The translations under genes were made by a program, and so were the position numbers. From Microcaldota archaeon (GTDB taxonomy: Archaea > Micrarchaeota > Micrarchaeia > Micrarchaeales > Micrarchaeaceae): a DNA stretch of 37,506 nt. Below, one piece after another: positions 1-37,506 of this stretch. Numbering within the stretch: the first letter of the stretch is position 1; every line of letters starts with the position of its first letter. The notes under the pieces are model-generated. The model saw nothing but the letters and a program-made list of their open reading frames with translations, was not told the origin of the DNA and made no database searches. The stretch spans positions 1-37,506 of the forward strand of contig JAJYDY010000005.1 of assembly GCA_021790455.1 (NCBI GenBank). Direction: 5' to 3'.

Positions 1-575
1 GTGTGAATCTGGTCGTTGAACTCATAAGCTATCGTCTCGTCGTTCATGTCCAGGGACTTTATTATCTCATCCCTGCTTCCGAACTTCTTGAATCCTGCCG
101 CAAAGTCGAGCACATATGCTTTTCCGTCGAATTCGTAGTAGGTAAAGACCTTCCTCAAACCCTCCTTCACGCAGACGAACACCTTTGCTGATGGGTTGCC
201 GAGGTCTATCAGCAGGCTTGCAAGCAGTATGTTCCTGTCCATCACGTCCCCGACGCCGAAGGTGAGCGTTTCCTCCGGGGACAGCCAGAACTGGAGGGGG
301 AGGGCTGCGTCTTCTATGCTGTTCTTTATGAAGTAGAACGCGCTGATGCTCGCCTCGTAGAAGTTTATCTTGTAGTTGTAGACGCCGAAGCCCTTCTTTA
401 TGTCGTCAGCTTTCTTCATCACCATCTCGTTCTTCGGAGTCACGAGAGCAGGGAGCTCCGCTACCGATATGTGCTCCATCTCTTCGATGTAGTCTTTGTA
501 CCTTGACACTATTGCGAGGTAGAGCTGGTTGAGTTTCATCTCCTTCTCCAAAGCCCTATCGGTAGCTTCTGACAC
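1..575 (-). CDS. Partial CDS running off the left edge; conserved archaeal protein, possibly transglutaminase-like
   Basis: Reverse strand is open from GTG at 575 to the window edge (VSEATDRALEKEMKLNQLYLAIVSRYKDYIEEMEHISVAELPALVTPKNEMVMKK...). Absent from the ORF track because it is incomplete. Family assignment is tentative. Confidence 0.6.
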   Translation of the reverse strand, partial: MSEATDRALEKEMKLNQLYLAIVSRYKDYIEEMEHISVAELPALVTPKNEMVMKKADDIKKGFGVYNYKINFYEASISAFYFIKNSIEDAALPLQFWLSPEETLTFGVGDVMDRNILLASLLIDLGNPSAKVFVCVKEGLRKVFTYYEFDGKAYVLDFAAGFKKFGSRDEIIKSLDMNDETIAYEFNDQIH

Positions 576-685
576 TGCTATCCACCCCGATATTATATTC
601 GATGCAAAGAGCCAAATATCTTGTCTTCCATGCTTTCTGGTCAGCATCAAGATAGAAAAAACCCTGATGGAGCTGGGCTCTTCAT

Positions 686-1432
686 ATGTCGGAAAAAGAA
701 ATAGCTGAAATGTACAATAAAATGGCCAGCCACTGGTACAAGCTTAGGATAAAAAAGAAGGTAATGAACGAGCTTCTTGATATGCCTGCAATGCTTTCGC
801 TTTTGACCAAAATAAAAGGCAAGAAGGTGCTCGATCTAGGATGCGGACCTGGAATTTATTCAAAGATACTGAAATCCCGCGGTGCGAAAGTGTGGGGAAT
901 AGACCTGTCAGAAAGAGAGATTGAAATAGCAAAAGTGCACGCAAATGGCGTCGATTTCAAAGTAGGGAATGCATATGACCTGCCATACAAATCGGGCTTC
1001 TTTGATATAGTTGTGAGTGCACTTGTCGTAGACCACTTCAAGACACCCAGGGTTGCATTCTCTGAAGTAAGGAGGGTGCTGAAAGACGGCGGCACGTTCC
1101 TCTTCTCGATATACAACCCAGTTGTGAATGCAAGCAGGCATATCAAGGGAAGGCCGAGGAACTATAGACGATTCGAAAATTATTTCGATGAAGGTGAGAG
1201 GCACTCTAGATGGTTCAGGAAGACCAGAAGCGAAGTAAACATGCCATATTACCACAGGACATATCAAACATGGATAGGGACCATAGTAAAGAGCGGTTTC
1301 ATGATAACCGATTATATCGACACCAAGTTGCCACCCACACGCCCGCATGGAGTGACAAAAAAGCAATATGATTCCTACAGATTCACGCTCAAAATGCCGC
1401 ACGTTGCAATCTTCAAGGTCAGCGCAATCTGA
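686..1432 (+). CDS. Class I SAM-dependent methyltransferase
   Basis: Motif I VLDLGCGPGIYSKIL, acidic WGIDLSEREIEIAK, and DIVVSALVVDHF. Confidence 0.88.
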   Translation: MSEKEIAEMYNKMASHWYKLRIKKKVMNELLDMPAMLSLLTKIKGKKVLDLGCGPGIYSKILKSRGAKVWGIDLSEREIEIAKVHANGVDFKVGNAYDLPYKSGFFDIVVSALVVDHFKTPRVAFSEVRRVLKDGGTFLFSIYNPVVNASRHIKGRPRNYRRFENYFDEGERHSRWFRKTRSEVNMPYYHRTYQTWIGTIVKSGFMITDYIDTKLPPTRPHGVTKKQYDSYRFTLKMPHVAIFKVSAI

Positions 1433-1469
1433 TTTTTAATAGTGCTATTCTATATATTCCTGATAGGGC

Positions 1470-3197
1470 ATGATAAACAGGACCATTGCTGATATTTTCA
1501 ACGAAATCGCAGCCATGCTCAGCCTCGACGAGAGGCCGACAGCGCGGTTTGAGGTGCGGGCCTACCAAAAGGCAGCCCTCACAATCGGGATGATGCAGGA
1601 GCCGATAGAGGACATCTACAGGAAGGGAGGAGTAAATGCGCTTATGGAGCTTCCAGGAGTCGGCAAATCAATCGCAGGGCATATAGAGGAGTATATCAAG
1701 ACAGGCAGGATCAAGAAGTACGACGAGCTCAAGAAGAAGTACCCTATAGACATGGCAGGCCTCACCTCGATATCAGGCATGGGCGCGAAACGGGCGATGG
1801 TGCTGTACAGGAAGCTCGGAATCAAGGACATCGACGACCTGAAGAGGGCGCTTGCGCGGCACGAGATAAGGGCTCTAGATGGATTCAGCGAAAAGAGCGA
1901 GGCGATAATCGCAAAGGGCCTCGCATTCAGGGAGACCAGCAAGGGGAGGATGCTCATATCCGATGCTCTGCCTGTCGGTGAGGGGATAGTGAAGGCGCTC
2001 ATGGACAGCGGGCTCGTCGAGAAGGTCATGATGGCGGGGTCAGCGCGGAGGATGAGGGACACTGTCGGCGACCTGGACATCCTTGCCATATCAAAGGAGG
2101 GCCAGAAGGTGATGGACTTCTTCACCAAGCTTCCGGAAGTCTCCGGGATTGTCGCGAAGGGGCCGACCAAATCCACGGTCAACCTTGACATCGGGATGTC
2201 ATGCGACCTTCGCGTGCTAGAGCCGCAGAGCTTCGGCGCAGCGGTGCAGTACTTCACAGGCAGCAGGGACCACAACATACAGACGCGGACAATCGCGGTG
2301 AAGAAGGGATACAAGCTCAACGAATATGGCCTTTTTGACAGAAAGAATAGGAACATAGGCGGCGCAGAGGAGGAGAGCATCTACGAGAAGCTTGGCATGC
2401 AGTGGATGCCGCCGGAGATGCGCGAGGCGCGCGGGGAGGTGGAGCTTGCGCTGCAGCACAGGATTCCAAGGCTTGTGGAACCGAAGGACATGAGAGGGGA
2501 CCTGCACAGCCACACGAAGGCGACAGACGGCGACAACACGCTCGAGGAGATGGCAGCCGCAGCCATGAAGCTCGGATACGAATACATCGCAAACACGGAA
2601 CACACGAAGAGCCTCTATGTAACCAAGGGGATGAACGACAGGCAGTTCGACGCGCACTTCAAGAAGATAGACAAGTACAACGATTCGCTGAATGGGAAGT
2701 TCAGGATCCTGAAGGGCGCCGAGATAGAGATCCTCAAGGACGGCTCCCTTGACCTTGCCCCTGCCACTCTCAAGAGGATGGACTGCCTGGTCGCATCCGT
2801 GCACTCAAACTTCAATATGCCTAAGAAGGAGATGACTGAGAGGGTGATCAAGGCCCTAGATTCGGGGTACGTGCACATACTCGGCCATCCAACCGGCCGC
2901 GTCATAGGCGTCAGGTCCGCCTATGATATAGACCTCGAGAAGGTCGCAGAAGCTGCTGGGAGGAACAGGGTCGCGCTGGAGGTGAACTGCCTGCAGAGGT
3001 TCGACCTGAATGACACCAACATACTGCTGACATCGAAGTACAAGGTCAACTACGCGGTCAACACGGACGCGCACCAGACGGGCCACTTCGCGTTCATGAG
3101 GTATGGCGTAGGCACGGCGAGGAGGGGCTGGCTTGCAAAGGAGCAGGTTATAAACACCCTTCCGCTGGAAAAACTTCTGAAAACGCTCCACAGATGA
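1470..3197 (+). CDS. polX: DNA polymerase/3'-5' exonuclease PolX (Pol X plus PHP domain)
   Basis: Helix-hairpin-helix regions (LPGVGKSIAGHI), GSARRMRDTVGDLDIL nucleotidyltransferase motif, and PHP domain (DLHSHTKATDGDNTLEEM, NTEHTKSL, NTDAHQ). Confidence 0.95.
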   Translation: MINRTIADIFNEIAAMLSLDERPTARFEVRAYQKAALTIGMMQEPIEDIYRKGGVNALMELPGVGKSIAGHIEEYIKTGRIKKYDELKKKYPIDMAGLTSISGMGAKRAMVLYRKLGIKDIDDLKRALARHEIRALDGFSEKSEAIIAKGLAFRETSKGRMLISDALPVGEGIVKALMDSGLVEKVMMAGSARRMRDTVGDLDILAISKEGQKVMDFFTKLPEVSGIVAKGPTKSTVNLDIGMSCDLRVLEPQSFGAAVQYFTGSRDHNIQTRTIAVKKGYKLNEYGLFDRKNRNIGGAEEESIYEKLGMQWMPPEMREARGEVELALQHRIPRLVEPKDMRGDLHSHTKATDGDNTLEEMAAAAMKLGYEYIANTEHTKSLYVTKGMNDRQFDAHFKKIDKYNDSLNGKFRILKGAEIEILKDGSLDLAPATLKRMDCLVASVHSNFNMPKKEMTERVIKALDSGYVHILGHPTGRVIGVRSAYDIDLEKVAEAAGRNRVALEVNCLQRFDLNDTNILLTSKYKVNYAVNTDAHQTGHFAFMRYGVGTARRGWLAKEQVINTLPLEKLLKTLHR

Positions 3198-3257
3198 AAG
3201 TTTAAATACCCTCACTCTAAATAAAAAACGACAAATTAGCACAAAGTACGTGTTCTA

Positions 3258-4703
3258 ATGGTATCCCTTGCTTTCATGGACAAGATAGCGCGCTTCATCC
3301 CTACGATTAGGGGTCCTGCCAACCCGCTCTCACTTCGAGAGAAGATGGTCTGGACCGCCGGCGTGCTTGTCATCTATTTCCTGCTGTACAGCACAGTGGC
3401 ATACGGGGTCAACCAGCAGACCCTTTCGCAGCCCTTCCTCCAGCTGATCAGCATAGTGTTCGCAGGAAAGATAGGAAGCCTTATCACAGTCGGTATAGGA
3501 CCAATCGTGCTCTCCAGCATAGTGCTCCAGCTGCTTTCCGGTTCTGGACTGTTCAAGCTCGACATGAACGACCCGGTGCAGAAGGCAAGATTCCAGACAC
3601 TGCAGAAGTCTGCTGCGATAGCGATAGCGGTGATAGAATCTGTCATCTATGTTGCAACTGGCTTCGTCCCGATATCCGGGCCTGCCTCCTTCGGCATAGT
3701 TGCGCTGCAGCTTGCCGTCGGCGCAATAATGATCATATTCCTCGACGAGATAATGACGAAGTGGGGGATAATGTCGGGAATCAACATATTCATAGCGGCT
3801 GGAGTCTCATACTCAATCGTTGCGGGAACCTTCTCCATACTCCTTCCAGGTGCCGCAGCGGCGCTGAAGAACGGAGGGGCGTCTGCGCTCTCCAGCGCAG
3901 TCCTGGCGTTCGGGCCTCTCTTCTTTGCGATAATAATATTCCTGATCAGCATCTACGCTTACGAGACGAAGGTGGAGCTGCCTCTGGCATTCGAGCAGCT
4001 CAGGGGAGTCGGAGGCCGCCTCCCAATACCTTTCCTCTATGTCAGCGTGCTGCCAGTCATACTGGCCTCGTCCCTGGAACTCTCCCTTACTGTCTGGTTC
4101 CGGTTCCTTGCCGGAATGTCTGGAAATATTATCAAGTTCTTCGCCCTCTACGTTCCCAGCAGCGCAGGCCCGCAGCTAACCGGAGGTCTGCTCTATCTGA
4201 TCTCGCCGGTCTTCCCGTCTCCCTATCCGTCGCCTTATGGAATAGGCGGCTACGGCGCATACTTCAACTATCTTGCCACGTCCTCATCGCAGCTCTACCT
4301 CCCATGGGGCGGCATGATAATGGTGCCGGAGTTTGTACACATCATATTATACACCCTTGTCCTCGTCGGCCTCTGCGTGATATTCGGGAAGTTCTGGGTA
4401 GGCATGACCGGCCAGAGCCCGAAGGAGATGTCAGAGCAGCTTGGTGACATGGGCTGGCAGATACCAGGATTCAGGAGAGATCCCCGCATAATAGAGAGCG
4501 TGCTGAACAAGTACATCCCCACTGTTACGGTGCTGGGAAGCATATTCGTCGGCCTCCTTGCCGCTCTCGCTACCCTCACAGGGGCGATAGGGACAGGAAT
4601 GGGAATACTGCTTACCGTGGGAATAATCTACATGGTGTACCAGCAGCTGCAGCAGGAGCGCCTCTTCGAGACGTATCCGCTTCTGGACAAGATCATGAAG
4701 TAG
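3258..4703 (+). CDS. secY: Preprotein translocase subunit SecY
   Basis: Multi-TM protein; FLDEIMTKWGIMSGINIFIAAG, GGRLPIPFLYVSVLPVI and C-terminal region are SecY-like. Confidence 0.95.
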   Translation: MVSLAFMDKIARFIPTIRGPANPLSLREKMVWTAGVLVIYFLLYSTVAYGVNQQTLSQPFLQLISIVFAGKIGSLITVGIGPIVLSSIVLQLLSGSGLFKLDMNDPVQKARFQTLQKSAAIAIAVIESVIYVATGFVPISGPASFGIVALQLAVGAIMIIFLDEIMTKWGIMSGINIFIAAGVSYSIVAGTFSILLPGAAAALKNGGASALSSAVLAFGPLFFAIIIFLISIYAYETKVELPLAFEQLRGVGGRLPIPFLYVSVLPVILASSLELSLTVWFRFLAGMSGNIIKFFALYVPSSAGPQLTGGLLYLISPVFPSPYPSPYGIGGYGAYFNYLATSSSQLYLPWGGMIMVPEFVHIILYTLVLVGLCVIFGKFWVGMTGQSPKEMSEQLGDMGWQIPGFRRDPRIIESVLNKYIPTVTVLGSIFVGLLAALATLTGAIGTGMGILLTVGIIYMVYQQLQQERLFETYPLLDKIMK

Positions 4704-4766
4704 CGTGAGCCCTTGCCAACTGCGCTCTCTTTATAAATCTTCCATCCTCAAGTAATTCTAGATTCG

Positions 4767-5942
4767 ATGCGCTCGGATAAGCTCAGGCAACAGTCTGCGA
4801 TTGAATACCTGATGACATACGGATGGGCAATCCTCGTCATACTGGTTGTGCTCGCGATACTGTTCCTGATGAACATATTCAATTCCGGGACATTTACTCC
4901 TGCGGGCTGCCAGCAACAGCCTGGATTCCTCTGCAGCAACCCGCTGCTAAACGCATCGGGCTACCTGAGCGTGAGCGTCGGCAGGAACGCCGCAGCGATA
5001 AACGCCACAGGCGTCGCATGCACGCTCAACAGCACTGCGCCAGCATCCTTCAGCACAATACCGACGACGCAAATGCTCAATGGATTTACATACCAGCTGC
5101 TATTCCAATGCCGGATCCCCCAAAGCGCGATCGGCAGCTGCTTCAGCGGCGCGATATGGGTGGAGTACACTGAGCAAGGGCAGACGGGGCTTGTAAGCGA
5201 GATTGGGAGGGTAGACGCATGCGTCAAGACGAACGGAGCAGTTGCTGTAGGAAATTCCACTCCGTGCAATTCTATTCCTCTGAAACTTGATGGATCAGCA
5301 AGCAACACCTGGTCTGGCACTGCGGCAGGAACTGCCACACTGTCTACCACGCAGGCTAACGACATAATTGTCGTAATGGTAGGATCAGAAAACCCCTCAG
5401 CGATAGAGAAGGTTTCGTCAATTTCATCTCCGAAAATACCTGGCGGTGAATGGCACGAAAGATCAAACTTATCGGAGCTTACAGCATCTTATACGGATAT
5501 GGAGGTCTGGTGGGCTTATTCCTCAAATCAATTATCAAGCGAACCAATAACAGCAACACTGGCCGGCTCCCCGGACGATGCAACTATAATCGCATTTGGC
5601 ATAAGTGGAGCAGATACAGCAGCTCCATGGGATACAAACGCCGCTCTGCCTGCTAAAGCTACTGGTAGCAATGCGACTCCATCAGTTAAAATATCCACTA
5701 CAGCACAGAACGCGCTTATACTCGGATTTGCTTCTACGGCCAGCAACCCTGTCATAACACCGGGAGGCGGATTCAGCCAAATACAGAATATAGTAGCAGC
5801 AGGCGGGGCAATGTTTGATTCAGGGCTGGCAGAGTACACTGTAGCCTCTTCGCCGCAGACCGGAAGAGCTGTAAATGCCACTTTGGGCGTGCATGAACTA
5901 TGGCTCCTCTCAGGAGATGCCATAAAGCAATCGTGCTCTTAA
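4767..5942 (+). CDS. Class III signal peptide (pilin/archaellin-like) surface protein
   Basis: N-terminus MRSDKLRQQSAIEYLMTYGWAILVILVVLAILFLMNIF is typical of class III signal peptide proteins; Ser/Thr/Ala-rich extracellular part. Confidence 0.8.
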   Translation: MRSDKLRQQSAIEYLMTYGWAILVILVVLAILFLMNIFNSGTFTPAGCQQQPGFLCSNPLLNASGYLSVSVGRNAAAINATGVACTLNSTAPASFSTIPTTQMLNGFTYQLLFQCRIPQSAIGSCFSGAIWVEYTEQGQTGLVSEIGRVDACVKTNGAVAVGNSTPCNSIPLKLDGSASNTWSGTAAGTATLSTTQANDIIVVMVGSENPSAIEKVSSISSPKIPGGEWHERSNLSELTASYTDMEVWWAYSSNQLSSEPITATLAGSPDDATIIAFGISGADTAAPWDTNAALPAKATGSNATPSVKISTTAQNALILGFASTASNPVITPGGGFSQIQNIVAAGGAMFDSGLAEYTVASSPQTGRAVNATLGVHELWLLSGDAIKQSCS

Positions 5943-5993
5943 GCTGCGCTGCTCTAATGTTCTTACACAGCAACAGCGGCAAATAGGGGTTCC

Positions 5994-6476
5994 ATGCCTC
6001 CAATAACAAAGATAAACGCAAGGGAAAACCAGCTTGCAGAGAAGGTCGAGAACCTCCTCTTGGTCAACTGCGACAAGCGCATCATTGTAGTCGGCACCAC
6101 GTGCACCGGGAAGAGCCATCTTCTCCGGGAACTTAAGATGAGGGGCCTGCGCGTTCATGACATGGACGAACTCGTGTTCCCGCTGCTCACGAGCGAGGAA
6201 GATGCATCGGTATCAGAAGGCCCCTGGACTCCAGAAATCGGAAGGACAATGGAAAAGCTTGCAAAGAAATATGTCAACGTGAAGCCAAGCGAACCTGTTT
6301 TTGGCACGATAGTCTTCGACTGCGACCTGATACTGTATCTGCATATAAACGATGAGCTGTTAAGGAGAAGGGCATCGCTCCGCAAAGGCTCTTACGAGGA
6401 TGCGAAGAACATGCAGGCACAGATAGAGGAGAACATAGTGAGGTCAGGCATACCCGTGATAGAGATAATGGTGTGA
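5994..6476 (+). CDS. P-loop NTPase, small kinase-like
   Basis: Walker A-like IIVVGTTCTGKSHLL; downstream VFDCDLILYLHINDELLRRRA is kinase-like. Confidence 0.65.
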   Translation: MPPITKINARENQLAEKVENLLLVNCDKRIIVVGTTCTGKSHLLRELKMRGLRVHDMDELVFPLLTSEEDASVSEGPWTPEIGRTMEKLAKKYVNVKPSEPVFGTIVFDCDLILYLHINDELLRRRASLRKGSYEDAKNMQAQIEENIVRSGIPVIEIMV

Positions 6477-6596
6477 TCTCATTCCAGCAGTTCAATGGCT
6501 TTCCTGCATATTTTCAGATTGGTGAAACCTGTTGAAGTGAGCAGCAGCTTTACCACACCTACACCTTAAAGATTAGACTAAGCGGAGTAGATTGGC

Positions 6597-6671
6597 TTAC
6601 AGCTCTCCGACTCTCCTCTTCTGCGCTCTCTTGAGGCGCTTTCGCCTTTTCTTCTTCCACTTCCAGCGCAT
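6597..6671 (-). CDS. rpl41e: Ribosomal protein eL41 (24 aa; in-frame upstream TTG at 6710 would give 37 aa)
   Basis: Reverse translation [24 protein letters not shown] followed by stop; size and Arg/Lys-rich composition match archaeal eL41. Not in the ORF track. Confidence 0.8.
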
Positions 6672-6779
6672 CCTTCCTTTCTTCTTCCATTTCCTAGGTA
6701 TGCTTCCCAAATATAACACCGTAAAATTACGAATAACTATCTATCAGATACAAATAAATACCTAAGTGAGTGAATCTAA

Positions 6780-7910
6780 TTGAACCCATGGTCTGTGGTA
6801 ATTATGGCGGGAGTAAGCAAGGGACTCATTACATATGTAGTAATGGTCGTCATCGTGATAATAGTATGGTACCTCAGCACCGGCTTCAGGCTGCCAGGCG
6901 GGCAATCATCCACGACGACAACGACAATATCCGGACCTTCCACCTCCTCTGTATCCACCACAACCATAATGTACATTTATCCATGCTCAAACTTCGATGA
7001 GCTCACGCAGGCTAACAACACCACAGTCACGGATGAGTGCAATGCCTCCTCTGGGTATCTCGGCCTATGGGTCGCGAGCGGGAACTTCCAGTATGAGAAG
7101 GTCCTGATAAAGGGACTTTCAGACAATAGGACCTACATAAACCAGACAGCGAACTATTCCTGCACGACATTCTACGCGAACTTCTCCGTCTCGAACCAGA
7201 TATATTCGGTTTCGCTCACGACAGGGCCTCTGGCGAGCAATGTCCTTACCTCTTGCACGCTTGCACGTGCAAAGCTCAACACAACCCTCTTCCCTCCTCC
7301 AACGATCTACAATAACGTGTACAACGGCAACTTCATGGACGGGGAGTATACGGGCTGGTCGCTATACGGAAAGGGATTCGGCACCGCTCCCATCAACATA
7401 ACGAAGGCAAACGAGAACACCACATCGCAATGCTACGTCGGCCAGCCGTGGACCGGATACATAGGCTCCTACATAGCAACAACCTACAACTGCGGCCTGA
7501 GCAATGCGCCGGGGAACATCACCTCCAGCCTGTTCTACGCAAACCAGCCGTTCCTGAACTTCAAGATAATAAGCCCGCAGGACAACTTCCTATATGTGGA
7601 GATACTTTACAACAACACTCCGTACATAATCGCGCACTACAACACATACAACATCTCAAGCGGGAGCACATGCAATGTCATCAGCCCATCGCCCAATTCA
7701 ACAGGCAGCAATTCATCCGCCTGTGCCTCGACGACCTTCAGGAACGCAAGCATACCCCTGGTCACCGTAATCGACAAGCCGATACAGGTAAGAGTGGTTG
7801 CAGACACGCTGAATAGGCAGACATACATTGCGGCGGGAGACTTTGCTCTCGGCGCAAAGCCGAAGCAGGACCAGGGAATACTCTATGGTCCTTACAACTT
7901 CACCCACTAG
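6780..7910 (+). CDS. Membrane-anchored secreted protein with Thr/Ser-rich linker
   Basis: Single N-terminal TM (LITYVVMVVIVIIVWYL), linker STTTTTISGPSTSSVSTTT, many N-x-S/T sites. Confidence 0.7.
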   Translation: MNPWSVVIMAGVSKGLITYVVMVVIVIIVWYLSTGFRLPGGQSSTTTTTISGPSTSSVSTTTIMYIYPCSNFDELTQANNTTVTDECNASSGYLGLWVASGNFQYEKVLIKGLSDNRTYINQTANYSCTTFYANFSVSNQIYSVSLTTGPLASNVLTSCTLARAKLNTTLFPPPTIYNNVYNGNFMDGEYTGWSLYGKGFGTAPINITKANENTTSQCYVGQPWTGYIGSYIATTYNCGLSNAPGNITSSLFYANQPFLNFKIISPQDNFLYVEILYNNTPYIIAHYNTYNISSGSTCNVISPSPNSTGSNSSACASTTFRNASIPLVTVIDKPIQVRVVADTLNRQTYIAAGDFALGAKPKQDQGILYGPYNFTH

Positions 7911-7930
7911 GACTAAGCAGAACAAAACAA

Positions 7931-8440
7931 TTATTTCTTTTCCTCTGTTTTCTTCTTCTCAAGAAGCTTCTTGCCTAGCTCAGCCCTGTTCTCCAGCTGC
8001 CTCTTTATCTCAATCAGCTCGTCCGGCTTGAGCACCTTCTCGAGCATGAACTGCGAGTAGCCTATTGAGAGCGCAGACATGTCCATGAGCATCGACTGCA
8101 GCTCTCCTGTCTTGAAGTGCATCTCCTTCTCCGGCTTAAGTATCTCTATCCCTGCCGGAGCGTACCTGAAGGCTATGCTGAGCAATGGCATGAATTTATC
8201 GAAGAGGACGGTTATCATGGCGCTTGTTATGAAGACGCCCTCCTTCTCGAGCGGCTCCTCCACGCTGCCGTATACATAGACGACGCCAGGCTCCTTCATC
8301 AGCCTCTCGTTTATCAGGTCCACGAGAAGGGGCTGCAGCTTTTCCTTTTCCTTGTGCTGCATGTCGAAATAGAACTTGACAAGCAGTCCTCCAGCGCGTA
8401 TCTTCTCCTCTGTCACTTTTTCAACATCGTTCTTTGCCAT
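7931..8440 (-). CDS. Conserved hypothetical protein
   Basis: Long ORF immediately downstream of hisS, same strand. Confidence 0.7.
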   Translation of the reverse strand: MAKNDVEKVTEEKIRAGGLLVKFYFDMQHKEKEKLQPLLVDLINERLMKEPGVVYVYGSVEEPLEKEGVFITSAMITVLFDKFMPLLSIAFRYAPAGIEILKPEKEMHFKTGELQSMLMDMSALSIGYSQFMLEKVLKPDELIEIKRQLENRAELGKKLLEKKKTEEKK

Positions 8441-8451
8441 CTTCTTACCTC

Positions 8452-9723
8452 CTATCCTTTTATCGTTACTATTGCCTCTTCCACGGTGGCGCTTTTCTCA
8501 GCGCCGTCAATAAGATTTCTTATCTTGACATTATTTAGCTTTTCCTCAGCATCTCCGCATACGATTACCCATTTGAACTTCAGCGCGTTGGCGTATGCGA
8601 GCTGGTTCGATATGTTCCTGCTCGCCGCGTTCAGGTCGACAGCTATGCCGGCAGCTCTCAGCGCTGTCGCGACCCTCAGTGCATATTGGTAGTTGCCGTC
8701 CTTTATGTTTGCGACGAATACCTCCGCAAATGTCTGCTTCTGAGAAGCAGAGAAGTTCATCACATCAAGTATCCTGTCTATCCCCAGCGATATCCCTACA
8801 GCGGGGACCTGCTTCCCGCCGAGGAGGCCTATCAGCCTGTCGTATCTTCCCCCTCCGCCGACGCTGCTCTTGAACTGCTTGTCACCAGCAGCAATCTCCA
8901 CCACTATGCCAGTATAGTAATCAAGCCCTCTCATTATGGAGAAGTCGACTACAACATCGCCCCTGAGCGAATAAAGCTTCAGCAGATCGAGAGTCTCCCT
9001 GACCTCCCCGAGCGCAGCCTTGTCGTCCATCGTTTTTTCCACGAGTTCCAGCTTCTCGCCGTTGCTTCCGGAGAAGTTGACCAGCTTGTCAACCCTGTCG
9101 ACAGAATCCCTGTCAAGGCCAAGAGCCTGCAGCTGCTCTATCATGCCATCCCTTCCTATCTTGTCCATCTTATCTACGACCTTCATGATTGGATTGAAAA
9201 GCTCCTCCTTCATGCCGATGGAGGCAAACACAGAATCTATGAATATCCGGTTGTTGATCCTGATTGTGTATTCGAAGCCTATCTCCTCCAGTGCCTTTGC
9301 TGCTGTTGCTATCGCCTCTGCGTCTGCGACCGGCGCCCTGCCTCCGACTATGTCAACATCTGCCTGCGTGAATTCCCTGTACCTTCCCTTCTGCGGTTCG
9401 TCCCTCCTCCATGCCTTGTCTATGTAGTATCTCTTGAATGGCATAGGGAGGCTCTGGTACATCGCGACATACCTTGCGAGAGACACAGTCTGGTCGTACT
9501 TTAGGGCGAAGCCTTCGCTCTTCGTCTCGAATATCAGCTTCGACTCGTCCCCGATGACGTCCTTCGCGGTCAGCACCTTCGTGGACTCAAGAACGGGAGT
9601 GTCGATCGTGAGGAACCCGTACCTTCGGAATACGCCCTCTATCTTCTCCAGGAGCTCCTTCCTGAACAGCGCCTCGTTTGGCATCAGGTCACGCATTCCC
9701 CTAGGTGTCGGTATTTCTGCCAT
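8452..9723 (-). CDS. hisS: Histidyl-tRNA synthetase
   Basis: Class II aaRS features: PRGMRDLMPNE, YYIDKAWRRDEPQKGRYREFTQADVDIVG, MRGLDYYTGIVVEI, SVGGGGRYDRLIGLLGG. Confidence 0.97.
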   Translation of the reverse strand: MAEIPTPRGMRDLMPNEALFRKELLEKIEGVFRRYGFLTIDTPVLESTKVLTAKDVIGDESKLIFETKSEGFALKYDQTVSLARYVAMYQSLPMPFKRYYIDKAWRRDEPQKGRYREFTQADVDIVGGRAPVADAEAIATAAKALEEIGFEYTIRINNRIFIDSVFASIGMKEELFNPIMKVVDKMDKIGRDGMIEQLQALGLDRDSVDRVDKLVNFSGSNGEKLELVEKTMDDKAALGEVRETLDLLKLYSLRGDVVVDFSIMRGLDYYTGIVVEIAAGDKQFKSSVGGGGRYDRLIGLLGGKQVPAVGISLGIDRILDVMNFSASQKQTFAEVFVANIKDGNYQYALRVATALRAAGIAVDLNAASRNISNQLAYANALKFKWVIVCGDAEEKLNNVKIRNLIDGAEKSATVEEAIVTIKG

Positions 9724-9734
9724 AGAATCAATCT

Positions 9735-10025
9735 TTACCCGTCTTCAAACATAGGCGTTTTCCATTTAAAACCCTTTCGCAATTCCTGGATTGGGATTTC
9801 ATAAACTGCGCCGTTCTGCTCAAGAAGGTTCGCCATTCCATCAAGATCCCTCTCCCTTGCCCTATCGACCGCCTTTATGCCATCCCACTCTGCTCTTGAG
9901 TTCGCGTCTGCGCCTGCCCTGAGCAGCCTGCCTGCAGACGCGATGTCATTCCTCAGCACAGAGAAGACAAGGTCACGGTCCAGGTCCGCCTGCCTGCGAT
10001 CCCTCTTCCCAACAGAAGCTGCCAT
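9735..10025 (-). CDS. Short ankyrin-repeat-like protein
   Basis: DLVFSVLRNDIASAGRLLRAGADANSRAEWDGIKAVDRARERDLDGMANLLEQNGA resembles two Ank repeats. Confidence 0.65.
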   Translation of the reverse strand: MAASVGKRDRRQADLDRDLVFSVLRNDIASAGRLLRAGADANSRAEWDGIKAVDRARERDLDGMANLLEQNGAVYEIPIQELRKGFKWKTPMFEDG

Positions 10026-10028
10026 GGT

Positions 10029-10322
10029 TCATACACCCTCACTGACTATGTCCAGAATCGCATTGCCCGCTTCTGTCAATCTTGCGCCACGCAGTCCACC
10101 GCTGTCGCTGAAGTCCACAAGTTCAAGCTCCTTTAGTATCCTTGCATTTAGCTTCAGTGTGGATAGCGGAATCCCCTTCTCGATCTCCAAAGCACGCAGT
10201 ATAGAGCTTATGCTGGAATATTCATACTCGTAAATCCCAAGAAGGACCATTATCTGGTTGCAGTTAAGAGCCCTTAGAATCAGTTTTGAAAGCAGAGTGC
10301 GCTCTACGCTTATCTTTGCCAA
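10029..10322 (-). CDS. Winged-helix transcriptional regulator-like protein
   Basis: Helical wHTH-like pattern (ILRALEIEKGIPLSTLKLNARILKELELVDFSDSGGLRGARLTEAG). Confidence 0.6.
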   Translation of the reverse strand: MAKISVERTLLSKLILRALNCNQIMVLLGIYEYEYSSISSILRALEIEKGIPLSTLKLNARILKELELVDFSDSGGLRGARLTEAGNAILDIVSEGV

Positions 10323-10508
10323 GCCTTGGCATCCGTAAATGCCCTTTTGTGTTGGTAGCGCATCATCTCACTCTTTGCTGTAGGATATTGCGGAGCTTCA
10401 GATATTTAAAACAGCAGGGCATGTGCACATATCTAGCCAATCGTCTAAGCCATCTTCGTCGCAAAAAGGTATAAATATTTCATTTTCCCTCTGTATTTCG
10501 GCGATTCA

Positions 10509-10952
10509 ATGGCCTTCCAGCAAACAAGCATAGGAGACAAAGATCCATCGGCATCTACAGCAGATGCGGAAAGTTTCTCGATAGAAACTATTGACCTGTC
10601 TGGCGCAGGTGGCAGGACAGAATGGCAGCCCCATCTCAGGGGTCCGATAGAGGAGATCCGGGATTCCCCCTGCGCGAGACCTGCGACCAAAGCGATTGGA
10701 GAACTTATCGTGAAAGTAGAACTATGCCCTTCCTGCGATAGTGAAGACCTGCTCCAAGACGGAAGGACCGGAGAGCGTTTTTGCAATGCATGCGGCACAG
10801 TAATAGACTATATATTGCCCGAGGGCTGCGGCGCAGTGCCAAAGCTGAAAGAGGACGAGCCGGTGGAGAAGTATGATCCGGAAGAAGGCGGCATCACCAT
10901 TAGGGACGAAAGGAGAAACAGGATCTGGAACGACAAGTTAAGGAGGAATTAA
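10509..10952 (+). CDS. TFIIB-type zinc-ribbon protein without cyclin repeats
   Basis: CPSCDSEDLLQDGRTGERFCNACGTVID zinc ribbon; ORF ends about 60 aa later. Confidence 0.7.
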   Translation: MAFQQTSIGDKDPSASTADAESFSIETIDLSGAGGRTEWQPHLRGPIEEIRDSPCARPATKAIGELIVKVELCPSCDSEDLLQDGRTGERFCNACGTVIDYILPEGCGAVPKLKEDEPVEKYDPEEGGITIRDERRNRIWNDKLRRN

Positions 10953-10955
10953 AGG

Positions 10956-11327
10956 TTACAGATTCTTGTCTATCCATCTCTTTAGCGCTTCCTTAGGCAC
11001 AGCTCCCACCTGCATTGCCTTTACCTGCCCTCTTGAAAAGAGGAGAGTAGTGGGAATGCTCATTATGTTGAACTTTGCCGCGATGTTCTGGTTCTCATCA
11101 ACATTCAGCTTCACGAACTTGACCTTTCCTTCGTAGTCCTTCGAAACCTCCTCTATGATTGGGCCAAACATCCTGCACGGACCGCACCATTCCGCCCAAT
11201 TGTCAACAAGCACAGGAATCTTCGACTTTATCACTTTCTCGTCAAAATCAGCTTCGCCTACATCTTCTACTGCCATGGTCACACCTCGCACTAGCATTTT
11301 GAAAGTGCATATATAAAAAGCTGACAC
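10956..11327 (-). CDS. Thioredoxin
   Basis: WAEWCGPCRMFGPIIEEVSKDYEGKVKFVKLNVDENQNIAAKFNIMSIPTTLLF; WCGPC active site. Confidence 0.96.
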   Translation of the reverse strand: MSAFYICTFKMLVRGVTMAVEDVGEADFDEKVIKSKIPVLVDNWAEWCGPCRMFGPIIEEVSKDYEGKVKFVKLNVDENQNIAAKFNIMSIPTTLLFSRGQVKAMQVGAVPKEALKRWIDKNL

Positions 11328-11370
11328 ACGGCATTAAATATCAGGTATGGCTCAATAATATTGTGAGTGA

Positions 11371-12035
11371 ATGGCAGGAGAGGCAGAGGAAACTGTTGAG
11401 TTTTTCTGTTATGGACCTGGTGCCGATCTAGATGTGGTCACAGCAGAGATAGGACATCCTCCAATCGCAGGAAAGCCTGCCGTGCTGCACGGCTTCCGGT
11501 TGGGGATACAGGGCGTAGAGAACATCCCCGACAAGCAGATGCCAGTGCCGGGGCATCCAGAAAAGATGCTGCCGGATACCGCAAGAGGTATAATCGGGGA
11601 ATCATGGGGTCCTGGCTTCGAGATGTACGTTGTACGGAAGGAGAAGGAGAAGTCAGGGGCACAGTGTGGACTATTAAGAAATCCGACCTTCCGCCTATAG
11701 AAGACTGGGAGCTCGTTGACTTCGGATGGTATAGCACGGTAAGAGGCGGGGTGACGCTGGAAAACGGGGAGAGGCGCGATGTTTGGACCATAGCAGTGAA
11801 GCACCAAAGCGTGAGGAGAGAGGTCGATGGCATGAACTACGATAACTGGCTCGGCAGAGGCGAGGAGTTCAAGAAAGAGTTCATAAGGCACGTTGAGGAG
11901 AACTATAAGAGATTCGCTGCAAGGCAGAAGGAAGGGAAGGGCTTGGAGGCGGGGACTCCAATCACATTTTCTAAAGAAGAGGGGCAGAGCGAAACTCCTT
12001 CAGGAGGATCGAAATCCAAGACCTTCGGTCCATAA
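11371..12035 (+). pseudogene. Gamma-glutamylcyclotransferase-like (GGCT) gene split by an apparent frameshift
   Basis: Frame 1 (11371-11700) encodes EFFCYGPGADLDVV...GFRLGIQ; the overlapping ORF 11604-12035 encodes GEVRGTVWTIKKSDLPPIEDWELVDFGWYSTV. Frames switch within a GGAGAA tandem repeat around 11638-11655. Confidence 0.6.
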
Positions 12036-12109
12036 CGTAGTGTAACCTTTATATTGCTTCAACACAAATAGCTACTGCATGATGATAATGCACTACTCTG
12101 AGCTCTGCT

Positions 12110-12346
12110 GTGAAGAAGATCTTGAGTGCTGACATGACTAAAATCTCTAACGCGATGATAAAGAAGCTTGTCAAGGAGCAGACTGGCTCTACCATAAGCG
12201 ACACCGCGGCAAGTGCAATAGCCAAGCTTCTGGAAAAGAAGGCGAAGACCATGGCGAAGTATGCTGTGGCAAGGGCGAAGAAGAAAGGGAGGAACACAGT
12301 AACGGAAGATGACATATACTCCTACAAGATGCAGTTCGGTGAATGA
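12110..12346 (+). CDS. Archaeal histone-fold protein
   Basis: ISNAMIKKLVKEQTGSTISDTAASAIAKLLEKKAKTMAKYAVARAKKKGRNTVTEDDI is a histone fold. Confidence 0.85.
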   Translation: MKKILSADMTKISNAMIKKLVKEQTGSTISDTAASAIAKLLEKKAKTMAKYAVARAKKKGRNTVTEDDIYSYKMQFGE

Positions 12347-12902
12347 ATTGGAGGAGCAAACCGCATTGCTCGCGAAAAGCGAGAAAGGCAAGATCAGGCT
12401 CGACTACCTTGAGAAAGGAAGCAGGAGGACCGCCCTCTGGGAGCCGGTCTACGACGGCGTCATAGAGACCATCTTCGACGGGGACGGCGTTGTCCTGAGA
12501 CAACTCTTCTTCAAGGGAAAAGAGAACGCGAAGACGCAGCCAGAGGAATTCATTAAGGAGCGGAAGATTGCAGCGAAAGAGGGGCAATTTTCAGAGGTCA
12601 GGCTTATCGGGAAGAAGTGCCCGACATGCGGGGCGGAGTCCATCGCCAGGCTTGCCGAGTCAGCCGGCGACTCCACAAGGGCGCCCATCGCGCCGATATA
12701 TACCTGCACAGCCTGCGGTAAGAAGTGCTACTACCTTTCCGACGAGTATCTCGACTACCTTGTCACCCACAACAGGTTCCTTTTTGAGGAGCAGGAACTC
12801 AGGGAACTCGACTCTAACAAGGAGAAGTTTATGTCAGAGTTAAAAGAGTATATAATAAGAATATTTGCATCCCAAAAGATTATGCGAATTAAGCAGGTGT
12901 AA
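12339..12902 (+). CDS. Zinc-ribbon hypothetical protein
   Basis: CPTCGAES...CTACGKKC; likely GTG start at 12339 overlapping the histone stop (track start is 12309). Confidence 0.7.
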   Translation: MNELEEQTALLAKSEKGKIRLDYLEKGSRRTALWEPVYDGVIETIFDGDGVVLRQLFFKGKENAKTQPEEFIKERKIAAKEGQFSEVRLIGKKCPTCGAESIARLAESAGDSTRAPIAPIYTCTACGKKCYYLSDEYLDYLVTHNRFLFEEQELRELDSNKEKFMSELKEYIIRIFASQKIMRIKQV

Positions 12903-12904
12903 AC

Positions 12905-13147
12905 ATGGCGATCTTACTAAGCGAACTCTACGGGAAGCAGATAATAACCAACAACGGGCAGATTGTTGGCATGGTCGAGGACATAATCGTCGACTTTGAG
13001 AAAGGGAACGTTGCAAACCTCCTTCTTACGAAGATGGAGAACCTTACCCGCGCACAGAACACGGCAGGCATACTCAGCAAGAACAGCGTGAAGTACGAGA
13101 GAGTCAAGAGCGTTGCCGAATCAATCATAGTCAGCACAGGGAAGTAG
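12905..13147 (+). CDS. PRC-barrel domain protein
   Basis: LYGKQIITNNGQIVGMVEDIIVDFEKGNVANLLL is PRC-barrel-like. Confidence 0.85.
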   Translation: MAILLSELYGKQIITNNGQIVGMVEDIIVDFEKGNVANLLLTKMENLTRAQNTAGILSKNSVKYERVKSVAESIIVSTGK

Positions 13148-13152
13148 CACGC

Positions 13153-13740
13153 TCATACCTGATTTCTCGGCAGCGCATTCAGCACGGGAGTCCACCGCTC
13201 ATAGAGGTTAATTATCGATGCGGTGTGGAAATCAACTCTTCCATAGGCTACGAACTGCATCTCTCCCGCGATCATTATAGGGAAGAGGATCTCCCTTATC
13301 TGTGTCTCATTAGCTATCTTCTTAGCGCAGGCAGTGCAGCGCACGTTCTGTGCTCCTACTGGAAGCACCTCCCTCCTGTTCTTCAGCCTTGCAACCACCA
13401 TCGACGACTTAGGTTCTACGCCCCTTCTTATGTCGGTCGGCAGCTTTGCAAGATTGTCCGCAGCGTCTTCCTCTGCATGTATGACGAAGCAGAGCTCAGA
13501 GCCTACCCCTCCTCTTAGCTGTTCAATGCCAAGCCTTGGGCAATGCGACTTGCAAGCCCATCCTATCCCTTTCAGGTGGTCGGGAACATGGTTGAATCCC
13601 TGCGCAAGTTCCTTCTGCTTGTAGAATATGACAGCTCCGAACTGGGCCTCGCTGCAGTCGCTGCGCAGGGCGGTATCAAGCGCAGCCCTGTAGTGCGGCA
13701 GCACCGTGCTCCTCTCCTCGCTCCTGAGCGTCCTCGGCAA
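13153..13740 (-). CDS. Cytidine/deoxycytidylate deaminase-like protein
   Basis: FGAVIFYKQKELAQGFNHV, CFVIHAEEDA (HAE) and CTACAKKI (CxxC). Confidence 0.7.
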   Translation of the reverse strand: MPRTLRSEERSTVLPHYRAALDTALRSDCSEAQFGAVIFYKQKELAQGFNHVPDHLKGIGWACKSHCPRLGIEQLRGGVGSELCFVIHAEEDAADNLAKLPTDIRRGVEPKSSMVVARLKNRREVLPVGAQNVRCTACAKKIANETQIREILFPIMIAGEMQFVAYGRVDFHTASIINLYERWTPVLNALPRNQV

Positions 13741-14149
13741 ATGACCACCCTAGTAATCTACTCCAGCTGATATTTAAAGCTTGCATAAGGCGAGGCCGGC
13801 TTTGCTCATAACTCCTTCAAGTTGATGATATGCGAGACGGAAAATGCATTTAACTACGAATGCCGCAGATATCAATCCTGTACAGAATATAAATTGCTTC
13901 TCGACTTTATTCTTGTTCATTTTCCGAAAAGATTCTGATTCAAATAGCTGCGGTTCCATCAAAATCGTTATTACTCTGCCGCGGCCAATCAACTGCCGAT
14001 TATATATTCTCCAATCCCTACCGTGTCTCATACTAGTCGCCAAAAACCAATATGTACTCAGGGCTAAAACCCCTAGGAATTTGTGGAATTGTTGGACAAA
14101 AGTCGCGGAATAGAAGCATTAAAATATCTGAAGGTGGCGTAGCCATAAC

Positions 14150-15052
14150 ATGGCAACAGACAGCATTTCGCAACCTACAGGCATAAAGTTTACCACGCAA
14201 TACCCTAACCTTCGCCTGCATTCGAGAGGCGCTAATGGAGACACTCCATGCGACCGCCTCCTAAGGGCCAACGACAGGCCAGGCGTAAAAATATTCTTCA
14301 AGAAGGAGGAGAAGCCGAATCTTTACAGGCATATCCCGGAGTTTGAACTCTCAATTGCGATACACAAGGCGTTGCCGGAATTCACCCCGCGCATATACAG
14401 GACGGTCGAGCAGGACGGCAAAACGATAGGACAGATAATGAGAAGGGTAGACGGGATCACTCTCGCCGAAGCCATTGGGACCTGCCTTTTACCTGATGGG
14501 ATAGAGCTCCAGATCAAGGATGCGATGAGTCGATTGCACTCAAGCGGATTCGTTTACAATGACCTTAGCGTATGGAACACGCTTCTGGAGGCGGACTGCG
14601 AAGGGAGGACGCATGTATTCCTTATCGATTTTGGGCTGTCTGATAAAAGCACAGACCTCCGGCTCCTGAAAGGTGATGCAGACAACCTGAAGGCGATTGC
14701 AAACCTGATAGCGATGTGCCGCCAAAGGCATTGCGACGTAGACAACACAAGGGAGGCAATCTACAAAGGACTGTCGAAGGCGAAGGAAGACGTGCATGGC
14801 AGGCATACCGTGCCTGGCAGGTATATAGACGCCGATGATGCGTTTCTCACCGTGCGCAGGGAATTGAAGAGGGGCGGGAAAGCCAGGGAGTCGTTTGAAA
14901 GATTGATGAAGCTGTCAAGCAGAAGGCTGTACGACCTCCTTATCATACTGCTGCGGCTAGAGGCATCAAAACTGCAGCGCGGATTCAGTTACAGGCCGAC
15001 GAAAATCGCAGGAGACCTCTTGGAATACTGGACGCAGAGGATTTACAGATGA
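14150..15052 (+). CDS. RIO/Bud32-type protein kinase-like protein
   Basis: LHSSGFVYNDLSVWNTLLEADCEGRTHVFLIDFGLSDKSTD resembles catalytic loop plus DFG. Confidence 0.65.
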   Translation: MATDSISQPTGIKFTTQYPNLRLHSRGANGDTPCDRLLRANDRPGVKIFFKKEEKPNLYRHIPEFELSIAIHKALPEFTPRIYRTVEQDGKTIGQIMRRVDGITLAEAIGTCLLPDGIELQIKDAMSRLHSSGFVYNDLSVWNTLLEADCEGRTHVFLIDFGLSDKSTDLRLLKGDADNLKAIANLIAMCRQRHCDVDNTREAIYKGLSKAKEDVHGRHTVPGRYIDADDAFLTVRRELKRGGKARESFERLMKLSSRRLYDLLIILLRLEASKLQRGFSYRPTKIAGDLLEYWTQRIYR

Positions 15053-15173
15053 AGAGAAAAGAGAACCCGCGTTCTAGGTCTTATAGAAGTATGACTATTT
15101 TAAGATTTCAACAACCTATTTAGGGCGTTACAAAACTGCAAACTTCAACACAGATTTTGACACTTTTCGGCAG

Positions 15174-15184
15174 GTTTATATATT
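15174..15184 (+). promoter_or_regulatory. TATA-like promoter upstream of the DGR target gene
   Basis: gtttatatatt about 30-40 nt upstream of ATG 15214. Confidence 0.5.
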
Positions 15185-15213
15185 TGAAATCACGCTACTT
15201 ATCATGTGAGATT

Positions 15214-16056
15214 ATGGTAGTAACCGCGGCGCAGGCGAGAGAAATTGCACAGGATATTTCAGCCCAGCAGACAAGGATAGTTCCAACGGGAAAGAACCAG
15301 CCTTGGTTGGATGCAAGACTTGCCATGGACAAGGAAGGAAATAGGATGCCGACAAATGCTGATTACGACAGGGTCCTTGTAGGATCGGAGGCATGGAAGC
15401 AAATAAAAGAAGTCTTCCCTGCTTGGTCTGATACGGTATTGGTCTACCCGGAAAAAGGGGGCAAATTCAAGGCGGGAAAGGATGTTACAGACGCTTTTAA
15501 GGATGGTGCGGGAAATACATGGGTCTTCTCCGCTTCTTCCGTTCCAAAGGAAGCCGTAGGGAAGAAGGGTGTAGCGATATGCATAGAGCATCCTAAGATA
15601 GAGCTGATAGGAAGCCGGGTAGTGCTTTCCGCAGGTCCGGAAAGCTCAGTAACTCTTCTTGAGAATTTCATACAGGAAAATGGAATGGCAGGAAAAGTAG
15701 ATGAAAAGACAAGAGTACCTCTGGAAGCAAATATGAGCAACCTTTCGCCAGAGCAGATTAGATGGTTATACAGGATATATGACATAGGAGTAAGGCCTCT
15801 GGTCCGCGGCTTCTACGGCTACGACGTCAGGCTCAGGCGGGTCGTCTACGCGATCGGCAGGCTGGACCTCCGTTTCGGGGTGGCGCAACTTGAAACTGGC
15901 AGCGAAGCTGCCGCGCCAAAAATTGGCACTGCAAATACCCAATTAGCTTCGATGGTAAGGGAGACTTTGCCGCCGATAATTGCGGCTTTGGAGCCGATAG
16001 CAAAGCCAGAAGTGCTCGAAAACCTGAGACGTTTGCAAAGGGTAGCATCAGAATAA
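15214..16056 (+). CDS. DGR target (variable) protein
   Basis: ORF contains the VR (15794-15884). ATG at 15214 (MVVTAAQAREIA) fits the TATA-like box better than the track start TTG 15157. Confidence 0.85.
   Translation: MVVTAAQAREIAQDISAQQTRIVPTGKNQPWLDARLAMDKEGNRMPTNADYDRVLVGSEAWKQIKEVFPAWSDTVLVYPEKGGKFKAGKDVTDAFKDGAGNTWVFSASSVPKEAVGKKGVAICIEHPKIELIGSRVVLSAGPESSVTLLENFIQENGMAGKVDEKTRVPLEANMSNLSPEQIRWLYRIYDIGVRPLVRGFYGYDVRLRRVVYAIGRLDLRFGVAQLETGSEAAAPKIGTANTQLASMVRETLPPIIAALEPIAKPEVLENLRRLQRVASE
15794..15884 (+). repeat. DGR variable repeat (VR)
   Basis: 91-nt gap-free alignment with TR 16292-16382 (constant offset 498). 19 differences: 18 at TR adenines, 1 at a TR guanine (16367). Confidence 0.95.
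15898..15912 (+). other. Hairpin just downstream of VR, candidate target-recognition structure
   Basis: GGCAGC GAA GCTGCC, perfect 6-bp inverted repeat starting 13 nt after the VR end. Confidence 0.55.
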
Positions 16057-16060
16057 AGCA

Positions 16061-16068
16061 TTATATAT
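16061..16068 (+). promoter_or_regulatory. TATA-like box for the TR-RNA/RT transcript
   Basis: ttatatat just after the target stop; archaeal spacing predicts a start at about 16088-16093, at the base of the predicted three-way junction. Confidence 0.5.
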
Positions 16069-16090
16069 CTGATGCAGCTCACTTCTTTTA

Positions 16091-16415
16091 CCTAGGTTTG
16101 CAATGGGATTATTCCCGCAAATCACGGCAAAGCCGTGGGTGTAGGCCTAGGAGCCACACACTCGTCTACAGCGCTGATTAGCTCAATGAGGCAAATCAGA
16201 CATGAAATTCAGCAGCGACACCGAGTAAGGAAACCGAAACCGTGAAGCTGCGGTGCGCCAGAAATGGCATATAGTAGACGGGTTACCGTTGGGCCTCTGG
16301 TCCGCGACTTCAACAACTACGACAACAGGAACAGGCGGAACGTCAACGCGAACAGCAGGCAGGACAGCCGTTTCGAAATGGCTTCGGCTTACACCTTGGG
16401 TTTCGTGGTAATCGC
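16091..16415 (+). ncRNA. Predicted DGR TR-containing structured RNA
   Basis: Three-way junction 16091-16151, long-range helix 16160-16169/16274-16283, then TR 16292-16382 and a 33-nt spacer to the RT start. Confidence 0.55.
16292..16382 (+). repeat. DGR template repeat (TR)
   Basis: Seven AAC codons in the VR frame (PLVRDFNNYDNRNRRNVNANSRQDSRFEMA); substitutions relative to VR fall on adenines. Confidence 0.95.
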
Positions 16416-17468
16416 ATGAAAACCTACAGGAATCTGTACGGTCGGCTATGTTCCTATGATAACCTTAGGCTGGCTTGGACGAAGGCAAGGCAGAGGAAGA
16501 CGCAGAGGGAATATGTAATTGAATTCGAGTCCAATCTTGAAGGCAATATAAAAGAGCTTCAATACGAGCTTGAAACGCAGATTTATTCTCCGGCTCCGTT
16601 AACCGTATTCATCGTAAGAGACCCGAAGACCAGGAAGATAAGCGCATCGCATTTCAGGGACAGAGTAGTGCATCATGCGTTATGCAATGTAATAGCGCCT
16701 ATTTTTGAAAAAGATTTCATACATGACTCCTTTGCAAATCAGATTGATAAAGGAACCCACAAAGCGATATTGAGATACGAAGCGTTCGTGAGGAAAGTTG
16801 CGATCGTAAAACGGCGCGGGGCGGAAAATTTACATGGTTTTGTACTTAAGGCGGACGTGAGGCATTATTTCGATTCAATCAATCATGATATTCTTCTAGG
16901 CATAATCAAAAGAAAGATAAAAGATGATGAGGTAATCTCGCTTATAGAGATCATCCTAAAGAACCATAAGCCGGAGATAGACGGGGTTGGGATTCCGTTA
17001 GGCAATCTGACTTCACAGTTTTTCGCTAACGTCTACCTAAATGAACTTGACTGGTTTGTAAAGCACAAACTAAAAGTAAAGTATTACATCAGGTACGTAG
17101 ACGATTTTGTAATTATACACAGAGATAAACAAGCGCTAGAAAATTGGAAGACTGAGATTGATAGGTTTCTTAGAGAAAACTTGGAAGTCGAGCTTCATCC
17201 AGAAAAGTCTAGGATCATCCCACTTACGAATGGGGTAACCTTTCTTGGATTCAGGATATTCTATCAGCATAGATTACTGAAAAAGAGCAATGTAAATCGT
17301 GTTTGGAAACGGTTGAAGGTATTTGAGAGGCGATACAGAGATGGAACCGTGACTGATGCAGAGATAAAAGAGAGTGTTAACGGTTGGTTGGCTTATGCAA
17401 AGTTCGCCGACACCTACAAACTGCGGAAAAAGGTATCCAACCGCGCCGTTCAGATTCTGCGGATCTGA
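16416..17468 (+). CDS. DGR-type reverse transcriptase
   Basis: YIRYVDDFVII catalytic motif; GIPLGNLTSQFFANVYLNELD carries the SQ form of motif 4 typical of DGR RTs; immediately downstream of TR. Confidence 0.95.
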   Translation: MKTYRNLYGRLCSYDNLRLAWTKARQRKTQREYVIEFESNLEGNIKELQYELETQIYSPAPLTVFIVRDPKTRKISASHFRDRVVHHALCNVIAPIFEKDFIHDSFANQIDKGTHKAILRYEAFVRKVAIVKRRGAENLHGFVLKADVRHYFDSINHDILLGIIKRKIKDDEVISLIEIILKNHKPEIDGVGIPLGNLTSQFFANVYLNELDWFVKHKLKVKYYIRYVDDFVIIHRDKQALENWKTEIDRFLRENLEVELHPEKSRIIPLTNGVTFLGFRIFYQHRLLKKSNVNRVWKRLKVFERRYRDGTVTDAEIKESVNGWLAYAKFADTYKLRKKVSNRAVQILRI

Positions 17469-17586
17469 ACCTTACCTGCTTATATGGCTCAATCGCCTAA
17501 TTCTAGAAACCATGTTCGAATCCGTGCTTTGGTTATTGGTGCTCAAATGAAAAAATCATGCAAAACATTCCATTTTCATAATCGTT

Positions 17587-17671
17587 TTGCCGATGGCGGA
17601 GCCCGGCCAAACGCGCTAGGTTCAGGGCCTAGTCCTTTAGGGGCTCGAGAGTCCGAATCTCTCCCATTTCA
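17587..17671 (+). tRNA. tRNA-Leu(CAG)-like; 5' acceptor strand does not pair (split, intron-containing or remnant)
   Basis: D-arm tggcggagcccggccaaacgcg, anticodon arm ctagg-ttCAGgg-cctag, long variable arm tcctttaggggctc, T-arm gagag-tccgaat-ctctc. The 3' strand ccatttc does not pair with the 5' ttgccga. Confidence 0.55.
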
Positions 17672-17831
17672 AATGCGGTAAGCGGCGCGCCAGCCGCGAT
17701 GCGCTCCCCCTACCCTGCTCAAAAACTTGAGGCCAGCTGGCGCTTTCGGCATGTCTATGCCCTTTCCAGATTCGATTCCGTCGCCTTCCTAGAATATCTT
17801 CAATTGTCCGCCGTTGGTATTCTCTATGCCG

Positions 17832-17963
17832 CTAATCTGTGCTGATCTCCCTTGCGATATTCGGCCTCTCCTTTATGAGGACCCTGCTACCGCAGTAGGT
17901 GCACCTTATGAACTGGTCAATTAGCTTGACCTTCCTTCCGCATCTTGAACAAGCGTATCCCAT
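17832..17963 (-). CDS. rpoP: DNA-directed RNA polymerase subunit P (Rpo12), 43 aa
   Basis: MGYACSRCGRKVKLIDQFIRCTYCGSRVLIKERPNIAREISTD then stop; CxxC...CxxCGSR. Not in the ORF track. Confidence 0.88.
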   Translation of the reverse strand: MGYACSRCGRKVKLIDQFIRCTYCGSRVLIKERPNIAREISTD

Positions 17964-17994
17964 TTTATCACACCTTTATCATAATCAGTAATAT

Positions 17995-18357
17995 TTAGAA
18001 CTTTGCCTGGGCTTTCAGCCACTTCGCGAAGTCCTTGTGCAGGCTGCTCTTGGTGGTGTCTATTATCTTAATCTTCATCTCAGCCTTGTAGTTCTCGTCG
18101 TTGAGGGTGAGCACCGGCGAATATCTATCCAGCTTCGCGAACTGCACCTCTGACCAGTGCACCTTCCCGGCAAGGTAGTCCTTAACTATGTCCCTCGTCC
18201 ACGGCATCGAGTTGAACGTGAAGAGTATTCCGTCGCACCAGTAGAGCGGATAGTTTCCCGCCGGCGTAATCCTGCTCCTCAGCAGGTCATCCCTGTCGAC
18301 AGCTATGAACTCGTGGACTACCACTTCCTTAATCGGTGAATAACTTATTGCTACCAA
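17995..18357 (-). CDS. Hypothetical protein between eL37-type and rpoP genes
   Basis: Track ORF 17995..18522 overlaps eL37; a TTG start at 18357 removes the overlap (VAISYSPIKEVVVHEFIAVDRDDLL...). Confidence 0.6.
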   Translation of the reverse strand: MVAISYSPIKEVVVHEFIAVDRDDLLRSRITPAGNYPLYWCDGILFTFNSMPWTRDIVKDYLAGKVHWSEVQFAKLDRYSPVLTLNDENYKAEMKIKIIDTTKSSLHKDFAKWLKAQAKF

Positions 18358-18365
18358 AGAATCAC

Positions 18366-18605
18366 TTATTGCTTGCTTATGCCCTCGATGAGCCTTCTCG
18401 CTACCTCTCCTTCCGGAGTTGTCATCGTGTACGCGCCTCCTGCATATGTAGCGTTGCAGTGCCTGCACCTCCATATGCTCGTGCTTATCCTCTTTACACT
18501 CATCTTCCCGCAAGCCTCGCACTTGTAGAAAGCCTGCTTCTTCTGCTTGACTCCTGCGGCTCTCTTCCTCATGCTTGCTCCGTACCTTATACTAGCGTTT
18601 GCCAT
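18366..18605 (-). CDS. rpl37ae: Ribosomal protein L37Ae (eL43)
   Basis: YGASMRKRAAGVKQKKQAFYKCEACGKMSVKRISTSIWRCRHCNATYAGGAYTMTTPEG. Confidence 0.95.
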   Translation of the reverse strand: MANASIRYGASMRKRAAGVKQKKQAFYKCEACGKMSVKRISTSIWRCRHCNATYAGGAYTMTTPEGEVARRLIEGISKQ

Positions 18606-18614
18606 GTTATCACT

Positions 18615-19403
18615 TCACTTTCCTGCTGCCTGCTCTATGACTTTCTTGAGCTCATCATATTTAGACAACGAAACATCTACAAGGTTTTCTATCTCCTTCG
18701 GGGAGAAGCTGCCTCCGAGGCCCTTCTGCATTGCCCTGACTACAGTCCCATCGTTTGCTATCGTGACCCTCGCGCTCGCCGCGTTCTCCTCGTGCATGTT
18801 TGGGTCTAGGAGTATGGTTTTGTCCACCTTCGCGAAAGTTGTCGATGCTGCAAGCCTGTTTATCTTGAGGGGCTCATTCCTTTCGGTGTAGACTCCCTCG
18901 CCGTTCTCGTACTTCGGAATCTTCGCGCTTGCAAGAGCTGCCATTGCAGCCATCATGCTCGCGTCGAACAGGTTGCCATTGTAGTTGAGCACATACAGGT
19001 CTATGAACGCAGTCCATGCCTTGCCTTCCTCTATGAAGAGGCCGGAGAGGTCTATTGTTTCGGCTGCCCTGATGCCCCTGTCTACCACCCTTGACAGCTC
19101 TATCGATAACGGGCTCGGCGGGCCAGGCTCGAAGTCAGCGTGCGCGAGCGGCAGCAGCTCGGAAGAAACCATAAGGTTCCCCTGTGTAGGCGTGTCCTCC
19201 ATAGGTTCCTCGACCTGCAGCTTTACAGCCGCGAGCACCCTTGTTGCGCCAAGGTCTATCTGTGCAGACCCCTCAGCGTGGTCGATGATGTTTGTCGCCA
19301 GCTTTATCTGCCTGAACTCCATCAGCTTCCTTCCATCCTCTCTTACGTTCTTGAGCAAGAGCTCCTTTACGTAGCTTACCTTTACAATATCAAATCCTTC
19401 CAT
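18615..19403 (-). CDS. rrp42: Exosome complex subunit Rrp42
   Basis: RNase PH-like fold protein in the standard archaeal exosome gene order. Confidence 0.93.
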   Translation of the reverse strand: MEGFDIVKVSYVKELLLKNVREDGRKLMEFRQIKLATNIIDHAEGSAQIDLGATRVLAAVKLQVEEPMEDTPTQGNLMVSSELLPLAHADFEPGPPSPLSIELSRVVDRGIRAAETIDLSGLFIEEGKAWTAFIDLYVLNYNGNLFDASMMAAMAALASAKIPKYENGEGVYTERNEPLKINRLAASTTFAKVDKTILLDPNMHEENAASARVTIANDGTVVRAMQKGLGGSFSPKEIENLVDVSLSKYDELKKVIEQAAGK

Positions 19404-20147
19404 TCAAACACCGTTTCCATTTTCTCTTCCTTCGTATACTCTCTGCAATGCCTCCTTCTGCACCTGCGATATTGTCTTCCCTGCGTCGAGCACCATCTGG
19501 AGACCCTTGTGCAGCTGCTCCCTCGTGAGGCTTCCATCCATCTGCACCAGCACCAGGTCGTTGTTCCTCGGCGATACTGCCGTCGGCATGTCGCAGTCGG
19601 AATAGTTATCCTCTATCATGTTGAGGTCAAGGATGAGGTCCTCCCCAACCTTCCCGAACGATACCGCGTATATCAGGTCCTTCATATGTATGCCTGCGCT
19701 CGCCATCGCGACAGCGGCTGCGGTTATCCCCGCTGCCCTTGTCCCTCCGTCGCTCTGCAGTATCTCGATGAATATGTCTATCTCGCTGGCAGGATAGTCG
19801 TGCAGCATAGTCACGCTTTCGAACGCCTCCCTTGTGACCTTCGATATCTCTATCGCGCGCCTGTTGGGCCCGCTCCTGCTGTGCTCCCCCATCGATGAGA
19901 ACGGCGCCATAGAGTATTTGCACTTTATTATCGCCTTCACAGGGTCCTGCACATGCTTCGGCATCGCCTCCTTCGGCCCGTAGACCGCAGCGAGCACCTT
20001 GTTGTTCCCCCATTCCAGGTAAGCCGATCCGTCAGCGTTCTTGAGGACCGAAGCCTCTATCTTCAGCGGCCTCAGCTGGTTGAGATCCCTTCCATCTAGT
20101 CTTTTGCCGTCAACTATCAGCTGCGGCCTGTTTGATTTGTCAGCCAT
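19404..20147 (-). CDS. rrp41: Exosome complex exonuclease Rrp41
   Basis: RNase PH family: DGKRLDGRDLNQLRPLKIEASVLKNADGSAYLEWGNNKVLAAVYGPKE. Confidence 0.95.
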   Translation of the reverse strand: MADKSNRPQLIVDGKRLDGRDLNQLRPLKIEASVLKNADGSAYLEWGNNKVLAAVYGPKEAMPKHVQDPVKAIIKCKYSMAPFSSMGEHSRSGPNRRAIEISKVTREAFESVTMLHDYPASEIDIFIEILQSDGGTRAAGITAAAVAMASAGIHMKDLIYAVSFGKVGEDLILDLNMIEDNYSDCDMPTAVSPRNNDLVLVQMDGSLTREQLHKGLQMVLDAGKTISQVQKEALQRVYEGRENGNGV

Positions 20148-20151
20148 TATA

Positions 20152-20772
20152 TCACTTGCTTGTAGTTTGTGTTTGTTCTTCTAGCATCTGCTTTATCTTC
20201 TCCGTTAAACCGGATAGGTGCGCTTCGCTCTCTATCTTCCTTATCGCTTCGGTTGCAAGTGGCACGTTTGCTCCCTTCAGCCATATTATTCCGTTGTTGC
20301 CTACGGAGATGTTGCACTTTGTGAACTTTGATATCTGCTCTATCATGGTGTTGGCCTTTCCTATGATCCTCGGGACCTTCGTAGGCTTCACCTCAAGTAT
20401 TGTCCCTCCAAAAAGAACACGCGGCCTCCAGAGGATTAGAGTCCTCCTGTCCTCTATGTCCTTTACCTCCGCCTCTATCACATCTCCGGGCTTGTAAGCC
20501 TCCCTGTCGAACTTGCTCCCTATGAGTATGCTTCGCGTGAAGTGCGATAGGTCTATCTCGTATACCGCATTCCTTGAGTTGACCACTATGCCGACCACTA
20601 TGTCGCCTATCCTTGGCTGCCATATCCCCTCGAGCGGGATTACCTGGCGTTTCTCGCTTTCGTAGAATCCGAGGACCTTCGCAAAGGTCTTTCCGTTCTC
20701 AACATAAGTGTTATCAAGCCTCACCGGCTCGCTCGCTATCATCTCTCCTGGTATTACTAATTGTCTTGGCAT
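20152..20772 (-). CDS. rrp4: Exosome complex RNA-binding protein Rrp4
   Basis: S1 plus KH organisation, VIPGEMIA start, adjacent to rrp41. Confidence 0.94.
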   Translation of the reverse strand: MPRQLVIPGEMIASEPVRLDNTYVENGKTFAKVLGFYESEKRQVIPLEGIWQPRIGDIVVGIVVNSRNAVYEIDLSHFTRSILIGSKFDREAYKPGDVIEAEVKDIEDRRTLILWRPRVLFGGTILEVKPTKVPRIIGKANTMIEQISKFTKCNISVGNNGIIWLKGANVPLATEAIRKIESEAHLSGLTEKIKQMLEEQTQTTSK

Positions 20773-20782
20773 ATTTCCACCA

Positions 20783-21472
20783 TCACTTGCTTTCCAGCAT
20801 CTTTGTAATCGCTTTTCCTTGTGTCGCCTTGTTTATCCTGTCGAAGAACTCCGACTGCATCCCTGCGGGGAATTCCACTACCGCCTTCAGGCTCCCGTTA
20901 GCGAGCCATTCCTCCCCCTTGAGCCCGTACTGCTTTAGTATCCCGTAGCATCTGTTTGCTGATTCCGCAGGGAGTATGACCTCGATCCTCGCTGTTGTGA
21001 ACTTTATTGGCAGGATCGCCCTGAGCTTTTCGACGACTATCTCGACCTGCTCGGACACGTTCTTGAACGGGTCTATCGATATCCTCGCCTCCTTCATCGC
21101 GTTCTCTATCCTGAGCGGCGGGTTCGGCGCGTTCGTTCTCGGGTCTATCGAGTTCCTGGCTATTATGTCGATGATCTGCTTCCTTTTTTCCTCTGTCATC
21201 TTTGCTCTCTGTTCTGTCGTGATTGGGACGTCCCCCTTCTTCAGCATTATCTCGACTACCTTCGCAAGCTCCGTAGTCCCAAAGGCCTTCTTCATCTTCT
21301 CCTCGCTGGCCCTCTCCCCGTTGTTCGCGTCCTTGAATACGTCCTCTGCCTCAAGTACGCTTAGGGGATCCTGCCTCTTGCCCGTTATATACTCGTAAGC
21401 CATGTCTGAATTGACGAGTATCTCGAACTCATCTCCAGCGTGCTTGTACTTCACTATGACTGTTTTTGACAT
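20783..21472 (-). CDS. Ribosome maturation protein SBDS homolog
   Basis: VVKYKHAGDEFEILVNSDMAYEYITGK...LSVLEAEDVFKDANNGERASEEKM. Confidence 0.94.
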   Translation of the reverse strand: MSKTVIVKYKHAGDEFEILVNSDMAYEYITGKRQDPLSVLEAEDVFKDANNGERASEEKMKKAFGTTELAKVVEIMLKKGDVPITTEQRAKMTEEKRKQIIDIIARNSIDPRTNAPNPPLRIENAMKEARISIDPFKNVSEQVEIVVEKLRAILPIKFTTARIEVILPAESANRCYGILKQYGLKGEEWLANGSLKAVVEFPAGMQSEFFDRINKATQGKAITKMLESK

Positions 21473-21505
21473 TTTACCACAGAAAAGGAAAAAGAAATAT
21501 GAAAA

Positions 21506-22258
21506 TCAAAGCATCTTTGCGATCTCGTCAGGGGTGTACTGTTTGAAGCCCATCTTTTTTGATATGACGGCGACGTCGAGGCTGTCCTGGGTCAGCTTTC
21601 CGGCGACTTTCTTCATGACTCCGAGGGCGAGGTGCAGCCCATCATCGAGCGCCATGTTCTCCTTGTACTCCCTCATTATAAGCTCCTGCGCAGCCTGCTT
21701 TCCGGCTCCAATCGCATCAGCCTTGTATCCCAGGAACGATGCGCCGGCATCTATCTCGAAAAGCTTCGGGATCTTGTCGAAACCTCCGAGAAGGAGCGAG
21801 ATTGCGTAAGGCCTCATGCCTGCATACTGGGTGAAGACCTGCATCTCCTCAGCTATGTCGCGGGCCACTGTCTCGACGCTTTCCGTCTCGTCGTACAGCA
21901 TCCTGTGCGACTGCGTCTTGTGCCTCATTATGTTTATGAGGTGGAGCCCGTCGGAGACGAGGCCGGAGTAAGTCGCGCCTATGTTCGCGTCTATCTTGAA
22001 TATCTTCTGCACTGTAGCAGGTATGGCAAGAGGCTCTGTTATGTTCTTGTGCGCGACCAGCGCAACAGCGTCCGCAGCTATGAGCCCTATCGATGTGGCT
22101 CCCTTCCTTACTGCTTCCCTCGCGTAGTCCACCTGGAACAGCCTTCCGTCTGGGCTGAACATCGCACCTCTGTCATAAGCCTGTATGTTTGGATACATTA
22201 TTCCACCAATTATTGAACGTAATGTTGATGAAGCTATAGTCTGAAGATTGCTCTTCAA
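21506..22258 (-). CDS. psmA: Proteasome subunit alpha
   Basis: AYDRGAMFSPDGRLFQVDYAREAVRKGATSIGL. Start probably internal (MYPNIQAYDRG). Confidence 0.95.
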   Translation of the reverse strand: MKSNLQTIASSTLRSIIGGIMYPNIQAYDRGAMFSPDGRLFQVDYAREAVRKGATSIGLIAADAVALVAHKNITEPLAIPATVQKIFKIDANIGATYSGLVSDGLHLINIMRHKTQSHRMLYDETESVETVARDIAEEMQVFTQYAGMRPYAISLLLGGFDKIPKLFEIDAGASFLGYKADAIGAGKQAAQELIMREYKENMALDDGLHLALGVMKKVAGKLTQDSLDVAVISKKMGFKQYTPDEIAKML

Positions 22259-22312
22259 AACAAGATAGTATTATTACTAATACAGCCTTAAAAAGGTTTT
22301 GTTTTTCCTGCT

Positions 22313-23533
22313 TTAGCGCTGCTCCCTGATGCCCCCCCTGAGGAAGTAGACGACGCCGGCAGCCAGGATTATCCCGCCGCTGAGGCTGAGGATAGGCCCA
22401 AGGCTTGCAAGGAACGCCAACGCGGCGCTGCCGAAGAGCCATTCCCTCCTTGGAATAGTGTGCTCAAGCTTCAACCTTTTAGATATGAGTTTCACCCACG
22501 CCCATGCAACGAGGACGCTGACCGATATGAGCAGCAGCGATCCGAGCACTGCATGAAGCCATTCCGGCACCTGCACTATGTTAGTACTGGAAAGCTGGAG
22601 CCGGCTGCTGGCTGTGCCAAGATAGTTGAAGTAAGCTGCATAGCTGCCTACTCCATAAGGAGCGGGGTAAGCCAACGGGAATATGCTGTCAGCAAGCAGG
22701 TATACGATCCCCCCGTTCATGGAGGGAGGCCCAAAAGACTGCGGCGTGTAAGAAGCCCAGATGCTGTTGTTGCCACCGTTTGCAATGAGAATGACCGTGA
22801 AAACCACACCGATCAGCAGACCTGCGATAATAGAAGAGAACAGCGCCGGAAAGAGATATGGTATAGGTATCCTCTTCCCGCTTCCGTGGAACAGCTTGAG
22901 CACCGCTTTCCTCTGCGCCTTCATGGACTTGAAGACACGATACACCAGCAGGAACACTATTACAGTGAGCACCGCAGGCGCGAAGCCTATTATTGCACTG
23001 GCGAGGGCAGAGTTCGCTGCTGTGGATCCAGCAGCCAACGTACCCGCAGCGCCCAAGGCAAGGAAATACACGCTTATCAGGAAGTTGAGCGCGAACGAAG
23101 CGACAAGAAACAGGTTTATCCCGGATGCTATCCCTTTCTTCAGCGAATAGTGGTCAAGCAGGACCATGAGCGCTCCAAAGAAAGCGAACTGCACTGCCAG
23201 GAGGACAGCGGAATACTGCGAATAAAAAAGTGCGTCAATTACAGAGTATATGACAACGAATGCGAGGGCTATCACGTTTCTTCCGTCAAGGAATTTGATC
23301 GATTCCCTGCCCTTCTCCTTCTGGACATAGCCAAGGCCGTAAAACAGCATAGCAAAAGTAGTCACTAGGGTGAGCGCCTGGAATCCTCCGAACCCTGCCC
23401 CTGGGGCGAAGGGGAATGTGGATGCAAGCGTGGCATAGCCAAACGGCTGTATCCATAATAGGAGAAATGCTATCGCCGCCACAGCAACAGCGATCCGCAC
23501 CTTCTTTTCAGAGAGCAGCTTTCCAAAGTCCAT
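22313..23533 (-). CDS. Divergent SecY paralog (SecY2-like)
   Basis: Resembles SecY at 3258-4703: FPLAYPAPYGVGSYAAYFNYLGTASSRLQL vs FPSPYPSPYGIGGYGAYFNYLATSSSQLYL; GKRIPIPYLFPALFSS vs GGRLPIPFLYVSVLPV; KKGIASGINLFLVAS vs KWGIMSGINIFIAAG. Confidence 0.85.
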   Translation of the reverse strand: MDFGKLLSEKKVRIAVAVAAIAFLLLWIQPFGYATLASTFPFAPGAGFGGFQALTLVTTFAMLFYGLGYVQKEKGRESIKFLDGRNVIALAFVVIYSVIDALFYSQYSAVLLAVQFAFFGALMVLLDHYSLKKGIASGINLFLVASFALNFLISVYFLALGAAGTLAAGSTAANSALASAIIGFAPAVLTVIVFLLVYRVFKSMKAQRKAVLKLFHGSGKRIPIPYLFPALFSSIIAGLLIGVVFTVILIANGGNNSIWASYTPQSFGPPSMNGGIVYLLADSIFPLAYPAPYGVGSYAAYFNYLGTASSRLQLSSTNIVQVPEWLHAVLGSLLLISVSVLVAWAWVKLISKRLKLEHTIPRREWLFGSAALAFLASLGPILSLSGGIILAAGVVYFLRGGIREQR

Positions 23534-23572
23534 ACTACTGATTAAGGAGACGGGTATAAATCGGTATCTGGT

Positions 23573-24106
23573 TTACTTCGTCTTTTCGACATGGATGCGG
23601 CGCTCCTCAGGGACGACCTTGTACTGCGCGTTCTCGAAGTGGAGCGCAAGCTCCCTCCCCTCGAAGAAGTGGTGGAGGAATACGGCGACCGCGGATGTGG
23701 CTGCGTGCGGCTGCGTCGTTATGCTGACATTGAAGTCCGCTATACTGTAAAGGTTCTTCGCAGCCTCAGTGATGGTGACTATGATAAGTATGTTCTTGTA
23801 CGTCTTAAGCGCGTATTCCACCTTGTTGATTGGAACACCATACCGCGTCAGGTACACTATCTTGTAGTTCTTCTTAGCCTTCAGGAATTCCTTCCAGCTG
23901 TTCGTGAAATCGACCGAGAAGGTGCCTCCCCACCTCCTGTTGAGGAGCTTGAAGTATTTCGTAAGCCTGCTGTTCTTCGGGGATGCGAAAGTCACGTTCG
24001 AGGCGCCGAATGCCCTGGCAGCGGTGCACAGGTCAAGGTTGCATTCGTATCCGTTCTTCCCTATGACTAGAATAGATATCGTGTCTTCCACCCGATAATA
24101 ATTCAA
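23573..24106 (-). CDS. tRNA 2'-O-methylase (archaeal Trm56-like, SPOUT)
   Basis: CTAARAFGA, GGTFSVDFTNSWKEFL, IVYLTRYGVPI, ADFNVSITTQPHAATSAVAVFLHHFFEGREL. Confidence 0.8.
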   Translation of the reverse strand: MNYYRVEDTISILVIGKNGYECNLDLCTAARAFGASNVTFASPKNSRLTKYFKLLNRRWGGTFSVDFTNSWKEFLKAKKNYKIVYLTRYGVPINKVEYALKTYKNILIIVTITEAAKNLYSIADFNVSITTQPHAATSAVAVFLHHFFEGRELALHFENAQYKVVPEERRIHVEKTK

Positions 24107-24167
24107 TGTGAAGGTTTAAGAAGATAATGCGGTTTTGCGTTACACAGCATGCAGGACATGGTTAGGT

Positions 24168-24287
24168 ATGAACAAGGGAAAGGCGGGGAGCTGGGGGATT
24201 CCGCTGGTGTGGGTTGCAAGTGCAGACAGTGTGCTGGAAGAAATAAAGAAAGCAACAGGTAATAATGACAGGTATATGTTACTCTAA
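24168..24287 (+). pseudogene. C-terminal relic homologous to the HerA-like protein at 27399-29483
   Basis: MNKGKAGSWGIPLVWVASADSVLEEIKKATGNNDRYMLL vs GYGLPIVWVSHSEEVLAKIREIASSGDEYLLV. Confidence 0.75.
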
Positions 24288-24299
24288 CACTGGATGAAA

Positions 24300-24959
24300 C
24301 TAATGTCTAAAAAGCTCGATCTCATTTTTAAGTGCGGCGGGCGTTGTTCTCGTCAATTCCACCTTATCGCAATCTGTAAATGCTGCAAGCTCCTCTATTG
24401 CTTTTGAGAGCCCGACAAACAAATCATCATTAATCTTTACATCGGGCAAGAGATTTATCGAATGGACTGTCATAGTTCTGCTCTTTCTATCAACTTTTGG
24501 ATCTGCAATACCCACTATCCTGTTTCCATGCAATATCGGCATTGTATAATAGCCATGGTTTCTTTCTGCTTTCGGGGTGTACATCTCTATTCTAAAGCGC
24601 AATCCGAACAATCTTTCCATTCTCTCCCTGAACCATATAAGATTATCAAATGGGGAAAGGAATGTCGAAACCGTTGACACTGCTGGTTTATCCGCCAGCT
24701 TTTCAATCGTTTTCAAATCATCGGATAATGCAAACGCAGCCTCTTCCCAACCGGAAACGCTGAGTTTCGTCACGATGTCTTCTGCCAGTAGGTCGACAAT
24801 AACCGCTCTTGTCTCACGTATGTTTTGCCTATAATAATCATTTATGTCCGGGGCGGTCGCAATTCCCTGGGCACCAAGAGAGTTTATAACTGCCCATCTT
24901 CTGAAATCAGCAAGCGAGTGTTCCTCATTCAGGAAGCGTTCAGGTATAACGCGCTCCAC
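24300..24959 (-). pseudogene. C-terminal part of YcaQ/DUF1006 winged-helix protein, N-terminally truncated
   Basis: FLSPFDNLIWFRERMERLFGLRFRIEMYTPKAERNHGYYTMPILHGNRIVGIADPKVDR is the family signature. Homology-like frame continues upstream of the start until an in-frame TGA at about 25008-25010. Confidence 0.65.
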
Positions 24960-25087
24960 TAAGTCATAGTAGCACTTAAAATTGGCTCTCCTCCACCGGT
25001 GTCTATATCAACTCTTGATGCCTTTCCTTCGCAGCCTGCTGCTTCAGGTTCCTCTGTTTTTGTCTTTTCCATTTTGTCATCTTTATG

Positions 25088-25198
25088 TTATCTGTGTATG
25101 AGAGGCGCAACCTCATAATCACATTTCATGCATACGAACGCTATCTTATCGTTCTTTGCGCTCCTGCGCAATATCTTTCCACATTCCGGGCATCTCAT
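25088..25198 (-). CDS. 36-aa zinc-ribbon mini-protein, similar to the N-terminal ribbon of TFS/RpoM
   Basis: MRCPECGKILRRSAKNDKIAFVCMKCDYEVAPLIHR then stop; two CxxC pairs. Not in the ORF track. Confidence 0.6.
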   Translation of the reverse strand: MRCPECGKILRRSAKNDKIAFVCMKCDYEVAPLIHR

Positions 25199-25206
25199 GT
25201 AAATTC

Positions 25207-25380
25207 CTAACAGCGCTCTATACTTACTCTTACGTTCCCTTTTGTGAGCTTCATCATCTCAGAGATGTAGCCTCCGACCTCGTTCTCTTTGCAGTACGCC
25301 TTTCCCATTACCGTGCCGCTGTCTGTCCTGACAAGCAGCATCCTGCTCCTTCCGAAGATCCTATTCATTATCCAGTCCAT
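25207..25380 (-). CDS. Hypothetical small protein (57 aa)
   Basis: MDWIMNRIFGRSRMLLVRTDSGTVMGKAYCKENEVGGYISEMMKLTKGNVRVSIERC; just upstream of the zinc-ribbon ORF, same strand. Confidence 0.45.
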   Translation of the reverse strand: MDWIMNRIFGRSRMLLVRTDSGTVMGKAYCKENEVGGYISEMMKLTKGNVRVSIERC

Positions 25381-25753
25381 TAAAATCACCCTAAACGCGA
25401 GGTGGGAATGGTGGATTCGGAGCAAAGAAGAACACGGTGTATATCCTGCATCCTGTTTTGGCGTGATTCCCTGGTGGGGTGGGCGATGCGGCGCTGTAGC
25501 TGCATGCATTAGAATCAAACACATCCCTGCTCCTTCTTCCACCCATAATACCCTGTATAGTATTATGTGCTAACTTGTATATAAGTGCAAGTAGGTCATT
25601 TTAATCTATTATAGAATAATATTCATAAATCTGCTAAATTTAGTCATAAATTTATATATTTGTACAAGATTCCTCTATAGATAGATAAATTTTAAAGAAA
25701 TAATTTTTAGAAAGCTTTAAATATTAGAATTACAGATGATATTACTGGTGTAG

Positions 25754-27106
25754 TTGATGCCTAGAAGAGCGAAGAAGGAGGAGTTGCCAGAGGCTGTTAA
25801 ACAGATATTGGACAGGTTAGGCAAAGAGCACGACTATCCTCTGGAAGTTCACAAGCGGAATGATAGCTATTATGTCTCTGAGAGCACCTGGTATTGGGAC
25901 AGCTTCAGGAAACAAAAAAGAAAGGCCTCCCTTTATCTAGGAACTATAACAAAAGATGGCAAACTGGAAGAACCTAAAAGGAAAAAACTCGCGACAAGCG
26001 GGGTAAAAAATTTAAAAGAGTACCTAAAAGAGAAGAATATAAGTGCAAAGCAGGAATCACAAACATTTTTCGAGAATAAATGGGAGCCGGAAACTCTTAG
26101 GATACTAAGCACCGAACCTAGAGAGGGCATCATGAAGGTAAGCAGAGAACTCAACACCCCATACCCTACTGCGCATAGCCGGGTAAGAAAGCTGGAAAAG
26201 AAATATGGTATTAAATATACACTAGACTATGCCTTTTTAGATAGATTCAATTTCCACAGATTTTTAGTCATTGCTAAATTTAGACAAAAGAAACCGGACA
26301 TTGATAGGCTTAAAAATCTCCTGAAAGCCGAGCCAAGGATTCAGCTCGCGCTGTGGGCGAGAGGAGACTACAATCTATTCATTTTTATTCTTGCGTCGGT
26401 GCCCAGCGAAGCGGAAAGCATTGTCTATAAATTGAGATCAGACCCTACCCTTGAAAGATGCCCTGCATTTTGGTATGCTAGTTATTATCTGCAGGGATAC
26501 GGCTATATTCCACTTAGAAACGAGTTTTTTGACTTGATTAAAGAAAGAGTTTGGGTAAAGACAAAAGAAACACCGAGAAGAGAGCATGGACAGCTATTCA
26601 AAAGAGAATATGCAGTAATGCGGGAGTTAAATGCGGACGGTCTAATGAGTTTTACAGCTATAGACAAAAAATATAGCTTGAAAAGAGGGTCTGCCCAACA
26701 TACATATAACAGTTTAATCGAAGGAAAACAGTTGCATAGAGTAACTATGCTCATGGAAAGGCCGCCAATAAAAGGCACAGCGGTTATAGTGCTTCAACAA
26801 ATTAATATTAACAAGTTCAACAAGACAAAAAAGGATTATTTCAAAAATATAATTGAAGAGACGAATAGACCACTGAATAAATTCATTTTTAGCGGCGATA
26901 TAGGTTCGCCATATGGCGTAATGTTGATAGCACCTATTTATCAAGAAGGTGACCTGGAAAAGCTGGAGGATGAGCTTGAGAGAAAAGTCAAGGGAATTAG
27001 AATTAAAACAGCGTTTGTAAGTGATATCCTGACTGGTAACTTAGGATTCAGAAAAATTGATAACAGAAAAACCAGAACATATGGAAGAATTGCAATAGAA
27101 ACTTAG
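25754..27106 (+). CDS. Large Lrp/AsnC-like regulator with an N-terminal transposase-like segment
   Basis: HTH-like ETLRILSTEPREGIMKVSRELNTPYPTAHSRVRKLEKKYGIKYT; N-terminus SYYVSESTWYWDSFRKQKRKASLYLGTITKDGKL resembles archaeal transposase N-termini. AT-rich gene. Confidence 0.65.
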   Translation: MMPRRAKKEELPEAVKQILDRLGKEHDYPLEVHKRNDSYYVSESTWYWDSFRKQKRKASLYLGTITKDGKLEEPKRKKLATSGVKNLKEYLKEKNISAKQESQTFFENKWEPETLRILSTEPREGIMKVSRELNTPYPTAHSRVRKLEKKYGIKYTLDYAFLDRFNFHRFLVIAKFRQKKPDIDRLKNLLKAEPRIQLALWARGDYNLFIFILASVPSEAESIVYKLRSDPTLERCPAFWYASYYLQGYGYIPLRNEFFDLIKERVWVKTKETPRREHGQLFKREYAVMRELNADGLMSFTAIDKKYSLKRGSAQHTYNSLIEGKQLHRVTMLMERPPIKGTAVIVLQQININKFNKTKKDYFKNIIEETNRPLNKFIFSGDIGSPYGVMLIAPIYQEGDLEKLEDELERKVKGIRIKTAFVSDILTGNLGFRKIDNRKTRTYGRIAIET

Positions 27107-27117
27107 ATCATAGAAAT

Positions 27118-27210
27118 AGGAAAAAGCCACAGGTCGCTCTGACCTTGTTAACTGTTGCTCTTAGCCGGTTTTACCCTGGCCCGTCATCTCCGCCCATCTA
27201 TATCACTAAA
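27118..27210 (-). ncRNA. Candidate small RNA (speculative)
   Basis: Reverse-strand TATA-like gggtataaaaaccc (27228-27241), no ORF, and an AGGTC-AGAGC-GACCT hairpin followed by GTGGCTTTTT. Confidence 0.3.
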
Positions 27211-27398
27211 TCAAACTGGGTTCGCAGGGTTTTTATACCCTTCCTATCAACCCCGCCGGCATAGACAATTGACGCAGCGGCCCTCGGAGGCGCCGGGTTT
27301 TGGTTTCGTCTAATTTTGGGATCAATCTACAATCGCACCTGTTAAGACAAAGGGTTTATGCACGAATATTGCCGGAACAAAAGCTCTATATTGCTTGA

Positions 27399-29483
27399 TT
27401 GCGGAATGGATTTATGCCATACTCTGGAAGCGCCGCAGGCGGAATGCATATCGTCGGCAGCTCATCTGTCGATGACGCCCTCCGCCTCCTAAAGCGCAGC
27501 CGGGCTATCGCTGAGAGGGCGCTGGGCAGGCCAGAACGCGCAGCGAAGAGGAAAAAGCGCGGTTTTCTGTCCTTCCTTTCGTCCGGCGATGCTACTCCCC
27601 ACAGCTCGGTTAACGGGATAGAGCTCGGGATGTCAATGGAGCATATGACCGAGAAGCAGCACTATGTCCGCGATTACTCTTCCATCAATTCGAGAGTGGA
27701 GACGCGCATGAGCAGGGTCGGGGAAAATGCCCCATTCTACATAGACTATTGCAATGAGCAGACCATGCACTGCGCGATCCTCGGAAGTTCAGGCTCCGGC
27801 AAGACCACGACCATGCGCTCCCTTGTCGCGCGGGCCGCAATCTCATACAAGACAAGGTTTCTTGTAATTGACTGGAACGGGGAGAGCGAGGACTGGGCAT
27901 CCTCCGCCGGCGCCGCAATCTGGCGGGTGCCCGAGCACATGAAGATAAATCCATTTGCGCTGAGGGATGCGATGCCTGCCGAGCGTGCGAGCGAGGTCGC
28001 GGAGCTCTTCCAGTTCGGCGCAAAGCTGACCCCCCTGCAGGCGAACAGGCTCAGAAGCGCGCTTATAGAGATTTACAGGGATAAGCGGTCCCCATCGCTC
28101 GTTGATGTATGGCTGAAGGTGGGAAGGAAAGGTTCGCGCGACAGCGATTACGCAGGCTGGATGGACCAGAGGCTGAGGATGGTCCAGCGTGTCATAGGCA
28201 CCGAGCCGGATGAGTTCTGGTCAGGCATCCTGCAGAGGAACAATGTGGTAAGCCTCAGGGGTCTCAACGAGATAGAAAAATCGCTCTTCGCATATGCGCT
28301 CTTCCAAAGGATATACGACTCTTTCAACAGGAAGCCGGAACTCAACGCATCAGTGAAACTGCTGCTCGTCCTCGATGAGGCGTGGCAGATACTCCAGGAC
28401 CAGAATGTGAACGGCACACTTTACGAATCCTTGCCCACAAAAATAGTCAGGCTTGGCAGGAAATATGGGTTCGCGGTGATTGTAAGCACACAGCAGATAG
28501 AGGATATCCCAAATCCATTCATAAATTCCAGTTCTGTCAAGGTGCTCCACAATTACCATGACTGGGAAAAGGTCAAGAGCATGCAGAACGTTTTTGGGCT
28601 TAACCCGCTCGAGAAGGCGTATCTCAACAGCGCGCACATCGGGGAGGCATTCGTCTTCGACAAACAGAAGGTCCAGAAGGGGCAGCAGTGGCCGGAGTAC
28701 GTGAAGATAAAGCCGCTGCGGGAGTCTGAAATGGAGGAGCTGAAAAACAGTTCTTTGCGCTACGCGCCACAAAGGATAGATGAAGAACAGCTTCCACTCG
28801 ATCTTTATGAAAGCACAGGCAGGACTCAATCCGCAAAGCCGGAAGAAAAAACAAACATTTTCAGGCATCCGATCGAAGCGCCGACACCCATGCTCCATGC
28901 GGGACTCCTCGCCCTGCAGAACAATCCCGGTGCCGGCATGAACAAGCTTGTCAAGTGGCTGACGCAGAAGGGATGGATTACGAGCACCACTACCATCTAT
29001 GGAAGGAAGGGGAGCTATCCTGGAATATTCGACAACCTCCTTTCGTTGAAGATGATAGGGAAGAACGCTGAAGGCGAGTTTGAGATTGCGGAAGAAGGGC
29101 TGCGATGGATAGATCCATTGAGGATTTCTGAGTCGGAACCCAAACAGCAGGGTTCAGACCTGCACAAGCAGATTGTCATCAAGACAATCAGGAAGCTGCA
29201 CGAGCAGAACATGCTGGTGATTGCGCCGAAAGGCGTCAGCACAAGGACAGAGGAGCTGCCAGACCTTGTCGCGTACCCGATGGCAGGCAAGAAGTACCTC
29301 TGGGATGATTCGAGGAAGAAGGCATACGAAATCCAGACTGGCGCACGGAAGGAAAAAATAGAAGCGAATTCGCGGAAAGACACCGGATACGGTCTTCCGA
29401 TAGTCTGGGTCTCACACAGCGAAGAGGTCCTCGCAAAAATAAGGGAGATTGCATCAAGCGGAGACGAGTATCTTTTGGTCTAG
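27399..29483 (+). CDS. HerA/VirB4-like ATPase with C-terminal wHTH and candidate PD-(D/E)XK nuclease-like domain
   Basis: Walker A ILGSSGSGKTTTMRS, FLVIDWNGE, Walker B KLLLVLDEAWQIL, STQQIEDIPNPF; C-terminus ELPDLVAYPM...KAYEIQTGARKEKIEAN. Start may be ATG 27414. Confidence 0.85.
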   Translation: MRNGFMPYSGSAAGGMHIVGSSSVDDALRLLKRSRAIAERALGRPERAAKRKKRGFLSFLSSGDATPHSSVNGIELGMSMEHMTEKQHYVRDYSSINSRVETRMSRVGENAPFYIDYCNEQTMHCAILGSSGSGKTTTMRSLVARAAISYKTRFLVIDWNGESEDWASSAGAAIWRVPEHMKINPFALRDAMPAERASEVAELFQFGAKLTPLQANRLRSALIEIYRDKRSPSLVDVWLKVGRKGSRDSDYAGWMDQRLRMVQRVIGTEPDEFWSGILQRNNVVSLRGLNEIEKSLFAYALFQRIYDSFNRKPELNASVKLLLVLDEAWQILQDQNVNGTLYESLPTKIVRLGRKYGFAVIVSTQQIEDIPNPFINSSSVKVLHNYHDWEKVKSMQNVFGLNPLEKAYLNSAHIGEAFVFDKQKVQKGQQWPEYVKIKPLRESEMEELKNSSLRYAPQRIDEEQLPLDLYESTGRTQSAKPEEKTNIFRHPIEAPTPMLHAGLLALQNNPGAGMNKLVKWLTQKGWITSTTTIYGRKGSYPGIFDNLLSLKMIGKNAEGEFEIAEEGLRWIDPLRISESEPKQQGSDLHKQIVIKTIRKLHEQNMLVIAPKGVSTRTEELPDLVAYPMAGKKYLWDDSRKKAYEIQTGARKEKIEANSRKDTGYGLPIVWVSHSEEVLAKIREIASSGDEYLLV

Positions 29484-32400
29484 CTAGACGGTCTGCGCGT
29501 CGACGACCCTCACTCCCGGTTCCACCCTCATGAGCCGCACTCCGCTTGCGCTCCTTCCCGTCTGCCTTATCTCCGATACTGGGAACTGGATCGAAAGGCC
29601 TTTCGAATTTATCAGCAGCACGCTTTCCTCGGGCATTACCTTGAGGGACTTGACAACATACCCTGTCTTCTCCTTCACCTTGAGGTTGATCACTCCCTTG
29701 CCGCCCCTTCTCTGCAGCCTGTACTCCTTCAGTTCTGTGACCTTCCCGAATCCATTCTCTGTTATGGTCGCTATGTAATCGGTTTCTCTTGCTACAAGGA
29801 CGTTGACGACCTGGTCGTTGTTCCCTATCCTTATCCCCCTGACTCCCCTCGCTACCCTCCCCATAGGCCGCACGTCGTTTTCGTCGAACCTCAGAGCCTT
29901 GCCCCTCTTCGTTGCTATGAATATCTGCGACTTCCCATCGCTTATGCACGTGTCAGCGAGGGTGTCTCCGTCCTCAAGGGGCATCGCTATTATCCCGTTT
30001 GCCCGCGGCCTTGAGAACCTCTCTGCGTTGACCCTCTTTATCTTCCCCTTCCGCGTGACAAAGGTCATGAAGCTCTTCTCAAACGCCCTTGTGTCTATTA
30101 CCTTCTCGATCGACTCTCCCTCTGCAAGCCTGACGAGGTTGACCGCCGCCTTTCCATGCCCGTACCTGCCTGCCTCAGGTACCTGCCATGCCTTCATCCA
30201 GTAAGCCCTTCCCTTGTTCGTGAGCACAAGCAGGTAATCTTTTGTCATGCAGGATACAATCTGCTTTACGAAGTCCCCTTCTGTAAGCTCTATCGCGATT
30301 ATTCCCTTTCCACCCCTTCCCTGCGCCCTGTATGCATTCGTCGGAAGCCTCTTCATGTAGTTCTTGCTCGTGAGAATTACAGTAGTCTCCTCGTCAGGGA
30401 TAAGGTCCTCGTTCTCTATCTCCTCGAACTCGGACTGCTCTACCTGCGTCCGCCTGTCCCTTCCATATTTTTCCTTAAGCTCTTTTGTCTCCTCCTTGAT
30501 TATCTGATAAACCTTGCTCTCATTTTCTAGGATTTCCTTGAAATTCGTGATCTTCTGCACTAGGTCCTTCTTCTCCGTCTCGAGCGATGTGCTCTCCAGG
30601 CTCGTGAGCTTGCTGAGTTTCATGTCTAGTATTGCAGTGGCCTGCTTTTCGGAAAGCGAGTACTTGCTCATGAGATGAGAGCGCGCCTCCTTTGCGTCTG
30701 AGCTCTTCTTTATCGTTGCTATGACTTCGTTTATGTTTACGATTGCGATGAGAAGGCCGTCGACAATGTGCAGCCTGTCACTCGCGACATCGAGGTCGAA
30801 CTTCGTCCTCTTCTTTATAACGTCGAGCCTGTGGTCGACAAAAGTCTTGATGAAGTTCCTTATGTTCATGGTCATAAGGTTGTTCCCTATCACTGCGATG
30901 TTCATTACAGGGAAAGATATCTGCAGCTGCGTGTGCTTGTAGAGCGTGTTGAGAACTGCGTTTGCATTCGCATCCTTCTTTAGCTCAATCACGACGCGGA
31001 TTCCCTCCTTTCCGCTCTCATCCCTGAGATCGCTGATTCCCTGGACTTTCTTTTCCTTTACAAGTTCAGCGATCTTCTGCACCATCGTTGCCTTGTTGAC
31101 GGTGTAGGGTATCTCTGTGATAAGTATGACATTCCTGTTCTTCTCCTCCTCTATCACCGCCTTTCCCCTCAATATGCAGGAGCCCCTTCCTGTGAGATAG
31201 GATGCGATGAGCGCGCTGTTCCTGAAGACTATTCCGCCAGTAGCGAAATCAGGCCCCTGTATGTACTGCAGAAGCTCCTGTGGGGTTATGTCCTGTTTTT
31301 CGATGTATGCGATTACCGCATCGCAAATCTCCCTGAGATTGTGCTGCATTATGTTGGTCGCAAACCCGACAGCGATTCCGGCGGCGCCATTCACAAGTAG
31401 GTTGGGGACCTTTGCTGGGAGGACGAGCGGTTCCTCTTCTGTGTTGTCGAAGTTGGGGACGAAAGGCACCGCCTTCTTTTCCAGGTCTGCAAGCATCTCC
31501 TCCGCGAGCTTGTTGAGTTTGACCTCAGTGTATCTTTGCGCGGCAGGAGAATCTCCGTCGACACTTCCCATATTTCCTTGACCTTGTACAAGCGTATGAT
31601 TCATAGAGAAGTCCTGCGCCATCCTAACGAGCGTCTCGTACGCAGCAATGTCGCCGTGTGGGTGGTACTTTCCGATGCAGTTATGGGAGAGCATCCCATT
31701 TGCAACAAACTCGTGTTGGCTATCAACACCAATATCATAAGTAATGTCCTCACCGAATTCTTCTACAGAAATCACCGGTGAAAAGTTCATCTTGTCACGT
31801 ACTATTGAAGCCATGAAAGGCGCATATTGTGACTTTATCCTAGCAAGTTTGTCCTGAATTCCCCATTCTAAGACCTGGGAAATGCGCAATTGTGTGCTGT
31901 GCAAATCAGAACTATATCTTATTTTTGCGCCGGTTCTATACTTTATTCCTGCTCTAAATTTCCTACCTTCGCTATCTTTGTACCAACCACTACCAATATG
32001 TTTAGAGCTTAGTTCCGTGAACAGCTTTTCCCCAGCCCAAGGAAGCACATCATAATCAGATTTTTTTAAATTGCGCGTCAGGAGATCCTGAGAACGTTCT
32101 CTTTTCTTCTCCTCTCTAAGGTTTAATATGCTTGCGAGTCGTTGTGCATTTATTCCAGCAAACTCTAGGCTAAATGCATCATTTACATGCACTTTTCTAC
32201 CGAGTATTTTCGTTTCGCCCTCTTTTCTGCTTTTGTACTTTTTCCCGTGGATGTCAAGGTGATGAAGCAGTATCAGCAACTGATTCGCAATCTCGTTGGA
32301 TATGGTAGCATACTCAATAATGTTTCTCTCTTTGTGTATATGTCCATCTCCATCAAACATTCCACTTAGAAGCGCAGAAATAACAGATTTTGGGCTTATG

Positions 32401-33269
32401 AAGATTTGCTGGGGAATCCTTTTGGTTTGCGCCTTACGCCCAAGCAAATCAAAAGTTTTTATGAAGAAATCGCATACATCTCTATTATGTACGCGAATAT
32501 GATAAATCATGCCAGTGCATTTGCTCCCATCCTTAGATTCATATTCTGTTTTTCTCTCTTCTATCTTGGGATTGTAACCGAATTCATGCTGTAGACAAAG
32601 TTCTATGGTCTTTATTATTTCAACACTTGCTGAGCAGAAGCCTATCCTGTGGTATTTCCCTCTATCATTATCCATTAAAATGAAGCCGTCAGAAAGCCAT
32701 TGACCAAGCAGATATGCAATATTCTCGTTTAACCGCCTCTGTCCTAGATCCACATATTCTGTGATTTCTGGATAAAGCGACTTAGTAAGCACATAGTCGC
32801 CACATTTTAAATCTTTTGCAGCTCTCCAAACGATCTTCCAGTCTTTTGTGAGGACTTTAAATTGTTGAGAACTTGTAACAATATTCTCCATTCCGGCGCC
32901 TATCGCCACCTTAATTAATTTGCGCTTAGGCATGATATAAAGTTCAGAAACCTTTTGTAACCCATCTTGCGTGTAGACTTTAGCGCCTTTCTCTATGTTT
33001 TGGATTGGAATCAGTCCCTTATCTGTAAGCACTAGCGTATCTTTTGCGAAACATTCCCCAACAATCCTAGCGCTCTTCTTCGTTGGCTGGTCATGGGTGT
33101 TTCCAAGACCGTACATTGCCCAAAGAATCCTCCTCTGGGCTGGCTTGAGGCCGTCCCTTGCGTCGGGGAGAGCCCTGCCTACTATAACGCTCATGGCGTA
33201 GTCTATGTAGGAGCTCTGCATCTCCTTCTCGATCGGCGCTTCGGTTATCTCTTCTGCCATAAGCATCAA
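29484..33269 (-). CDS. gyrA: DNA gyrase subunit A, intein-containing
   Basis: SSYIDYAMSVIVGRALPDARDGLKPAQRRIL...KKSARIVGE|intein|CIGKYHPHGDIAAYETLVRMAQDF...SVDGDSPAAQRYTE; C-terminal beta-pinwheel repeats. Confidence 0.97.
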   Translation of the reverse strand: MMLMAEEITEAPIEKEMQSSYIDYAMSVIVGRALPDARDGLKPAQRRILWAMYGLGNTHDQPTKKSARIVGECFAKDTLVLTDKGLIPIQNIEKGAKVYTQDGLQKVSELYIMPKRKLIKVAIGAGMENIVTSSQQFKVLTKDWKIVWRAAKDLKCGDYVLTKSLYPEITEYVDLGQRRLNENIAYLLGQWLSDGFILMDNDRGKYHRIGFCSASVEIIKTIELCLQHEFGYNPKIEERKTEYESKDGSKCTGMIYHIRVHNRDVCDFFIKTFDLLGRKAQTKRIPQQIFISPKSVISALLSGMFDGDGHIHKERNIIEYATISNEIANQLLILLHHLDIHGKKYKSRKEGETKILGRKVHVNDAFSLEFAGINAQRLASILNLREEKKRERSQDLLTRNLKKSDYDVLPWAGEKLFTELSSKHIGSGWYKDSEGRKFRAGIKYRTGAKIRYSSDLHSTQLRISQVLEWGIQDKLARIKSQYAPFMASIVRDKMNFSPVISVEEFGEDITYDIGVDSQHEFVANGMLSHNCIGKYHPHGDIAAYETLVRMAQDFSMNHTLVQGQGNMGSVDGDSPAAQRYTEVKLNKLAEEMLADLEKKAVPFVPNFDNTEEEPLVLPAKVPNLLVNGAAGIAVGFATNIMQHNLREICDAVIAYIEKQDITPQELLQYIQGPDFATGGIVFRNSALIASYLTGRGSCILRGKAVIEEEKNRNVILITEIPYTVNKATMVQKIAELVKEKKVQGISDLRDESGKEGIRVVIELKKDANANAVLNTLYKHTQLQISFPVMNIAVIGNNLMTMNIRNFIKTFVDHRLDVIKKRTKFDLDVASDRLHIVDGLLIAIVNINEVIATIKKSSDAKEARSHLMSKYSLSEKQATAILDMKLSKLTSLESTSLETEKKDLVQKITNFKEILENESKVYQIIKEETKELKEKYGRDRRTQVEQSEFEEIENEDLIPDEETTVILTSKNYMKRLPTNAYRAQGRGGKGIIAIELTEGDFVKQIVSCMTKDYLLVLTNKGRAYWMKAWQVPEAGRYGHGKAAVNLVRLAEGESIEKVIDTRAFEKSFMTFVTRKGKIKRVNAERFSRPRANGIIAMPLEDGDTLADTCISDGKSQIFIATKRGKALRFDENDVRPMGRVARGVRGIRIGNNDQVVNVLVARETDYIATITENGFGKVTELKEYRLQRRGGKGVINLKVKEKTGYVVKSLKVMPEESVLLINSKGLSIQFPVSEIRQTGRSASGVRLMRVEPGVRVVDAQTV
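31680..33053 (-). mobile_element. GyrA intein (458 aa) with LAGLIDADG endonuclease motifs
   Basis: Starts CFAKDTLVLTDKGLIPIQNI, ends VANGMLSHN before Cys+1 (CIGKYHPHGD). LAGLIDADG-like YLLGQWLSDGF and ALLSGMFDGDGHI. Confidence 0.95.
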
Positions 33270-33271
33270 TT

Positions 33272-35179
33272 TTATATGTCAAGGAACTTGACTTCGCTGC
33301 TGTGCTCTTCGATGAAGTGCCTCCTCTGCTCGACATCGAGTCCCATAAGTATCGTGAACATGGTGTTCGCGAGCTCTGCGTCTCCTATCATAACCCTCTT
33401 CAGCACTCTCGCCTTCGGGTCCATGGTGGTCTCCCAGAGCTGCTCGGGGTTCATCTCTCCAAGACCTTTGTATCTCTGGACAGTGGCCTTTCCATCGTAG
33501 CCCTTCATTACCTCGTTCAGCTGGTTGTCGGAATATGCGTACTTCACTTCCCTGCCCTTTGCTATCTTGTAGAGCGGAGGCTGTCCTATATAGACATACC
33601 CCCTCTCTATGAGCGGCTTCATGAACCTGTAGAAGAAGGTCAGCAGGAGGGTCCTGATGTGGCTTCCGTCAACGTCTGCATCAGTAAGAAGTATTATTTT
33701 CTTGTAGCGCACGCTGTCCGCATTGAACTGCTCTTTTATCCCTGTGCCGAAAGCGGTGACCATTGTATGAAGCTCTGCGTTCGCGAATATCCTGTCCTCT
33801 GTGGCCTTCTCTACGTTGAGTATCTTTCCCCTGAGCGGGAGTATTGCCTGGAAGAACCTGTCCCTTGCCTGCTTGCTGCTCCCTGCCGCGCTCTCACCCT
33901 CCACTATGAATATCTCGGACTTAGCCGGGTCGCTCTCTGTGCAGTCTGCAAGCTTTCCAGGAAGCACAGCGCCCTCGAAAAGCCCCTTCTTCCTGCTGAG
34001 CTCCCTCGCCTTCCTCGCCGCCTCCCTCGCCTCCGCAGCGCCGTAGACCTTGTCGATTATCCGGCCTGCCTCGGCAGGATTCTCTTCGAAGTACCTCATG
34101 AGCTCCGTGTAGACCGCGTTCTCCACGAATGTCTTGATTGCTGTGTTGCCCAGCTTCTCCTTCGTCTGCCCCTCGAATTCGGGGTTCTGCATGAGTATGG
34201 TGATGACTGATATGAGGCCTTCCCTTGTGTCGTCTCCTTCGAGTGAGATGGTCCTCGGCTTCTTTGAAAGCTTGTTGTAGTTAGCCATCGCTCTCGTCAG
34301 CGCAGCGTGGAATCCGTTGACGTGCGTTCCTCCCTGCGGGGTCTTTATCTTGTTTACGAAAGAAAGCAGATCCTCGCTGTATGTGCCGACATACTGCATT
34401 ATCAGATCAAGCTTTAGAGAGTCTGTCTGCCTGACCACGCGCACCGGCTTCGATACTTCCTGCTTCTTGTCCCTCATATAGTTTAGGAAGTCAGGCAATC
34501 CCTCCTTTGAATGGTAATCGACCTGTTTGGGCGGATTCTCCCTTTCGTCGGTATATTTTATCAGCAGGCCTGGATTTAGGAAAGCGAGGTCCCTCAGCCT
34601 CTCCACAAGCTCTATCGTGTCAAAGCTTCTCGCAGAGAATATCTCCTTGTCCGGCTTGAACTTTATTGTAGTGCCTGTCGACTTGTCGGGCACGTCTCCA
34701 ACCATCTCTATCGGGCCTACGACCCCTCCCCTGCTGAACTTCTGCCTGTAAATCCTGCCATCCCTCTTTACCGTCACTTCCGTGTGCTCGGAAAGGGAGT
34801 TTACCACTGTAAGCCCCACTCCATGAAGACCTCCCGACACCTTGTAGACCTTGCTCTCGAACTTCCCTCCGGAGTGGAGAGAGGTCATGATCACCTCGAG
34901 CGCGGGCTTCCCCTCCTTCGGGATTATGTCGACAGGAATGCCCCTTCCATCGTCGCTTATCTCAGCGACGTCAACATCCTCGTCCCTGGAGAGCTTTACC
35001 GTAACTGTCTTCGCGTATCCTGCAATCGCCTCATCTATGGCGTTGTCAAGCACCTCGTAAAGAAGGTGGATAAAGCCAGAGCTGCCGGTGCTCCCTATGT
35101 ACATGGCAGGCCTTTTCCTGACCCCCTGCGGGCCAGAAAGCACAACTATGTCCTTTGCAGTGTACTCAGTATCACTCAT
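33272..35179 (-). CDS. gyrB: DNA gyrase subunit B
   Basis: GHKL ATPase (DNAIDEAIAGYAKTV, SGGLHGVGLTVVNSLS) and TOPRIM (IVEGESAAGSSKQARDRFFQAILPLRGKILNVEKA, LTDADVDGSHIRTLLLTFFYR). Confidence 0.97.
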   Translation of the reverse strand: MSDTEYTAKDIVVLSGPQGVRKRPAMYIGSTGSSGFIHLLYEVLDNAIDEAIAGYAKTVTVKLSRDEDVDVAEISDDGRGIPVDIIPKEGKPALEVIMTSLHSGGKFESKVYKVSGGLHGVGLTVVNSLSEHTEVTVKRDGRIYRQKFSRGGVVGPIEMVGDVPDKSTGTTIKFKPDKEIFSARSFDTIELVERLRDLAFLNPGLLIKYTDERENPPKQVDYHSKEGLPDFLNYMRDKKQEVSKPVRVVRQTDSLKLDLIMQYVGTYSEDLLSFVNKIKTPQGGTHVNGFHAALTRAMANYNKLSKKPRTISLEGDDTREGLISVITILMQNPEFEGQTKEKLGNTAIKTFVENAVYTELMRYFEENPAEAGRIIDKVYGAAEAREAARKARELSRKKGLFEGAVLPGKLADCTESDPAKSEIFIVEGESAAGSSKQARDRFFQAILPLRGKILNVEKATEDRIFANAELHTMVTAFGTGIKEQFNADSVRYKKIILLTDADVDGSHIRTLLLTFFYRFMKPLIERGYVYIGQPPLYKIAKGREVKYAYSDNQLNEVMKGYDGKATVQRYKGLGEMNPEQLWETTMDPKARVLKRVMIGDAELANTMFTILMGLDVEQRRHFIEEHSSEVKFLDI

Positions 35180-35286
35180 GCTAACTCCACACTCTAACAG
35201 ATTGCAATTTATCGTCGGAAAATACGGCTAGAAACTCGCCTGTGGTTATTGTGCTTTTCAGCTTTAAAAGGCTTGCGGTATGGGCA

Positions 35287-35667
35287 TTAAAGCACGATAA
35301 TTTTGCTGTTATTTAGTTTGCCAAAATCGCTGTCCGTTGCTAGAAGAATTTGGTCCTTTGCGATTGCGGTTCCTGCGATAAGGATGTCGTTTTCATTGAT
35401 GAGTTCGCCTTTCTTCTCTAATTCCTTGTATAGTTCTGAAGCAGTAATGGCAGCGCTCTCATCAAATTGATATATCTCGACATCTTTTAAGAATTCTGAA
35501 ACCCTCCCAAAGGCCTTCATCCCGACATTCTTCAAAAGTTCATAAAGCGTTATCGTCGTAATAGACATTTCTTTTTTTGATCCAGCGTACTTTTTGACTG
35601 CTTCCTGTGTTTTAGAATCATTTCGCATAAGCCTTATGATGACGCCCGTATCCAAACAAATCATCAA
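35287..35667 (-). CDS. vapC: PIN-domain ribonuclease toxin VapC
   Basis: MICLDTGVIIRLMR...ITLYELLKNV...LINENDILIAGTAIAKDQILLATDSDFGKL; PIN acidic residues. Confidence 0.9.
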   Translation of the reverse strand: MMICLDTGVIIRLMRNDSKTQEAVKKYAGSKKEMSITTITLYELLKNVGMKAFGRVSEFLKDVEIYQFDESAAITASELYKELEKKGELINENDILIAGTAIAKDQILLATDSDFGKLNNSKIIVL

Positions 35668-35885
35668 TCCACCTTAAACTTCCTGCCAAAATTCCGCCTT
35701 CTGTCCTTAAACACTTTGCGCTCCATCGCCTCTCCCTCTTCCTTCGTTAAAAGCCCAGCCAATTTCATTATGTCGGGGTGCCGTTTTTCCATGAGCGACT
35801 TTATGGTTTCGGTGTAAGACATCTTGCCTTTCATTTTAGTCAGCTCGTTATATAGTTCATCAGATACCGCAATCAATTTAGACAT
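35664..35885 (-). CDS. vapB: VapB-type antitoxin
   Basis: MSKLIAVSDELYNELTKMKGKMSYTETIKSLMEKRHPDIMKLAGLLTKEEGEAMERKVFKDRR; overlaps the vapC start. Track start at 36020 is likely too far upstream. Confidence 0.82.
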   Translation of the reverse strand: MSKLIAVSDELYNELTKMKGKMSYTETIKSLMEKRHPDIMKLAGLLTKEEGEAMERKVFKDRRRNFGRKFKVD

Positions 35886-35965
35886 GGAGTCACTATAAAT
35901 ATATACATATACTATATATTTATACCTTACGCGAGGGGAGCGGCACGCCCCGAAGAGCATGCCGC

Positions 35966-36236
35966 CGTTTTGGGTGAGTCCCTTGGTTGAAACCCACACC
36001 GGACCGGCTTTCACCGGCAATATTCTTATGCAGGAGAAGTAATTTAATGCTTTCTTTTATCAATATACAATAATGTATACTTAAGTAAATGAATAAATAC
36101 TTTTGTATTCATAATAGACGCACAGAATGCGCGCCATCGCTATAACTTGGCAACTGGTTTTGGGCAGGTCCTTGGTTGGAAGAAAGCACACAGTGCGGTT
36201 TTGGGTGATTCCTTGGTTGGAGAAAAACACACATCG
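35966..36236 (+). repeat. Three imperfect direct repeats
   Basis: Copies near 35966-36000, 36155-36195 and 36196-36236 share GTTTTGGG..GGTYCCTTGGTTG-GA....CACAC. Confidence 0.65.
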
Positions 36237-36695
36237 GAGCATGAGCTCTGTCAGGGCTCAAACACGGAAGGAAAGCGCACCGCGGAAGGCAGGAGAGACA
36301 GCCTTGAAGGGTTCGTCGACCTCTGCGCGCAGACGGATAGCGTCATAAAGAAGGTATTCGCCTGCATGCTGGAGTCGGTAAGGAACACGAATCCGTATGG
36401 CAGTTTCTGGCTAACCGTGGACATGGGTGAGGGGCAGACCATTGCAGGTTTCAATGGAGCTGCTCCTGATCCGGTGTACATGGGCATCGCCACGAAGATG
36501 CTGGCGGAACACATACCTGTTGGCGGCAGGCTCTACCTTTCCCTCGGGAAGGTTGTCGGCGCCCTCTATGACGCATGGAGAAGGACGTGCGAAGGGGAGA
36601 ACAGGCATGTGAAGATCGTCATCAGGATAAGCGGCGGAAAATGCGAGGTGTACAAAGTTTGGGAGACCCCCATGCGCTGGGACATACAGGAATGA
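36147..36695 (+). CDS. Hypothetical protein
   Basis: Long ORF; the first ~30 codons coincide with repeat copies 2 and 3, so the true start may be internal. Confidence 0.45.
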   Translation: MATGFGQVLGWKKAHSAVLGDSLVGEKHTSEHELCQGSNTEGKRTAEGRRDSLEGFVDLCAQTDSVIKKVFACMLESVRNTNPYGSFWLTVDMGEGQTIAGFNGAAPDPVYMGIATKMLAEHIPVGGRLYLSLGKVVGALYDAWRRTCEGENRHVKIVIRISGGKCEVYKVWETPMRWDIQE

Positions 36696-36825
36696 CGGAT
36701 TGGAGGGCTTTTGATTTTTGGCCCTTTCGTGCTTTCAGTCCCTGCTCCACCCAATCTTTGGAAGATACAACCTTTTTTCATCAAACGGCACAAGCCATGT
36801 GAAGAATTGAGCAAGTGCTCGCAAT

Positions 36826-36852
36826 GAAATAAGGGGCTTCGCCTATTATTTC
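36826..36852 (+). terminator. Strong hairpin, possible terminator or structured RNA end
   Basis: GAAATAAGGGGC TTC GCCTATTATTTC: long near-perfect inverted repeat with TTC loop. Confidence 0.4.
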
Positions 36853-37231
36853 ATATAGACTTACCAAAGCCAAAATATTAGGGCAGAAATCAATTCGCGT
36901 GCGAAAAATTCCACGCTCTGCAATTAAGAAGATTAGCCCTTAGCGAGCGGCGAGCCCCTGGCGAGTTCTTCAGAACGAGAACGGACGAGGAGCGAGCGTT
37001 AGTATTGGGCTGAGGGTGGCAAAACGACTGCGAAGCAGGCGAACGGTGCCCGAAGGCCGTGAAAATACGCTGCGCCTCTGCGCCCTCCAGGCGCTCGCAG
37101 GCTCGCGCGATCGGGCGCTACGGCTTTAAGCCTTGTCTGCCAAGTTAAAGTATAGGGTCCAATACCTTTGACGGATGGATTTATGGGGGAAGTCATTAAA
37201 AACATTCACAGATAGATTTACTGGTGCTAAA

Positions 37232-37495
37232 ATGAGCCACGAAGCGGTAACTGCCGTAGGCACGTCAAACATCGCGCTGATAAAGTATTGGGGGAAGCGC
37301 GATGAGAAACTGATATTACCAACGAATACATCCATAAGCTTGACCCTCGACGAAAACCTAAGCGCAAGGACGACGGTCCTCTTCTCAGACAAGATAAAGA
37401 AAGATACTTTTTACCTCAACGGGCAGCTCCAGGACCTTTCTGACAAGGAGGTCGGGGAGAAATTCGAGATAGTAAATAGGATAATAGTAAATTAG
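37232..37495 (+). CDS. mvaD: Diphosphomevalonate decarboxylase N-terminus, truncated by a stop near the window edge
   Basis: TSNIALIKYWGKRDEKLILPTNTSISLTLDENLSARTTVLF is the family N-terminal signature; the ORF stops 88 aa after this Met. Confidence 0.75.
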   Translation: MSHEAVTAVGTSNIALIKYWGKRDEKLILPTNTSISLTLDENLSARTTVLFSDKIKKDTFYLNGQLQDLSDKEVGEKFEIVNRIIVN

Positions 37496-37506
37496 ATTAA
37501 TAACCG

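Follow-up and report, generated by a model that had tools for sequence, protein, structure and literature searches.

The natural control of diversity-generating retroelements (DGRs) has yet to be explained (Roux et al.). Here we examined a gene cassette in a 37,506-nucleotide stretch of DNA (here called the window) from the 782-kb DPANN-type assembly of a Micrarchaeota-type DPANN archaeon. We identified the cassette (Table 1) as an archaeal DGR. Taken as such, it is another DGR; the more novel part is a simple-repeat tract in the reverse transcriptase (RT) genes of its relatives. We consider it likely that the window holds a complete DGR and that the tract of the relatives acts as a slipped-strand contingency (phase-variation) switch.

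Table 1. Features of the retroelement cassette, in positions of the window
Feature	Position	Strand	Basis
DGR target gene, 280 aa; VR at residues about 195-225, followed by a 56-aa tail predicted to be helical	15214..16056	+	ORF, alignment
Variable repeat (VR)	15794..15884	+	Gapless alignment to TR; in frame within the target gene
Almost certainly a fixed VR/TR mark at the 3' boundary: GGG in VR, AAA in TR (16376-16378)	15878..15880	+	Comparison with related pairs
Hairpin GGCAGC-GAA-GCTGCC, about 13-14 nt 3' of VR (DGR target-site stem-loop)	15898..15912	+	Sequence
RT-16 RNA (Rfam RF03019), its end directly abutting TR	16091..16291	+	Rfam match above the gathering score
Template repeat (TR)	16292..16382	+	Gapless alignment to VR
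DGR reverse transcriptase, 350 aa, intact, in frame, with YVDD and LGNLTSQFFANVYL	16416..17468	+	ORF, profile, tree, model
CGGCGCGGGGCGG, RT residues about 133-137, interrupted G-rich counterpart of the G/C/AG tract of relatives	16812..16824	+	Alignment

The starting point was a sequence-only reading of the window, which described a variable repeat (VR) and a template repeat (TR) aligned without gaps over 91 nt. The recomputed alignment agrees with it to the base at both repeats and drops to noise on either side. A recount also returned the reported differences: 18 of the 27 TR adenines are changed in the VR (9 to G, 7 to T, and 2 to C), compared with 1 of 64 non-adenine positions (G16367 to T; Fisher p = 1.7e-11). 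The changes, which had been placed mainly in AAC codons, fall mostly in AAC, AGC, and GAC codons in the frame of the target gene. Although the count of 18 of 27 stands, its use as evidence of mutagenesis needs correction. Nearly all related pairs with a recovered 3' end, including that of the window, show AA(A)T in the TR and GG(G)T in the VR at this end, and the change of A16376-A16378 to GGG is for this reason almost certainly a set of fixed VR/TR marks at the 3' boundary and not mutagenesis. With these three changes set aside, the evidence of mutagenesis comes down to 15 of 24 adenines. A search of the window with the TR pattern found no copy besides the TR and the VR, and a 42-base core of the pattern matched only the TR and the one VR in the genome assembly. 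A relative of the same genus (G005; L048 VR pairs) has one TR for two VRs (offsets -849 and -1607) and thus carries a multi-target DGR.

The assignment to archaeal DGRs, as originally proposed, is supported by the adenine signature, the RT tree, and the best PDB match. Both sequence marks reported for the RT, YVDD and the SQ form of motif 4, are present (LGNLTSQFFANVYL). The best PDB match of the window RT is the DGR RT of BPP-1 (8ub7; E 8e-51), with group II RTs at 1e-26 or weaker, and an AF2 model of the protein (mean pLDDT 88) has the same entry as its top structure match (E 3e-26; TM 0.86/0.92). Placement in a tree, which had been suggested as a check, groups the window and DPANN RTs with phage DGR RTs and splits them from group II RTs at 100/100. 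Because the RT falls with DGR RTs, and given this split and the BPP-1 match, the reading as a group II intron or retron RT is not borne out. The NCBIfam group II model scored 161 bits on the window RT, below its cutoff of 300, and an Rfam scan of the window found no intron family. Single-protein scans of viral contigs with the RT and with the target found nothing.

The cassette was also described as compact, and we recovered the order target gene, RT-16 RNA, TR, and RT on one strand, with no Avd found. There is no Avd-sized ORF between target and RT; the Avd profile PF05635 gave no match either, but its controls were equally silent. The target family had no match in Pfam, NCBIfam, PHROG, or PDB. 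Its homologs share a GVRP-VR-FGV layout, several of them keep the C-terminal tail, and an AF2 model built from five sequences is weak (pLDDT 63.5), with no credible fold match by which to assign it a C-type-lectin or Ig fold. GAA-loop hairpins lie at the equivalent place in several related loci, and stems of at least 6 occur 3' of the VR in 24 of 62 loci versus 4 of 62 shuffled controls. The RT-16 RNA was found at the DGRs of the relatives checked (L048, L050, L054, L055, L114, L120, L121, L146, and L172), directly 5' of the TR wherever both were mapped. Rfam lists RT-16 as an orphan sRNA. Its position next to the TR, both here and at related DGRs, suggests that it belongs to the DGR template transcript, of which it likely forms the structured 5' portion. 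In another genome (G083), we observed twelve matches to the target of the window, some of them adjacent (L024, L033, L037, L039-L047, and L063-L065), with no DGR RT detected; this family may either have expanded without a diversifier or have been diversified by a lost or unassembled DGR.

Two known systems are close to the cassette. The DGR of BPP-1 (mtd, avd, TR, and brt) shares with the window the adenine-only TR-to-VR divergence, the 3' VR/TR mark, the hairpin 3' of the VR, and an RT homologous over its whole length. It differs in having avd where the window has the RT-16 RNA, with no Avd found beside the window cassette, in a TR-RT spacing of over 140 nt (only 33 nt in the window), and in the 56-aa tail that follows the VR in the window, unlike in BPP-1. 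The DGRs of Nanoarchaeota and of the archaeal virus ANMV-1 (PMC4372165) resemble that of the window in their archaeal DGR RT clade, orphan targets, hairpin, and DPANN hosts; the window, in contrast, belongs to the phylum Micrarchaeota. The Results of that study (Paul et al. 2015) do not mention any repeat tract in the RT or any disruption of its frame.

Searches of related genomes often returned the RT as two matches in two frames, with the break always near RT residue 130-138. The DNA at the break is a pure run of 8-11 G, a C run, or an AG dinucleotide repeat. We scored three classes of repeat (G8-11, C8-9, and AG5-12) in 98 non-duplicate DPANN DGR-RT loci; the genome loci in this set are the best 80 among the matches listed, and the sample therefore favors near relatives. 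Among the matches listed, 26 of the 98 loci carry a repeat, always in the one RT loop that immediately precedes motif A. The 26 tract-bearing RTs group with 7 that lack a tract, including that of the window, in one clade of 33 members (support 99*), and the remaining 65 DPANN RTs outside it have no tract. Viral loci, the source of the bacterial and phage RTs examined, had no tract where both RT halves were found. The loop (residues 131-137 in the window RT) is disordered and is the only segment of the AF2 model of this protein with a pLDDT of <50. In 22 order-level genomes (about 18.6 Mb), we found 15 distinct runs of G9 or longer, 10 of them in the RT loop (p about 1e-39 by a simple binomial), and four of the five (AG)6-or-longer sites in 20 genomes are in DGR RTs. 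In class-level genomes, several other genes also carry G runs, which makes such runs a less specific mark of the RT loop. One locus (L121) comes from a record titled Woesearchaeota, yet it groups with Micrarchaeota and may be misbinned or transferred.

Presence of the tract and reading frame go together. Among the matches listed, the 26 tract loci are distributed over frames 0, 1, and 2 as 3, 12, and 11, whereas the 72 repeat-free loci are distributed as 72, 0, and 0 (Fisher p 1.8e-19). Removing the degenerate fragments L069 (G123) and L279 (G125) and the NN-gap locus L263 leaves 3, 11, and 9. The three in-frame tract loci (L271, AG10; L275, G10; and L278, AG5) are fewer than the approximately 9 of 26 expected from random phase (p 0.02), so that either the OFF state is favored or some in-frame product is made without a change in the DNA.

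In out-of-frame pairs, strong purifying selection acts on both halves of the RT, including the half that is out of frame; the downstream half has, for example, a dN/dS of about 0.12 in L270/L271 and 0.09 in L265/L275. Out-of-frame loci have VRs as freshly mutated as those of any other locus, with 205 of 350 adenines changed in the pooled set versus 2 of 853 non-adenine positions. Indirect signs of tract-length instability at the RT loop come from assemblies, from which all tract lengths were taken and which may carry errors. Two genomes of different species (G123 and G125) contain nearly identical RT fragments of about 680 bp, yet their tracts differ in length (G8 versus G10). The DNA flanking these degenerate fragments (L069 and L279, respectively) differs far more than the fragments themselves, suggesting that a DGR fragment was transferred recently. 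Within one genus, one member has an out-of-frame G8 tract (OFF) and another an in-frame G10 tract (ON). One scaffold joins a loop copy with G9 to a loop copy with G11 across NN, and one contig ends inside the G tract of the RT.

These observations of tract, frame at the DNA level, selection, and fresh VRs led us to a model of nested hypermutation, which we regard as likely, if somewhat less so than the phase-variable reading itself: the repeat in the RT gene would be a heritable write-enable switch for the DGR, producing bursts of target diversification that are then frozen. As in known DGRs, the RT would copy a template RNA (RT-16 leader and TR) and make errors at adenines, and the resulting cDNA would replace the VR of the adjacent target gene, with the 3' mark of the VR and the hairpin used for recognition. 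The tract lies between the N-terminal half of the RT and motif A, in a loop that tolerates indels, and its length sets the frame of the catalytic half. Slippage during replication would alter this length and turn the RT on in a minority of cells, which would rewrite the VR and so diversify the target gene; a later slip would turn the RT off, preserving the new VR variant. We infer switching within populations from the assemblies, and the switching within cells, the order of events, and the benefit are likewise parts of the proposed model. The archaeal polymerases PolB and PolD slip in vitro when copying a template with a hairpin and direct repeats (PMC4134008).

The window RT itself is probably locked on, in frame. 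Its loop has no pure tract, and with a longest G run of 4, it is stable and in frame. These features, together with the lack of a tract in 6 other members of the clade, would fit an ordinary, always-on DGR in the window that never had a tract, with the switch present only in relatives. We consider this history possible but unlikely: at the position where the window has CGGCGCGGGGCGG, the sister RT (G011; 77% identical to the window RT, 100* support) has an uninterrupted G11 and shares the AAACGG start, and most of the surrounding clade carries tracts. By parsimony, in a tree with many open nodes, the window RT appears instead to have lost a pure tract.

For the relatives, the main rival to a phase-variable RT is transcriptional slippage or its ribosomal counterpart, in which RNA polymerase or the ribosome slips on the tract. 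The DNA would then remain out of frame, and a small fraction of full-length RT would be made, at a low but constitutive level. Homopolymers can be slippery, and this account would explain how 23 of the 26 tract RTs can be out of frame while their VRs are fresh. It would, however, have to provide a +1 correction in some loci and a -1 correction in others (12 versus 11) at tracts of unconserved length, with C runs and AG dinucleotides at the same place, and in-frame tract alleles exist (L271, L275, and L278). We judge it improbable. A programmed frameshift in one direction was dropped from consideration, because both +1 and -1 corrections, varying lengths, C runs, and AG units are not compatible with it. 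All three repeat units (G, C, and AG) and both frame directions occur in the same RT loop.

Broken frames could also come from homopolymer errors in sequencing or assembly, or from random decay of the RT gene. Long G runs are indeed error prone, and two of the loci (G123 and G125) are degenerate fragments. Nevertheless, error cannot account for a repeat that occupies one position in RTs whose identity is as low as 55-60%, AG repeats are not typical sites of error, short-read assembler names (e.g., NODE and k141) appear in many of the records, selection on the downstream RT half persists, and none of the 72 repeat-free RTs among the matches listed is broken at the loop. Error or decay is thus a highly improbable source of the pattern. 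Least credible of all is a split RT of two separately made polypeptides that assemble, an idea prompted by the two-piece matches and by a break located every time in a single loop that separates two structural parts but dropped given the repeat tract and the unconserved second-ORF starts (no ATG in 19 of 23 out-of-frame loci and no ATG, GTG, or TTG at all in several), with single-ORF, in-frame versions in the same clade, including the window.

A phase-variable RT would have close parallels in the contingency loci of Neisseria, Haemophilus, and Campylobacter, in which a homopolymer or dinucleotide tract in an ORF likewise sets the frame, relatives carry on and off alleles, and different units occur at one position. 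Those bacterial loci switch surface or restriction-modification genes, whereas the tract of the relatives would switch a mutagenic RT in an archaeon. Our literature search, with subscription literature outside its scope and priority unproven, found no prior phase-variable DGR or RT, DGR-RT repeats, or archaeal simple-repeat contingency loci, and a 2025 review still places archaeal phase-variable loci in future work (PMC11868660). If correct, the proposed switch would make the DGR phase variable. It would also be among the first clear cases of simple-repeat phase variation in archaea, and one kept throughout an RT clade that spans the phylum although the repeat unit has been replaced (G, C, and AG). 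Simple-repeat phase variation, known mostly from pathogenic and commensal bacteria, would also be extended to uncultured archaea. Setting the RT frame through a repeat tract would be a concrete way of controlling DGR activity, testable in existing metagenome reads.

Similar repeats also occur in other genes. In the genome of the window (G000:C1:114-620; L330), a GNAT acetyltransferase gene is broken into two frames by a CT/AG dinucleotide repeat (about 9 units), making it a second candidate phase-variable gene of this archaeon. A G9 tract accompanies a right-handed beta-helix-like surface protein split between frames (G203:C1:42346; L304), and another lies right after the ATG of a pilin-like protein (G047:C20:18281; L087); these are possible further contingency genes in Micrarchaeota. 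Elsewhere in the window, a GyrA ORF of 1,261 aa (29484-33269, minus strand) contains an apparent intein insert that starts with CFAKDTLVLTDKG and ends with FVANGMLSHNC, and gyrB lies beside it (33272-35179). The 37-kb window also encodes two SecY-like membrane proteins, one on the plus strand (3258-4703) and one on the minus strand (22313-23533).
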